Shown here: positions 1-64,000 of the stretch, piece after piece | Numbering within the stretch: position 1 is the first letter of the stretch | How the letters are laid out: each line of letters opens with the position of its first letter | From: Acidihalobacter prosperus | Lineage (GTDB): Bacteria; Pseudomonadota; Gammaproteobacteria; DSM-5130; Acidihalobacteraceae | DNA length: 64,000 bases | Reading direction: 5' to 3' | NCBI RefSeq assembly: GCF_000754095.2 | Contig: NZ_JQSG02000002.1 | Span: 186,001-250,000, forward strand | Made by a program: the position numbers and the translations under genes | Notes under the pieces: generated by a model | The model's input: the letters and a program-made list of their open reading frames with translations, nothing else | The model's database searches: none | Told to the model about the DNA's origin: nothing

Positions 1-102
1 TTCCTTGACCTTGACCTGCACGACAACGGTGTCGCCTGGGCCAAAGCTCGGGATGGCCGTCTTCAACTGCTCGGCTTCCAGCGCCCTGATAATCTCGTTC
101 AT
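1..102 (-). CDS. rplS: 50S ribosomal protein L19 (5' part only)
   Basis: N-terminal 34 codons of L19, a structural protein at the 30S/50S interface. The gene runs off the left edge of the window. The translation opens [12 protein letters not shown] and continues with the [15 protein letters not shown] segment typical of the first L19 beta strand. It follows trmD by 23 bases in the same direction, the classic last position of the rpsP-rimM-trmD-rplS operon. Identity rests on this N-terminus plus synteny; the rest of the protein lies outside the window. Confidence 0.93.
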
Positions 103-125
103 GCTCTCGATCCTCTACGATAGAC

Positions 126-872
126 CTAACGCTTCGACCGACCGGCCTCGCGCTCGGCCAAATATTCATCCAGTAAGGCCCGATCTTCAGCTGCAAGCGT
201 CACGCTCGACAGCAGATCGGGCCGGCGCTCCCAGGTACGCCCCAGCGACTGCTTGCGCCGCCATTTTGCGATCTGCGCATGATTCCCTTCCAGCAGCACC
301 GCAGGCACGGAAAGGTCGCCCATGCGCTCCGGCCGCGTGTAATGGGGGCAATCCAACAGGCCGTCCTGGAACGAGTCCTGCTCGGCCGACTCCGCGGCAC
401 CCAATACACCCGGCAAAACCCGGGTAATCGCATCGATCATGACCATTGCCGGCAACTCGCCACCACTCAGGACGTAATCGCCGATCGACCATTCCTCGTC
501 CACTTCCAACTCGACCAAGCGCTCGTCGATGCCTTCGTAGCGCCCCGCCAGCAGCGTCAGGTTGCCATCGGCGAAACGCCTGACGGCTGCCTGGTCCAGG
601 CGACGACCTTGCGGGCTGAGATAAACCACCCGCCCGGCGCCGTCATGCCGCGCCGCCTCGAGGGCCCGCCTGAGCGGCGCCACCTTCAACAACATGCCCG
701 GCCCGCCGCCATAGGGGCGGTCGTCAACGGTGCGATGCCGGTCCGTGGTGTAGTCGCGCGGGTTCCAGGTGCGCAAACTCAGCAAGCCGCGTTCGACCGC
801 GCGCCCCACGACGCCATAACGGGCCACCTCGGCCACGAAGTCCGGAAACAGGGTGACGACGTCGATGCGCAT
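126..872 (-). CDS. trmD: tRNA (guanine-N1)-methyltransferase TrmD
   Basis: TrmD methylates G37 next to the anticodon in tRNAs reading CNN codons, using S-adenosylmethionine, and so prevents +1 frameshifting. The 248-residue product has the usual length. It carries the SPOUT-fold knot segment [16 protein letters not shown] and a PYGGGPGM loop near residue 60. The open frame extends 9 codons further upstream, but family alignment favours the start at [12 protein letters not shown], which lies 8 bases after the rimM stop. It sits between rimM and rplS in the standard operon. Nothing looks damaged. Confidence 0.97.
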
Positions 873-880
873 GCGCTGCC

Positions 881-1384
881 TCAGAAATCCGCATCCCAAT
901 CCACCTGCAGCTCACCGGCTTCCAGGTCGATGGCCCGCACCACGTGGGGACGAATGAACGGAATCAGACGCTCTCGGTCACCCCGCACCACCAGCACATC
1001 GTTCGCGCCGGTTTCCATCAAACGCTCGACCGCGCCAAGGCGGGAGCCATCCGCATTCACCACCGTCAGTCCGATCAGATCGGCCCAGTAGTACTCGCCT
1101 TCCGGCAGATCGGCCAGAGCCTCGCGCGCTATCGCCACCTCCAAACCACGCAAAAGCGCCGCCTGATCTCGATCTTCAACATCTTCGAAGCGCACTGCCA
1201 GCACCGGGCCGGACTGGGCACGCCCTTCGATCACGCGCCGCTCATGCCACTCACCTGCACGCCCCAACTGCCAAACCGGGAAGTCCAGCAGCGCCTCGGG
1301 CGGCTCGGCGTAGGAATGGACCTTGACCCACCCCTTGACGCCAAATGGCGCGGACACGCGCGCCATGCTCACCCGCCGCGTCAT
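881..1384 (-). CDS. rimM: 16S rRNA processing protein RimM
   Basis: RimM is a 30S assembly factor that binds S19 and helps mature the 16S rRNA 3' domain. The 167-residue protein has the N-terminal RimM beta barrel ([15 protein letters not shown]) and a C-terminal PRC-barrel beginning near residue 95 ([12 protein letters not shown], then [17 protein letters not shown]). It lies 13 bases downstream of rpsP and 8 bases before trmD, consistent with one transcript. An inner start at MARVSAPFG is possible; the first ATG is kept because it fits the intergenic spacing. Confidence 0.96.
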
Positions 1385-1397
1385 GCCAGACGGCGCC

Positions 1398-1649
1398 TCA
1401 GGCTGCCGACTTGCGCGCTTCCTTGATCAGTTGCGCAACACGCTCGCTGGGCGCGGCGCCCTGTGTCAGCCAGTGCTCGATACGCGCGGCATCCATGTGC
1501 AGGCGCTGCTCCTGACCACGCGCGACCGGGTTGAAGAAACCCAGACGCTCAATGTAGCCGGAGTCGCGACGACCGCGTGAGTCGGTCACAACGATGTGAT
1601 AAAAGGGACGCTTCTTGGCGCCGCCTCTGGCCAGTCGAATCGTTACCAT
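1398..1649 (-). CDS. rpsP: 30S ribosomal protein S16
   Basis: S16 is a small-subunit assembly protein. The 83-residue product starts [20 protein letters not shown], which matches the family strongly, and ends in the short basic tail usual for bacterial S16. It is the first gene of the rpsP-rimM-trmD-rplS operon. The 119-base gap upstream, before the end of ffh, holds a candidate promoter. Confidence 0.98.
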
Positions 1650-1721
1650 TTAGTCCTAGTCCTGATGCAAATGCATGAGGTATGCGCAAACGGCCGGAGC
1701 CGCTCTGCTACCGGGCCGGCA

Positions 1722-1750
1722 ATTTTACGCGATTTGACACAAAAGTGAAG
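1722..1750 (-). promoter_or_regulatory. Possible sigma-70 promoter for rpsP operon
   Basis: On the minus strand a TAAAAT -10 (1727-1722) lies 17 bases after a weak CTTCAC -35 (1750-1745), about 70 bases before the rpsP start. The good -10 and the position between ffh and rpsP support it; the -35 is poor. No clear rho-independent terminator separates ffh from this site. Confidence 0.35.
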
Positions 1751-1768
1751 CGTCGGGCGCACGATACA

Positions 1769-3133
1769 TCAAAAAGGCATCCCACCGCCGGGAATACGCC
1801 CCTTCATCGCACGCATCATCTTCGCCATGCCGCCTCCCTTCGAGAACTTTTTCATCGCCTTGCGCATCTGCAGATGCTGTTTGAGCAAACGATTCACGTC
1901 CTGCACCTCGGTGCCCGAACCGCCTGCAATACGGCGCTTGCGCGAACCCTTGATGATGTCGGGGAAACGGCGCTCCTCCAGGGTCATCGAATCGATGATG
2001 GCCATCATCCGCTTGACCTGGATGTCATTGGCCTGGCTCTTCACCGCCGCCGGCAACTGGCCCGCGCCGGGCAGCTTGTCCAACAGGCCTGCGACCCCGC
2101 CCATCTTGAGCATCTGTTCGAGCTGGTCGCGCAAATCGCCAAGATCGAAACCCTGCCCCTTCTGCACCTTGCGCGCCAGCTTGGCCGCCTTATCCTGATC
2201 GAAGCTGCGCTGCGCCTCCTCGACCAGCGTCACCACGTCGCCCATGCCGAGGATGCGCGAGGCGATGCGATCGGGATGGAAGGGCTCCAGTGCCTTGGTC
2301 TTTTCACCGACCCCAAGGAACTTGATGGGCTTGCCGGTAATCGCGCGCACCGACAACGCCGCGCCGCCCCGCGCATCGCCGTCGGCCTTGGTCAGCACCA
2401 CGCCGGTCAACGGCAGGGCCTCGCCGAAGGCCCGGGCGGTATTGGCGGCATCCTGGCCGGTCATCGCGTCGACCACAAACAGGGTCTCGACCGGATCAAG
2501 GGCTTCGTGCAGGCGGCGGATCTCCGCCATCATCTCGGCATCGATGTGCAGACGACCGGCGGTATCGACCAGCAGGACGTCCTTGTGCTGGCGGCGCGCA
2601 TGATCGACCGCATCCCGCGCGATGGCCACCGGATCCTGATCCGACCGACTGGGGAAGAAATCGACCTCGACCTCACGCGCAAGTGTTTCCAACTGCTGGA
2701 TCGCGGCCGGGCGGTAGACGTCGCAGCTGACCACCATCACCGACTTGCCGCGCTCCTGCCTCAGCCAGCGTGCCAGCTTGCCCACGGTGGTGGTTTTGCC
2801 TGCACCCTGCAGACCGGCCATGAGCACGATCGCCGGCGGTTGCGCATTAAGATCGAGACGCTCGTTGGCGGTGCCCATCGCGGCCACCAGTTCGTCATTC
2901 ACGATTTTGATGAACGCCTGGCCGGGCGTCAGGCTGCGAATGACTTCCTGGCCGATCGCGCGCGCCCGCACCGCCTCGATAAACGACTTGACGACAGGCA
3001 ACGCGACGTCGGCCTCCAGCAACGCCATGCGCACCTCGCGCAGGGCATCCTGTATATTGTCCTCGGTCAATCGCGCCTGGCCCTTGAGTCGCTTGATCGT
3101 ACCTGACAGGCGTTCGCTCAGACTTTCAAACAT
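1769..3133 (-). CDS. ffh: Signal recognition particle protein Ffh
   Basis: Ffh is the SRP54 GTPase. With 4.5S RNA it targets membrane proteins co-translationally to FtsY and SecYEG. The 454 residues show, in order, the N helical bundle, the G domain (G1 GLQGAGKTTTVGKLA near residue 105, DTAGRLHID near 190, TKADGDARGG near 248) and a methionine-rich M domain ending GGGMAKMMRAMKG. Length and motifs are canonical. It precedes rpsP and is divergent from a CcsA-like gene, the common gammaproteobacterial arrangement. Confidence 0.98.
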   Translation of the reverse strand: MFESLSERLSGTIKRLKGQARLTEDNIQDALREVRMALLEADVALPVVKSFIEAVRARAIGQEVIRSLTPGQAFIKIVNDELVAAMGTANERLDLNAQPPAIVLMAGLQGAGKTTTVGKLARWLRQERGKSVMVVSCDVYRPAAIQQLETLAREVEVDFFPSRSDQDPVAIARDAVDHARRQHKDVLLVDTAGRLHIDAEMMAEIRRLHEALDPVETLFVVDAMTGQDAANTARAFGEALPLTGVVLTKADGDARGGAALSVRAITGKPIKFLGVGEKTKALEPFHPDRIASRILGMGDVVTLVEEAQRSFDQDKAAKLARKVQKGQGFDLGDLRDQLEQMLKMGGVAGLLDKLPGAGQLPAAVKSQANDIQVKRMMAIIDSMTLEERRFPDIIKGSRKRRIAGGSGTEVQDVNRLLKQHLQMRKAMKKFSKGGGMAKMMRAMKGRIPGGGMPF

Positions 3134-3162
3134 GTCGCGTTCCCGGATTCGTTGGACTGCGC

Positions 3163-3168
3163 ATTATA
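3163..3168 (-). promoter_or_regulatory. Consensus -10 element upstream of ffh
   Basis: A perfect TATAAT on the minus strand, about 30 bases before the ffh ATG. No good -35 sits 16-18 bases upstream, so the promoter call rests on the -10 and its position in the divergent ffh/ccsA gap. Confidence 0.4.
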
Positions 3169-3235
3169 CGGGCTGTAGGCACACAGGGCACGGACGGCGG
3201 CCTCAGCTTCACCTCGTGACCGAAGATATGTAACT

Positions 3236-3254
3236 ATGCTGACTATTTCAGCAT
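3236..3254 (+). other. Small hairpin in the leader of the CcsA-like gene
   Basis: ATGCTGA and TCAGCAT form a perfect 7-bp stem around a 5-base loop, ending 16 bases before the ATG at 3271. It could be a leader hairpin or a protein-binding dyad. No function can be assigned. Confidence 0.35.
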
Positions 3255-3270
3255 CGACTGACGTTCATCT

Positions 3271-4083
3271 ATGCAACTCGCACTCGCACTGCCGGCCATT
3301 CTGCTCTATCTGATCTGCACGCAGCAGATATGGAGGCGCCTGCGGCGGCGCGCGGCCGGCGCGGACATTCCCTGCGGGCGCGACATTGCCCTGTTGTGGA
3401 TCGGCGCCCTGGTGCTGCACGGCCTTGCCATCTATACCGGTATCGCCAGCCCGGACGGGCTGACCCTGGGCATCACCCATGCGCTTTCACTGGTGGGCTG
3501 GCTTGTGGCGCTGCTGGTGCTAATTGCACTGCATTCCCGTCCGGTCGAGAATCTCGGCTTGATACTCCTGCCCTTCGCCGCGCTGACCCTGGCCGCCGAA
3601 ACGATCTTCCCCGGCTCGCACGTGCTCGATCGCGCGGGCGATCTGTTGCTCGCGGTCCACATCTTCATCTCGCTGCTTGCCTACAGCCTGTTCGTCATCG
3701 CCGCGCTGCAATCGGGCGTCCTGTGGCTGCAGGACCGGCAGCTGCGCAACCATCGCCCCGGCGCCCTGCTGCGCGCCCTGCCTCCGCTAGAACACACCGA
3801 AACCGTACTGTTCCAGATCATCGGCCTGGGCTTTCTGCTTTTGACCGTGGCCATCGTCAGCGGGTTCGTGTACATCAGCGAATTTCCAGACGCCATCCAG
3901 CCTCAACAGATCATCCTGTTCACCATCTTTCTGTGTTCCTGGGTCATCTTCGCCACGTTGCTGCTGGGTCGCTGGCGCTTCGGCTGGCGCGGGCGCATCG
4001 CTATACGCTGGACCCTCAGCGGCTTCCTCATCCTGCTGCTCGCCTATTTCGGCACCGAAGTCGCGGTGACCCTGCTGACCTGA
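3271..4083 (+). CDS. CcsA/YpjD-type cytochrome c assembly membrane protein
   Basis: Polytopic inner-membrane protein of 270 residues with about eight hydrophobic segments, resembling the CcsA/CcmC/HemX-like family (YpjD/CorE group). Visible features are a first segment from residue 1, HALSLVGWLVALLVLIAL near 70-87, and later helices around the charged loop LPPLEHTETVLFQIIGLGF. Family members take part in haem handling for cytochrome c maturation, but the YpjD subgroup beside ffh and corB has no firmly proven role. It precedes the CorB-like gene, as in many gammaproteobacteria. The ATG start is kept although its ribosome-binding site is weak. Confidence 0.85.
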   Translation: MQLALALPAILLYLICTQQIWRRLRRRAAGADIPCGRDIALLWIGALVLHGLAIYTGIASPDGLTLGITHALSLVGWLVALLVLIALHSRPVENLGLILLPFAALTLAAETIFPGSHVLDRAGDLLLAVHIFISLLAYSLFVIAALQSGVLWLQDRQLRNHRPGALLRALPPLEHTETVLFQIIGLGFLLLTVAIVSGFVYISEFPDAIQPQQIILFTIFLCSWVIFATLLLGRWRFGWRGRIAIRWTLSGFLILLLAYFGTEVAVTLLT

Positions 4084-4102
4084 AGCCGCGCCGCGCAGGT
4101 GC

Positions 4103-4132
4103 TTGACAGTCCCGCGCGACGCCCCGTGTAAT
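4103..4132 (+). promoter_or_regulatory. Strong sigma-70 promoter for the CorB-like gene
   Basis: A perfect TTGACA (4103-4108), an 18-base spacer and TGTAAT (4127-4132) predict transcription starting near 4139, 25 bases before the TTG start of the next gene. It suggests that gene is not expressed only by read-through from the CcsA-like gene. Confidence 0.6.
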
Positions 4133-4163
4133 GGCGACATATCAACACTCTTAATCGATCCGC

Positions 4164-5447
4164 TTGGACCACTCCGATCTAGGCCTGCTGGGCCTCCTGC
4201 TGCTCGCGTTGGTGATGCTCTCCGCCTTTTTCTCCGGCTCGGAGACCGCACTGATGTCGCTCAACCGCTACCGGCTGAGGCACCTCGCCGAAAGCGGGCA
4301 CCCCGGCGCCATGCGCGCACAAAAGCTGCTTGCCAAGCCGGACCGGCTGATCGGCCTGATCCTGCTCGGCAACAACTTCACCAACATCGTCATCACGCAG
4401 CTGGCCACCTATATCGGCTACGCCCTCTTCAACGAGGCTGGCGTGGCCATCGCCACCGGCGTCCTGACGCTGGCATTGCTGATCTTCGCCGAGGTTGCAC
4501 CGAAAACGCTGGCGGTCCTGCACTCGGAACGCATCGCCTTCCCGGCTGCGTTTCTCTACGTGCCGCTGCTCACCCTGAGCTACCCGCTGGTCTGGCTGGT
4601 CAACCTGATGGCCAATTCGATCCTGCGCCTGATCGGCGTTTCGGCCGACGATGCGGATGCCCAGCCGATGAGCCGCGAGGAACTGCGCAGTGTGGTGAAT
4701 CAGGCCAGCGGCCTGATTCCACGGCGACACCAGAAAATGCTGCTCAGCCTGCTCGATCTCGACAAGGCCACGGTCGAGGACATCATGGTCCCACGTAACG
4801 AAGTCATCGGGCTGGACCTGGACGATGACTGGGACAAGATCGTCGACCAGCTCGCGCACACACCGTATACCCGACTACCGGTATTCCGCGGCGACATCGA
4901 CCGTGTCGCCGGCATCATCCACATCCGCCGCGTGTTTCAGCTCGAACAGCAAGGCTGCCTCGACCGCGACCATCTGCTCGCCAACCTGCGCGAACCCTAC
5001 TTCATTCCCGAAGGCACCACGCTCAACCAGCAGCTGCTGCGTTTCCAGACCGAGCAGCGCCGCATCGGGCTGGTGGTCGACGAGTACGGCGATATCCAGG
5101 GCCTGGTGACGCTCGAAGATCTCCTCGAGGAGGTCGTGGGCGAATTCACCACCGACCCGACCGCCCACAGCCGCGATATCCTGCCCCAAGCCGACGGCAG
5201 CTTCATCATCGACGGCGCAACCCACATCCGCGAGATCAACCGCACGCTGGGCTGGCGACTGCCGACGAGAGGGCCGCGCACCCTCAATGGACTGATCCTC
5301 GAACATCTGGAAATGATCCCCGAACCTGGCACGACCGTCCTGATCGAAGGCCACCCCATCGAGGTCGTCCAACTCAAGAACAACGCCATACGAACCGCGC
5401 GCGCGCGCCCGAAACTGGCGCGCTTCCGCCCCCGCCAGGAACACTGA
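4164..5447 (+). CDS. corB: CNNM/CorB-type transporter (HlyC/CorC family)
   Basis: A 427-residue membrane protein of the CNNM/CorB family linked to Mg2+ or other divalent-cation efflux and resistance. It has an N-terminal DUF21 domain with about four membrane helices (residues 5-175; FFSGSETALMSLNRYR is diagnostic), two CBS motifs (about 200-320, including EYGDIQGLVTLEDLLEEVVG), and a C-terminal CorC_HlyC domain (about 335-420). The start is TTG at 4164; an in-frame TAA lies 12 bases upstream, so no longer start exists. Its own promoter precedes it, and radA starts 4 bases after its stop. The transported ion is known only at family level. Confidence 0.9.
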   Translation: MDHSDLGLLGLLLLALVMLSAFFSGSETALMSLNRYRLRHLAESGHPGAMRAQKLLAKPDRLIGLILLGNNFTNIVITQLATYIGYALFNEAGVAIATGVLTLALLIFAEVAPKTLAVLHSERIAFPAAFLYVPLLTLSYPLVWLVNLMANSILRLIGVSADDADAQPMSREELRSVVNQASGLIPRRHQKMLLSLLDLDKATVEDIMVPRNEVIGLDLDDDWDKIVDQLAHTPYTRLPVFRGDIDRVAGIIHIRRVFQLEQQGCLDRDHLLANLREPYFIPEGTTLNQQLLRFQTEQRRIGLVVDEYGDIQGLVTLEDLLEEVVGEFTTDPTAHSRDILPQADGSFIIDGATHIREINRTLGWRLPTRGPRTLNGLILEHLEMIPEPGTTVLIEGHPIEVVQLKNNAIRTARARPKLARFRPRQEH

Positions 5448-5451
5448 GACC

Positions 5452-6810
5452 ATGGCCAAGCCCCGCATCGTGTATCAATGCAGCGCCTGCGGCGGGCAGT
5501 CGCCCAAATGGGGCGGGCAATGCCCCGACTGCGGCGCATGGAACACCCTGGTGGAGACTCGACAGACGGCTTCGCCCAGCCCATCCGGCCCGCCGCGCCA
5601 TGTCGGCTATGCCGGCGCGCCCACGGTGCAATCGATGGACGATGTCGAACTGCGCGAAGAGCCGCGCACCTCGACCGGACTCGATGAGCTCGACCGCGTG
5701 CTCGGTGGCGGTCTCGTACACGGCTCCGTGGTGCTCATCGGCGGCGACCCCGGCATCGGCAAGTCGACCCTGCTGCTGCAGACCCTCGCCTTGCTGCCCG
5801 ATCTCCCGTCGCTGTACGTCACCGGCGAGGAGTCCCTGCAGCAGGTAAGTCTGCGCGCACACCGGCTCGGGCTGCCGACCGTCGGCCTGCGCCTGCTCAC
5901 CGAAACCTGCGTCGAGCGTCTGCTGGACACCGCATCCACCGAACGCCCGCGCGTGCTGGTGGTGGATTCGATCCAGACGCTCTATTCGGAATCGCTGCAG
6001 TCGGTGCCGGGCTCGGTCGGACAGATCAGGGAAAGCGCCGCGCAGCTGGTGCGCTACGCCAAACAAACGGACACCGCGGTCTTCATCATCGGACACGTCA
6101 CCAAGGAAGGCGCGCTGGCCGGCCCCCGGGTGCTCGAACACATGGTCGATACCGTACTGTACTTCGAAGGCGATCCTGGCAGCCGTTACCGCGTCATGAG
6201 GGCGGTCAAGAATCGTTTCGGCGCCGTCAACGAACTCGGCGTGTTCGCCATGACCGAAGCCGGGCTCAAACCGGTTGCCAACCCCTCGGCCATCTTCCTC
6301 TCAAGACACCCCGAACCGGTCCCCGGCAGCGTGGTGATGGTGACGCGCGAGGGGACTCGACCCTTGCTGGTCGAGGTGCAGGCGCTGGTCGACGAAAGTC
6401 GCCAAGCCAGTCCTCGACGGGTAGCCGTGGGGCTCGAACAAAACCGGCTGGCCATGTTGCTGGCGGTCATGCACCGCCACGGCGGCCTCGCACTGTTCGA
6501 TCAGGATGTCTTCATCAACGTGGTCGGCGGCGTGCGCGTCAGCGAAACCGCCGCCGACTTGGCCGTGCTGAGTGCGGCGCTGTCGAGTTTCCGCGACCGC
6601 CCCCTGGCCAGCGACCTGGTGATCTTCGGCGAGGTCGGACTGGCCGGCGAGATCCGCCCGGTACCCAATGGCGAGGAGCGGCTGCGCGAAGCCGCCAAAC
6701 ACGGCTACGCGCGCGCCATCGTGCCCAAGGCCAACGCACCCCGCCACGAGGTGGCGGGGATGCATGTCCAGGCCGTGCATCGCCTGGCGCAAGCCATCGA
6801 ACTACTCTGA
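5452..6810 (+). CDS. radA: DNA repair protein RadA
   Basis: RadA is a RecA-related, DnaB-like helicase that promotes branch migration during recombinational repair. The 452 residues contain the N-terminal zinc finger (CSACGG ... CPDCGAW), Walker A GGDPGIGKST near residue 100, Walker B VLVVDSIQTLY, the RadA-specific KNRFGA motif near 250, and a C-terminal Lon-like domain (residues about 330-450). Length is normal. It is tightly linked to the upstream corB-like gene and convergent with the DUF3501 gene. Confidence 0.97.
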   Translation: MAKPRIVYQCSACGGQSPKWGGQCPDCGAWNTLVETRQTASPSPSGPPRHVGYAGAPTVQSMDDVELREEPRTSTGLDELDRVLGGGLVHGSVVLIGGDPGIGKSTLLLQTLALLPDLPSLYVTGEESLQQVSLRAHRLGLPTVGLRLLTETCVERLLDTASTERPRVLVVDSIQTLYSESLQSVPGSVGQIRESAAQLVRYAKQTDTAVFIIGHVTKEGALAGPRVLEHMVDTVLYFEGDPGSRYRVMRAVKNRFGAVNELGVFAMTEAGLKPVANPSAIFLSRHPEPVPGSVVMVTREGTRPLLVEVQALVDESRQASPRRVAVGLEQNRLAMLLAVMHRHGGLALFDQDVFINVVGGVRVSETAADLAVLSAALSSFRDRPLASDLVIFGEVGLAGEIRPVPNGEERLREAAKHGYARAIVPKANAPRHEVAGMHVQAVHRLAQAIELL

Positions 6811-6826
6811 ACAGCAGAGCCGGCCT

Positions 6827-7411
6827 TCAGGCCAGGTCCGCCGCCAGCGAACGCGCCGTGTCCTCCGGCAGCGGATCGCACACGAACTCGAAGCCGGCAT
6901 AATCGATCCCCGCAGCGAGGGCCGCCCCGCTCTTGGCGGCGACGACCATCTCCGGAGCGAGCTCGAAACGCATGAAGTGCACGGAAGAGGTCTTTTCCTC
7001 GGTCTCGCGCTCCAAATCCTCGTCTGCGACGGCATAAACCTTGGCGTGCCCCTGAACACGAACCCACACCTTGTCCTCGACGTTGATCAGGCGCTTGAGC
7101 GCCTCGTCGCGCTCGAACTCGTCGGCATATTCGATCATGAAGGTGGCCTTCCAGTTACTGCCGTCGGGGATCAGCGGATTGTACGCCTCCAGTTCCTCCT
7201 CGATACCGGCGGCCTCGAAGATACGCTCCGCGCGCAGTATTTCCTGGATCTGGTACTGCATGGTCAGGCGATCCTCGAAATACAACGCGGCATGCTCGCC
7301 CAGCGCGACGCGACGGGGGCGCTTGTGCTGCATTACCCGGGCGCGAAACTCGGGGCGCACTTCGGCATAGCGCTCGAGCGTGTAAAGGTCGGAACGGTTC
7401 AATTTTTCCAT
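6827..7411 (-). CDS. DUF3501 family protein
   Basis: A 194-residue soluble protein of the DUF3501 family, whose biochemical function is not established. It opens MEKLNRSDLYTLERYAEVR; later features are an acidic stretch (EADEDLERETEEKTS-like region near 140) and a Val/Phe-rich C-terminal half. No cysteine pair, signal peptide or membrane segment is visible. The start is ATG at 7411, preceded by AAGGAG at good spacing; the open frame runs 6 codons further but lacks a site. It is the last gene after rubrerythrin and an Fe-S oxidoreductase, a neighbourhood known for this family, so a part in peroxide or redox defence is inferred. Confidence 0.88.
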   Translation of the reverse strand: MEKLNRSDLYTLERYAEVRPEFRARVMQHKRPRRVALGEHAALYFEDRLTMQYQIQEILRAERIFEAAGIEEELEAYNPLIPDGSNWKATFMIEYADEFERDEALKRLINVEDKVWVRVQGHAKVYAVADEDLERETEEKTSSVHFMRFELAPEMVVAAKSGAALAAGIDYAGFEFVCDPLPEDTARSLAADLA

Positions 7412-7481
7412 GGCAGGGTCTCCTTGCAAACGGTGAACAGCGCCTTACGGCCCGCAAGACGCCAGGCAATACCATGCCGTC

Positions 7482-7500
7482 GCCCGTGTTGCACACGGGC
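7482..7500 (-). other. Intercistronic hairpin upstream of DUF3501 gene
   Basis: GCCCGTG and CACGGGC pair perfectly around a 5-base loop in the 145-base gap between the Fe-S protein and DUF3501 genes. More GC-rich dyads follow toward 7550. There is no U-tract, so it looks like an mRNA processing or stabilising element rather than a terminator. Confidence 0.4.
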
Positions 7501-7556
7501 CGGGTCGTGACGTGAACGGCCGGCCCGGCTGTCGCGGACCGGCGGGAAACTAGCGG

Positions 7557-8903
7557 CTACAAACCATAGGCCAGCCGCAGCAGCGTCAACGGATGCTCCG
7601 GCGGACGCTCGTCGTCGAGGCCGTTTTCGATCTGGTGGCCCGCCATCGGGCAATCGCTCGAATAGTGGGCGGCTTCGGCTTTCTGTACCCGGCTGACAAC
7701 CGGGCGGCAGATCTTCATCGAAATCTCGTGAAACTCGCTCTTGACCGCATACGTGCCGTCATGACCCGAGCAGCGCTCGATCAGATCGATCTGCGTGTCC
7801 GGTACCATTTCAAGCAGCTCGCGCGTCTTCATGCCGATGTTCTGCACGCGCAGATGGCAGGCGGCATGGTAGGCAATCTTGCCCAGCGAGGTCTTGAAGT
7901 CGGTATTCAGCTTGCCGTCGCGATGACGCAGCATGAGGTACTCGAACGGATCGAAGATATGATCGCGCACCTTGGCGACCTCGGGATCGTTCGGGAACAT
8001 CAGCGGCAGCTCCTGTTTGAACATGAGCACGCAGGACGGAATCGGCGCGACGATATCCCAGCCGGCGTCGATCATCCGCGCCAGCACCGGAATATTGGCT
8101 TCCTTGGCACGTTCAACGGCCTCGAGATCGCCCAGCTCGAGCTTGGGCATGCCGCAGCACTGCTCCTTTTCGGCCAGCGTCAACTCGATGCCGTTATGCG
8201 CGAAGACCTTGTAAAGGTCCTCGGCCAGATGGGGTTCGTTGTAGTTGCCGTAGCAGGTGGCGAACAGGGCAACGCGTCCCGTGGTGCGGCCAGCGGGTTC
8301 TGCCCGTACAACCTGATTGGTGAAGGACTCGACACGCTTGCGCCCAGTCTTGCTGTGATATTCGGGCAGCGCGGCGTGAGGGTGGATGCCCATCGACTTG
8401 TCCAGCATCTGCCGGAACGCCGGATTGCGGTTGGCGCTGTTGACCATGTCGGCGACCACCGGGATGCCGGCCAGTTTGCCGACCGCATCGGTCGAGCTGA
8501 TCAGCTTGTCGCGCGGCTTGACCTTGCCTTCACGGTACTTCACGGCCTTTGCGCGCAACATGAGGTGAGGGAAATCCACGTTCCACTCGTGCGGCGGCAC
8601 GTAGGGGCACTTGGTCATGTAGCAGAGGTCGCACAGGTAGCAATGGTCGACGACCTGCCAATAGTCGGCCTTGTCGACACCGTCGACCTCCATGGTCGAC
8701 GATTCGTCCACCAGATCGAACAGGGTGGGGAAGGAGTGGCAGAGGCTGACGCAGCGCCGGCAGCCATGGCAGATATCAAAGACACGCTCCAGCTCGCCGA
8801 AAAGCGCCTCCTGATCGTAGAAGGACGGCGACTGCCAATCCACAGGATGACGGGTCGGCGCCTCCAGACTGCCTTCCTTACGCCCTTCCGCTGGTGTCGA
8901 CAT
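7557..8903 (-). CDS. GlpC/HdrD-like Fe-S oxidoreductase with CCG domains
   Basis: A 448-residue protein resembling GlpC and heterodisulfide reductase subunit D. Two ferredoxin-type [4Fe-4S] motifs are present: C45-C48-C51-C55 and C88-C91-C94-C99 followed by Pro. The C-terminal half has two CCG-type regions. The first is intact (C217, then C249-C250-G251, and C291). The second is altered (C349, then C378-S379-G380, and C418), with Ser for one Cys of the pair. The start ATG at 8903 has GAGGAG upstream; the open frame extends 83 codons into the rubrerythrin gene but is unsupported. It probably passes electrons between an unknown donor and rubrerythrin; that role is inferred from context. Confidence 0.88.
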
Positions 8904-8932
8904 CGATGATCTCCTCAAAAAGCTTTGGTTCC

Positions 8933-8990
8933 GCCACGCGACCTCGAGCGTGGCCCCGACAGAATCGGGGTCGCCGCAGCCGGCGACCCC
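8933..8990 (-). other. Two tandem hairpins between rubrerythrin and Fe-S protein genes
   Basis: A 10-bp perfect stem (8967-8976 with 8981-8990, 4-base loop) starts 7 bases after the rubrerythrin stop. A second 7-bp stem (8933-8939 with 8948-8954) follows. On the minus strand a short T-run comes about 12 bases later, too far for a classic terminator. They may protect the rubrerythrin mRNA 3' end or reduce expression of downstream genes. Confidence 0.5.
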
Positions 8991-8997
8991 GCAGGTA

Positions 8998-9414
8998 TCA
9001 CGCCATTTCGTCCAGCGCCTTCTGGAAACGGTTGGCGTGCGAACGCTCGGCCTTGGCCAGCGTCTCGAACCAGTCGGCGATTTCGTCGAAGCCTTCTTCG
9101 CGCGCCGTCTTGCCCATGCCCGGGTACATGTCGGTGTACTCGTGGGTCTCACCGGCGATCGCGGTCTTCAGGTTCAGGTCCGTGGAGCCGAACGGGAGGC
9201 CGGTGGCGGGATCGCCGCACTGCTCGAGGTATTCAAGGTGACCGTGCGCATGGCCGGTTTCGCCCTCGGCGGTCGAACGGAAAACGGCGGCCACGTCGTT
9301 CTGACCCTCCACATCCGCCTTGGCGGCGAAGTACAGGTAACGGCGATTGGCCATCGATTCGCCCGCGAAGGCGTCCTTGAGGCTCTGCTCGGTCTTGCTG
9401 CCTTTCAGTTCCAT
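8998..9414 (-). CDS. Rubrerythrin-like diiron protein without rubredoxin domain
   Basis: A 138-residue ferritin-like four-helix protein of the rubrerythrin family (erythrin/sulerythrin type). Members reduce H2O2 at a non-haem diiron centre. All expected ligands are visible: E19, E52 and H55 (ETGH), E89 and E92 (ETHE), E123 and H126 (ERSH). The C-terminal rubredoxin Fe(Cys)4 domain of classical rubrerythrins is absent, so a separate electron donor is needed; the downstream Fe-S protein is the obvious candidate. TTG, ATG and ATG codons occur at 9423, 9420 and 9414; the last is chosen because GGAGG (9428-9424) then has 9-base spacing. Confidence 0.93.
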
Positions 9415-9486
9415 ATGCATCAACCTCCAGTTAGGATTGACTAAGGGCTCACGTACCGGAGGGACCCTCCGGTGGACGCACGAGAA

Positions 9487-9515
9487 ACTTAGACTAAGTC
9501 TAAAATAGAGTCAAG
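9487..9515 (-). promoter_or_regulatory. Promoter of the rubrerythrin operon
   Basis: On the minus strand TTGACT (9515-9510) is followed after 17 bases by TAAGTT (9492-9487), about 70 bases before the rubrerythrin start. The palindrome at 9490-9504 occupies the spacer and -10, so binding there should block RNA polymerase. Confidence 0.5.
9490..9504 (-). promoter_or_regulatory. Perfect 7-1-7 palindrome, PerR/Fur-like operator candidate
   Basis: TTAGACTAAGTCTAA is a perfect inverted repeat with 7-base arms and a single central base, the geometry of PerR and Fur boxes (known PerR consensus TTATAATNATTATAA). It overlaps the predicted -10 of a rubrerythrin operon, and rubrerythrins are classic PerR targets. 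The inner GACT/AGTC also recalls IscR/Rrf2-type sites, so the regulator family is uncertain. No PerR, Fur or Rrf2 gene lies in the window. Confidence 0.55.
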
Positions 9516-9541
9516 CCCACCGTCTTCGATTATGAACCCGA

Positions 9542-9570
9542 TTGCCCTCTTCCGCGCACTGGAGTAGTTT
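9542..9570 (+). promoter_or_regulatory. Possible promoter for xseB-ispA-dxs
   Basis: TTGCCC (9542-9547), a 17-base spacer and TAGTTT (9565-9570) lie about 40 bases before the xseB ATG, in the gap divergent from rubrerythrin. Both boxes are imperfect. Confidence 0.3.
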
Positions 9571-9609
9571 AGCCCGTTTGATTTGGCGCACGTAAAACCA
9601 CCCGTCACG

Positions 9610-9861
9610 ATGAGCCCCAAGACCAAGAAGATCGATTTCGAAAAAACCCTTGCCGAATTGGAGGCGGTGGTTTCGCGGATGGAGCACGGCGAACTGTCGC
9701 TGGAAGAGTCGCTCAAGGAATTTGAACGCGGCATCACGCTGACGCGCGCCTGTCAGCAGGCACTCGCTGACGCTGAACAGCGCGTCGCACAGCTGACCGC
9801 GGACGGCCAGGAAACCGCGCTGGCCCCGTTGAGCGAGGACGCGAACGATGCCGGTCGATGA
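9610..9861 (+). CDS. xseB: Exodeoxyribonuclease VII small subunit
   Basis: XseB is the small subunit of exonuclease VII, which degrades single-stranded DNA with several copies bound to XseA. The 83-residue helical protein has the family core IDFEKTLAELEAVVSRMEHG followed by LSLEESLKEFERGI. The ATG at 9610 (MSPKTKK) is preferred over an upstream in-frame TTG at 9583. It overlaps ispA by 14 bases, giving the conserved xseB-ispA-dxs order. xseA is not in the window. Confidence 0.93.
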   Translation: MSPKTKKIDFEKTLAELEAVVSRMEHGELSLEESLKEFERGITLTRACQQALADAEQRVAQLTADGQETALAPLSEDANDAGR

Positions 9862-10747
9862 GGGACTACTGATCGAGCAGTGGCGCGCGCGCGCCGAAAC
9901 GGCGCTGGCACGCTGGCTACCCTCCGCAGCCACCCTGCCGGACCGGTTGCACGAGGCCATGCGCTACTCGACGTTGGGTGGCGGCAAGCGAATACGTCCG
10001 CTCCTGGTATATGCGGCAGGACATGCCCTGGATGTTGCCGCCGAGCAGCTGGACGGGGCTGCCGCCGCGGTCGAACTCATCCATGTCTACTCACTGATCC
10101 ACGACGATCTGCCCGCCATGGACGATGACGAACTGCGGCGCGGCAAGCCGACCTGCCATCGAGCATTCGACGAAGCTACAGCAATTCTCGCGGGCGACGC
10201 GATGCAGGCCCTGGCCTTCCATATCATTGCCGCCGACCCCACTCTGGCCGGTAGCGCGGATGCGCGCCTGCGCATGATCGATACGCTCGCACAGGCCGCA
10301 GGCTCGCGCGGCATGGCCGGCGGCCAGGCCATCGATCTCGATGCCGTCGGCCGCGAGCTCAGCCTCGCCGAGCTTGAGAACATGCACATCCACAAGACCG
10401 GCGCACTGATCCGGGCCAGCGTACGCATGGGTGCCTTGGGTGCAGGCGACGCGGCCGCGCCGGAAGCGATCGAGCGACTCGACCACTACGCGAAGTGCAT
10501 CGGACTGGCTTTCCAGATTCGCGACGACATCCTGGATGTGGAAGGCGAAACCGAGACGCTAGGCAAGACCCGCGGCGCCGACCTCGCACGCGGCAAACCG
10601 ACCTTTCCCAGTCTGCTGGGCCTGTCAGAAGCGAAGGAACGCGCACATGGACTGTACCAGGATGCGCTCGATGCCCTTGCACCATTGCCCGCCTCCGCCG
10701 AGCCGTTGCGCTGGATCGCCGGATTCATCGTCAATCGTATCCACTAG
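9848..10747 (+). CDS. ispA: Farnesyl/geranyl diphosphate synthase
   Basis: A short-chain trans-prenyl diphosphate synthase that condenses IPP with DMAPP and GPP to give farnesyl diphosphate for ubiquinone, undecaprenyl and haem side chains. The 299-residue sequence has the first Asp-rich motif DDLPAMDDDELRRGKPTCH near residue 90, the GGQAIDL segment near 160, and the second motif DDILDVEGETE near 225. Length and motifs fit IspA. It overlaps xseB upstream and precedes dxs by 49 bases. FPP as the final product is inferred by family. Confidence 0.95.
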   Translation: MPVDEGLLIEQWRARAETALARWLPSAATLPDRLHEAMRYSTLGGGKRIRPLLVYAAGHALDVAAEQLDGAAAAVELIHVYSLIHDDLPAMDDDELRRGKPTCHRAFDEATAILAGDAMQALAFHIIAADPTLAGSADARLRMIDTLAQAAGSRGMAGGQAIDLDAVGRELSLAELENMHIHKTGALIRASVRMGALGAGDAAAPEAIERLDHYAKCIGLAFQIRDDILDVEGETETLGKTRGADLARGKPTFPSLLGLSEAKERAHGLYQDALDALAPLPASAEPLRWIAGFIVNRIH

Positions 10748-10796
10748 CCCCGTCTTGGGTGCAAACTAGGCCCTACGGACCCGCCCGAACGCTCAC

Positions 10797-12689
10797 ATGC
10801 CCCACACCCTACTCGATCGCATCGCCTCTCCCGCCGACCTCCGGGCACTCGATCCCGGGCAACTCGATCGGCTGGCCGCGGAACTACGCGATTTCCTTCT
10901 GCACAGCATTTCGAGCACCGGCGGGCACCTGGCGGCCAACCTCGGTACGGTAGAACTGACCATCGCCTTGCACCGGGTATTCAACACACCCGATGATCGC
11001 CTGGTATGGGACGTCGGACATCAGGCCTATGCGCACAAGATACTTACCGGGCGTCGCGAAGCAATGCCGAGCCTGCGCCGGCGCGGCGGACTCGCCGGCT
11101 TTCCGCGCCGCAGCGAAAGCGCATACGACACCTTCGGCACCGGCCATTCCAGCACATCGATCAGCGCCGCGCTCGGCATGGCGCTCGCCGCGCAGCGTCA
11201 GCAGTCCGAACGCAAAGCGGTCGCCATCATCGGCGACGGCGCCCTCACGGCCGGCATGGCCTACGAGGCGCTCAATCATGCCGGAGGTCTCGGCGCGGAT
11301 ATCCTGGTCGTCCTCAACGACAATGAGATGTCGATCTCGCCCAATGTCGGCGCCATGTCCAACTATCTCACGCGGCTGCTGTCATCGCCGCTGTATTCGA
11401 CGCTACGGCAGGGCGGCAAGGAAATCCTCAAGCACCTGCCGCCGGTCTGGGAGATGGCGCAGCGCACGCGCGAGCACCTGCGCGGCATGATCATGCCAGG
11501 CACGCTGTTCGAAGAAATGGGCTTCCGCTATTTCGGGCCGGTCGACGGGCACGACCTCGGCGCCATGGTCAAGACGCTGGAGAATCTGCGTCAGATCAGG
11601 GGACCGCGGCTGCTGCACGTGGTCACCCGCAAGGGCCAGGGTTATCGGCCTGCCGAGGAAGACCCAGTGAGCTACCATGGCGTTGGCCGGTTCAACCCCG
11701 ACGAAGGCCTGCGCAAACCCGTTGCCGCCAAAACCACGCCCAGCTACACACAGGTCTTCGGTCAATGGCTGTGCGACATGGCCGCGCAGGACGAGCGCCT
11801 CGTGGCGATCACACCAGCCATGCGCGAGGGCTCCGGCCTGGTCGCCTTTTCGGAACGCTATCCCGAGCGCTATTACGACGTCGCCATCGCCGAGCAGCAC
11901 GCCCTTACCCTTGCCGCCGGCATGGCCTGCGACGGCCTCAAGCCGGTGGTCGCGATCTATTCGACCTTCCTGCAGCGCGGCTACGACCAGTTCATCCACG
12001 ACATCGCGCTGCAGAACCTGCCGGTACTGTTCGCCATCGACCGCGCCGGCTTCGTCGGCCCTGACGGCCCGACTCATGCGGGCAGCTTCGACCTCAGCTA
12101 TCTGCGCTGCATCCCCAATCTGCTGATCATGGCGCCGAGCGACGAGAACGAATGTCGGCAGATGCTCTACACCGGTTTCTGCCACGATGGCCCGGCTGCC
12201 GTGCGCTATCCGCGCGGACAAGGCCCCGGCGCCGTGATCGAGCCCACACTGACCGCGTTGCCCGTCGGGCGCGGCGAGATCGTGCGCGAGGGTCGCGACG
12301 TGGCACTGCTATGCTTCGGCAGCCCGCTGACTGCCGCCAGGGAAGCCGCCGAACGCCTCGACGCGGGCGTCGTCAACATGCGCTTCGTCAAGCCGCTGGA
12401 TACCCGACTGCTGGACGATCTGGCTCAGCGCTACTCACTGCTGGTCACCGTCGAGGACAACGCGATTGCCGGTGGCGCCGGCAGCGCCGTCAACGAATAT
12501 CTCGCCACGCAGGACTTGCGCGTTCCCTGCCTCAATCTCGGGCACCAGGACCGCTTTCTGGAGCATGCATCGCGCGAGGAACTGCTCGTCGAAAGCGGAT
12601 TGGACGCCACCGGCATCGAAGCCCAGGTCAAGACTCGCCTTGGCCGGATGCGGCCCGGCAAGGTTGCCCGTCACGGGGTCATCCGGTAA
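10797..12689 (+). CDS. dxs: 1-deoxy-D-xylulose-5-phosphate synthase
   Basis: DXS catalyses the first step of the MEP isoprenoid pathway: thiamine-diphosphate-dependent condensation of pyruvate with glyceraldehyde 3-phosphate. The 630-residue protein has the N-terminal TPP domain ([17 protein letters not shown] motif [16 protein letters not shown] near 145), the transketolase pyrimidine domain ([17 protein letters not shown]) and the C-terminal domain. The first ATG agrees with the family start. It completes xseB-ispA-dxs, linking precursor supply with chain elongation. Confidence 0.97.
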
Positions 12690-12717
12690 TATCCTAGTGA
12701 TTTGATCAGGTAAAAGC

Positions 12718-13101
12718 ATGCCCGCCAAATACACGCTTACCGTGTTGACCGATTTCGCCTCCGCGCACACCCTGCGCGACTACCCTGGCGACTGCAGCCG
12801 GCTGCATGGGCACAACTGGAAGCTTGAGGCCGAGGTGCAGGCCACCGCGCTCGACAAGGTCGGCATGGCGGTCGACTTCAAGGTCATCAAGCGCGCCGCC
12901 CGCGAGATCGCCGGCGAACTCGACCACCGCTATCTGAACGAACTCGAACCCTTCACCCGGCTCAACCCGACGGCGGAACACATCGCGGCCTACCTGTTCG
13001 CGCGCCTGGCGGAACGCCTCAATACCGAGTCCGTACGCGTCAGCGCCGTCACCCTGTGGGAGACCGAGCGCGCCTGCGTGCGCTACAGCGAGGAAGCATG
13101 A
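12718..13101 (+). CDS. queD: 6-carboxy-5,6,7,8-tetrahydropterin synthase
   Basis: QueD/PTPS-I converts 7,8-dihydroneopterin triphosphate to 6-carboxytetrahydropterin on the route to queuosine. The 127 residues carry the catalytic Cys and zinc ligands in CSRLHGHNW (residues about 25-33), a further His in FASAHTL near 15, and the [10 protein letters not shown] and [10 protein letters not shown] segments. It overlaps folE2 by ATGA, so the enzyme making its substrate is translationally coupled to it. No other queuosine genes are present. A folate-related PTPS variant is a less likely alternative. Confidence 0.92.
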
Positions 13102-13922
13102 ACCACATGAGCCAGCCTCCGGCACGTGACGCCCGGCCCATGCCGGATGTACAGGGCGCTCCCGACGATCGCCGCCTCCGCATCGATCAGGTTGGCATCC
13201 GCGGCCTGCGGCATCCCGTACTGATCGACCATGGCGCCAGCGAACCGCCCCAGGCAACGGTCGCCAGCGTGGACATGCTGGTCGACTTGCCAGCCGAGCG
13301 CAAGGGCACGCATATGTCACGCTTCGTGGCGTTGCTGAACGAATACACCGGTGCGCTCGACACGGCCGCGTTCGAAGCGCTGCTGCATGAAATGAGCCGA
13401 CGCCTGGATGCCGACAGCGGCCGGATCGAGATGCGTTTTCCCTACTTCGTGCGCAAGTCGGCGCCGATCTCGGGCGTAGCCAGCCTGATGGATTACGACG
13501 TCAGCCTGATCGGCGAGTTGGAGGCCGGCAAAACCACCGTGACCCTGCGGGTCGTGGTGCCGGTCACCAGCCTGTGCCCGTGTTCGCGCGACATCTCGGA
13601 ATACGGCGCGCACAACCAGCGCTCGCACATCACCCTGACCGCGCGCCTGGCCGGCTCGCTTTCGATACGCACATTGATCACCATCGCGGAAGAAGAGGCC
13701 TCCTGCGAACTGTTCGGACTGCTCAAGCGTCCGGACGAGAAATTCGTCACCGAACGCGCCTACGACAACCCGAAGTTCGTCGAGGACGCCGTGCGCGACG
13801 TGGCAGCCCGCCTTGACGCCGAACCCGCCATCGCCGCCTATACCGCTGAATGCGAGAATTTCGAGTCGATCCACAATCACTCGGCCTATGCGCGCATCAG
13901 CCGCGACAAGACAACGCGCTGA
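13098..13922 (+). CDS. folE2: GTP cyclohydrolase FolE2 (type IB)
   Basis: FolE2 hydrolyses GTP to 7,8-dihydroneopterin triphosphate, feeding folate and queuosine. It is the metal-flexible alternative to zinc-dependent FolE. The 274-residue protein contains the [19 protein letters not shown] core (catalytic Cys) and [21 protein letters not shown] near residue 195. The open frame runs 14 codons further upstream, but the ATG at 13098 overlaps the queD stop as ATGA and fits the family. No neighbouring zinc-uptake gene or Zur box was seen, so it may simply be the housekeeping cyclohydrolase here. Confidence 0.93.
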
Positions 13923-13989
13923 GCCACACCACGGGCGCACTAACCAGGTCGCCCTCCGCCGCGGTCGCGCTGCCGACGCGTGGCCGCTC

Positions 13990-15672
13990 TCAGCCGAGCT
14001 TGGGTTCGATCGCCTTGAGTACGCCGCGCGCGCCGTGCGCGGGCATTGGCAGACCCATGGGATTCTGCGCGTGCACCCAGATATCGTGCTTGTCGACCTG
14101 CTGCACATAGATTCGGAAGCGCACACCCTTGATCAGCACCGGCCCGCCATCGAACAGATTACTCACGAAATTGCCGCCGCCACCCTGGCTCTTGCCGTTG
14201 TAGACGACCTCGTAGGTACCTTTGGCAGAATCCTTCGATTCGATCACGAAATCGCTGTGCAGCAGCGCCAGCCCGACCTGGGGCCAGACCAGGCCATAGG
14301 GCGCATGGGTTTCGAGTACCGGCTCGCCGCTCTCGCTGGCGAGCCGGTAGGTGGCGCGCTTGCCGCCTGCGCTGGCCTCCGCCTGCTGCAGTGCCTGCTG
14401 CGCCTCGGCCGTTTCGGCCCGCTGTTTGGCGCTTACCGCCTCCGCAGCGGCCGCGCGCCGATGCGGACCCACCATACCGCCGCGGATGAGCTCGAGAATA
14501 CCCTGCGCCCCATCGGTTTCGACCGGCAGCATCATCGGATTGTCCACCTCGACCTGAACGCCCTTGTCGTGGTGACGCACCGCGATGATGAATTTGTTAC
14601 CCATGCTCATGACCGCATCGGCGCCCAGCAGATTGCCTAGCGCACTGCCATGATCCTGGCCCTGATAGGTGACATGGTATAGCCCTTTGGCCTCGTCGGC
14701 CTGGGTGATCTTGAAGTCGGCACGGCCAAGCGCGGTGCCAATCTGCGGCCAGGCGGTCGCGTAAGGCAAGGCGCTGCGCATCACTGGTTGCTGGTTGACG
14801 TTCATGATGCGGTAATCGAACGGCTGCGTATGCGACACCGTGGTGGCGCCAGCCGTCTTCGCCATGGGGGCCGCCGTAACAGCGGGCATGATGGGCGCCA
14901 CCGTGGATTCGGGTGCAACCTCGTCCGGCCGCGCGGCCGAGAGCTGCCCGGCCGGAATATGCGCAGCAAGATAGTTCTTCAGGGCCTGCAGAGCGGTGGC
15001 CTCCTTGCCCGGATCGGGCTTGGCCCACTGCCAGTGCATCGCGCCCGAGCCGATATTCTCTTCGATGGCCCCCTGATAGCTCAGATACACCAGTGTACCC
15101 GCACCGTCCTGGTGGCTGACCAGACGCGCCACGAAACGCTCGCGCTTGCCAGAGTCATACAGGCTGTTGAACAGCCGCGCGGTCAAGCCCTTGGGCAGTC
15201 CGGCCCTGTCGCCCTTCCAGTCCGTGCGGATCACGCCGGTCTTGGCATCGGCCTCCTCCAGCTTGAAACCCTGCGCCTTGAAATAGGCCACGACATGTGG
15301 CCAGACCACCCCAGGAGCTGCCTGCACGCTCAGCCACTGATGGCCGCCCTGACTGACAAGGCGAATCCCCGGTGTGGCGGGCAGCACGCCGGCCTGCGGC
15401 ACGGCAGCCACGGACGGCGCCGACGCAGTGGGCGAAGTGGCTGGAGCGGCGGCCGTCGGCGCCGCCGTGGATTGTTCGGGGCCGAGACCCTGACCGGACG
15501 GCACCGAATAGGTCGATGACGTCTTCGGCGCGGACAGGTCCGGGGGCACCGCAAGGTCGCGAGTCGCCTGATTTTCCGGATAGGAGGGTCCCGGATGCGC
15601 GCCCAGCCACGAACAACCGCCCAGAGACAGGGCGAGCAGAGGGATCGAGGCCGTATGCAGAACCTTAGACAT
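13990..15672 (-). CDS. bamC: BamC-like outer membrane assembly lipoprotein, three-domain form
   Basis: BamC is a lipoprotein of the BAM complex that folds outer-membrane beta-barrels. The product has a signal peptide with lipobox LSLGGC (C20) and a BamC-like disordered N-terminus ([20 protein letters not shown]). It is 560 residues, against about 340 in E. coli. Three related helix-grip repeats are visible, at about 102-236, 284-398 and 441-557, each with a VWP/AWPQ start and a segment like [24 protein letters not shown] or [12 protein letters not shown]. An Ala/Gln-rich linker (403-438) separates the last two. The ATG at 15672 overlaps the dapA end by 8 bases; this dapA-bamC order is conserved. 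Confidence 0.9.
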
Positions 15673-16564
15673 GGGCAATTTCTCCCGCCAGCGGGATGCC
15701 GGCCTGTTTGAGTGCGGCGCGAACGGCCTCATGGTACTGCTCGGACAACGCGGTCAACGGCAGGCGAATACCCTCCTGAATCAGCCCCATTGCGAACAAG
15801 GCCCATTTGACCGGAATCGGGTTGGACTCGAGGAACAGCGCCCGGTGCAGCGCCTCCAGCGGTGCGTTCACGGCTGCCGCCGTAACCTCGTCGCCACGGC
15901 AGGCGGCCATGCTCATCTCGTGCATCGCGCGCGGCGCGACATTGGCGGTAACCGAGATAACGCCTCGCCCGCCGGCCAGCATCAAACCCATGGCGGTGGC
16001 GTCGTCGCCTCCATAGACGCTCATGCGGTCACCGCAGCGATGGATGATTTCACGCGCGCGATCGAGGCTGCCGGTGGCTTCCTTGATGCCCACGATATTG
16101 GAAATGTCCGCCAGCCTCACCACCGTGTCTGGCAGCATGTCGACCGCGGTACGGCCCGGCACGTTGTACAGGATCTGCGGCATCGGCACGGCCTCTGCAA
16201 CCGCCCGATAATGGCGGTACAGGCCTTCCTGCGTGGGCTTGTTGTAGTACGGCGTCACCAGCAGGCTGGCGTCTGCGCCGCCATTCAGTGCGCAACGCGT
16301 CAGCTCGATGGCTTCGGACGTGGAATTCGCGCCGGTGCCGGCGATCACCGGGATCCGACCGGCAACGAGCTTGACGACCCGGGCGATCACCTCGCAGTGC
16401 TCGTCCATGTCCAAGGTAGCCGACTCGCCCGTGGTCCCGACCGCGACGATCGCGTCGGTACCTTCGGAGATATGGAATTCGATCAGACGCGCAAGGGCTT
16501 CGTCATCGATGGATCCATCCATCGTCATGGGCGTGACGAGCGCCACCATGCTGCCGTGAAACAT
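15665..16564 (-). CDS. dapA: 4-hydroxy-tetrahydrodipicolinate synthase
   Basis: DapA condenses pyruvate with aspartate semialdehyde in the lysine and diaminopimelate pathway, supplying peptidoglycan. The 299-residue TIM-barrel protein has the [10 protein letters not shown] motif near residue 44, the catalytic Tyr region in [12 protein letters not shown] near 132, and the Schiff-base Lys in VGIKEATG near 161. The start and length are canonical. A good promoter lies upstream, and bamC overlaps its 3' end. Confidence 0.97.
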
Positions 16565-16593
16565 GCCTCACCCCTGCCAGGGAACAAACGGCC

Positions 16594-16622
16594 ATAGTAC
16601 TTTCGCCTGCGTGGGGTGACAA
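16594..16622 (-). promoter_or_regulatory. Promoter of dapA-bamC
   Basis: On the minus strand TTGTCA (16622-16617) is followed after exactly 17 bases by TACTAT (16599-16594), about 30 bases before the dapA ATG. It lies in the 172-base gap divergent from the GcvR-like gene. No convincing promoter for the plus direction was found there. Confidence 0.55.
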
Positions 16623-16736
16623 GCGCGCGACCCGGCGCGCCGGCGCGTTTCGTGCGCCGATCGGAACTGTTAATCTTGACGGCTCGAAAGGCGCCGAGGG
16701 TGCCGATTTCGACCGCCCACTTCATACGAGGCCAGC

Positions 16737-17294
16737 ATGAGGCCCCAGCGCGCTGAGGAAACATTGAACACACACTTGGTAATCTCGGCCATCGGCGAAG
16801 ATCGCCCTGGCATCGTCGAGGCGGTGGCAGGCGCGATCCACGATGCGGGCTGCAATCTGGAAGACAGCCGCATGACCGTGCTCGGCGGGACGTTCGCCAT
16901 GGTGCTGCTGGCCAGCGGCAACTGGAATACCACCACCAAGCTTGAAAAAGCACTCGACCGCCTGGGTCAGGCCGCCGGCCTGACCATCACGACCCAGCGC
17001 ACCGAACGCAAGCCGCCGCGCAGCGACTGCCTGCCGTATGCCATAGACGTCATCGCCCTGGACCAGCCCGGCATCGTTCACGAACTTGCAAGCTTCTTCG
17101 CCGAACGCGGCGTCAACATACAAAACATGACGACGGCCACCTATGCCGCGCCGCACACCGGTTCGCCGATGTTCTCGCTGCACATGACCATCGAGATCCC
17201 GGGGCAAGCCCATCTTGCCGGCCTGCGCGACGAGTTCCTCGACCTGTGCGACAGCTTCAACCTCGACGGCATCATGGAACCGGTCAAGCATTGA
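16737..17294 (+). CDS. GcvR-like ACT-domain regulatory protein
   Basis: A 185-residue protein with two ACT domains (about 11-90 and 95-175), beginning HLVISAIGEDRPGIVEAVAG and repeating as YAIDVIALDQPGIVHELASF. This is the layout of the glycine cleavage repressor GcvR and relatives, which bind amino acids and act through a partner regulator. Its position between dapA and bcp is common in gammaproteobacteria. Neither gcvA nor the gcv operon is present, so the true target is unknown. An inner start at MNTH-like positions does not exist; the ATG has ACGAGG upstream. Confidence 0.85.
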   Translation: MRPQRAEETLNTHLVISAIGEDRPGIVEAVAGAIHDAGCNLEDSRMTVLGGTFAMVLLASGNWNTTTKLEKALDRLGQAAGLTITTQRTERKPPRSDCLPYAIDVIALDQPGIVHELASFFAERGVNIQNMTTATYAAPHTGSPMFSLHMTIEIPGQAHLAGLRDEFLDLCDSFNLDGIMEPVKH

Positions 17295-17328
17295 CCCCCA
17301 TCCGCTACCCGCCACAGGAAAACCGCCC

Positions 17329-17802
17329 ATGAGCGCAGCCCCCGTCATTGGCCACCCCGTGCCGACCTTCGACGCGCCCTCCACCGCCGGCGACCGTTTC
17401 CATGCCGAGACGCTGCACGGCCAACGCGCGCTGGTACTCTACTTCTACCCGCGCGACAGCACGCCGGGCTGCACGCGTGAGGCCGAGGACTTCCGCGACC
17501 GCCACCCGGCCTTCCTCGCCGCCGGCGCGGAGATACTCGGCGTCTCGCGCGACAGCCTGGCGTCGCACGAGCGCTTTCGGGCGAAACTGGAACTGCCCTT
17601 CCACCTGCTCTCCGACGGCGACAGCACGCTCTGCACCCTGTTCGACGTGATCAAGACCAAAAACATGTATGGTCGCCAGGTACTCGGTATCGAGCGCAGC
17701 ACCTTCCTGATCGACCGTGAGGGCGTGCTGAGAGCGGAATGGCGCAAGGTCAAGGTGCCCGGCCATGCGGATGCGGTATTCGAGGCACTCAAACAACTCT
17801 AG
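17329..17802 (+). CDS. bcp: Peroxiredoxin Bcp (PrxQ family)
   Basis: A thiol peroxidase that reduces H2O2 and organic hydroperoxides. The 157-residue thioredoxin-fold protein has the peroxidatic Cys in DSTPGCTREAEDF (C48). The usual second Cys five residues later is absent (Glu at that place); the only other visible Cys is C102 (STLCTLF). It may therefore be a 1-Cys enzyme or use C102 or an external thiol. The ATG at 17329 is chosen because the longer frame runs through the upstream gene. It follows the GcvR-like gene and precedes phoH. Confidence 0.93.
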   Translation: MSAAPVIGHPVPTFDAPSTAGDRFHAETLHGQRALVLYFYPRDSTPGCTREAEDFRDRHPAFLAAGAEILGVSRDSLASHERFRAKLELPFHLLSDGDSTLCTLFDVIKTKNMYGRQVLGIERSTFLIDREGVLRAEWRKVKVPGHADAVFEALKQL

Positions 17803-17820
17803 GCTCAGCACGGAGGACAC

Positions 17821-19227
17821 ATGGCCCCGGCCCGCCCCAAAAAACGACTCTTCGTACTCGACACCAACGTGCTGATGCACGACCCAAGCGCGCTGTTCCG
17901 GTTTCAGGAACACGACATCTATCTGCCCATGGTGGTACTCGAGGAGCTCGACCGGGCCAAAAAGGGCGTGTCTGAGGTCGCACGCAACGTGCGGCAGGTC
18001 AGCCGCTTTCTGGATGACATCATGGCCCAGGGCGGCGCCATCGACGAAGGCCTGCGCCTCAATATCGCCCTGACCGAGCACAGCAGCGAATTGGCCGCCA
18101 GCGGACGCCTGTTTTTCCAGACGCATACGCTGCCCGCGTCACTGCCGGAAACCCTGCCCGGCAGCAGTCCGGACAACACCATCCTCGCCACCGCGCTGGC
18201 GCTGCAGAATGGCGACAGCCATCACAGGGTCACGCTGGTGTCCAAGGACATCAACCTACGCATCAAGGCTAGCGTGGTCGGCGTCCACGCCGAGGACTAC
18301 CACAACGACCAGGTGCTCGACGACGTCAATCTGCTTTACAGCGGCGTTACCGAACTGCCCGCCGATTTCTGGGAGCACCACAGCAAGGACATGGAGTCGT
18401 GGCAGGAGAACGGACGCACCTTCTACCGCGTGCGCGGCCCGCTCACGCAAGGCTGGCAGCCCAACGAATGCCTGAGCCAGCCGGGCGATGCCGGCTTTTC
18501 CGCCCTGGTGCGCGAAGTGACGGACGGGCATGCGCTGATCGAGACGGTCACGGACTACGGCTCGCCCCGCCATGGCGTCTGGGGTATCCACGCGCGCAAT
18601 CCGGAACAGAATTTCGCGCTCAACCTGCTGCTCGACCCCGAGGTCGATTTCGTCACCCTGGTGGGCGCCGCCGGCACCGGCAAGACGCTGCTCACGCTCG
18701 CCGCCGGCCTTGTCCAGACCCTCGAGGAGAACCGCTACAAGGAAATCATCATGACCCGCGTCACCGTGCCCGTGGGTGAGGATATCGGTTTTTTGCCAGG
18801 CACCGAAGAAGAGAAGATGACGCCCTGGATGGGCGCGCTGATGGACAACCTGGAGGTGCTCAACAAAACCGAGGCCGGCGGCGACTGGGGCCGCGAGGCC
18901 ACCAACGACCTGCTGCGCAACCGCATCAAGATCCGCTCACTGAACTTCATGCGCGGCCGCACCTTCCTCAACCGCTACATCATCATCGACGAGGCGCAGA
19001 ATCTTACCTCGAAACAGATGAAGACCCTGATCACCCGCGCCGGGCCGGGCACCAAGGTGATCTGTCTCGGCAACGTCGCGCAGATCGACACGCCCTATCT
19101 GACCGAAACGACCTCGGGCCTGACCTATGTGGTCGATCGCTTCAAGGGCTGGCCCCACAGCGGCCACATCATCCTCAGGCGCGGCGAACGTTCGCGCCTC
19201 GCCGATTACGCCTCGGACGTGCTCTGA
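17821..19227 (+). CDS. PIN domain-PhoH ATPase fusion
   Basis: A 468-residue protein with an N-terminal PIN ribonuclease-like domain (residues 8-140; acidic residues in FVLDTNVLMHD and VLEELDRAKKG) and a C-terminal PhoH ATPase (about 255-465; Walker A GAAGTGKTLL, Walker B IIDEAQNLT). PIN-PhoH proteins are thought to be RNA helicase/nucleases, and this PhoH2-like form occurs widely. GGAGG lies just before the ATG. It is convergent with the PerM-like gene, with only 4 bases between stops and no visible terminator. Confidence 0.93.
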   Translation: MAPARPKKRLFVLDTNVLMHDPSALFRFQEHDIYLPMVVLEELDRAKKGVSEVARNVRQVSRFLDDIMAQGGAIDEGLRLNIALTEHSSELAASGRLFFQTHTLPASLPETLPGSSPDNTILATALALQNGDSHHRVTLVSKDINLRIKASVVGVHAEDYHNDQVLDDVNLLYSGVTELPADFWEHHSKDMESWQENGRTFYRVRGPLTQGWQPNECLSQPGDAGFSALVREVTDGHALIETVTDYGSPRHGVWGIHARNPEQNFALNLLLDPEVDFVTLVGAAGTGKTLLTLAAGLVQTLEENRYKEIIMTRVTVPVGEDIGFLPGTEEEKMTPWMGALMDNLEVLNKTEAGGDWGREATNDLLRNRIKIRSLNFMRGRTFLNRYIIIDEAQNLTSKQMKTLITRAGPGTKVICLGNVAQIDTPYLTETTSGLTYVVDRFKGWPHSGHIILRRGERSRLADYASDVL

Positions 19228-19231
19228 ATCC

Positions 19232-20311
19232 TCAGGCCGGCGGCAACTCGCCGTCGGCCCGCCGGATCGCACCCACCCAAGCGTGCAGCACCGCCTGCAC
19301 CAGAGTCGCCAGCGGAATCGCGAAAAACACGCCCCAGACACCCCACAAACCGCCGAACAGCAGCACCGCGGCAATGATCGCCACCGGGTGCAGGTTCACC
19401 ATTTCGGAGAACAGCAGCGGCACTAGCAGGTTGCCGTCGATGAACTGGATCACCGCATAGGCGCCGACCGCGTAGAAGAAATCGCCGCTCAGGCCCCACT
19501 GGGCATAGGCCACGAACACCACCGGCAAGGTCACAACGGCCGCGCCCACGTAAGGGATGATGACCGACAGCCCCACCAGCACCGCCAGCAGCAGCGCGTA
19601 ATGCATCTCCAGCAGCGCGAAGGCGATGTAGGTCGACAGCCAGACCACCACGATCTCGACCAGCTTGCCGCGCACGTAGCCCACGATCTTGAGATTGACC
19701 TCCTGCCAGACCTCAGCGGCCAGTGCCTGCTGTCGGGGCAGCACGCCGCGCGCCCATTCGAGCAGCAGCACCTTGTCCTTGAGCATGAAGAACACCAGCA
19801 GCGGCACCAGGATGAGGTAGACGCTGAGCGTGATCAGGCCGATCACGGAAGCCAGCGACAGGCTCAGCGCGCGCTGGGCCAGGCTGCCGATGGCATGCTG
19901 CAGTTCGCCCATGATCGCCTGGATTTGGGCATCGGATATGAAATGCGGGTAACGCTGCGGCAACGCCTGCAAGGCTTCCTTGCCCTGCGCCACCATGTGC
20001 GGCAGCTCGCGCAGGAATTCGGCCACCTGGCGCGAGAGCAGCGGCACGAGCCCCACCATGACCAGCGCCACCACGGCCATGAACGCCAGAAACACCAGCC
20101 ATACCGCCGGCGATCGCGGCATGCCCATGCGCACCAGACGCAGCACGCCGCCCTCGAGCACGAAGGCGATGACCAAGGCCGCAATGAGCGGTGCCATCAG
20201 CCGCCCCGTGAACAACACCACTGCGGCACCCGACACGATCAGCAGGATCAGGCTGATCACCTGCGGATCGGAGAAATAGCGCTGGAACCATGCGCGCAAC
20301 AGGGCGATCAT
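19232..20311 (-). CDS. AI-2E family (PerM-like) membrane protein, copy 1
   Basis: A 359-residue polytopic protein of the AI-2 exporter/PerM family (UPF0118), with about eight hydrophobic segments and the late signature VIIPYVGAAVVTLPV followed by FIDGNLLVPLLFSEMVNLHP. Family members have been proposed to export AI-2 or act as Na+(Li+)/H+ antiporters; neither is certain here. Its start overlaps the end of the upstream hypothetical gene by 4 bases, so the two are coupled. A second family member is at 36409. Confidence 0.9.
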   Translation of the reverse strand: MIALLRAWFQRYFSDPQVISLILLIVSGAAVVLFTGRLMAPLIAALVIAFVLEGGVLRLVRMGMPRSPAVWLVFLAFMAVVALVMVGLVPLLSRQVAEFLRELPHMVAQGKEALQALPQRYPHFISDAQIQAIMGELQHAIGSLAQRALSLSLASVIGLITLSVYLILVPLLVFFMLKDKVLLLEWARGVLPRQQALAAEVWQEVNLKIVGYVRGKLVEIVVVWLSTYIAFALLEMHYALLLAVLVGLSVIIPYVGAAVVTLPVVFVAYAQWGLSGDFFYAVGAYAVIQFIDGNLLVPLLFSEMVNLHPVAIIAAVLLFGGLWGVWGVFFAIPLATLVQAVLHAWVGAIRRADGELPPA

Positions 20312-20697
20312 TCAGGCGCGTCTTCGCTCGAGACCTGCCGATACTGTAGATAGTGAGTCTCGAACAGCACTTCGAGCTCGTCGATCACCTCCACGGCATC
20401 GCGCCCTTGCATGACGTGCTGCGCCATCAGCGCCGAGGTCTGATTGAGCATCTTGGCCTTGTCGAGCATCGGGTAGGTGGCCGCCAACCGGCGTACCGCC
20501 TTGACCACCGACTCCTTCTCCGGACGCGGGTGCGGCACGGGTGCCGCCGCGACAGGCTCAGGTTTGGGCGCGCGCTCGGCAAGAAATTCGGCAAAGGCGA
20601 TCAGGGTACGCCGATCCGCCTCCGGCAGGGCGTCGAACAACGCCTGCAGACGCTTGCCCGCGCCGCCACGCTTAGCGCTGGTTTTGATCGGCAACAC
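20308..20697 (-). CDS. Conserved hypothetical protein, 129 residues
   Basis: No family recognised. It is a soluble, mostly helical protein with a basic N-terminus (IKTSAKRGGAGKRLQ), a helix rich in Leu and Ala (LFDALPEADRRTLIAFAEFL), a Pro/Glu linker near 45-62, and a C-terminal helical region with DAVEVIDELEVLFE. It has no cysteines. The start is GTG at 20697, one base after the amidotransferase-like stop, with AAGGT upstream. It overlaps the PerM gene by 4 bases. Operon position and codon pattern support a real gene. Confidence 0.75.
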   Translation of the reverse strand: MLPIKTSAKRGGAGKRLQALFDALPEADRRTLIAFAEFLAERAPKPEPVAAAPVPHPRPEKESVVKAVRRLAATYPMLDKAKMLNQTSALMAQHVMQGRDAVEVIDELEVLFETHYLQYRQVSSEDAPE

Positions 20698-20698
20698 G

Positions 20699-21436
20699 CT
20701 ATTCGACCTTAAGGCTGAACACCGGCGTCTTGTGGCGGGCCTGCATCAGTCCCAGTGCCTTGACCAGGGCTACGACCACGGCATCCGTGGTTTCCTGCAT
20801 GCCATGCCATTCCATACGCGCCTCGCCCAGCAGCTCGGGCAGGTTGGGCGGAGGGTTGTGACCATCCTCCATCAGGATGTCCTCGATCATGCCTGGCTTC
20901 ATTTCAGGGCGGAAAAGCAGCCCGTAGGTCAGAGGATCGGGCCGAATGGCCAGCCAGCGCCCCTCGTCGTCGACCAACAGGGGCTCGATGCCGTCGGGCA
21001 GGTCGACGCCGCCGTGATGGAGTACCAGCAGCCGGCGGCCGTGCATCGCTTCGGCAAGCACATCGCCTTCCCCGGCTGCGGTCTTGTGCGCGGTTACGAA
21101 ACCTGCGGTATAGGGCGGATCTTCGCGACCGAACCCGCCCGCAGCTTCGGCCACCAGCAGGCCGCCCAGCCCGAATCCGGTGACGGGTCGGCGCGCCTTC
21201 TGGAACAGGTGGATCAGATTGATCACATCGTTGCGATAGGGCAATGCCTCATCATCCAAGGTGGACGAGGCGCCACCCAGCACGAAAAGACCATCGAACT
21301 GACCGACGCTGGGCGGCAGCCCCTGCCCCAGGAAAGGGCGATAGTAGTCGAAACCGATGTCGCGCTTTTCCAACTGCTTTTCGATCAGCCCGAGAAATTC
21401 GGAATAGGTGTTCTGCACGACCACGTAGTTCTGCAT
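20699..21436 (-). CDS. Class I glutamine amidotransferase-like protein lacking catalytic residues
   Basis: A 245-residue protein with the fold signature of class I amidotransferases: GLFVLGGASSTLDD near residue 50, a nucleophile elbow TGFGLGG, and a C-terminal LLFRPEM segment. In active enzymes the elbow reads G-x-C-x-G, but here residue 89 is Gly. The catalytic His of the usual F-H-P-E motif is Arg176; Glu178 remains. It cannot act as a normal glutaminase and is more likely a binding or regulatory protein. AGGAG precedes the ATG. It lies between a LysR gene and the 129-residue hypothetical gene. Confidence 0.82.
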   Translation of the reverse strand: MQNYVVVQNTYSEFLGLIEKQLEKRDIGFDYYRPFLGQGLPPSVGQFDGLFVLGGASSTLDDEALPYRNDVINLIHLFQKARRPVTGFGLGGLLVAEAAGGFGREDPPYTAGFVTAHKTAAGEGDVLAEAMHGRRLLVLHHGGVDLPDGIEPLLVDDEGRWLAIRPDPLTYGLLFRPEMKPGMIEDILMEDGHNPPPNLPELLGEARMEWHGMQETTDAVVVALVKALGLMQARHKTPVFSLKVE

Positions 21437-21466
21437 GTGGCGACTCCTGCGTGGGGCAATGTTGGA

Positions 21467-22387
21467 TTACGGCTGCGAGTGCCCGTCGTGCGCATGCGTC
21501 TCGCAGTAATCGCGGGCGAAGTTGAGCAACTCCTCCATGGCGCGCAGACGGAATTTCTGGCGCTGGCGTACGAACGAAAATGGCCGACGCAACGGCGGGT
21601 CCAGCGGCAACGCGACCAGGCGGCCGAGAGCGATCTCCTTGTCCAGGCTGGTGCGCGACAGGATACTCACGCCCATGCCGGCCTCCACCGCCCCCTTGAT
21701 GGATTCCGAACTGCCCAACTCCAGACACTCGTTGAGACTATTGCGGTCGAGTCCCTGTTCGTCAAGGTATTCCATGATGACCTCGCGCGTCCCCGACCCC
21801 TCCTCTCGACAGATAAAGGGGTGGCTGAAGAAGGCCTTGGCGGTGAGGGCCTTCTCGCCGGCCAGCGGGTGGCTCGGCGGCAGCACGGCGACCAGCTCGT
21901 CCTCGCGGCACATCTCCACGACCAGATTCTTGTTCGCAACCGGCGCCTCGACCACGCCCAGATCGATGATGTTGTTCTCGACCATGGACACAATGCCTTC
22001 GGTATTGGAGACGCGCAGGCGAAGATTGACGTCCGGGTGCTCGGCCTTGAAGGTCCCGAGCAGTGCGGGCAACATGTATTCGGCGATGGTCGTTGAAGCC
22101 CCCACCGTCAACGCACCGCTGATGTCGCCGGTCAGTTCCTTGATCGCATTGTCGAGCTCTGCGTAGAGTTCGAAAATGCGCTCGCTGAATTGGTAGGCGA
22201 TCTGCCCGGCCTCGGTTAGGCTCACCCGGTTGTGGGTGCGATCGAAAAGCCGCGTGTTGAAATGGTCCTCAAGCTGGCGGATCTGAAAAGTCACCGCCGG
22301 TTGGGTCATGTGTAACGTATCTGCCGCCTTGGTAAAACTCAGCAATTTGGCAACGGTATAGAAAACCTGAAGTCTGCGGTCGGCCAC
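21467..22387 (-). CDS. LysR-family transcriptional regulator
   Basis: A 306-residue LTTR with an N-terminal winged helix-turn-helix (residues 4-62; SFTKAADTLHMTQPAVTFQI is the recognition region) and a substrate-binding domain (about 90-295) starting GALTVGASTTIAEYMLP. The sequence resembles the YeiE/CysL-like group more than CbbR, but the effector cannot be read. The start is GTG at 22387 and lacks a strong ribosome-binding site. An inverted repeat 49 bases upstream is a candidate autoregulatory site. It is divergent from the TM2-like gene and upstream of the amidotransferase-like gene. Confidence 0.9.
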   Translation of the reverse strand: MADRRLQVFYTVAKLLSFTKAADTLHMTQPAVTFQIRQLEDHFNTRLFDRTHNRVSLTEAGQIAYQFSERIFELYAELDNAIKELTGDISGALTVGASTTIAEYMLPALLGTFKAEHPDVNLRLRVSNTEGIVSMVENNIIDLGVVEAPVANKNLVVEMCREDELVAVLPPSHPLAGEKALTAKAFFSHPFICREEGSGTREVIMEYLDEQGLDRNSLNECLELGSSESIKGAVEAGMGVSILSRTSLDKEIALGRLVALPLDPPLRRPFSFVRQRQKFRLRAMEELLNFARDYCETHAHDGHSQP

Positions 22388-22435
22388 GGTATCGGTTTAA
22401 ATCCTCGTAGGGATCGGCGTGTAGGTTGCTGCATA

Positions 22436-22457
22436 CTAGCAGCCCGCTTGATGCTAG
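22436..22457. promoter_or_regulatory. Inverted repeat in lysR divergent region
   Basis: CTAGCA (22436-22441) and TGCTAG (22452-22457) form a perfect 6-bp inverted repeat separated by 10 bases, centred between the divergent LysR and TM2-like genes. Size and place fit a LysR-type recognition site; binding is inferred. Confidence 0.45.
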
Positions 22458-22527
22458 AAAACCGAAAACCCGTCGTATTATCCCCGCTCAGCCCGTAACG
22501 CGACAAAAGGTCGCGGAGAGCCGATCT

Positions 22528-23085
22528 ATGCACCCTAGCTGGAAAAAACTCGACCTTGAGGGAGAGGGCCTGCAGACCCTGAACCTGCGCTACAACCAGG
22601 CCATGCGACGACCGTCGCGTGCCTACCTGCTGATGGTTCTGTTCCCGCTCGGCTTGCATCGCTGGTACCTGCGGGAACCCGTCGGCGCCGTTGCCTATCC
22701 CCTGCTCTGCACACTCGCGGCGTGGCTGGGCATTGTCTTCGGCGCCATCCCGGCTGCGGGCGGCGCCATCGCGATACTCGGCCTGCTCGCCTTCGATGCC
22801 TTCTGGATCGGCAGGCGCAGCATTTCCCTTAACAAGGCGCTGCGCATGCGCCAGTTCATGCGTCCCGGCGCCGCACCGCCGCCTGGCTATCGAGGACGCT
22901 ACGTCGACGAGTCGCTGGAGGATTACCTCAAAATCAAGGAGCGCGAACGGGCCGGTCACCAGCCGGCTGGCTCCGACACGACGGCGCCGGGAACAGTCGC
23001 TTCGGCGCCGCCCTCGTTCAACGAACAGGAGGCCATGCTGCAGGAACTCGCCCGCACCAACAAGGGCCGACGGCGTACTCATTGA
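22528..23085 (+). CDS. TM2-like small membrane protein
   Basis: A 185-residue protein of unknown role. The N-terminal 40 residues are soluble. Then come two to three hydrophobic segments (about 37-105) with PLGLHRWYLREPVGAVAYPL, which recalls the glycine/aromatic turn of TM2-domain proteins, followed by a basic cytoplasmic tail containing SLEDYLKIKERERAG and a disordered end. The ATG at 22528 has GGAGAG upstream; the longer frame starting at 22426 covers the promoter region and is rejected. It is divergent from lysR. Confidence 0.75.
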   Translation: MHPSWKKLDLEGEGLQTLNLRYNQAMRRPSRAYLLMVLFPLGLHRWYLREPVGAVAYPLLCTLAAWLGIVFGAIPAAGGAIAILGLLAFDAFWIGRRSISLNKALRMRQFMRPGAAPPPGYRGRYVDESLEDYLKIKERERAGHQPAGSDTTAPGTVASAPPSFNEQEAMLQELARTNKGRRRTH

Positions 23086-23100
23086 TCGCCGCCTGCCCAA

Positions 23101-26100
23101 TCATGCGGCGCCGGCACGCGCATCCTCACGGCGCTGCCAAAGATAATAGAGCAGCGGGATCACGACCAGGGTCAGCAGCGTGGATGCCAGCGTGCCGAAG
23201 ATCAGCGATACGGCCAGGCCACCGAACACCGGGTCGCTGACCATCACAGCGGAACCGAAAATGATGGCCAGCGCGGTCAACAGGATCGGCCGGAAGCGGA
23301 TGGCGCCCGCCTCGATCACCGATTCGGCCAACCCGTAACCGCGGCGGCGGTAGTCGAGTATGAAATCGATCAACAGCAGCGAGTTGCGCACCACGATGCC
23401 GGCCAAGGCAATGAAACCGATCATCGAGGTCGCATTGAACGGCATGTGGAACAACCAATGCCCGGGGAAGATGCCTACCAGGGTCAACGGGATCGCGCCC
23501 ATCACGATCACCGGCAACGCGAAGGACTGGTAGTAGGCCACCAGCAGCAGATAGATGAACACCAGCGCGACGATGAAGGCGGCGCCGAGATCGCGGAACA
23601 CGTCTAGCGTCAACCGCATATCGCCACCCCAGAGCAGCTGATAGTGGGTCACGTCGTTCGGCTGCGCGTCAACGAAGCCGAGATTCCCCGTGGTTAGATG
23701 CACGCCATTGGGCAGCGTTTTGCCGTCGAGCATGCTGTTGAGCGTCAACGTCGCGTACACCGGGCTGGCATTGAGCATGTCGCCCATCACGTAGACCACC
23801 GGATGCTGGTCGCGGTCGAGAATCGGCTTGGCGACGCTGGACGGCTCGATACGCACCAGGCTGCCGATCGGCACCGAACGCCCCTGTGCATTGGTGACCT
23901 GCAGGTCGCGCACCTGCTGAATCCAGGAACGGTCGGCACGCTTGAGCCGCACGATCAGTGCCACGGGTTCGGGGGCATGCACCTCGCGCAGGGTGCCGAC
24001 ATCGATGCCCGCCACATAGTCGTGGACGAGCTTGGCGACCTGCGCCGGCGCCACGCCCGCCAGCATGGCCTTGCGCGCATCGACATGAATCCGGTATTCA
24101 GGCGCCGTGGCCGTGACCGAATCGTCGATATTGATCATGCCATAAACCTTCTCGAAATCCTGCTTCACGAGCGCCGCCGTTTGACGCAGGGTTTCGTAGT
24201 TCGGCCCGTACAGTTCCGCCAGCACCTGGGAGCGCACCGGTGGCCCCGGCGGCGTCATGAACAGCTTGATGCGGGTGAGCGGGAAGGCCGCGCGCACCGG
24301 CGCCAACGCCTTCCACACCTCCGTGGCCACCACGCTGGTATGCGGACGGTCGTGGCGGCCGACGAGATTGACCACGATCTGCGCGAGATTGCTGCCCTTG
24401 CGCAGGGCATCGCCGCGCACCATGCCGGCGAAGCTCAGGGGGCCGGTACGGCCCAGATAGGTCTGGTAATGGGTCACGTAGCGCTCGCGCGCCAGCACTT
24501 CGCCCACGGCCTGCGCGACGCGTCCGGTCTCTGCCAGCGCGGTACCGGCGGGCGTGTCGATTTCGACGGTGAAGGTACTGACGTTGCCGTCGGGCAGCAT
24601 CTGCAGGCTCACGCCAAGCGCACTGATCGGGCCGTTCATGCCCGTGGGGCGGATAAATTGCCAGGCCGGCATCAACAGGGATAACAACAGCAGGCCGATG
24701 ACGATGGAGAAAAACACCGTGCGCTTGCGTCCGCTCGCGATCAGCGGCCGGATGACGGCGACGTAGCTGCGGTGCAGCCAGTCCTGCTTCGATTCGCCGG
24801 CATCCTCGAGATCGGCCTGGCGCGCCAGGGTGGCCATCGCCTTGCCGCGCAGCCAGCGATAGGCCACCCACGGCACCACGATATACGCCAGGATCAGCGA
24901 AGCCACCATCGCCACCGGCACGTTGATCGGTATCGGCCGCATGAACGGCCCCATCATGCCACTGACGAAGGCCATCGGCACGAAGGCCAGGATGACCGCA
25001 ATCGTGGCGATGTTGGTCGGATTACCGATCTCGTTGGTCGCGCGCACCAGCATTCCGCCATAGTCTCGGCAATCGCCGTGATGCAGGTGGCGGTGGATGT
25101 TCTCGATCACCACGATGGCCGCATCCACCAGCAGGCCAAGCGACAGGATCAGCGCGAATAGCGATATCCGGTTGATGGTCTGGCCAATCATCCAGCCCAC
25201 GCCCAGCACCACGAACAGCGTCAGGGGCACCGTCAGGGTGACGATGATCGCCTCCCGCCAGCCGAGGAAGAACAGCAGGATGAAGGACACCACGATGATC
25301 GCGATGGCCAGATGCTCCATCAGCGTGTTGACCGCATCGTTGGCGCGGCGCCCGTAGTCGCGGGTCACGCTGACATGCACGCCCTGCGGCAGCATCTCGC
25401 GTTCGAGACGATGCAGCTTGGAAAGCACCGCATCGGATACGGTCACCGCATTGGCGCCGGCGCGCTTGCCGATCGCCAGGGTCACCGCCGGCACGGCATC
25501 GGCGGCGCCGGCGGCCTCGCTGACGTATTCATCGTGGCTGCGCGCGCCGCGCACGACTCGCGCCACATCCTTGAGATAGACTGGCTTGCCGTGCACCACG
25601 CCGACCACGATGTCCCCCAGCTCGTGCACATCGGCGAAGGCCGCATTGACGCGCAGGTCGATCTGCCGGTTGCTGTTGACTAGATGCCCCGCCGGCACCA
25701 CCGCATTCGAGGCCTTGAGCAGCTTGATCACCTGATCCAGGCTGAGGCCTGCGGCTGCCAGACGACCGGGCTCGATTTCGACATTCACGGCGGGTCGCTC
25801 GCCGCCGATCACATGGCTGTCGCCCACGTTCGGCACGCTGCGCAGCTGTTGCAGCACGCGCTCGCCCAACTCGCGCAACGCTACTCCGCCCAAATTTCTG
25901 GCGCTGAGCGTGACCGCCAGCACCGGCACGTCATTGATGCCGATGCTCTTGACCAGCGGCTGCATCGTGCCGGGCGGCAAACGGTCCATGTTGCGCATCA
26001 GCTGGTTGTAGAGCAGCAGCAGACTGCGCTCCTCGTTCGCCCCCACCTGGAACTGCACGGTCACCACGCCCAGATCGTTGACCGCATTGCCGTAGGTATG

Positions 26101-26370
26101 CTCCACGCCCTTGAGGCCGGCCATCAGCGCTTCCAGGGGCCGCACCACCTGATTCTGGATCTCTTCCGGGCTGCTGCCGGGACGCATGACCAGAATCGAG
26201 GCCGCCGGCACCACGATCTCCGGGTTGTACAGGCGCGGCGTCACCATCACGGCAAGCGTGCCGAACAGCGTGAGCGCCAACATGATCAACGCCGTGATCT
26301 TGGAGGCCAGAAAGGCCTGCGCCAGCCGCCCCGCCAGGTTCAGCCGTTCGTCCGGGTGCTGCGCACTCAT
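23101..26370 (-). CDS. RND efflux transporter, inner-membrane permease
   Basis: A 1089-residue proton-driven RND pump subunit with the standard duplicated layout: TM1 near residue 25-45, a large periplasmic loop, TM2-6 (about 350-510), and a second loop and TM bundle (about 550-1070). The TM4 region reads GLLVDAAIVVIEN: Asp416 matches AcrB D407, but the following Asp is Ala. In the TM10 region AcrB K940 is replaced by Arg (GIVVRNSLLLIDF). It is neither a typical HAE-1 pump nor a heavy-metal pump (no DFG before the VDxA). The ATG overlaps the adaptor stop, giving OMP-adaptor-pump order. The substrate is unknown. Confidence 0.92.
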   Translation of the reverse strand: MSAQHPDERLNLAGRLAQAFLASKITALIMLALTLFGTLAVMVTPRLYNPEIVVPAASILVMRPGSSPEEIQNQVVRPLEALMAGLKGVEHTYGNAVNDLGVVTVQFQVGANEERSLLLLYNQLMRNMDRLPPGTMQPLVKSIGINDVPVLAVTLSARNLGGVALRELGERVLQQLRSVPNVGDSHVIGGERPAVNVEIEPGRLAAAGLSLDQVIKLLKASNAVVPAGHLVNSNRQIDLRVNAAFADVHELGDIVVGVVHGKPVYLKDVARVVRGARSHDEYVSEAAGAADAVPAVTLAIGKRAGANAVTVSDAVLSKLHRLEREMLPQGVHVSVTRDYGRRANDAVNTLMEHLAIAIIVVSFILLFFLGWREAIIVTLTVPLTLFVVLGVGWMIGQTINRISLFALILSLGLLVDAAIVVIENIHRHLHHGDCRDYGGMLVRATNEIGNPTNIATIAVILAFVPMAFVSGMMGPFMRPIPINVPVAMVASLILAYIVVPWVAYRWLRGKAMATLARQADLEDAGESKQDWLHRSYVAVIRPLIASGRKRTVFFSIVIGLLLLSLLMPAWQFIRPTGMNGPISALGVSLQMLPDGNVSTFTVEIDTPAGTALAETGRVAQAVGEVLARERYVTHYQTYLGRTGPLSFAGMVRGDALRKGSNLAQIVVNLVGRHDRPHTSVVATEVWKALAPVRAAFPLTRIKLFMTPPGPPVRSQVLAELYGPNYETLRQTAALVKQDFEKVYGMINIDDSVTATAPEYRIHVDARKAMLAGVAPAQVAKLVHDYVAGIDVGTLREVHAPEPVALIVRLKRADRSWIQQVRDLQVTNAQGRSVPIGSLVRIEPSSVAKPILDRDQHPVVYVMGDMLNASPVYATLTLNSMLDGKTLPNGVHLTTGNLGFVDAQPNDVTHYQLLWGGDMRLTLDVFRDLGAAFIVALVFIYLLLVAYYQSFALPVIVMGAIPLTLVGIFPGHWLFHMPFNATSMIGFIALAGIVVRNSLLLIDFILDYRRRGYGLAESVIEAGAIRFRPILLTALAIIFGSAVMVSDPVFGGLAVSLIFGTLASTLLTLVVIPLLYYLWQRREDARAGAA

Positions 26371-27479
26371 GATTTGTCTTCCGTCTGCACGCGCACGCCA
26401 TTATCCAGGCGGCCCTTGGCCGACACCACGATGCGGTCCCCGCTCACCAGTCCCGCCAGCACTTCGACCTTGCCATCAATCGGCGGCCCCAGGCGGACCA
26501 TGCGAAAATACGCGACGCCTTGCCCGTCAACCACGAATACGCCGTCGATATCGCCACGCCGGTGCACCGCCGACGCCGGCACGACGATGCCGCGATGCAC
26601 TCCAACCGCAACCCGCACGCGCGCATAGTCGCCGCTCTGGGCGGGACTGCCGGCCGGCAGGGCGATCTTGACCGTATGGGTGTGCGTCATCGGGTCGGAA
26701 GCGTCCACCAGGCGTTCCACCGTGCCGCTCACCGACTGCGGCCGCGCGCCCAGTCCGTCCACTTCGACCGTAACGGACTGACCGAGGCGCAGGGCACGGA
26801 ATGCCTGGTCGCTCATCTGCGCCACGACCTGCAGGTGCGCCGCGCCATCGAGCGTCAGCAGAGGCTGCCCCGGCGTCGCCAGCTGCCCGTTGCTGACCGA
26901 CTTGGCCACCACCACGCCGGCAAAGGGCGCACGCACCTCGGCATAGTGCAACTGCGCGCGCGCGGACTTGAGTGCGGCGCGCGCCTGCGCGACGTTGCCC
27001 TGGGCAACCTGGTAGGCCATGTGAACCTGCTGATAGCGTTGCGCCGGGACCGCCTGCTGCTCAAACAGCGCCTTGTAACGGCGTTCATTCGCGGCAGCGT
27101 CCGCCAATGCGGCTTGGGCCTTGTCGAGGCTTGCGCGCGCCTGCGCGATGCCACCCTTGACATCGCTGGGATCGATCGTGAGCAACAGCGCTCCGGCACG
27201 AACGGACTGCCCCTCGTGGACGCGCAACCCTTGCACATATCCCATCAATCGGGAAGCCACCTGCACACGATCCGCAGCCGCGACGCTGCCGGGAAAATCG
27301 GCATACGCGGGCAGATTGCGCACCGCCACCTTGAGGGTAACCGCCGATACCGCATTCGTTGCGGATGCGCCAGATGAGGTATCCGATGTCGCGGTATTCC
27401 GATCGCCGCAACCGGCCAGAGCACCCATCGCGGCGCTGAGCAGGACGGGCAATATCCATTTGCGTGCTTGAATCGCCAT
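26367..27479 (-). CDS. RND efflux periplasmic adaptor lipoprotein
   Basis: Membrane-fusion protein of the AcrA/HlyD family, 370 residues, bridging the pump and outer-membrane channel. It has a signal peptide with lipobox ALAGC near residue 23, a lipoyl-type half (VASRLMGYVQGLRVHEGQSV), a helical hairpin (about 95-165, with AQARASLDKAQAALADAAANE), the second lipoyl half (AEVRAPFAGVVVAKSVSNGQ) and a C-terminal beta barrel. The ATG at 27479 is preferred to an upstream TTG. It overlaps the pump gene by 4 bases. Confidence 0.93.
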   Translation of the reverse strand: MAIQARKWILPVLLSAAMGALAGCGDRNTATSDTSSGASATNAVSAVTLKVAVRNLPAYADFPGSVAAADRVQVASRLMGYVQGLRVHEGQSVRAGALLLTIDPSDVKGGIAQARASLDKAQAALADAAANERRYKALFEQQAVPAQRYQQVHMAYQVAQGNVAQARAALKSARAQLHYAEVRAPFAGVVVAKSVSNGQLATPGQPLLTLDGAAHLQVVAQMSDQAFRALRLGQSVTVEVDGLGARPQSVSGTVERLVDASDPMTHTHTVKIALPAGSPAQSGDYARVRVAVGVHRGIVVPASAVHRRGDIDGVFVVDGQGVAYFRMVRLGPPIDGKVEVLAGLVSGDRIVVSAKGRLDNGVRVQTEDKS

Positions 27480-27518
27480 GGTCGTCGCTTCCAAGATAGT
27501 CTTCGTGAGTCTGCAGAA

Positions 27519-28976
27519 TCAGGGTTGGGCAGGTGAAGTCCGCAGTGCGCTCAGGCTCAACCGCCCGGTCGCCAGCAGCAGGCCCGCACGCGCCATCACC
27601 GCCTGATAGCGCGCCGCCACCAGCTGGCTGCGCGTTTTGTCGAGTTCCGCCTGCGATGCAAGCAGCTCGGCGATCGTGGACACGCCTTTTTCGTAACGCA
27701 GTCGCGCCAGACGCTCAGCCTCGGCAGCCTCGCCGATGGCCTGTTCGCGGGTCGACTCGCGGATCGCCGCCAGCCTCACCTCGCGCCACGCCTTGTCCAC
27801 GGCCAGCACCGTCTGCTCGCGCGCCTTGCGTGCCTCGGCCTGGCGCTGCATCACCCTTGCCTCGGCGCCGTCGAGCGCTCCACGGCGGGCGCCGAAATCG
27901 AACACGTTCCAGGTCAACACGCCGGCCACGGTATACGAGGGACGACCGCCGTCGAGCGAAGGGCTGTTCCACTCGCGGCTGATCTGGATATTGAAATGGG
28001 GAAGATAGCTTGCACGGGCCTTGTCGACGCCTGCCCGTGCGGCCTCCACCTGCAGCAGCCGCGCGCGCACGCCCGGATTGTCCGTCACGCCCTGCCGGCG
28101 CAATGCCGTCAGATCCGCCGCCGGCAGTACGACGCTGACCCGCTGCGCGAGCCGCACCGGCACGTCTGCCGGCAAACCCACCATCATCCGCAGACGCGCG
28201 AGCTGATTCTCGAGCGCGTTGCGGGCTTCCTGCGATTGCAGTCGCGCATTGGCGAGATGCAGTTTGGCGCGCAGCACGTCGCTCTTGGAAACGACTCCCT
28301 GAGCAAACAGCTGCTCGCTCAGCTTCACGTAGGCATCGGCGGCGGCGATCGCCTTGCCGGCCACCCCGACGAAGGCCTGTGCGGCCCCGACGCCCGCATA
28401 GGCACCCAGCACCTCGAACAACAAATGCTGCCGGGCGGCCACGTCACCCTGCCGCGCAGCGGCAAGGTAGGCCCGCGCCTGCGCCAGGCCGCCCCAGATC
28501 TGACCGCCGTTGTAGACCGGGATCTGCAGGGTCAGCTTCGTCTGATAGTTGCGATACCAGCCAGGATCGTTCAGGTTGTCCGGCGCCGTCGAGAGGCTCT
28601 GCGGCCCCAGAAACTGGTTCGCGCCGAAATCGTTGAAGGTCGCCTTGCCCTGCGAGAGCTTCATCCCGAAAACATTGAGCGGGTTGTCGCTGCCGGACCC
28701 CATCAACGAAGCGCTCAGACTCGGCAGCAAGTGGCCTCGCGCCTCGCGCACGCCGCCTTTCGCCTCGTCGAGACGCGCGCGCGCCTCAAGCATCTCCGGC
28801 GTCTGCGCGAGTGCGCGGTGCACCGCCTGATCCAGACTCAGCATCCCAGCCGAAGACGCCGTGTCGGCCGGGTTCGCCGCCTCTGCCGGCGAGACCGTCA
28901 AGGCGAGCAGCAGGGATGACAAAACCAGCAGTCTCAGCCACGCCTGGGACCCCGATGGATAACCTCTCATCCGCAC
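27519..28976 (-). CDS. TolC-family outer-membrane efflux protein
   Basis: Outer-membrane channel of the tripartite pump, 485 residues. It has an N-terminal signal peptide (about 1-33, ending SPAEA), then two repeats of long helices: the first starts LSLDQAVHRALAQTPEM, the second includes RQGVTDNPGVRARLLQVEAARAG. A periplasmic stretch with NVFGMKLSQGKATF lies near 90. GTG at 28976 has AAGGAG at 8-base spacing; an ATG 6 bases later is also possible. It is the first gene of the efflux operon. Confidence 0.92.
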   Translation of the reverse strand: MRMRGYPSGSQAWLRLLVLSSLLLALTVSPAEAANPADTASSAGMLSLDQAVHRALAQTPEMLEARARLDEAKGGVREARGHLLPSLSASLMGSGSDNPLNVFGMKLSQGKATFNDFGANQFLGPQSLSTAPDNLNDPGWYRNYQTKLTLQIPVYNGGQIWGGLAQARAYLAAARQGDVAARQHLLFEVLGAYAGVGAAQAFVGVAGKAIAAADAYVKLSEQLFAQGVVSKSDVLRAKLHLANARLQSQEARNALENQLARLRMMVGLPADVPVRLAQRVSVVLPAADLTALRRQGVTDNPGVRARLLQVEAARAGVDKARASYLPHFNIQISREWNSPSLDGGRPSYTVAGVLTWNVFDFGARRGALDGAEARVMQRQAEARKAREQTVLAVDKAWREVRLAAIRESTREQAIGEAAEAERLARLRYEKGVSTIAELLASQAELDKTRSQLVAARYQAVMARAGLLLATGRLSLSALRTSPAQP

Positions 28977-29050
28977 GCTGCAAACTCCTTATTGATCCGA
29001 CATCTGACCTGATAGGGCTGCGCCGCATCTGGGTGCGGGCCAATGAATGT

Positions 29051-29082
29051 ATATTAGTAAATTATAATATTCGGATAGTCAA
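29051..29082 (-). promoter_or_regulatory. Efflux operon promoter with overlapping AT-rich dyad
   Basis: On the minus strand TTGACT (29082-29077) and TACTAA (29059-29054) are 17 bases apart, about 80 bases before the OMP start. The inverted repeat ATATTA-N8-TAATAT (29051-29070) covers the spacer and -10, a repressor-like arrangement. The AT-rich patch stands out in this GC-rich genome. No regulator gene is adjacent. Confidence 0.55.
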
Positions 29083-29134
29083 TACGCAGAGCCTGCGATG
29101 CACGTATCCGATGGGGTACTGCGGGCGTATTTGC

Positions 29135-29140
29135 TACACT
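29135..29140 (+). promoter_or_regulatory. Possible extended -10 for the DUF4124 gene
   Basis: TGCTACACT (extended -10; hexamer TACACT at 29135-29140) lies about 30 bases before the DUF4124 start, on the plus side of the divergent gap. No clear -35 accompanies it. Confidence 0.3.
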
Positions 29141-29168
29141 GCTCGCATGGCAATAATCGAGAACCAAC

Positions 29169-29621
29169 ATGGCCAATAAGGGGTTTCGCACCAGTATAGC
29201 CAGCTTGGGAGCAGCACTGTTGTTCCTCTCTCCCCTGCTCGCGCATGGCGCCATCTACAAGTGGATAGACGCACAGGGCGTCACCCACTACAGTCAGATG
29301 CCGCCAAGCGGACATCGCTATACCGTCATCGACTCGCCGGTCGATGCCGGGAACGGCACGGCCGAAAGCGCCGGGACCAACCCGGCTCCGATGGCGCCTG
29401 AATCGGCGGCGCCGAAGGACGCCGCGCCGAAGCCTGCGCAGATACCCGACCTCAAGCAACGCTGCCAAATCGCCAGCAGCGACGTCAAGACGCTCGAACA
29501 GCCGCGGCGCGTACGCATCGTCAAACCGGACGGCAGCGTCGAATGGATGAGCGATAGCCAGCGCGCCCAACGCCTCAAACAGGCTCAAGCCTTCGTCGAG
29601 CGCTACTGCAAGGGCGACTGA
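29169..29621 (+). CDS. DUF4124 domain-containing exported protein
   Basis: A 150-residue protein with a signal peptide (residues 1-27, cleavage near AHGA) and an N-terminal DUF4124 domain (YKWIDAQGVTHYSQMPPSG), a small envelope-associated domain common in gammaproteobacteria, often near cell-wall genes. A Pro/Ala linker (about 60-95) is followed by a region with two Cys (RCQIAS and ERYCKGD) and VRIVKPDGSVEWM. No enzyme motif is visible. It is followed after 2 bases by the MIF-like gene, so they are probably co-transcribed. Confidence 0.82.
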   Translation: MANKGFRTSIASLGAALLFLSPLLAHGAIYKWIDAQGVTHYSQMPPSGHRYTVIDSPVDAGNGTAESAGTNPAPMAPESAAPKDAAPKPAQIPDLKQRCQIASSDVKTLEQPRRVRIVKPDGSVEWMSDSQRAQRLKQAQAFVERYCKGD

Positions 29622-29623
29622 CC

Positions 29624-29968
29624 ATGCCCCTGCTCAGCATCGAAATCAGCCTGGCGCTGGAAGCCCCGGCCATCGACGCCCTGCTCGGCGAAGCTTCCGG
29701 GCTCGTCGCCGGGCTGCTGGGCAAGCCCGAGTCCTACATGATGGTTCGCCACCAGTACAACCCGGCCATGCGCCTCGGCGGACATGACGCCCCGCTGGCA
29801 TTGATCGAGCTTCGCAGCATCGGCCTTCCGGAAACGGCGCCAGCTGAACTCAGCAAGGCGCTGTGCGCTCTGCTCGAGCGCCATGCGGGCATCCCCGGTA
29901 CACGGGTTTATCTGCTTTTCGCCGACGTCCCTCGCGCTCGCTGGGGACACAACGGCACTACCCTCTGA
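29624..29968 (+). CDS. MIF/tautomerase superfamily protein
   Basis: A 114-residue protein of the macrophage migration inhibitory factor group within the tautomerase superfamily. Pro2, the catalytic base in this group, is present (MPLLSIEISL). Other family features are VAGLLGKPESYMMVRHQYN, GGHDAPLALIELRSIG, and RVYLLFADVPRARWGHNG at the C-terminus, where MIF has its NWG-type motif. The physiological substrate is unknown. It follows the DUF4124 gene by 2 bases and precedes proS by 78. Confidence 0.82.
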   Translation: MPLLSIEISLALEAPAIDALLGEASGLVAGLLGKPESYMMVRHQYNPAMRLGGHDAPLALIELRSIGLPETAPAELSKALCALLERHAGIPGTRVYLLFADVPRARWGHNGTTL

Positions 29969-30046
29969 AGGCCCTCGCCCGGCACAATAGACATCAACCG
30001 CGCAGTTCAGATGCGCGTTCCATCCAACCGACAGCGAAAGAACTCC

Positions 30047-31759
30047 ATGCGCGTTTCACAATTCCCGCTTGCGACCCTCAAGGAGGTCCCCTCCGAGGCC
30101 GAAATCGTCAGTCACCAGCTCATGCTGCGCGCCGGCCTCATACGTCGGCTGGCCTCCGGGCTTTACACCTGGTTGCCCTTGGGCCTGCGCGTCTTGCGCA
30201 AGGTCGAGCGCATCGTGCGCGAGGAAATGGACGCGGCCGGCGCCCTCGAACTGCTGATGCCGTGCATACAACCGGCGGAACTGTGGCAGGAATCGGGCCG
30301 CTGGGAAAAATACGGCCCAGAACTGCTGCGCCTGAATGACCGCCATCAGCGCGAGTTCTGCTTCGGCCCGACACACGAAGAGGTCATCACCGACATCGCC
30401 CGCCGCGAACTGCGCAGCTATAAGCAGCTGCCCTTGAACTACTACCAGATCCAGACCAAGTTCCGCGACGAAATACGCCCGCGCTTCGGCGTGATGCGCG
30501 CGCGCGAATTCGTAATGAAGGACGCCTACTCCTTTCATATCGACGAAGCCTCGCTGGACGAAACCTACCAGCGCATGTACGCCGCCTACACCAAAATATT
30601 CACCCGCCTGGGCCTGGATTTTCGCGCGGTCGCCGCAGACACCGGCTCCATCGGCGGCAACGCCTCGCACGAGTTCCACGTGCTTGCCGAAGCCGGCGAG
30701 GACGCCATCGCCTTCGCCGACGGCGGCGACTTTGCCGCCAATGTCGAGCTCGCCGAAGCCGTACCGGATCGCGACGAACGTCCGCAGCCGGGCGAACCGC
30801 TGCGGCTGGTCGATACGCCGGAGGCCAAGACCATACAGGCGCTGGTCGAGCAGTTCGATCAGCCGATCGAGCGTACGGTCAAAACCTTGATCGTGCGCGC
30901 CAGCGAGCAGGTCGGCGGCGGACTGCTCGCGCTGATTCTGCGCGGCGACCACCAGCTCAATCCGATCAAGGCCGAAAAACTTCCGCAGGTGGCAAGCCCG
31001 CTGCAGTTTGCCGAGGAATCCGAGATTCGCGCCGTCATCGGCGCTGGGCCCGGCTCCCTTGGCCCCGTCGAGCTGCCGATCCCGATCATCGTCGACCGCT
31101 GTGCCGCGATGATCGCAGATTTCGGTGCCGGGGCGAACGTGGATGGCAAGCACCATTTCGGCATCAACTGGGTACGAGACGTCCCGCTCGGCCCCGTGGC
31201 CGACCTGCGCAACGTGATCGAAGGCGACCCCAGTCCAGACGGCAAGGGGCGGCTACGCATCGTCCGCGGCATCGAGGTCGGCCATATCTTCAAGCTCGGA
31301 CGCACCTACAGCGAGCGCCTGAACGCCACCGTACTCGACGAACAGGGCCAGCCGGCCGTCCTCTCCATGGGTTGCTACGGTATCGGCGTATCGCGCATCG
31401 TGGGCGCCGCAATCGAGCAGAATCACGATGCGCGCGGGATCGTCTGGCCGACGCCGCTCGCGCCGTTCCAAATCGCCATCGCGCCGATCAATCTGCACAA
31501 GTCGCAACGCCTGCGCGAAGCCGTGGAGGATTTGTACCGCAATCTGACCGAGGCAGGCTTCGAGGTGCTGCTGGACGATCGCGAAGTCCGCCCGGGCGTT
31601 ATGTTCGCCGACCTGGAACTGATCGGCATTCCCCACCGCGTGGTCCTCAGCGAACGAGGGCTCGACGCCGGCGAAGCCGAATACAAGGGACGCCGGGATG
31701 CCGACCCCAGACAGGTGCCGCTGGCCGAGCTGACGACCTTCCTGCGGCAGCAGACCTGA
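30047..31759 (+). CDS. proS: Prolyl-tRNA synthetase
   Basis: Class II ProRS that charges tRNA-Pro. The 570-residue length fits the bacterial type with an inserted editing domain. Catalytic motifs include motif 2 in [14 protein letters not shown] near residue 105 and [31 protein letters not shown] split around 140-170; the editing insertion spans about 220-400; [13 protein letters not shown] near 445 is motif 3. The ATG at 30047 matches the family start [19 protein letters not shown]; the frame extends 12 codons further. It is convergent with acyP, with 4 bases between stops. Confidence 0.97.
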
Positions 31760-31763
31760 TCCG

Positions 31764-32036
31764 CTAACGCCGGATTTCGAAGCCCGATACGCCCTCGTCC
31801 ACCGCCGCCGCCTGCATCGCCCGCTCGACGCGGGCTGCGGGCGGCCCTCGCTGTAGCCAGATCCCCAAATCCCGCAACGCAGGACCGCTGCCGCAGGCAT
31901 AAACCTCCACACGACCGTCTGCGAGATTGCGGGCATATCCGTTCAAGCCCAGCGCAAGCGCCTTATCCCGCGTCGCCGCGCGAAACGACACGCCCTGGAC
32001 GCGCCCGGACACCCACCAGCGCAGGGCGCTGCTCAT
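31764..32036 (-). CDS. acyP: Acylphosphatase
   Basis: A small enzyme that hydrolyses acyl phosphates. The 90 residues carry the signature VSGRVQGVSFRAATRDKA (catalytic Arg within GVSFR) and the second motif GYARNLADGRVEVYACG (catalytic Asn). Length is typical. Its ATG overlaps the yihY stop by 4 bases, so it is translated from the same transcript. Confidence 0.95.
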   Translation of the reverse strand: MSSALRWWVSGRVQGVSFRAATRDKALALGLNGYARNLADGRVEVYACGSGPALRDLGIWLQRGPPAARVERAMQAAAVDEGVSGFEIRR

Positions 32037-33265
32037 TCGCCCAATCCCTCGCGCACTTCCTCTTCGCCCACCTCCATCCGCGGCAGGAATTCCGCCAGCG
32101 TCTGGTTCAAGCGCGCCGCCATATCCCCTTCCGCATCATTGAGCAAGGCATCCAGGCGCGTATCGAGAGCCTCGCTGTCGCGCCCGCGCGACCCCGTGGG
32201 CTGGAGCCCGAAGCCACCCTGCCGGTAGAGTTCGTACAGACGGACACCTCTCAAGTCGCGGATCAAATACCATTCGCCGCCCGTCTGCCGCGTCATCTTG
32301 AGCCGAGCAAGCCGTCTCAACATGGTTTCCACCTGCGCCTGCGTAAAGGCCGGTTCGGCACGAGCCAGTTCATAAAGACGTACGCCACGACCATGCCACT
32401 GCCCGCTTCCCAGGCGGGCCACCAGGCGTACCGCCAGACGCAAGGAACGTCTAGCAGACTCGTCGTCCATGCGGCCGCGGTGACAATCCAGGCTCAGACA
32501 GGCGGTCACTTCCGCGCCGAGCAGCACGATCAGCCAGGACAGATAAATCCAGATCAGAAAAATCGGCACTGCCGAAAAGGCACCGTAGATCAGCTCGTAG
32601 TTCTTGAAGTGGGAAACATAAAACGAGAAACCGCGTTTGGCGAGCTCGAACATCAGCGCCGTGAACACGCCACCCACCAGGGCGTGCTTAAGACTCACGC
32701 GCGTTCTCGGCACGAGCACGAACAATAGCGTGAAGGTCAGCGTTTCGAGGAACACGGACAGCATGTGCAGGGCGAGCCAGTCGCCGCCCTCGCCGCTCCA
32801 GCCCTCCAGCCAGGCACGGTACTGCGCAAAAACGTACGAGGTCACCGCAAAGCCGGTGCCGAACAGCAGCGGGCCGAGGGTCAGCAGCGCCCAGTAGACG
32901 ATGAACACGACGACGGTATCGCGATGTCGGCTGGTACGCCAGATCCGATTGAGCGCGGTATCGACCGTCGACAGTGTCAACACCGCCGTCACCAACAGCC
33001 ACAGCGAACCGACCAGCGTCAGCCGCGAGGCCTTCTCGCTGAATTGCGTCAGATAGTGCTGGACCAGTTCGCCCGATGTCGGCACCAACTGATTGACCAG
33101 CAGCTGACGCAGATCCGACGTCATGTCGCGGAAGGCCGGAAACAGGCTCAGCACGCCGAACAGCACCGTGACCAGCGGCACCAGCGACAACAAGGTCGTA
33201 AAGGTGAGGCTGCCGGCAGTCTGGAAGCAGCCGTCGTCGGCGAAGCGACGCACGGTCGCCAGCAT
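32033..33265 (-). CDS. YihY/BrkB family inner-membrane protein
   Basis: A 410-residue membrane protein of the YihY (formerly called RNase BN) family, with about six transmembrane segments in the first 270 residues, including TLLSLVPLVTVLFGVLSLF and IYLSWLIVLLGAEVTACLS. A 130-residue cytoplasmic C-terminal part with winged-helix-like repeats (RGVRLYELARAEPAFTQAQV) follows. The open frame extends to 33361, but that extension crosses the terminator at 33306-33335. The ATG at 33265 (MLATVRRFADDG), with GGTGAT upstream, is preferred. Function remains undefined. Confidence 0.85.
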   Translation of the reverse strand: MLATVRRFADDGCFQTAGSLTFTTLLSLVPLVTVLFGVLSLFPAFRDMTSDLRQLLVNQLVPTSGELVQHYLTQFSEKASRLTLVGSLWLLVTAVLTLSTVDTALNRIWRTSRHRDTVVVFIVYWALLTLGPLLFGTGFAVTSYVFAQYRAWLEGWSGEGGDWLALHMLSVFLETLTFTLLFVLVPRTRVSLKHALVGGVFTALMFELAKRGFSFYVSHFKNYELIYGAFSAVPIFLIWIYLSWLIVLLGAEVTACLSLDCHRGRMDDESARRSLRLAVRLVARLGSGQWHGRGVRLYELARAEPAFTQAQVETMLRRLARLKMTRQTGGEWYLIRDLRGVRLYELYRQGGFGLQPTGSRGRDSEALDTRLDALLNDAEGDMAARLNQTLAEFLPRMEVGEEEVREGLGE

Positions 33266-33305
33266 GAAATCACCGAACCTACGCAGCCGGGGACCGGACA
33301 GCTGT

Positions 33306-33335
33306 AAAGAAAAGGGGCCTGCAAAGGCCCCTTTT
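33306..33335 (-). terminator. Rho-independent terminator of the LysM lipoprotein gene
   Basis: AAAAGGGGCC (33310-33319) and GGCCCCTTTT (33326-33335) form a perfect 10-bp stem with a 6-base loop; on the minus strand it is followed by TTTTCTTT. It lies 56 bases after the lipoprotein stop. The A/T-flanked stem could also work in the other direction, but no plus-strand gene ends here. Confidence 0.85.
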
Positions 33336-33391
33336 CCCGGTCCAGAGCGACCGGTCGTCATGCTCGATGCGCGCGTAAGGCGCCGATCGGG

Positions 33392-34159
33392 TTACATGCC
33401 GCCCTTGAGGTACTTGAGGTCGCTGGCGGTCGGCTGGCCCAGCTTCCATGCTCCGCGATGCTTGGCATGGTAGATCGCCGCATCGATCGCCGCCTGGCTG
33501 GCGCCCTGGTCGATGGTGAGATCCTGGCCGGGATAGATCAGGTCGGGATCGTGAATCTTGCCGGCATTCGCCTTGTAGATCAGCGGCCATTCGTAAGGGT
33601 TGCCGTAGATCAGCGGCATGCCGGCGATTCCCCACAGCGTATCACCCTTGCTGACCGTGAAGCTGGTCCGCTTGGCATTCTTCATCTCGGTGAGCATCTG
33701 TTCGGTCAGATCGTACAGCGCCTTGCCCTTGGAATCGTGATACAGCGTCTCGGCCTGCTTGAGCTGCGCCAGCTGGGCAGGCGACATCGCGCTCTTCATG
33801 CCCTGCAGCTTCTCAAGGTTACGCGTGCCCATAGCAAGATAGTACTGGTTGATGCTGCTATCGGCCTCGGCCTTCGCCTTGTCGGCCAGAGCGCTGGCCT
33901 TGGCGTAGTCGCCTGCCTTGTAGGCCGCCTCGGCCTTCTCGATCAGCGGCTTGGTGGTCGTCCAGGCGTACCCCTTCGCCTCAGCCTCCGCGTAGGCCGA
34001 CTTGGCAGTCGCGATGGCCTGGGCGGCATTCTGTTCCGCCATATTCTGGGTTGGAGCGGGCGCGGCCGGCTGTTCGGCCGTCGTGGCGCAACCTCCCAGC
34101 AGCCCGAGCGACAGGACAGCACTCGACAGGAGAACCGAACGGGTCATACCGATTTTCAT
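33392..34159 (-). CDS. LysM-domain lipoprotein with DUF4398-like region
   Basis: A 255-residue envelope lipoprotein: signal peptide with lipobox GLLGGC near residue 24, an Ala/Pro linker, a helical DUF4398-like region (about 42-110; KPLIEKAEAAYKAGDYAKAS), then a LysM peptidoglycan-binding domain (about 165-220; FTVSKGDTLWGIAG ... NPYEWPLIYKANAGKIHDP). Probably anchored to the outer membrane and tethering peptidoglycan. ATG at 34159 has GGAG upstream; the longer frame lacks a signal. It has its own promoter and terminator, and its helical region is related to the next gene upstream. Confidence 0.88.
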   Translation of the reverse strand: MKIGMTRSVLLSSAVLSLGLLGGCATTAEQPAAPAPTQNMAEQNAAQAIATAKSAYAEAEAKGYAWTTTKPLIEKAEAAYKAGDYAKASALADKAKAEADSSINQYYLAMGTRNLEKLQGMKSAMSPAQLAQLKQAETLYHDSKGKALYDLTEQMLTEMKNAKRTSFTVSKGDTLWGIAGMPLIYGNPYEWPLIYKANAGKIHDPDLIYPGQDLTIDQGASQAAIDAAIYHAKHRGAWKLGQPTASDLKYLKGGM

Positions 34160-34261
34160 AAGTTGCACTCCAGAGTCGTTATGATTTTGAGGGATACTGC
34201 CCAGATCGCCCGATAAACGCAGGTTTGAAACCGCTATCGCCATCCAAGAATGACGCTGAAA

Positions 34262-34290
34262 AACCTAGCACCCACCCCTGGGGGTGTCAA
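34262..34290 (-). promoter_or_regulatory. Promoter of the LysM lipoprotein gene
   Basis: A perfect TTGACA (34290-34285), a 17-base spacer and TAGGTT (34267-34262) on the minus strand, giving a leader of about 95 bases. The spacer end plus -10 start, GGGTGGGTGCTAG, is identical to the promoter at 34673-34701. Confidence 0.65.
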
Positions 34291-34333
34291 GGAAACGCCC
34301 ACGTCGACCGATACCGGGAAAACGCCCGGCACG

Positions 34334-36408
<2,075 letters not shown>

Positions 36409-36416
<8 letters not shown>

Positions 36417-37488
36417 CGAACTTGCCCGCATCCGTGCGCGGCCTGCGGAAAAACCGGCTGTTGCGATAGCGGCGATGCGCATGCCGCAGCAGGACGGCCA
36501 GCACTGCCGCCACCGGCAACGCCAGCAGCACGCCGACGAAACCGAAGAGCTGTCCTCCCGCCAGGACCGCGAAAATCACCGCAACTGGATGCAGACCGAT
36601 GCGATCGCCCACCAGTAACGGCGTGAACACGGCGCTTTCGAGAATCTGACCGACGCCGAAAACCAGTACGATCGGCCACAAGGCGAGCAGTTCATGAGTC
36701 TGAAAGAACATCGCGATCGCGGCCGACACGATGCCGAAGGCAAACCCGAGATAAGGCACGAAACTGACCAACCCGGCCACGATGCCGATCAGGATGCCAA
36801 CCTTGAGACCGGCCAGCCACAGCCCCACGGCATAGACGGTGCCCAGCGCCAGCATGACCGCAAACTGGCCGCGCAGGAATGCGCCGAGGCGTTCGTCCGC
36901 CTCACGGGTCAACGTGACCGTGGTGTCGCGAAAACGCAGCGGCAGCAATTCGTGCAGATACGCCACCAGGCGATCCCAGTCCCGCAGCAGATAGAATCCC
37001 ACGACCGGGATCAGCAAAAGGTTGGCCAGCCAACCGAGCAGCGCCAGGCCCGACCGACTGAGCGTATCGACCACGCGAGCCGCGATGCCGCCCGCCTGCC
37101 GCCAGTGTGCGGTGATCAGATCCGGCAGCGCCTGCAGATTGAGGGCGCTCATGTCCACGCCGAGATGCTGCTGCACCCAGGGCAACAGATGCGCGTTCAG
37201 CCAAGCCACATAGCCGGGCAAGGCGTGCACCAGCACGTTGAGCTGGTTTTCCAGCACCGGGACCAGCAACAGCAGCGCCAGCAGCAGCGCGCCCCCCATC
37301 AGCACGAAGACCACGACCACGGCCAGCGTACGCGGCAAGCGCCAGCGCTCGAGGCGGTCGGCCAATGGGTCGCCGAGATAGGCAAACAACGCAGCCACCA
37401 GGAATGGGGTCAGAATCGGGGCCAACAGATAGACCAGCCAACTGGCCAGCAGCACGACCGCCAGCCCCAGCCATACCTCGCCCCGCAT
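36409..37488 (-). CDS. AI-2E family (PerM-like) membrane protein, copy 2
   Basis: A 359-residue polytopic protein of the same UPF0118 family as the one at 19232, with the late signature GLVSFVPYLGFAFGIVSA followed by LESAVFTPLLVGDRIGLHP. This copy is in the conserved DUF2066-PerM-hda context. A TTG at 37506 overlaps the upstream stop, but the ATG at 37488 (MRGEVWLGLAV) is taken as start. Transport substrate unknown. The two copies differ too much for a recent duplication. Confidence 0.9.
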
Positions 37489-37502
37489 ACCCGCGCTGTC
37501 GT

Positions 37503-38720
37503 TCAAGGCTGATACCGGAAATACAGGGTTTTCACGGGCATGGGGACCGGCACCGGCGATGCCACACTGGCCTCAGCCGGCATCGCCACACTGCTCGCGG
37601 CCGGCAGACCGCCGCTCACGGGCATCCCGCCCGGGACGGCGGATGATACGGAAGGCGACGGCGCCGACATGGGCATCAGCCAGCTGACCAGCGCCAGATT
37701 GCGCGCCACGTCGTCGACGCTGCCTCGCGGGGTCACGCTGAAGGTCACGCGGTCGCCGCTGGCGGCGACCATCTGCGCCGAGGCGATGGGCGCGAGACGC
37801 GTGAGCAAATGATCGATGCGCGCATAGGCGGATACCTGCGTCACGCCGGCGATTTCGACCCGCATCGCGCCATCGGCCATCTGGCTGGCCTGCATGCCGC
37901 CGCCGACCGCCAACAGCGCGGCCAGACGATCGGCCACGCCGTCCACGCCCGCAGCGAGCGCCGCGTCGCGGCCGGCCCCCTGGGTGACCCAGTGATCCGT
38001 TTGATGACGGAAAACCAGCCACCACTGCCCGCGCCATTGGCCGCCGACCGAGGGGCGCACGACCCCTGCCACCACGGCATTGCCCTCGTAGCGAGCCGAC
38101 GCCGCGACCACGGTGTCCATAAAGCCGCCATCCAAATCGGAGAAGCGCACCGCACCCTGATCCTGCAGGTCAAGCAGCGGGAACAGAACCGGCAGACCAC
38201 GCGCGTCCGCCGCCTGCTGCAGGGCGCCGCGCGCGTCTGCATGCGCCGGGTCGCCGTCGCCGGCAACGATGTAACGGCCGGCACCTGCCGGGTCGACGCC
38301 GACCCACATCACGACCAGCGGGCGTTCGCGCCCCCAAAGCGGCAGCTGTGCCGCGCTCAGCAACTGGTCGATGGCCGGCGGATCGAAGCGAACCTGAAGC
38401 TGCAGGGCAACCGGTGTGCCGGGCGAGGACGTGCTCTGCCGATAGCCGTATTGCTGAATGTACTGGGAAGGCTGTTGCAAGGCCGTGGCGAGCGCCGGAC
38501 TGGATGCTGCAGCGGCGTCGCCGGTGACCTTGACCAACACCTGCGACAGCGCCTGCTGGAACGCTGTCGCACGGACGGCTTCGCTACGATCCGTTACCGG
38601 CACCGTTGCGCGGTAAAGCCCATCGACCTGTACGGCCGCAGCCGGCGGCATGACCGCGAGCCACGCGAGCAGACATACCCCGAGCGCCAGAGCCCGCGCA
38701 CGGACCCGATTGAAATTCAT
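37503..38720 (-). CDS. DUF2066 domain-containing exported protein
   Basis: A 405-residue protein with a signal peptide (about 1-30, ending PPAAA) and a DUF2066 domain covering most of the rest, starting VDGLYRATVPVTDRSEAVRA. The C-terminal 70 residues are a Pro/Ser/Ala-rich tail. Function is unknown; the family is widespread and located between purM and hda. The start at MNFNRVRARALAL is chosen because the longer frame would place 53 residues before the signal peptide and overlap the purM promoter. Confidence 0.85.
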   Translation of the reverse strand: MNFNRVRARALALGVCLLAWLAVMPPAAAVQVDGLYRATVPVTDRSEAVRATAFQQALSQVLVKVTGDAAAASSPALATALQQPSQYIQQYGYRQSTSSPGTPVALQLQVRFDPPAIDQLLSAAQLPLWGRERPLVVMWVGVDPAGAGRYIVAGDGDPAHADARGALQQAADARGLPVLFPLLDLQDQGAVRFSDLDGGFMDTVVAASARYEGNAVVAGVVRPSVGGQWRGQWWLVFRHQTDHWVTQGAGRDAALAAGVDGVADRLAALLAVGGGMQASQMADGAMRVEIAGVTQVSAYARIDHLLTRLAPIASAQMVAASGDRVTFSVTPRGSVDDVARNLALVSWLMPMSAPSPSVSSAVPGGMPVSGGLPAASSVAMPAEASVASPVPVPMPVKTLYFRYQP

Positions 38721-38799
38721 CACGTTGCAGCGTCCCCGTTGCGTCCGGCCCTGGAAATTCATGCAGTGGATAAAGATACCACAGGCCATCGCCGGCCGG

Positions 38800-38828
38800 T
38801 TTACATGGCACGGCCCGGACAATACCAT
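38800..38828 (+). promoter_or_regulatory. Promoter of purM-purN
   Basis: TTTACA (38800-38805), a 17-base spacer and TACCAT (38823-38828) lie about 27 bases before the purM ATG. No PurR-like palindrome was recognised around it. Confidence 0.5.
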
Positions 38829-38854
38829 TAGCGCCCTTCCCCGCGGATACGCCC

Positions 38855-39913
38855 ATGACCGACAAAAAAACCGCCTCACAAGGCCTGAACTACCGCGACG
38901 CGGGCGTGGATATTGACGCCGGCGCAGCGCTGGTGGAACGGATCAAACCGCTGGCCGCCGCCACGCGACGTCCCGAAGTGCTCGCAGGTCTCGGCGGGTT
39001 CGGCGCCCTGTTCGCCCTGCCCTGGGAGCGTTACCGCGAGCCGGTGCTGGTCTCCGGTACCGACGGCGTGGGCACCAAGCTCAAGCTGGCCCAGGCTCTG
39101 AATCGCCACCGGCATATCGGCATCGACCTCGTCGCCATGTGCGTCAACGACATCGTGGTGCAGGGTGCCGAACCGCTGTTCTTCCTCGACTACTACGCCA
39201 CCGGCCATCTCAACGTGCCGCGCGCGGCCGAGGTGGTCGCAGGCATCGCCGATGGCTGCACTCAGGCCGGCTGTGCCCTGATCGGCGGCGAAACCGCCGA
39301 AATGCCCGGCATGTACCAAGGCGAGGATTACGACCTGGCCGGTTTCGCCGTCGGTATCGTCGAGCGCGCTCGGATGCTCGACGGCAGCCGCGTGACGCCC
39401 GGCGACGCGATCATAGGCCTAGCCTCTTCCGGCCCGCATTCCAACGGCTATTCGCTGATCCGGCGCATCGTCGACGCGAGCGGCGCCGATCTGAGCGCAC
39501 CGCTTGGCCGGCGCAGCCTGGGTGAACACCTGCTCGAACCGACGCAAATCTACGTCAAGCCGCTGCTGGCGCTGATCGAGGCGCTGCCCGTGCACGCCCT
39601 CGCCCATATCACCGGCGGCGGGCTGACCGAAAACGTCCCGCGCGTTCTGCCTGCCGGCACCGAGGCGCACATCGATCCCGACGCCTGGACGCGCCCCGAA
39701 ATATTCGGCTGGCTGCAGGCCGAGGGGCGTGTCGAAGAGACGGAGATGCTACGCACCTTCAACTGCGGTGTCGGCATGATCGTGATCGTGGCCGAGGCCG
39801 ACGCTGGCGCGGCGCTCGCGCATTGCGCGCAGCACGGCCTCGAAGCCACGGTGATCGGCCAGATCGCGGCCACGGATGCGGACGAGCCGCGGACCGTCTA
39901 CACGCGCCGATGA
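38855..39913 (+). CDS. purM: Phosphoribosylformylglycinamidine cyclo-ligase
   Basis: PurM (AIR synthetase) uses ATP to close the imidazole ring in purine synthesis. The 352 residues open with [20 protein letters not shown] and contain the substrate/ATP loop [15 protein letters not shown] near 65, [13 protein letters not shown] near 110 and [11 protein letters not shown] near 145. Length is canonical. It overlaps purN by ATGA. Confidence 0.98.
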
Positions 39914-40584
39914 GCGAAGCGCCACTGCCGCGTATCGTCGTATTGGCATCCGGCGAAGGCAGCAATTTCGAAGCCATCGTCGAGGCCGTCGAACGCGGCG
40001 CGATTGCCGCCCGCGTCGTCGCCCTGATCAGCAACCGCCCCCGGGCGGGCGCGCTGGCCCGCGCCGCGCACCATGGCATCCCCACCCGGATCGTCGACCA
40101 CACCGGCTATGACGGGCGCGAAGCCTTCGATGCGGCGCTGGCGGCCGCCATCGACGCCCAGCGCCCCGATCTCGTCGTGCTGGCGGGCTTCATGCGCATT
40201 CTCACACCCGAGTTCGTCGACCGTTACCTGGGGCGGATGCTCAACATCCACCCCTCGCTGCTGCCGCGCTACCCTGGTCTCGACACCCATGCGCGCGCGC
40301 TCGCCGATGGCGCAGCCGAACACGGCGCCAGCATCCATTTCGTCACCCGCGAACTGGACGGCGGCCCCGTGGTGCTACAGGGGCGCATCGCCGTACTTGC
40401 GGACGACACCCCCGCACGGCTGGCGGCAAGGGTGCAGGCCGTCGAACACCGCCTGTATCCCGAAGCGATCGCCTGGTTCGTCAGCGGCCGCTTGCGACTC
40501 GACGGCGATCGCGCGACCCTAGACGGCAACCCTCTATACACGCCGCGGCAGCTTGAGCCCGGCGAGGAGTCCTCCTCATCGTGA
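39910..40584 (+). CDS. purN: Phosphoribosylglycinamide formyltransferase
   Basis: PurN transfers a formyl group from 10-formyl-THF to GAR. The 224-residue protein has the N-terminal [16 protein letters not shown] loop, catalytic [12 protein letters not shown] near residue 108 (Asn and His) and the late Asp in [17 protein letters not shown]. The start overlaps the purM stop (ATGA), which rejects the longer frame. It overlaps the DUF3108 gene by GTGA. Confidence 0.97.
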
Positions 40585-41327
40585 AACGGCTTGCCGCCCT
40601 GCCGCTCGCCCTCCTGCTTTTACTCGGCAGCGCCGCCGCGACCACCGATGCCGCGACCGGCGCCAGGGACGGCGCCTATGGCATCCCCTTCTTCACCGCT
40701 CACTACGTGCTCAAGAAGCTCGGCATGACCGTCGCGCGGGTGACGGTCGCCTTTGGGCGTGAAAATGGGCAGCTGGTCTACCGCCAGGTGACCCTGCCCG
40801 CCGGCGTGATCGCCTGGTTCCGCCACGACCGCATCACCGAAGAAAGCCTGCTCGCGCCCGGCCCGTCGCCGTTGCCGTTCGAATACCGCTTCGAACATAG
40901 CGGCGACGGCGCGCCGAAAACGGCCGTGATCCGCTTCGACCGCAAGGCCGGCATGGCTAGCGGGCACATGCAGAACGGTGACGCGGTCAGGGTTGCGATC
41001 GAACCCGGCACGCTCGATCGCCTGTCGCTGCAACTGGCGCTGATGCAGGCCGTCGCCCAGGACCGCAAGCCGCTGCGTTTCACGACCGTGGAGACCAAGG
41101 ACAAGCTCAGTCATTACGTCTTCGAGGATCTCGGCAGCGCCAGCGTGGTCACGCCGATGGGGCGGCTCGAAACCCGGCATCTGCAGCGACTGTGGCACGC
41201 CAAGCGCATCCGGTTCGATTTCTGGCTGGCGCCCTCGCTGCACGAACTGCCGGTCAAGCTGACCCAGACCGAGGAAGGGGACGACACCAGTCTCGCCCTG
41301 TATCTGCAGTCGGTGGACTGGCACTGA
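40581..41327 (+). CDS. DUF3108 domain-containing exported protein
   Basis: A 248-residue protein with a signal peptide (residues 1-26) followed by a DUF3108 beta-rich domain (FFTAHYVLKKLGMTVARVTV ... LPFEYRFEHSG). The start is GTG at 40581, overlapping the purN stop. DUF3108 proteins have no assigned biochemical role, and placement directly after purMN is a recurrent gammaproteobacterial order. It probably lies in the periplasm or outer-membrane periphery. Confidence 0.85.
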   Translation: MKRLAALPLALLLLLGSAAATTDAATGARDGAYGIPFFTAHYVLKKLGMTVARVTVAFGRENGQLVYRQVTLPAGVIAWFRHDRITEESLLAPGPSPLPFEYRFEHSGDGAPKTAVIRFDRKAGMASGHMQNGDAVRVAIEPGTLDRLSLQLALMQAVAQDRKPLRFTTVETKDKLSHYVFEDLGSASVVTPMGRLETRHLQRLWHAKRIRFDFWLAPSLHELPVKLTQTEEGDDTSLALYLQSVDWH

Positions 41328-41352
41328 TCGGTTCGCCCACAGGAGTCCTTTC

Positions 41353-42759
41353 ATGAGTGAAGAAACCTACGACATCGCCATCATCGGTTCCGGCCCGGGC
41401 GGCTACCGGGCCGCCATCCTCGCTGCCCTCAAGGGGCGGCGCGTGGCCATCGTCGAAAAGGCCGACTGGGGCGGCTGCTGTCTCAACCGCGGCTGCGTGC
41501 CGAAGAAGGACTGGCACCACACCGCCCAGCTGATCGCCGCCAGCCGCAACTTCGCGAAGCGCGGCATCGCCGGCACGCTCAGCGCCGGCATGGACGCGGC
41601 CTGGGAGCATCAGGAAGGTGTGGTCGCCAGTGTGCAGGAGAGCTACGTCGACTACATGAAGCGGCTCAAGATCGCCACCTTCGAGGGCACAGGCCGCTTC
41701 GTCGATACGCACACGCTCGGCATCGTCGGCCGCGACGGAGATCGCACACTCAAGGCCGAGGCGTTCGTCATCGCCACCGGCGGCCGCGCTCACGTCCCCG
41801 AGCCCTTCGTCGCCGAGGCCGGCAAGGTACTCACCAGCGACATGCTGTTCGATAGTCGGCCACCGGCGGGCAAACGCGTGGCCATCGTCGGCAGCGGGGT
41901 GGTCGCCACCGAATTCGCCTTCATCTTCGCCATGCTGGGCAAGGAGGTCGTCTGGCTGGCACGCTCCGAACCGCTGCGCAAGATTCCGTTCAGCCCGCAG
42001 GCGCGCGGCGTGCTGCGCGACGCCCTCGCCCGCCACGACGTCGCCCTGCGCAAGGTGTCCGGCTTCGCCGCCGTGGATACCAGCGGCGACGGTGTGCGCA
42101 TCAAACTCACGGACGGCGACAAGGTGGAGGTCGACTGGGTGTGCCTCGGCACCGGCCGCGTGCCCTACACCGAGGGGCTCGATCTGGACAAGGTCGGCAT
42201 CGAATGCGATGAGCACGGTTTCGTCCGGCGCAACCCGCAGCTGCAGACCTCACAGCCGCACATTTACGCCATCGGCGACGTCGCCAGCCCTGAGATGACC
42301 GCCAATCACGCCCTGTCCGACGCCACGGTGGCCGTCAACAACATCGTCGACGGCCGCGGCCAGGCACAGGACAGCGCCTGGGTGCCGCTCGCCGTGTACA
42401 GCGCGGTCGAGCTCGCACGTCTCGGCATGGACGAGGACGCCGCCGAGGACGAGGGCCTGGAACCCGCCGTCGGTTTCGCCGCCTTCGAAACCTCGCCGCG
42501 AGCCCTCGGCCAGGACGACACCGACGGCTTCGTGCGTCTCATCGGCGACATGGACAGCGGCGCCCTGCTCGGTGGGGAGATCGTCGGCAGCGAGGCCGGC
42601 GAGCTGATCCACCTGCTGTCGCTCGCGCCCGACCGCGACACCGCGCTGCGCTGGCTCGCCTCGGGCCGCTACAACCACCCGGCGCGCGCCGAGGAACTGG
42701 CCAACGCCACCGAGACCCTGGCCAGCAAATGGGGACTCGCGGATGCCATCCTGCGCTGA
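41353..42759 (+). CDS. Dihydrolipoamide dehydrogenase-like flavoprotein
   Basis: A 468-residue pyridine-nucleotide disulfide oxidoreductase. The FAD motif is IAIIGSGPGGYRAA. The redox pair is C43-C48 in GGCCLNRGCVPKK, with an extra Cys at 42 where E3 enzymes usually have Thr. The NAD motif is VAIVGSGVVATEFAFIFAM near 175, and the second FAD site is HIYAIGDVAS. The C-terminal catalytic His-Glu pair is kept (H442, E447 in HPARAEE). No pyruvate or oxoglutarate dehydrogenase genes are near, so the partner is unknown; it may serve another lipoyl or disulfide substrate. Confidence 0.87.
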   Translation: MSEETYDIAIIGSGPGGYRAAILAALKGRRVAIVEKADWGGCCLNRGCVPKKDWHHTAQLIAASRNFAKRGIAGTLSAGMDAAWEHQEGVVASVQESYVDYMKRLKIATFEGTGRFVDTHTLGIVGRDGDRTLKAEAFVIATGGRAHVPEPFVAEAGKVLTSDMLFDSRPPAGKRVAIVGSGVVATEFAFIFAMLGKEVVWLARSEPLRKIPFSPQARGVLRDALARHDVALRKVSGFAAVDTSGDGVRIKLTDGDKVEVDWVCLGTGRVPYTEGLDLDKVGIECDEHGFVRRNPQLQTSQPHIYAIGDVASPEMTANHALSDATVAVNNIVDGRGQAQDSAWVPLAVYSAVELARLGMDEDAAEDEGLEPAVGFAAFETSPRALGQDDTDGFVRLIGDMDSGALLGGEIVGSEAGELIHLLSLAPDRDTALRWLASGRYNHPARAEELANATETLASKWGLADAILR

Positions 42760-42976
42760 TCCGCAAGCGCACGCGTTTGCCGAGCGCGTGCGCGCCGCCT
42801 GCCTGCAGGCGGCGCTCGACGCCTACGAGGAGGCTGCGCTGCGCGGCCTGTGCGCCGAGGGCGCGCTGGAATATGCCCTCGACGCCCTCCGCCGTCTCGA
42901 CCTGACACCACTGTGCCCGGGCAACCCACACCCCGGGAGCGCGGGTTGCGAGCCCCCAGACGATCCCGTAGGGTAA
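42743..42976 (+). CDS. Small conserved-looking hypothetical protein, 77 residues
   Basis: No recognised domain. The first 55 residues form a likely helical, Ala/Leu-rich region with two Cys (RVRAACLQAALDAYEEAALR, then LCAEGALEYALDALRRLDL); the tail is Pro/Gly-rich. The ATG overlaps the end of the flavoprotein gene by 17 bases, suggesting coupling. A 7-bp hairpin (42921-42927 with 42943-42949) lies in its 3' end without a U-tract. Modest confidence that it is translated. Confidence 0.6.
   Translation: MPSCADPQAHAFAERVRAACLQAALDAYEEAALRGLCAEGALEYALDALRRLDLTPLCPGNPHPGSAGCEPPDDPVG
42946..42974 (+). promoter_or_regulatory. Possible promoter for ehuBCDA
   Basis: TTGCGA (42946-42951), a 17-base spacer and TAGGGT (42969-42974) sit 27 bases before the ehuB ATG. 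Both boxes are weak, as is often true of osmotically controlled promoters, but that reading is inference. Confidence 0.3.
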
Positions 42977-43000
42977 ATAAGGAACCCACACCCACACGGA

Positions 43001-43873
43001 ATGATGACCTCCTACAAAAAACGCATCGCCAGCTTACTCACCCTCCTCTCCTTCTCCCTCATCGCTCTGCCCGGCGCCCATGCCGGGGGCCTCCTCGAAA
43101 AAGTCGAAAAAACCGGCACCATCAAGGTCGGTATCGCCAACGAAATCCCCTATGGCTACAAAGGCGCGGACGGCAAGGTTCAGGGCATCGCACCCAACGC
43201 CGCCAAGCACGTGCTGCATGAGATGGGCGTCAAACGCATCGAATGGGTGATCCTGCCCTTCGGCGCCCTGATCCCGGCGGTCAAGGCCGGACGCATCGAC
43301 ATGGCTTCCGCCAGCCAGAACGTGCTCCCCGAACGCTGCAAGCAGGTCACCTTCTCCAAGGTCAATTCCAGCTACGGCGAAGGTCTGCTGGTGGCCAAGG
43401 GCAACCCGCACAACATCCATAGCTACGAGGCGTTCAAGGACAATCCCAAGCTCAAGCTGGGCATCGTGACCGGCGCCGACGAGCTCAATTTCGCCCAGTC
43501 CATGGGTATTCCGCAGAGCCAGATCGTGATGATCAACGCCAACTCCGACGCGATCCCCGCGCTGCAGGCCGGACGCATCGATGCCTACGCGGCCACTGGT
43601 CTGACGGTGCACAATCTGGCCAAACGCAGCCCGACCGTGGTCGGGGCCGAACCCTTCACGCAGCCGATCTACCACGGCAAGCCCACGCGCAGCTACGGCG
43701 CTTTCTCGTTCCGCAAGTCGGACACGGCCTTCATCAAGCGTTTCGACGAGAAGCTGGCCGCCTACCAGAAGACCGAAGCCTGGGCCAGGGACGAGATGCA
43801 CTACGGCCTCTCGCACGAGGACGTGGAAGCGGCCCGCAAGGCCTCTACGGCCATGCTCTGCGCGGGTCACTAA
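43001..43873 (+). CDS. ehuB: Ectoine/hydroxyectoine ABC transporter, substrate-binding protein
   Basis: Periplasmic binding protein of 290 residues with a signal peptide (about 1-28, ending GAHA) and the type II solute-binding fold (TIKVGIANEIPYGYKGADGK at the start of lobe 1; FGALIPAVKAGRIDMAS; AIPALQAGRIDAYAATGLT). The pattern matches EhuB, which binds ectoine and hydroxyectoine. The tandem ATGs at 43001 and 43004 are equivalent. It is the first gene of an ehuB-C-D-A operon. Substrate identity is by family resemblance; related polar amino acid transporters are the alternative. Confidence 0.88.
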   Translation: MMTSYKKRIASLLTLLSFSLIALPGAHAGGLLEKVEKTGTIKVGIANEIPYGYKGADGKVQGIAPNAAKHVLHEMGVKRIEWVILPFGALIPAVKAGRIDMASASQNVLPERCKQVTFSKVNSSYGEGLLVAKGNPHNIHSYEAFKDNPKLKLGIVTGADELNFAQSMGIPQSQIVMINANSDAIPALQAGRIDAYAATGLTVHNLAKRSPTVVGAEPFTQPIYHGKPTRSYGAFSFRKSDTAFIKRFDEKLAAYQKTEAWARDEMHYGLSHEDVEAARKASTAMLCAGH

Positions 43874-43909
43874 GCCCACCGGGCGAGGCGCGATGATCAA
43901 GGAACGATC

Positions 43910-44560
43910 ATGACCTTTACGCAAATCGCCCTGAACGTCGCTCAGGGCCTCCAGATGACCGTGGAGCTGACGCTGCTCTCCTCGGTGCTGGGGGTCCTGA
44001 TCGCCTTCGTCTTCGGCACGCTCAAGACCGTGCAGTGGCGGCCGGTGCGCTATTTCGCCACGGCCTACGTCGAGATATTTCGCGGCACCTCGCTGATCGT
44101 GCAGCTGTTCTGGCTGTACTACGCTCTGCCGCTGCTCGGGCTGTCGCTCTCGCCCTTCGTCGCCGGCATCGCGGCGCTATCGCTTAACATCGGCGCCTAT
44201 GGGGCCGAGGTCGTGCGCGGCGCGCTCCAGGCCGTGCCCCGCGGACAACGCGAGGCGGCCATCGCCCTGGGTTTCACCCCGGCGCAACGCATCTACCGCA
44301 TCTTCTACCCGCAGGCGCTGCCCGAGATGATGCCGACCTTCGGCAACCTCGCGGTACAGAACCTCAAGGACTCCTCGGTGGTGTCGCTGATCAGCCTCGC
44401 CGACCTCACCTACTACGCCAACAACCTGCAGAACCTGACCTTCGAGACCACGCGCATCTACACCGTGACCCTGTTCGCTTACTTCGGCCTCGCGCTGTTG
44501 CTGAGCTGGGCGATCCGCGGGCTCGAAAACCGCCTGCGCCGCTGGAAGACGAGGAAGTAA
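43910..44560 (+). CDS. ehuC: Ectoine/hydroxyectoine ABC transporter permease EhuC
   Basis: Inner-membrane permease of 216 residues in the HisMQ/GlnP group, with about five membrane helices. The N-terminal LQMTVELTLLSSVLGVLIAF helix is typical, and the cytoplasmic EAA loop reads REAAIALGFTPAQRIYRI near residue 122. It starts 36 bases after ehuB and ends 3 bases before ehuD. It presumably pairs with EhuD. Confidence 0.88.
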   Translation: MTFTQIALNVAQGLQMTVELTLLSSVLGVLIAFVFGTLKTVQWRPVRYFATAYVEIFRGTSLIVQLFWLYYALPLLGLSLSPFVAGIAALSLNIGAYGAEVVRGALQAVPRGQREAAIALGFTPAQRIYRIFYPQALPEMMPTFGNLAVQNLKDSSVVSLISLADLTYYANNLQNLTFETTRIYTVTLFAYFGLALLLSWAIRGLENRLRRWKTRK

Positions 44561-44563
44561 ACG

Positions 44564-45259
44564 ATGCTCTTCGGCCTGCACTGGGATACCAGCGGCGATA
44601 TGCTGACCTTCGCCTGGTCCATCCTGCCGATCCTGCTGATCGGTCTCAAGGTTACCCTGGAAGCCACGGCGCTGGGTTTTCTGCTCGCCCTCGTGCTCGG
44701 CCTCGTGTTCGCCCTGCTGCAGGGCATCCGCCTGCGCCTGATTTCCTGGCCGGTGCGCTTCGTGGTCGAATTCCTGCGCGACACCCCACTGCTGGTGCAG
44801 CTCTTCTTCCTGTTCTACGTGCTGCCCGGCTTCGGGCTCTCATTGCCCGCCTTCGCCATCGGCACCATCGCGCTGGGCGCGCAGTACAGCGCCTATTGCG
44901 CCGAGATCTACCGCGCCGGCATCGAGGCGGTCGGGCGCGGCCAGTGGGAGGCCGCACGCGCGCTCGACCTCGACCGCTGGACCACCTATAAGGACATCGT
45001 GCTGCCGCAGGCGGTCCCGCGCATCATCCCGGCGCTCGGCACCTATCTCGTGTCCATGATCAAGGACGCGCCGCTGCTCTCGGCCATCACCGTGCTCGAC
45101 ATGCTGGCCGCGGCCAACATCATCGGCGGCCAGACCTACAACTACCTGATCCCCCTGACGATGGTGGGCGCACTGTTCCTGCTCACCACCCTGGTCGTCT
45201 CCTACCTCGTGCACCGGCTCGACCGCTGGCTGCCCAAGAGCGGAATCCCCCTGAAATGA
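44564..45259 (+). CDS. ehuD: Ectoine/hydroxyectoine ABC transporter permease EhuD
   Basis: Second inner-membrane permease, 231 residues, with the EAA loop [19 protein letters not shown] near 130 and the sequence [20 protein letters not shown] near 67, typical of the family. It overlaps the ATPase gene by ATGA. With EhuC it should form the membrane channel. Confidence 0.88.
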
Positions 45260-46029
45260 CCCAGCCCATCGTACAGTTCCAGTCCGTAGACAAGCGCTTC
45301 GGCGACTTCGAGATCCTCAAGGGATTCGACTTCAACATCCAGCGCGGGGAAAAGGTCGTGATCATCGGCGCCTCCGGCTCCGGCAAGTCGACCGTGCTGC
45401 GCATCCTGATGACCCTGGAGCGCATCCAGGGCGGCGAGGTCTATATCGACGGCACCCCGCTCTGGCACGAACCGCTGCCCGGCGGCGGCTCGAAGCCGGC
45501 CGGCGAACGCTATCTGCATCGCATGCGCACCCAGGTGGGCATGGTGTTCCAGCACTTCAACCTGTTCCCGCACATGACCGCGCTGCGCAACGTGATCGAG
45601 GCGCCGCTGCGGGTGCTGAAGCTGCCCCGCGCCGAGGCCGAGGCGCGCGGCCGCGCGTTGCTCGAACGCGTCGGCCTGGGCGACAAGCTGACCGCCTTCC
45701 CCGCGCAGCTTTCCGGCGGTCAGCAGCAGCGCGTGGCCATCGCCCGCGCGCTGGCCATGCAGCCCAAGGTGATGCTGTTCGACGAACCCACCTCCGCGCT
45801 CGATCCGGAGATGATCGGCGAGGTGCTCGGCGTGATCCGCGAGCTGGCGGAGGAAAGCGACCTGACCATGCTCATCGCCACCCACGAGATGCGCTTCGCG
45901 CGCGAGGCGGCCGACCGCGTCTGCTTCTTCGATCAGGGAAGGATTCTGGAGGACGGGCCGCCGTCGCAGATCTTCGGCGAGCCCCGCGAGGCGCGTACCC
46001 GCGAATTCCTCGCCCGCGTCGACGCCTGA
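45256..46029 (+). CDS. ehuA: Ectoine/hydroxyectoine ABC transporter ATPase EhuA
   Basis: ABC ATPase of 257 residues. Walker A is [12 protein letters not shown] near residue 39, the signature is [17 protein letters not shown], Walker B is [15 protein letters not shown], and the switch His lies in [10 protein letters not shown]. It completes the four-gene importer. No ect or eut genes follow; instead it converges with the 98-residue hypothetical gene. Confidence 0.9.
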
Positions 46030-46045
46030 AACGCGTTCGACTCGC

Positions 46046-46342
46046 TCAGCCGGCGGCCACCGCGCGGTCCAGACGCGCCACGCATGCGGCCCACTCGGCG
46101 CTGCGGTTGGCGCCCTGCGCATGCAGCTCCATGAGCGCGTACGCCAGGCGGCGCTGCTCGGCATCGAGCATGCGCAGACGGCTCAGGGCGACCGGGTTGC
46201 CACGCATTTCCAGTTCCGGCGCCATGCCCTTGATGAGACCGTAGAACACCAGCGACCCGGCCGAACCGGGCGCCGATTCGATCAGCGCGCACACCGCCTC
46301 CAATGGCGCGAGGTCCAGCGGCATATCGGCGGCATGCGTCAT
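46046..46342 (-). CDS. Hypothetical protein downstream of pmbA, 98 residues
   Basis: No family recognised. A small, largely helical acidic/Ala-rich protein (PLEAVCALIESAPGSAGSLV, then LSRLRMLDAEQRRLAYALME) with two Cys and no signal peptide. ATG at 46342 has GGAGG 8 bases upstream and is preferred over an ATG at 46363 that touches the pmbA stop. It is not the DUF615 (YjgA) protein often next to pmbA. It is the last gene of the long minus-strand block. Confidence 0.7.
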   Translation of the reverse strand: MTHAADMPLDLAPLEAVCALIESAPGSAGSLVFYGLIKGMAPELEMRGNPVALSRLRMLDAEQRRLAYALMELHAQGANRSAEWAACVARLDRAVAAG

Positions 46343-46362
46343 GTCGCGCGCCTCCGACGGCA

Positions 46363-47709
46363 TCAGGCTTCGCCGGCAACCGTGACGCGGTCGATCAGGA
46401 TCGAGCCAGTCCGGATGTTGCCGCGCGCATCCAGATCGCTGCCGACGGCGACCACGCCCTTGAACATGTCCTTGAGGTTCCCGGCGATGGTGATTTCCTC
46501 CACCGGGTAGCACAGCTCGCCGTTTTCGACCCAGAAGCCGGCGGCGCCGCGCGAGTAGTCGCCCGTCACCATGTTGATGCCGTGTCCGATCAGTTCGGTA
46601 ACCAGCAGACCCGTACCCATTTCGCGCAGCAATCCTTCAAGATCGCGCTCGCCGGGCTTGACGGTCAGATTGTGCACGCCACCGGCGTTACCCGTCGTTT
46701 CCATGCCAAGCCTGCGGGCCGAATAGCTGTCGAGCACGTAACCCTGCAGCACGCCGTCGCGCACCAGTTCGCGGCGAGTCGTGGCCACGCCCTCGCCGTC
46801 GAACGGCGCGCTGCCCAGAGCGCCCGGCAGATGCGGCTGCTCCTCGATCTGCATGAATGACGGGAACACCGGCTCACCGAGCTGATCCAACAGGAAGCTG
46901 GCCTTGCGGTACAGCGCGCCGCCGCGGATGGCGCCCACAAAATGGCCGATGAAGCCGCGTGCGAGATCGGCCTCGAAGATCACCGGCACCTGGCGCGTGC
47001 CCAGCTTGCGCGCGGCGAGGCGACGCAGGGTGCGGCGCGCGGCCTCACGGCCCACCTGTTCGGCGCTGTCGAGCTGCGCGGCGCGGCGCGAAGCCGAGTA
47101 CCAGTAGTCCCGCTGCATCGCGCCATCCTGCTCGGCGACCACGGAACAGCTCAGGCTGTGACGGGTGCCGGTATAGCCACCCGTAAAGCCATGCGTGTTG
47201 CCGTAGACCACCGTGCCGCGATAGGTGTTGACGCTGGCGCCCTCGGAATTCTTGATGCGCGCGTCCACGCCGCGGGCCGTGGCCTCGCAGCTGCGCGCCA
47301 GCTCGATCGCATCTCCGGGCTCCAGCGCCCAGGGGTGGTCGAGATCCAGATCGGGGTAATGGCCCGCCATCCGCCCGGCCTCGGCAAGCCCGGCATAGGG
47401 ATCCTCTGCGGTATGCCGGGCAATGGCGGCAGCCGCCGCAACCGCCTCCCGGATCGCCTCGGGACGAAAATCGGCGGTGCTCGCATTGCCCTTGCGCTGA
47501 CCGAAATAGAGCGTCAGCCCCAGACCCTTGTCGCGATGGTATTCCAAGGTCTCGACCTCGCCCAGACGCACGCTGACGCCGAGGCCGTTGTCGATGCTGA
47601 CCACGGCCTCGGCTGCGGTCGCGCCGGCGCGACCGGCTTCCTCCAGCGCCTGTGCAACCACCGCCTCAAGCTGTGTCTCGTCCATCGCCAGGGGGCGGAT
47701 CGCGTTCAT
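46363..47709 (-). CDS. pmbA: TldE/PmbA metalloprotease subunit
   Basis: PmbA (TldE) forms a heterodimeric protease with TldD that trims unfolded peptides and processes microcin B17 and other peptides. The 448-residue protein has the family N-terminal domain and the C-terminal region MGTGLLVTELIGHGINMVTGDYSRGAAGFW; as expected for TldE, the HExxxH zinc motif is missing. ATG at 47709 has AAGGAG upstream. A small gene lies between it and tldD. Confidence 0.95.
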   Translation of the reverse strand: MNAIRPLAMDETQLEAVVAQALEEAGRAGATAAEAVVSIDNGLGVSVRLGEVETLEYHRDKGLGLTLYFGQRKGNASTADFRPEAIREAVAAAAAIARHTAEDPYAGLAEAGRMAGHYPDLDLDHPWALEPGDAIELARSCEATARGVDARIKNSEGASVNTYRGTVVYGNTHGFTGGYTGTRHSLSCSVVAEQDGAMQRDYWYSASRRAAQLDSAEQVGREAARRTLRRLAARKLGTRQVPVIFEADLARGFIGHFVGAIRGGALYRKASFLLDQLGEPVFPSFMQIEEQPHLPGALGSAPFDGEGVATTRRELVRDGVLQGYVLDSYSARRLGMETTGNAGGVHNLTVKPGERDLEGLLREMGTGLLVTELIGHGINMVTGDYSRGAAGFWVENGELCYPVEEITIAGNLKDMFKGVVAVGSDLDARGNIRTGSILIDRVTVAGEA

Positions 47710-47752
47710 GGATACTCCTTGTCGATTCTGTTCGGTAAGGAGGGCGAGTGCA

Positions 47753-48022
47753 TCAGGCACTCGCCCCGTGCTTGTTCACGGCCTGCAGATTACCCCAGCG
47801 CCCCAGGTTGTCGACGCGCACCCCGACCCACCACAAGGGGCCAAGGCTGTCCTCGGTGCGACCGCCGACGAGCTGTTGCGCGCCGAGCAGACGTATCGAC
47901 GGCACAAAACCGGCGGCATCCTCGCGGTGGCGGAAACAATGCCACTGGACGATCCCGTCGATACCGTGGCCCTGAGGCAGGGGGCGCGTCACGTCCAGCA
48001 GTTCGGCAAAGGTGGGCTTCAT
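47753..48022 (-). CDS. Small hypothetical protein between tldD and pmbA, 89 residues
   Basis: No family recognised. The protein is rich in Trp, His and Gly (GIVQWHCFRHREDAAGF; GPLWWVGVRVDNLGRWGNL) with one Cys and no signal peptide or membrane segment. A strong GGAGG ribosome-binding site 8 bases before the ATG shows it is translated. It sits between the two subunits of the TldD/TldE protease, with gaps of 57 and 43 bases. Possible roles as cofactor or substrate are speculation. Confidence 0.72.
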   Translation of the reverse strand: MKPTFAELLDVTRPLPQGHGIDGIVQWHCFRHREDAAGFVPSIRLLGAQQLVGGRTEDSLGPLWWVGVRVDNLGRWGNLQAVNKHGASA

Positions 48023-48079
48023 GGCGTATTCCTCCGGGAGATTGGCCTACCCCGGGTTATAGCACCGATGCGCCACGGC

Positions 48080-49525
48080 TCAGGCCTGCGTGCCGCCCAC
48101 GGTGAGGCCATCGACCCGCAGGGTCGGCTGGCCGACGCCTACCGGCACACTCTGTCCGTCCTTGCCGCAGGTGCCGACGCCGTCGTCGAGCTTGAGGTCG
48201 TTGCCGATGCGCGTCACCCGGGTGAGCACGTCCGGACCGTTGCCGATCAGGGTCGCGCCCTTGACCGGGCGCGTCACCTTGCCGTTCTCGATGAGGTAGG
48301 CCTCCGAGGCGGAAAACACGAATTTGCCGGAGGTGATGTCCACCTGGCCGCCACCGAAATTGACCGCATACAAGCCTTTTTCGACCGACGCGATGATCTC
48401 CTGCGGATCGTCGTTGCCCGCGCGCATGTAGGTGTTGGTCATGCGCGGCATCGGCAAGTGGGCATAGGACTCGCGCCGGCCGTTGCCGGTCGGTGCCATG
48501 CCCATCAGACCGGCATTGAGCCGGTCCTGCATGTAACCGACCAACACCCCGTCGTCGATCAGTGTGGTGCAGGACGTGGGGATGCCCTCGTCGTCCACGT
48601 TGAGCGAACCGCGTCGCTCGGGCAGCGTGCCGTCGTCGACCACGGTCACGCCCTTGGCGGCCACGCGCTGACCGAGCCGACCACTGAAGGCCGAGGTTTG
48701 CTTGCGGTTGAAATCGCCTTCCAGGCCATGGCCGATGGCCTCGTGCAGCAATACGCCGGGCCAGCCGGGACCGAGCACCACCGTCATGTTGCCGGCCGGT
48801 GCCGCGACCGCATCGAGATTCACCAGCGCCTGACGCACCGCCTCGCGGGCGTAACCCAGCGCACGGTCCTCCTCCAGAAAATATCGGTAATCGACACGCC
48901 CGCCGCCACCGGCGTGACCCTGCTCCCGACGGCCGTCGGATTCGACGATCACGGTCACGTTGAGCCGCACCAGCGGCCGCGCGTCCGCCGCCAGGGTGCC
49001 GTCGCTTGCCGCCACCAGGATGAGGTCGTGCTCGCCGGCCATGCTGACCATCACCTGGGTCACACGCGGATCCTGGCGGCGCGCCTCGGCGTCGACGCGC
49101 TGCAACAATGCGATCTTGTCCTCAGGCGTGAGCTCTCGCGTCGGGTCCTGCGGCATGTACAAGGCGTGCCCTGCCTTCGCCTGCCAGGCCTGCATGCGCC
49201 CGGACTGCCCGCCGTGGGCGATGGCGCGCGCGGCCTGAGCGGCATCCAGCAGTGCGGGCAGTACGATTTCGTCGCTATAGGCGAAACCGGTCTTGTCGCC
49301 GCTGATCGCGCGCACGCCCACACCCTGATCGATCCCCCAGGAACCCTCGCGGACGATGCCGTCTTCGAGCCCCCAGGACTCGTGGCGGCTGAGCTGGAAA
49401 TACAGGTCGCCGCTGTCGATTTGTCCGCCCAGCAGGCTGGAAAGGGCTCGGCTGAGATCCTGCTCGCCGAGTCCCGAGGGCGCGAGAATATGCGCCTGGG
49501 CGAGATCGAGTGCGTTGTCCGTCAT
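48080..49525 (-). CDS. tldD: TldD metalloprotease subunit
   Basis: Catalytic subunit of the TldD/TldE protease, 481 residues. The zinc motif HExxxH is visible in [18 protein letters not shown] near residue 255, and the later Cys ligand region is [17 protein letters not shown]. The start ATG overlaps the nitrilase stop by ATGA; the longer frame runs into that gene. The nit-tldD order is widely conserved. Confidence 0.96.
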
Positions 49526-50358
49526 AAGGTCTCCGTCGCGGCCGGAAGCTCCAGCCGGTGATGTTCGAGAGTGGGGAATTGTCCGCGGATACGCCGTTGC
49601 TGCGCCAGATCCACATCGGCGACCACCACGCCGGCGCCGCTTCCGCGACCGGCCAGCACCAGCCCCCAAGGATCGACCACCTGGCTGTGGCCATAGGTTT
49701 CGCGACCGCTCACATGAAAACCACCCTGCGCGGCGGCCACGAGGTAACTCAGGTTTTCGATCGCCCGCGCCCGCAGCAGCACGTCCCAGTGCGCCTGCCC
49801 GGTCAACGCGGTAAATGCCGACGGCAGCACGAACAGCTCGGCGCCGCGGCGCTGCAGCGTGCGGAAAAGCTCGGGGAAGCGCAGATCGTAGCAGACCGCC
49901 AAGCCCACACAGCCGATATCGGTCTGAACCACGACCGGCTCGCGGCCGGGCATGGTGGTGGCGGATTCATGATATTGCTCGCCGCTGGCGCTCAGGGAAA
50001 CGTCGAATAGATGGATCTTGTCGTAACGCGCGACCCTGCGGCCATCCGGGCCGTATACAAGACAACTGGCATAGGCGCGCGCGGGGTCGTCCGAACGCAG
50101 CGGGATGGTGCCGCCCACCAGCCAGAGCTGGTGGCGCTGCGCCTGTGCGGCAAGGAAGTCTTGCACGCGGCCCTGGCCGTCGGTCTCGGCGGCCGCCGCG
50201 CGTTCAGCGTCGCTGCGCGGCATCAGATCGAAGCATTCCGGCAACACGGCCAGCCTGGCGCCGGCGTCAGCCGCCTCTTCGAGCAGTCGCGCCGCCTCGA
50301 GCAGATTGGCTTCGCGGTTCGGCCCGGAAGCCATCTGGATGGCCGCCACGCGACTCAT
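49522..50358 (-). CDS. Nitrilase-family amidohydrolase (Nit1/YbeM group)
   Basis: A 278-residue carbon-nitrogen hydrolase. The catalytic triad is visible: Glu in [10 protein letters not shown], Lys in [12 protein letters not shown] and Cys in [14 protein letters not shown]. Related proteins are amidases acting on damaged dipeptide or glutathione products (deaminated glutathione amidase) or omega-amidases; the exact substrate cannot be read. The start overlaps the preceding 126-residue gene by ATGA and the end overlaps tldD by ATGA. Confidence 0.92.
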
Positions 50359-50735
50359 GCGCCGCTTCCGTCCGATTGCAGGCTGAGCGACAGTGTGTTC
50401 ATGTCGCTGCCACCGGGGAACAGACTGATTTCGTGCCGGGAAACGCCGAAGGCCACCAACCAGGCGACCAGACGGTGCGCCCAGATGTCGCCTTGTTCTC
50501 CACCCGGGTACTCGATGCTCAGGCGGTTGGACGGGTGCGACGCCCAAGCTTGCAACAGACGCCGCAACGCCGGATCGGCGAGCAACGTGCGGCTGCGGTC
50601 GGGGCTTTCCCATTGCGACTGGGAAATATTGCAGGTCGGCATGGCCGTCGGTCCTGCATCGGCCTGCGCTCGAAAGGTCATCATGGCCGTCAGCAGACCG
50701 GCCGTCAGCATCAATCGGATCATGGTTGACAACAT
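50355..50735 (-). CDS. Small exported hypothetical protein, 126 residues
   Basis: A protein of unknown function with a hydrophobic signal sequence (about 1-25, IRLMLTAGLLTAMMTFRAQA). The mature part contains PTCNISQSQWESPDRSRTLL and RLSIEYPGGEQGDIWAHRLV and ends [16 protein letters not shown]. It lies between yhdP and the nitrilase gene and overlaps the latter by ATGA. The ATG at 50735 puts the signal peptide at the N-terminus; the frame continues upstream but without one. Confidence 0.75.
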   Translation of the reverse strand: MLSTMIRLMLTAGLLTAMMTFRAQADAGPTAMPTCNISQSQWESPDRSRTLLADPALRRLLQAWASHPSNRLSIEYPGGEQGDIWAHRLVAWLVAFGVSRHEISLFPGGSDMNTLSLSLQSDGSGA

Positions 50736-50796
50736 GGGGTCATGGTAGCGCACTTTCAAAGCCCCGTATCGCCGCATCGCGCGAGATGCGGGATCA

Positions 50797-53700
50797 TCAG
50801 AAAGGGTTCCCGCGAGGCGCGTCACCCCCCCGCGAGGGGTGGTCTCTTGCCGCGACATCTTCGGCCACGATCTTCGGCGCATCCCAGGGACCGGTCACCC
50901 GGTAGCGGAATTCGGCCGCCTTGTTGATCTGCTTTCCGAGCCCCAGCAGGCGGTCTAGCAGGAACAGGGCAGCGCCCGTGACCGGTCCGCCGAGCACGGC
51001 GCCGGCGATGGCGACCGTGGACTGCACCTGGGGCACGATGGTGACCTGCGCATCGTAGTCGCGCGCCACCATGCCCACCCGCCCAGTGATCGACATGTTC
51101 GCCGAGGATCCGCTGATGTGCGTGTCCTGGGTGTAGATGTTGCCGTCACGCAGCTGGAAGCGGCTCTTCATGTCGTTGAAGGCAAACCCCTTGTCGAAGA
51201 CATCGCCGAAATTGAGGCTCAGACGCTGCGGCAGTGCGGCAAGGTTGAGCAGGCCGAGCAGGCGACCGGTCTGTCCCGGATTAACCTCCATCAGACGCCC
51301 GTTCTTGAGATCGAGCCGCGCCTGGCCTTCGAGCACGCCCCAGCCGAGCTGACCGGGCCCCCCTGGCCAGCTCAGGGTGGCGGACAGATGGCCCTTGCCG
51401 CCGGCCAGACCCGCCTGCACATTGAGTCCGTCCAGGGCCTTGCCGGCGTCGTCGCTATCCACCTCGAGCTGTACCTGCATCGTGGTGCGGCCACCGGGTT
51501 CGCGCAACCAGCTGCCGCTGGCGCGCGCCCGCAGATGCGGTTCGTCGACCTCGGCAAGATGAATCTGCATGCCCTCGCGCGTCGGCGTGGTGGTGAGCTG
51601 CACGTTGCGCAACCGGCGGTCGGCCACGGTCAACTCGCCGATACGCCCTGACAGCGCCGGCAGGCTGGCAGGGTCGACTGCGCCATCCCCCGCGGACGCG
51701 GGCAGGGTGCCGCCGTCGAGATCGAGCCGTGACAGATCGAAGCGTACTGGCGTGCCGCCGTGCAGCGCGGCAGGCACCTGCAGCTTGCCGCTGATCACGT
51801 CGGAGTCGATGGTCGCCCGCCACACGCCCCCCTGACGGGTCGCGTCCAGCGAGACCTTGCTCAGACGGCGGCCTAAGACGTCCAGTTCGCCGAAATTCAT
51901 GCGCAGACGACGCACGGCATCGGCCGACGCACCGCCGCCCGGACACTCGGCCGTCGAGGTCGTGGATGGCAGCCTGTCGAGCACCCGGCGCCAGGCGTCG
52001 ACGTTGAAATAGGCCAGTCGCCCCTGTACCGATACGCCCTTGGCCGGCAGTACCGGCGCGCCGGCATCCAGTCGCAGATCGCCGCGCACCACGTGCCGGC
52101 AACCCGTCTTGCCCGCCAGCTGGAACAGCCCCTGCAGATCCGCGCCGTAACGCAGCGACACCGGCGCATCGTCGTGCGTCAGCGAAAGTTGCGCCACCAG
52201 CCCGCGCGCGCTGGCAGCGGATTTGCCCAGCGGCGCCGGCAACTTCACGGACACGCCCTGCAGGCCGGAAACCAGGGTTAGGCCCATGCCGTAACGGCGG
52301 TAACCCTGCGTGGTCATCGGCAGCGTGAAGGCGATACGCCAGTCGGTGTCGCCCTGAGCGTAACGCGCGATCGGCGAATCCTTGCCAAACAGCCGCGCCA
52401 CCGACAGATGACCGTCCAGCGTCAGGGTGGCCAGCCCGTCGCTGCGCGTGCTCGCGCCCAGCGTCACCGGCACGCCCTTGAATACGGCCTGCATGGCCTT
52501 CGCGCTCAAGCTGCGCTGAGTGAAGGCCAGTTTGCCGCGCATCCGACTGAGCGCGAAGTCCTGTTCCGGCAGGGCGAAACTGCCGTCGTCGATGCTCGCG
52601 CTGCCCCGCAATGACCAGTGCGGCAGTTCAGCCGCGCGCAGGGGCAGGCTCAAGCTGAGATCGAATTGCGTCTGGCCGCCGGCGCGCATCTCGTCGAATA
52701 GCGCCTTGCGCCCATCCCCAAGCGGCGTGTGCGAGAGATAGGTGACAACATCGCCCAGCGGCCCACTGCCCGAACCCTGGATGCCCAGCACGGCATGATC
52801 GAGATCCGGAATATCCAACGTCACGTCGCGCAGCGACGAAGACAGCATCTGCGCCTGAGACACCTGCGCATGCAGGCTGAAGTCGTGCAGGTCGAGCGTG
52901 CCATTCATCGCCTGCAGGCGGGGCCAGTCGCGGAAGTAGTCCAACGTGCCGTCGCGAACGGTCAGCTCGGCGTCGAAAACGCCGCGATGGTGCCTGAACG
53001 GGAAATCGCCCGGGTCGCCGCGCAGCACGATACTGCCACCCGTGACCTCGCCGCCCTGCAAAGCCTTGTTGAGCCAACGGACCAGATCCGGGTGCAGCCG
53101 TTTGACCGGCAGATAGCGCGGTGCAGCGGCAACCTTGGCCCGCTCCACACCGAGCATCAGGTTCAGATCCGGTCGCCCACCGTTCGGCAGCCACAGGCCG
53201 AGTTGGCCGCGTACAGCCAGGTCCTGGTTGCTCAATGCGAACCGGGGAGCAACGACTTCGGTGCCGTCCTCACCCCGTCGCCAGCGCAACACGCCCGAGG
53301 TCTTGAGTGCCGGCAACGGCTCGCCGAAGACCGTAGGTACAGTCACGCCCAGCTTCGCGCTGTCGATATCGAAGGAGCCTGCCACCGGGTTCATCGCCAG
53401 GTGGCCGCTCAGTCCGTCGACACCGGGCAGATGTCCGTCCGGGCGCAGCGAAACGTCTTGCAGATCGGCGCTCACCGCCAGCTGCGGCGGCCGCCCGTCG
53501 CCTTCGTGCAGCGCAAAACGCAGATCACGGAGATCGCCGCCAGGCGCCAGCGCGGTCAACCGGTCCGACCAGTCGTCCGGCAGCCAGGGCAGTCGCGCAA
53601 GCAGAGGCGCGACATCCTGCAAGCGCAGAAAACCCGCCCAGCCGCTCACCGTCCGATCGCTGCCGTCGTGCTGCGCGAAGCTAACGTCGAAGCCGTCGAC

Positions 53701-54708
53701 CGGCCACGCGGACTGCTCCGTGGAAACCCGCAGCTGCGCCCCCTGCAGACGCCACCCCTGCGGCATCGCCTGCCAGCGCAGATCGCCGCTGAACGCTGTC
53801 AGAGCGGGAGGTACGGCGTTGGCGCTCACGGTCGGTCCCGGCAACGCCAGATTCTGCACGCTCAGATGGCCGCTGACGCGTGCGAGCCGCCCCTTCGTCC
53901 AGACCGACCACACGCGCGCATCGACCTGGCCGCGCAGCGGCGGCAATTCCGGCAACAGCGTCTTCAGCGGCAAGCCTTGCAGGCGGATACCCTGCAGATC
54001 GAGATAAACGCTGCCGCCCCAGACCGCGGCATCGCCGGCGCCGCGACGGCGCAGATCGGCGGCGAAACCCACTTCGCTGCCGAGTCTGGCCGGCAGCGCG
54101 AATCGCCCCGCGAGGTCGATACCATCGTCGGTCGGTCTTGCGACCAGCGTCACCCGGGTGAAGCGATAGCGGCGCCCACCCGCGACATCGTCGATCACCA
54201 CCCGGGCATCGCCGAGCCGGTAGTCGATGCGCGACACCCAGGCCGGCAGGCGCGCGCCGCTCGCCGTCGGCTCGGCACCGCCATCGCCCGGCAACGGCAG
54301 GGCGAGGCCGCTGATGCTCAGACGCCCGTCGGCGGCGCGGGTGATCACCACTCGGGCACCCTGCAGATCGATCTCGCCGGGCACCGGACGCCCCGCCAGC
54401 AGCGAATTCCAGACGCCCAGACGCAAACCCACGCGCGACAGCTGGAGAGCGGTCTTGCCAGCGTCGTCGAGCACGCGGACGTGTTCGAGCGTCACCGTCG
54501 GCGTGATCCAGTGCCAGCCGACCTGAATGCCGCCGATGCGCACCGGATGGTGCAGCCAGTCGCTGGCGACGGCTTCGATCTGGGCACGGTAATGCGGCAC
54601 CATGGGCAGTAACTGGCGCGCGACCACGGTCAGCACCGCGGCGAGAATGACGGCCACCGCCGCGCTCAGCCAGAGCGCGCCTACCAGATGCTTCAGCCAA
54701 CGCGGCAT
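50797..54708 (-). CDS. yhdP: YhdP family AsmA-like envelope protein
   Basis: A giant AsmA-like protein of 1303 residues. One N-terminal membrane anchor (about 9-32) is followed by a long beta-rich periplasmic body and an AsmA-like C-terminal part (MSITGRVGMVARDYDAQVTI, then GAALFLLDRLLGLGKQINKA). E. coli YhdP helps carry phospholipid from the inner to the outer membrane, with TamB and YdbH. Length and ends agree with YhdP. It lies in the conserved rng-yhdP-nit-tldD order. Confidence 0.95.
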   Translation of the reverse strand: MPRWLKHLVGALWLSAAVAVILAAVLTVVARQLLPMVPHYRAQIEAVASDWLHHPVRIGGIQVGWHWITPTVTLEHVRVLDDAGKTALQLSRVGLRLGVWNSLLAGRPVPGEIDLQGARVVITRAADGRLSISGLALPLPGDGGAEPTASGARLPAWVSRIDYRLGDARVVIDDVAGGRRYRFTRVTLVARPTDDGIDLAGRFALPARLGSEVGFAADLRRRGAGDAAVWGGSVYLDLQGIRLQGLPLKTLLPELPPLRGQVDARVWSVWTKGRLARVSGHLSVQNLALPGPTVSANAVPPALTAFSGDLRWQAMPQGWRLQGAQLRVSTEQSAWPVDGFDVSFAQHDGSDRTVSGWAGFLRLQDVAPLLARLPWLPDDWSDRLTALAPGGDLRDLRFALHEGDGRPPQLAVSADLQDVSLRPDGHLPGVDGLSGHLAMNPVAGSFDIDSAKLGVTVPTVFGEPLPALKTSGVLRWRRGEDGTEVVAPRFALSNQDLAVRGQLGLWLPNGGRPDLNLMLGVERAKVAAAPRYLPVKRLHPDLVRWLNKALQGGEVTGGSIVLRGDPGDFPFRHHRGVFDAELTVRDGTLDYFRDWPRLQAMNGTLDLHDFSLHAQVSQAQMLSSSLRDVTLDIPDLDHAVLGIQGSGSGPLGDVVTYLSHTPLGDGRKALFDEMRAGGQTQFDLSLSLPLRAAELPHWSLRGSASIDDGSFALPEQDFALSRMRGKLAFTQRSLSAKAMQAVFKGVPVTLGASTRSDGLATLTLDGHLSVARLFGKDSPIARYAQGDTDWRIAFTLPMTTQGYRRYGMGLTLVSGLQGVSVKLPAPLGKSAASARGLVAQLSLTHDDAPVSLRYGADLQGLFQLAGKTGCRHVVRGDLRLDAGAPVLPAKGVSVQGRLAYFNVDAWRRVLDRLPSTTSTAECPGGGASADAVRRLRMNFGELDVLGRRLSKVSLDATRQGGVWRATIDSDVISGKLQVPAALHGGTPVRFDLSRLDLDGGTLPASAGDGAVDPASLPALSGRIGELTVADRRLRNVQLTTTPTREGMQIHLAEVDEPHLRARASGSWLREPGGRTTMQVQLEVDSDDAGKALDGLNVQAGLAGGKGHLSATLSWPGGPGQLGWGVLEGQARLDLKNGRLMEVNPGQTGRLLGLLNLAALPQRLSLNFGDVFDKGFAFNDMKSRFQLRDGNIYTQDTHISGSSANMSITGRVGMVARDYDAQVTIVPQVQSTVAIAGAVLGGPVTGAALFLLDRLLGLGKQINKAAEFRYRVTGPWDAPKIVAEDVAARDHPSRGGDAPRGNPF

Positions 54709-54741
54709 ACGCCCTCGCTCGCCGTCGCCCGCAGGGTATTG

Positions 54742-56223
54742 CTAGAGCGGCACCACATCGAACTGTTCCTGCGTATAGAGCTGTTCGACCTGCAGGCGGA
54801 TCGGCACGCCGATGAACTCCTGCAACTCGGCTAGGCTCGACGACTCCTCGTCGAGCAGCATGTCGATCACCTCCTGCGCCGCCAGCACGAGCAGCTCGCG
54901 GGCATCGAACTGGCGCGCCTCGCGCAGTATCTCGCGAAACATTTCGTAGCACACGGTCTCGGCGCTCTTGAGCTGTCCGCGCCCGCCGCAGGCCGTGCAC
55001 GGCTCGCACAGCACATGCTCCAGGCTTTCACGGGTGCGCTTGCGCGTCATTTCCACCAGCCCGAGGCTGGAAACCTCGCACACCTGGCTGCGCGTATGGT
55101 CGCGTTCGAGCGCCTTTTCCAGCGCCCGCAGCACCTGGCCGCGATGCGCCTCCTCCTTCATGTCGATGAAATCGATGATGATGATACCGCCGAGGTTGCG
55201 CAAACGAAGCTGGCGCGCGATCGCCTGGGCGGCCTCCAGATTGGTCTTGAGGATGGTTTCCTCAAGGTTGCGATGGCCGACGAAGGCCCCCGTGTTGACG
55301 TCGACGGTGGTCATCGATTCGGTCTGGTCGATGACCAGATGCCCGCCCGACTTGAGCTGCACCTTGCGATCCAGGGCCTTCTGGATCTCGTCCTCCACGC
55401 CGTGCAGATCGAAGATCGGCCGCTCGCCGGCGTAATGCTCGATGCGATCGACCATCTCGGGCACGTAGCGCGCGGCGAATTCCTCGACCAGCTGCAGGGT
55501 CTCGCGCGAGTCCACCCGGATCAGCGCGATTTCCTCGTTGGCGAGATCGCGCAGCACGCGCAGCGTCAGCGGCAGGTCGGAATAGACCAGCGAACCGGCC
55601 GACGCGCTGCCCGCGCGCTCGCGGATGGTCTTCCACAGGCGCTGCAGGTAATGGATGTCGCGACGCAGATCCTCCTCGCCGACATCCTCCGCGGCGGTGC
55701 GCACGATGAAACCGTGCGCCTCCTCGCACACACTGCTCAACGACTGCACCAGGTCGCGCAGGCGCTGGCGCTCGGCATCGGCCTCGATCCGCGTGGAAAT
55801 GCCGATACTGCCGTTGCCCCCCGGCACCAGCACGAGGTATCGGGACGGCACGCTCAGGTGGGTGGTCAAGCGCGCACCCTTGGAGCCCAGCGGATCCTTG
55901 GTGACCTGCACCAACAGGTGCTGACCCTCCTGCAGCACCGAACCGATGGCCGGCGGTTGCAGGGTTTCGCTGCTCGGCGGCAGATCGTCCTGATGAATAT
56001 CGCGCAGATCCGAGGCGTGCAAGAAGGCCGCACGGTCCAGCCCGATGTCGACGAACGCGGCCTCCATGCCGGGCAGGACGCGGCTGACACGCCCCTGGTA
56101 GATATTGCCCACCAGCCCGCGTCGCCGGCTGCGCTCGATATAGACTTCCTGCAACACGCCGTTTTCCACCAGCGCGACCCGCGTCTCCTGCGGGGTCACA
56201 TTCATCAGCAATTCCGAACTCAT
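54742..56223 (-). CDS. rng: Ribonuclease G
   Basis: RNase G matures the 16S rRNA 5' end and degrades some mRNAs. The 493-residue length matches RNase G rather than RNase E. An S1 domain lies near residue 35-125 ([21 protein letters not shown]), catalytic Asp residues lie in [16 protein letters not shown] and [16 protein letters not shown], and the zinc-link is [11 protein letters not shown] near 408. The ATG overlaps the maf stop by ATGA. The maf-rng pair is common. Confidence 0.97.
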
Positions 56224-56831
56224 GCGGCGCCATCCCTCGCGTGACCGCCCCCCGGGGGCGTTCCGGTATCCCATAATTCCAGCAAGGCTGCCGTCTCGTA
56301 CAGCGGCAACCCCATCACCCCGGAATAACTGCCCGACAGGTGTTCGATGAAGATCGCGGCCCATCCCTGGATGGCGTAGGCGCCCGCCTTGTCCAGAGGC
56401 TCGCCGGTAGCGACATAACGGGCGCGTTCGGCCGGCGCGATCGCGCGGAACCACACCTCACTCTCGGACAGGCGCACCTCCTCCCGCGTTCCGTCCGTCA
56501 GCGCCACCGCGGAACAAACCCGGTGGGCGCGGCCGGACAAACGCGCCAGCATCGCTTCGGCTTCCTCCGCGTCCGCCGGCTTGCCGAGGATGTCGCCGTC
56601 CAGCACCACCGCCGTATCGGCGCCCAGCGCCGCCCGCTCGTCCTGCCGCTGCCGCCAGCCGGCCCGTGCCTTGTCGAGGGCCAGCCGGCACACGTAGTCC
56701 GCCGCCGCTTCGCCCATGCGATGGGTCTCGTCGACATGGGCAGGCACGACCCGGTGCGTCACCCCGATCTGATCGAGCAGCGCGCTACGGCGGGGCGAGG
56801 CCGACGCGAGCAGCAGGCGCGCCGGGCTCAT
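56220..56831 (-). CDS. Maf-like nucleotide pyrophosphatase
   Basis: Maf proteins hydrolyse non-canonical or modified NTPs such as m5UTP, dTTP and UTP. The 203 residues open [18 protein letters not shown], with [16 protein letters not shown] near 70 and [20 protein letters not shown] near 150, all family hallmarks. The start at [10 protein letters not shown] is clear; the upstream frame crosses the rlmH gap. It lies in the conserved rlmH-maf-rng series. The subgroup (YhdE or YceF) is likely YhdE-type by synteny with rng. Confidence 0.93.
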
Positions 56832-57003
56832 GCCTTGACCTCGCGGCCGGCGGACGGCCGCGAACCGAGGCGCGCGACGGCGATACGCGCGGTCTTCAGC
56901 CCCGGCGACCGATGCCGGGCATCGTCGCATATGACCAAACCACCCTCCTTGCATTCTGATTGGCGGACCGTGCCGCGTATTCGCGGCCTGGCTGTGGGCA
57001 GCC

Positions 57004-57474
57004 CTAGTCCCGATGATACGGGTGGTGGTTGATGATACTCGACGCGCGGTAGAGCTGCTCGGCCACAAGCACGCGCACCAGCGGATGCGGGAAGGTCAGC
57101 GGCGACAGCGACCACAGCCATTCCGCCGCCGCGCGCGCGCCGTCCGTCAGCCCCTCCGGGCCACCGACCCACAAGGCGACGTCGCGACCGTCCTGCAACC
57201 AGCCCGACAGGCACGTGGCAAGACCCGGCGTATCCAGCGCGCGACCGCGCGCGTCGAGCGCGGCGATGCGGGCGCCGCGCGGCGTCGCCGCGCGCAGGCG
57301 TTCGGCCTCGCGCTCGGCTATCCGCGCGAGATCGGCCTTGCGGCCGCGCTTCTCCGGCGGCACCTCGATCAGATGCAGGGAGGACTCTGGCGGCATACGC
57401 CCGGCATACTCGCGATAACCGGCCTCGACCCAGGCCGGCATGCGCTGGCCGACGGCGATCAGGTGGATGCGCAC
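57004..57474 (-). CDS. rlmH: 23S rRNA (pseudouridine-1915-N3) methyltransferase
   Basis: RlmH is a SPOUT methyltransferase acting on pseudouridine 1915 in helix 69 of 23S rRNA. The 156-residue protein has the SAM site [19 protein letters not shown] near 100 and the basic tail [13 protein letters not shown]. Length and ends are canonical. It follows rsfS by 18 bases. The 172-base gap to maf holds only a 6-bp hairpin (56901-56906 with 56914-56919). Confidence 0.97.
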
Positions 57475-57492
57475 CGGATACCGCCTCGCGGC

Positions 57493-57870
57493 TCAGCCTT
57501 GCCCGTGGCTCGGTTCCGCTTCCGGCTCGGCCTCGGCAGTCCACAGTTTTTCGAGATTGTAGAAATCGCGCACCCGCGGCAGCATCACATGCACCACGAT
57601 GTCGTCGAGGTCGACCAGCACCCATTCGCCTTCGCGCTCGCCCTCGCTGCCGCGCACATCGAATCCCGCCTGCTTGGCGCAGCGCGCCACATTGCCGGCC
57701 AGCGACTTCACGTGTCGATCAGAGGTGCCGGTAGCGATGATCATCAGATCCATCAGCGGCGATTTGCCGCGCAGGTCGACGATACGGATATCCTGTGCCT
57801 TGAGGTCTTCGAGTGCGGTCACGGCGATCTTGCGCAGCCGTTCGATGTCGTCTTGAAGTATCGGTTTCAT
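57493..57870 (-). CDS. rsfS: Ribosomal silencing factor RsfS
   Basis: RsfS binds L14 and blocks subunit joining when nutrients are scarce. The 125-residue protein contains KAQDIRIVDLRGKSPLMDLM and GEWVLVDLDDIVVHVMLP, typical of the family, with a short acidic tail. Its ATG overlaps the nadD stop by ATGA; rlmH follows. Confidence 0.96.
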   Translation of the reverse strand: MKPILQDDIERLRKIAVTALEDLKAQDIRIVDLRGKSPLMDLMIIATGTSDRHVKSLAGNVARCAKQAGFDVRGSEGEREGEWVLVDLDDIVVHVMLPRVRDFYNLEKLWTAEAEPEAEPSHGQG

Positions 57871-58535
57871 GTCACTCCCCGGTCGGTGGGCGGCATTGCC
57901 GACGTCCGACCGTATAAGCCCTGTGTTCGGATCGCCTCGAGAACGGCGTCCGGAATGAGAAAGCGCGGGTCGCGACCGCGCCGCAGTTGCTCGCGTACCG
58001 CCGTGGCGGAGATGTCGAGTTGGGTCACGTCGACCCACATCACGCAACCGCCGGGTGCCGCGCGCAGATCGCCCGCCCGGGCGGTCACGCGCCCGCCCAC
58101 CAACGCCGCCAGCGGCGGCGCCATCTCGGTCGACTCGCCGGGACGGTGGGCAACGACGATATGGGTCAGACCCAGCAGATCGGCCGCATGATGCCAGGCC
58201 GGCAGTCCCGCAAAGGCATCCGCGCCCAGAATCAGGCAAAACGGCAGCTCCGGGCCGAAATCCCGGCGCAGCGACCGCAGCGTGTCGTAGGTGTAGGAAG
58301 GTCCGCTGCGTGTCAGCTCGCGCCGGTCGAGCACGAAACCGGGCACGCCCGCCGTCGCCCGTTCGACCAGCCCGGCCCGCGCCTCGGCATCGGCGCCTGG
58401 CACGCTTCGATGCGGCGGGATGCCGCAGGGCAGGAAACGCACTTCATCCAGATCGAGCGCCTCGCGGATTTCGAGCGCGATGCGCAGGTGGCCGTAGTGG
58501 ATCGGGTCGAAGGTGCCGCCCAGCAGCCCGATCAC
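57867..58535 (-). CDS. nadD: Nicotinate-nucleotide adenylyltransferase
   Basis: NadD adenylates NaMN to NaAD in NAD synthesis. The 222 residues contain GLLGGTFDPIHYGHLRIA (nucleotidyltransferase HxGH) at the N-terminus and ISATAVREQLRRG near 170. The start is GTG at 58535, with GGAGG 5 bases upstream; the frame extends further but would overlap proA. It is coupled to rsfS. Confidence 0.96.
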   Translation of the reverse strand: MIGLLGGTFDPIHYGHLRIALEIREALDLDEVRFLPCGIPPHRSVPGADAEARAGLVERATAGVPGFVLDRRELTRSGPSYTYDTLRSLRRDFGPELPFCLILGADAFAGLPAWHHAADLLGLTHIVVAHRPGESTEMAPPLAALVGGRVTARAGDLRAAPGGCVMWVDVTQLDISATAVREQLRRGRDPRFLIPDAVLEAIRTQGLYGRTSAMPPTDRGVT

Positions 58536-58554
58536 GCGCGCGCCTCCATTCGCA

Positions 58555-59838
58555 CTATTGGCGCACCTGTCCGTCACCCAGCACAACGTATTTCTGGCTG
58601 GTCAGACCCTCGAGGCCGACCGGACCGCGCGCGTGCAGCTTGTCGGTGGAAATGCCGATCTCGGCACCCAGGCCGTACTCGAAGCCGTCCGCCAGGCGAG
58701 TCGAGGCGTTCACCATCACCGAGCTCGAATCGACCTCGCGCAAAAAACGCCGCGCGCGGGAATAGTCCTCGGTCAGTATGCTGTCGGTATGGTGCGAACC
58801 ATGAACATTGATGTGTTCGATCGCCTCGTCGAGACCGTCGACCACCTTGATCGACAGGATCGGCGCCAGGTATTCGATATCCCAGTCCGCCTCCGTGGCC
58901 GGCTCGATGTCCGGCAGCACCGCGCGCGTGCGCTCGCAGCCCTTGAGCCGCACGCCCTCGTCCGTGTAGCGCGCGGCCAGCGGCGGCAGGATGTCCACTG
59001 CGCGCGCGGCGGACACCAGCAGGGTTTCCATGGTGTTGCAGGTGCCGTAACGCTGACATTTGGCGTTGAAGGCCACGTTGAGCGTCTTTTCCGTATCCGC
59101 GCTGTCGTCGATATAGACGTGACACACGCCGTCCAGATGCTTGATCACCGGAATCAGGGATTCGCGGCTGACACGCTCGATCAGCCCCTTGCCGCCACGC
59201 GGCACGATCACGTCGACGTAATCCTTCATGCGCAGCAGTTCGCCGACCGCGGCGCGATCGGGTGTCTCGATGACCTGTACCGCGGCCTCGGGCAAGCCCG
59301 CTGCGACCAAGCCCTCGCGAATGCAGGCGGCGATCGCCTGATTGGAGAACAATGCCTCGGAACCGCCACGCAGAATGGCCGCGTTGCCGGACTTGAGGCA
59401 CAGCGCGGCGGCATCCACCGTCACGTTGGGGCGCGACTCGTAGATGATGCCGATCACGCCCAGCGGCACGCGCATGCGTCCGACCTGGATGCCGCTTGGC
59501 AGATACTTGAGATCCTCGATCGCGCCCACCGGATCCGGCAGCTTGGCGATCTGGCGCAGCCCTTCGGCCATGGTCGCGATGCGCGCGTCGATCAGCCCCA
59601 GCCGGTCCAGCAGCGCGGCGTCGAGACCGCGGGCACAGCCCGCCTCGAGGTCGCGGGCGTTCTCCGCCTTGAGTCGCGGCGCGGCGGCCTCGATCGCATC
59701 CGCGATGGCGGCCAGGGCGCGATTCTTGATGCCGGTCTCGGCACGCGCCAGATCGCGCGAAACGGCGCGCGCGCGGCGGCCGATGGCGTCCATATAGGCG
59801 GGCACGGAAGATACCGATGCGGATGTATTTGCATTCAT
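58555..59838 (-). CDS. proA: Glutamate-5-semialdehyde dehydrogenase
   Basis: Gamma-glutamyl phosphate reductase of proline synthesis, 427 residues. The aldehyde dehydrogenase fold shows [20 protein letters not shown] near 115, GGKGLIERV near 215, and the catalytic Cys in [15 protein letters not shown] near 260. GAGGTG precedes the ATG at 59838. proB is not next to it; proA lies between holA and nadD, a known arrangement in this group. Confidence 0.96.
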
Positions 59839-59856
59839 CTGGATCACCTCAAGCGG

Positions 59857-60897
59857 CTAGGCCAGCACGCGGCCGGTCTCCGCCGCCAGAACCCAGGCGG
59901 GGGGAAACAGGGCACGGCCACCCAGTACGAGTGATAATTGTAACAATTCATCCCAAGGATCGCCCGCTGCCTGTCCCTTGACCACCCGATCGGCGCGCGC
60001 GGCCAGCAGTACGAGCAGTCGCGCACGCGGTCCCTGCCAGCGGCGCGCGGCCTGTTCCACCGGCCGCCGCCGCTGCGGCGGGATGCCGCGCCACAACGCA
60101 TCCGCCTTGCCGCCCGTCGCCAACCGCGCCAGCAACCGCGCCTCCCGCACCAGCGCCCAAGCCACCAGCGTAGGCTCGACACCTTCGCCACGCAGGCCGT
60201 CGAGAACCCTGCCCACGCGCCCGGTATCGCCGGCGCGCACCGCGTCGGCAAGATCATTGACGTCATAACGCGCGCTGCCGGTGACCGCCGCGAGCACCTC
60301 GGCGACGCCCAGGGGACCGGGCGGATGCAGCAGCGCCAACTTGGCGATCTCCTGGTCGGCCGCCAGCAGATTGCCCTCGACCCGCTCCAACAGCAGCGCC
60401 ACGGCGGCTTCGTCCGCCACCAGCCCGCGCACCTTGAGCCGCTGCACCAGCCAGCCGCGCATCTCGGACGGCGCCAACGGCCAGATCGCCACCCAGACGC
60501 CGATGCGCTCGACCGCTTTGACCCAGGCCGCCGAACCGGCGGCACGATCCATGCGCGCGGACTGGATCAGCAACACCGTATCCGGCGGCGGATTCTTGAG
60601 ATAGTCGGCCAGCACCGCGCCGCCGGCCTTGCCCGGCTTGGCAGTGCCCAGCCTCAGATCGAGCAGGCGCCGCTCGGCGAACAGCGAGGTCGCCGCCGCC
60701 TCGGCGGCCAGCGCAGACCAGTCGAAACCCGGTTCGACGGTCATCACGACACGCTCGCCAAAGCCCTGCTCGCGTGCGGCGGCGCGGACACGATCGGCCG
60801 ACTCCATCGCCTGCAGCGGTTCGTCGCCGCTGATCAAATAGACCGGCTTGAGCGGCGCGCCGAGCGCCGTCGACAGCTGCGAAGGCTTGAGCGGCAC
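59857..60897 (-). CDS. holA: DNA polymerase III delta subunit
   Basis: HolA opens the beta clamp within the clamp loader. The 346-residue sequence starts VPLKPSQLSTALGAPLKPVYLISGDEPLQAM and continues with the delta fold (SLFAERRLLDLRLGTAKPGK; EGNLLAADQEIAKLALL). GTG at 60897 directly follows the lptE stop, and a 150-codon extension into lptE is rejected. Length fits the family. Confidence 0.94.
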   Translation of the reverse strand: MPLKPSQLSTALGAPLKPVYLISGDEPLQAMESADRVRAAAREQGFGERVVMTVEPGFDWSALAAEAAATSLFAERRLLDLRLGTAKPGKAGGAVLADYLKNPPPDTVLLIQSARMDRAAGSAAWVKAVERIGVWVAIWPLAPSEMRGWLVQRLKVRGLVADEAAVALLLERVEGNLLAADQEIAKLALLHPPGPLGVAEVLAAVTGSARYDVNDLADAVRAGDTGRVGRVLDGLRGEGVEPTLVAWALVREARLLARLATGGKADALWRGIPPQRRRPVEQAARRWQGPRARLLVLLAARADRVVKGQAAGDPWDELLQLSLVLGGRALFPPAWVLAAETGRVLA

Positions 60898-60899
60898 GC

Positions 60900-64000
<3,101 letters not shown>

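Follow-up and report, generated by a model that had tools for sequence, protein, structure and literature searches.

In the gene clusters that encode the sHdr sulfur-oxidation system together with LbpA, lipX (Hden_0687 of Hyphomicrobium denitrificans) has been described as a 'putative glutamine amidotransferase' (PMC10332631), and a cluster figure legend names a GATase1 (PMC6067878). The gene is drawn together with the lipoate-assembly genes (PMC10332631) and is counted with those responsible for cofactor assembly on LbpA2 (PMC11582611). In the excerpts available from the literature on sHdr-lbpA clusters, no mention was found of a missing catalytic cysteine in lipX, and the literature searches brought up no additional paper on the subject. 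Searches for literature on pseudoenzyme amidotransferases, or on an amidotransferase accompanied by LysR and an AI-2E transporter, gave nothing relevant in the excerpts available, and a search that combined amidotransferase, Acidithiobacillus and LysR yielded no paper.

The window, which is the whole stretch of 64,000 nucleotides of Acidihalobacter prosperus DNA that was analysed here, contains a gene for a protein of the same fold class in a different setting. We propose, with a probability of about 0.5, that this protein is a class I glutamine amidotransferase that has lost its catalytic activity and functions in the sHdr sulfur-oxidation system, as an accessory or assembly factor.

An amidotransferase fold without the catalytic cysteine and histidine

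The window-type gene (20699..21436, minus strand) encodes a pseudo-glutamine amidotransferase of 245 amino acids and begins with an ATG start codon. A search of its own genome with the protein returned a single match. No Pfam family matched the protein at E values up to 1; in the orthologues, the score was above the Pfam GATase cut-off of 22.8 bits for L068 (31.8 bits) and below it for L054 (17.2 bits). An AlphaFold2 model built from 32 aligned members of the window family had a mean pLDDT of 90.2 and a pTM of 0.88, and the PDB folds closest to it were the class I amidotransferases 8khs (DnfC), 3m3p, 1o1y and 3l7n. Sequence matches among solved structures were 9xfs and 3m3p. On the basis of the model and the PDB fold matches, the protein was assigned to the class I GATase fold, in agreement with an earlier note, made from the DNA letters only, that had predicted an amidotransferase fold with its remainder preserved.

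That note had also placed a glycine at the site of the nucleophile and an arginine at the site of the catalytic histidine, and both replacements were confirmed. The elbow sequence is G87-F-G89-L-G91, and F-R176-P-E178 stands in place of the H-x-E motif; the two residues expected of an active enzyme, the nucleophile Cys of G-x-C-x-G and the catalytic His of H-x-E, are therefore both absent. To define the family, orthologues were drawn from 56 relatives, from 369 class genomes and from a scan of genome contigs. The 32-member alignment includes the window protein; L029, which is ended by its contig edge, was kept in the position counts, and L070 was excluded from the family and counted as LipX via L104. 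Position 89 was Gly in all 32 members and Cys in all 39 Cys-bearing relatives. Position 176 was Arg in 31 of the 32 members and His in all 39 Cys-bearing relatives; the one exception, L028 from Acidithiobacillus sulfuriphilus, has the His, yet still lacks the Cys. The motif Glu at position 178 was present in 32/32. Of the two replacements whose fixation the earlier note proposed to check, Gly is thus fixed among the orthologues and Arg nearly so; an intact triad, which would have spoken against the earlier suggestion, was seen in none of the 32 family members read.

Comparison with two congeners gave Ka/Ks values of 0.040 and 0.074, which are rough since synonymous substitutions (Ks 1.6 and 1.1) have almost reached saturation. 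Values of this size disfavour a decaying gene. A pseudogene was ruled out on these values and on the 31 related loci, none of which has an internal stop (L029 is truncated at its contig end). Considered together with the fixation of Gly89 and Arg176, the low Ka/Ks indicates that the loss of the Cys is old, and the protein looks maintained. Because this loss is fixed throughout the family and no intact triad was found, the sensory, scaffold or binding role that was originally put forward is the sensible kind of interpretation.

Relatives of the protein and the Cys-less clade

A family-profile search of 299 phylum genomes yielded 30 loci, with the window's own genome counted in. Elbow residues were read for these best 30 loci, about 70 weaker matches lying outside the reading. 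The elbow Cys was absent in the top four of the 29 other loci and in the match from G170 (30% identity); it was present in the remaining 25 phylum loci and in 14 weak matches from the 56 relatives, so that the Cys-bearing set numbered 39 (L075-L099 and L008-L021). The phylum scores fell without a jump, with 88.7 bits for the weakest LipX and 86.2 bits for the best Cys-bearing protein.

Three of the top four Cys-less phylum loci, as well as that of G170, were located inside sHdr-LbpA clusters, with the lipoate ligase on one side and a DsrE-like gene on the other, and two of these genes have a 4-nt overlap between their start and the stop of the ligase gene. The gene names used for these clusters are putative and follow gene order; matches to the HdrA and HdrB models and, in Pfam, to the ligase, radical-SAM and GcvH families support them. 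In H. denitrificans, lipX overlaps the ligase gene likewise (PMC10332631) and adjoins dsrE3C (PMC10451225). Since both the ligase overlap and the dsrE3C neighbourhood agree with published lipX, the four cluster-borne Cys-less proteins were taken to be LipX, an equation made by gene order and not by published sequence. In a further clade member, from G370 (L100 8870-9577), Glu occupies the nucleophile site and H-P-E is changed to H-P-Q; its gene lies on a different contig from the sHdrB1 of G370. Its neighbour is presumably a hemL-like gene.

In a phylogenetic tree that took in 15 of the 32 window-family rows, these rows, the four LipX and the G370 protein were split from the 39 Cys-bearing relatives with support of 100/100. 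Within the same tree the window family formed one group (100/99) and LipX another (100/100); the window family is the sister family of LipX. The clade is distinguished from the Cys-bearing group by residues that include E19, E23, I27, F29, Y31, P34 and F35, and further D156, G159, P177, K180, D186, M189 and E190. Many of them lie near the first helix (17-23) and the helix that follows the F-x-P-E motif (181-189).

The conservation of Arg176 and Glu178 in the window family, together with a fold that is predicted with high confidence, might instead be explained if the protein were an enzyme by other means, the G89/R176/E178 pocket catalysing a different reaction that needs no Cys and whose substrate could be, for instance, a sulfur oxyanion or an amide. 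We regard such an activity as very unlikely, given that Arg176 and Glu178 are not kept in the four LipX read despite the same tie to sHdr, and that, of the 37 members of the Cys-less clade, 36 have Gly and one has Glu at the elbow position.

The window-type gene occurs with the sHdr complex

Co-occurrence was sampled by sequence profile within Pseudomonadota, with relatedness partly controlled, and sHdrB1 of G170 was used as the marker query for sHdr. Among 80 chosen genomes, sHdrB1 was found in 22 of the 23 carriers of the window-type gene, in G170, which has LipX, and in none of the 56 non-carriers. The sole carrier without a match, G339, has an assembly that is 75% complete. In the class sample of 369 genomes, 21 had both the window-type gene and sHdrB1, 346 had neither and one, again G339, had the gene only; sHdrB1 without the window-type gene was seen in one genome, G170, where lipX is present. 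Fisher's test on the class co-occurrence gave p = 5e-32, a value that ignores relatedness. In the phylum sample of 299 genomes, sHdrB1 was found in five (G000, G370, G372, G417 and G601), and these were the five top scorers with the clade profile, all of them Cys-less. Samples of equal size (369; 299) were taken to be the same genomes across searches; the listed handles agree, and the negatives are listed in part. As a separate observation, the sHdrB1 copies L111, L113 and L114 (from G023, G030 and G175) had no other sHdr gene matches in the fetched stretch.

Relatedness was addressed on a tree of the neighbouring LysR proteins (50 rows, of which L055, L151 and L147 are long and unsure). On this tree the presence of the window-type gene requires 9 changes, at least 5 of them on well-supported branches. 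When 5 independent pairs on supported branches were compared, 4.9 on average agreed with the sHdr state and none opposed it (sign test on the 5 pairs, p = 0.0625, range to 0.125).

RuBisCO-family genes were detected in 23/23 carriers compared to 31/56 non-carriers among the 80 chosen genomes; their presence in the latter ruled out RuBisCO as the sole driver of gene presence. The controls for co-occurrence were few (RuBisCO and LipS1), and other sulfur-oxidizer genes, for instance sox or dsr, might co-occur too.

No separate LipX was seen when the 23 window-type genomes were searched with a LipX profile: the best match in those genomes was the window-type gene itself, at 70-114 bits, and all others were below 50 bits, compared to 432 bits for the LipX of G170. 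In addition, shdr stretches were fetched from 18 window-type genomes; among these 20 stretches, which include partial ones, no match to an amidotransferase or to LipX was found. Since there was neither a separate LipX nor an amidotransferase in the shdr stretches, LipX and the window-type gene look like alternatives across the 24 genomes that were searched for both. The window-type gene is located approximately 250 kb from sHdrB1 in the window genome, and the link between the gene and sHdr therefore rests on the phylogenetic profile.

The host locus and its LysR regulator

Three genes around the window-type gene are encoded on the minus strand. A LysR-type regulator (21467..22387) lies upstream. 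Downstream, 1 nt after the amidotransferase stop, is HYP (20308..20697), a protein of 129 amino acids with no family above cut-off, and its gene overlaps by 4 nt that of a PerM/AI-2E-type transporter (19232..20311; PF01594). On the plus strand, a divergent gene for a small protein with a sub-threshold Pfam TM2 match (22426..23085) is found beside LysR in 29/31 orthologous loci. Further upstream in the window is an RND efflux set (23101-28976), with an inner-membrane pump (PF00873) and with periplasmic and outer-membrane partners assigned by position; homologues of the pump (36-39% identity) stand beside LysR-HYP in 12 of 20 fetched loci that are free of the amidotransferase.

In the orthologous loci a LysR match was directly upstream of the window-type gene in 31/31, and HYP followed it in 30/31, L029 ending inside the gene. 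PerM was found in 17 of the 27 loci with sufficient downstream sequence and had no match in the other 10, of which L030 has a masked stretch there; short contigs left 4 loci undecided. Of the neighbours whose operon conservation the earlier note proposed to check, PerM is thus a frequent, inconstant partner.

HYP was also present in 22 of 37 sHdr-negative genomes and in G370. When 19 of these 22 sHdr-negative loci were fetched, LysR and HYP were adjacent, with no amidotransferase between them, in 18. HYP occurs without the other locus genes in L144 and without LysR in L154 (G370). The proposal in the earlier note that LysR, the amidotransferase, HYP and PerM may form one pathway was rejected, because LysR-HYP(-PerM) stands without the amidotransferase in sHdr-negative genomes. 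According to the profiles, the presence of the gene follows the sHdr complex encoded elsewhere in the genome and not the neighbours in the locus. HYP itself belongs to a conserved family of approximately 120 amino acids whose members stand beside a Rubisco-regulator-like LysR whether or not the genome has sHdr. The AlphaFold2 model of HYP was all-helical (pLDDT 84, pTM 0.58) and had no match among PDB folds at E values up to 0.001.

The best sequence match of the LysR protein among solved structures was a Rubisco operon regulator (5y2v), and the dead amidotransferase could accordingly be imagined to bind a metabolite or the regulator and so tune this LysR to sulfur oxidation, whereby energy supply would be coupled to carbon fixation. 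The constancy of LysR as upstream neighbour keeps such a role under consideration, and the occurrence of RuBisCO-family genes in every carrier would suit it. We nevertheless judge it quite unlikely: no LysR was seen in the cluster gene lists beside the LipX genes, whose products carry the same clade signature; 18 loci have LysR-HYP without the window-type gene; and G170 has LipX and sHdr with no RuBisCO match.

Separation of sHdr from the lipoate-assembly genes

LipS1 was matched in 26 of the 369 class genomes. It was present in 19 of the 22 window-type class genomes, being missing in G110, G194 and G339, and also in G170 and in six genomes without an sHdrB1 match (G039, G049, G181, G189, G269 and G313). 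This distribution bears on whether the protein is a lipoate-assembly factor, which would help LipS1/S2, LipT and sLpl(AB) to build lipoate or attach it on LbpA without hydrolysing glutamine, for example by holding octanoyl- or lipoyl-LbpA. Such a function would fit the presence of LipS1 in most window-type genomes, the position of the sister gene lipX, which overlaps or abuts slpl(AB), and the grouping of lipX with the lipoate-assembly genes (PMC10332631, PMC11582611). Gene order and the LipS1 distribution leave room for this reading of LipX.

However, a combined clade profile found neither a window-type gene nor LipX in the six genomes that have LipS1 without sHdrB1. The best relatives in four of the six keep the Cys (L166 was read by eye), and G181 and G189, which are 72% and 81% complete, respectively, gave no match. 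The opposite combination, sHdr and the window-type gene with no LipS1 match, was seen in G110 (one contig, 99% complete) and in G194 (approximately 410 contigs).

A same-genus pair provided a direct comparison: G159 has the shdr cluster and the window-type gene, and G269 is without both. On one contig, G269 has TusA followed by DsrE3, LbpA, LipS1, sLpl, LipT and LipS2, so the lipoate genes are kept; the block from sHdrC1 to sHdrB2 and one LbpA are absent between TusA and DsrE3. In the gap between LysR and HYP of G269 (L149), the frame reads RYKPPVFALKIE shortly ahead of a stop. This stretch is identical to the tail of the G159 protein at 9/12 positions, compared to no more than 6 in 2000 shuffles. 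Tail scoring was applied to 14 of the 18 empty loci (gaps of at least 43 nt), and L149 alone was tail-like. Since the other 13 gaps reached only 3-5/12, the stretch is read as the relic of a deleted copy. A BLAST search with the G159 gene did not bring it up, and this reading therefore rests on the tail comparison and on the place of the stretch. It was also considered whether empty loci might retain the C-terminal tail as a small peptide in its own right, but a tail-like stretch occurred in L149 alone of the 14 gaps.

If the stretch is such a relic, the gene would have left with sHdr and not with the lipoate genes. The profile evidence as a whole leans against a lipoate-assembly role for the window-type protein, which we consider unlikely. 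With regard to LbpA, the lipS1-slpl-lipT-lipS2 set is retained along with TusA, a DsrE-like gene and an LbpA-like gene in G313 (L136) and G269 (L155), neither of which has an sHdrB1 match, so that one may ask what task LbpA has in the absence of sHdr.

Proposed role and comparison with known systems

As an accessory or assembly factor of sHdr, the window-type protein would act by binding and not by catalysis, most likely in the assembly or operation of the complex, and it would have the sHdr complex, and not the enzymes of lipoate assembly, as its partner. Because many of the clade-marking residues cluster around helices 17-23 and 181-189, the alignment suggests a contact surface formed by E19, E23, Y31, P34 and F35 with K180, D186, M189 and E190. 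The gene for one form of the protein, LipX, has its place inside the shdr cluster, and that of the window type would have been displaced into the LysR-HYP-PerM locus.

We tentatively extend this reading to the whole Cys-less clade of LipX and the window family, which may be a constant, unrecognised sHdr component of Pseudomonadota: a pseudoenzyme on which the assembly or the working of the complex depends, and neither an amidotransferase nor chiefly a lipoate-assembly enzyme. In many RuBisCO-bearing gammaproteobacterial sulfur oxidizers it would have been missed, the gene sitting in an unrelated regulator locus. To our knowledge, the way in which sHdr converts LbpA-bound sulfur to sulfite is still being worked out. 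If each sHdr system has a dead amidotransferase, then gammaproteobacteria with clusters devoid of lipX contain a component of this energy pathway that has escaped notice, and lipX probably does not have the activity assigned to it. With sHdr genetics already established in H. denitrificans (PMC10332631), the clade gene is a clean target for a knock-out.

Compared with the PRK07053/PRK06490 group and DnfC (PDB 8khs), the window-type protein has the fold in common, but the profile matches are weak, and its score against the PRK06490 NCBIfam model was far under the cut-off (57.8 compared to 339 bits). The 39 Cys-bearing relatives, which are of the PRK07053/PRK06490/DnfC kind, retain Cys, His and Glu, whereas the window family retains the Glu alone. 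LipX is 25-30% identical to the window protein, and its N-terminal Q-x6-L-G-x2-E and C-terminal K-x4-E-D-x2-M-E signatures are nearly the same in the window family. Unlike the window family, the four LipX read have His (three) or Asn (one) at position 176 and Gly at position 178 in all four. LipX is encoded inside the shdr-lip cluster, whereas the window-type gene lies in the LysR-HYP-PerM locus and not beside slpl(AB); like the window family, LipX is tied to genomes that have sHdr.
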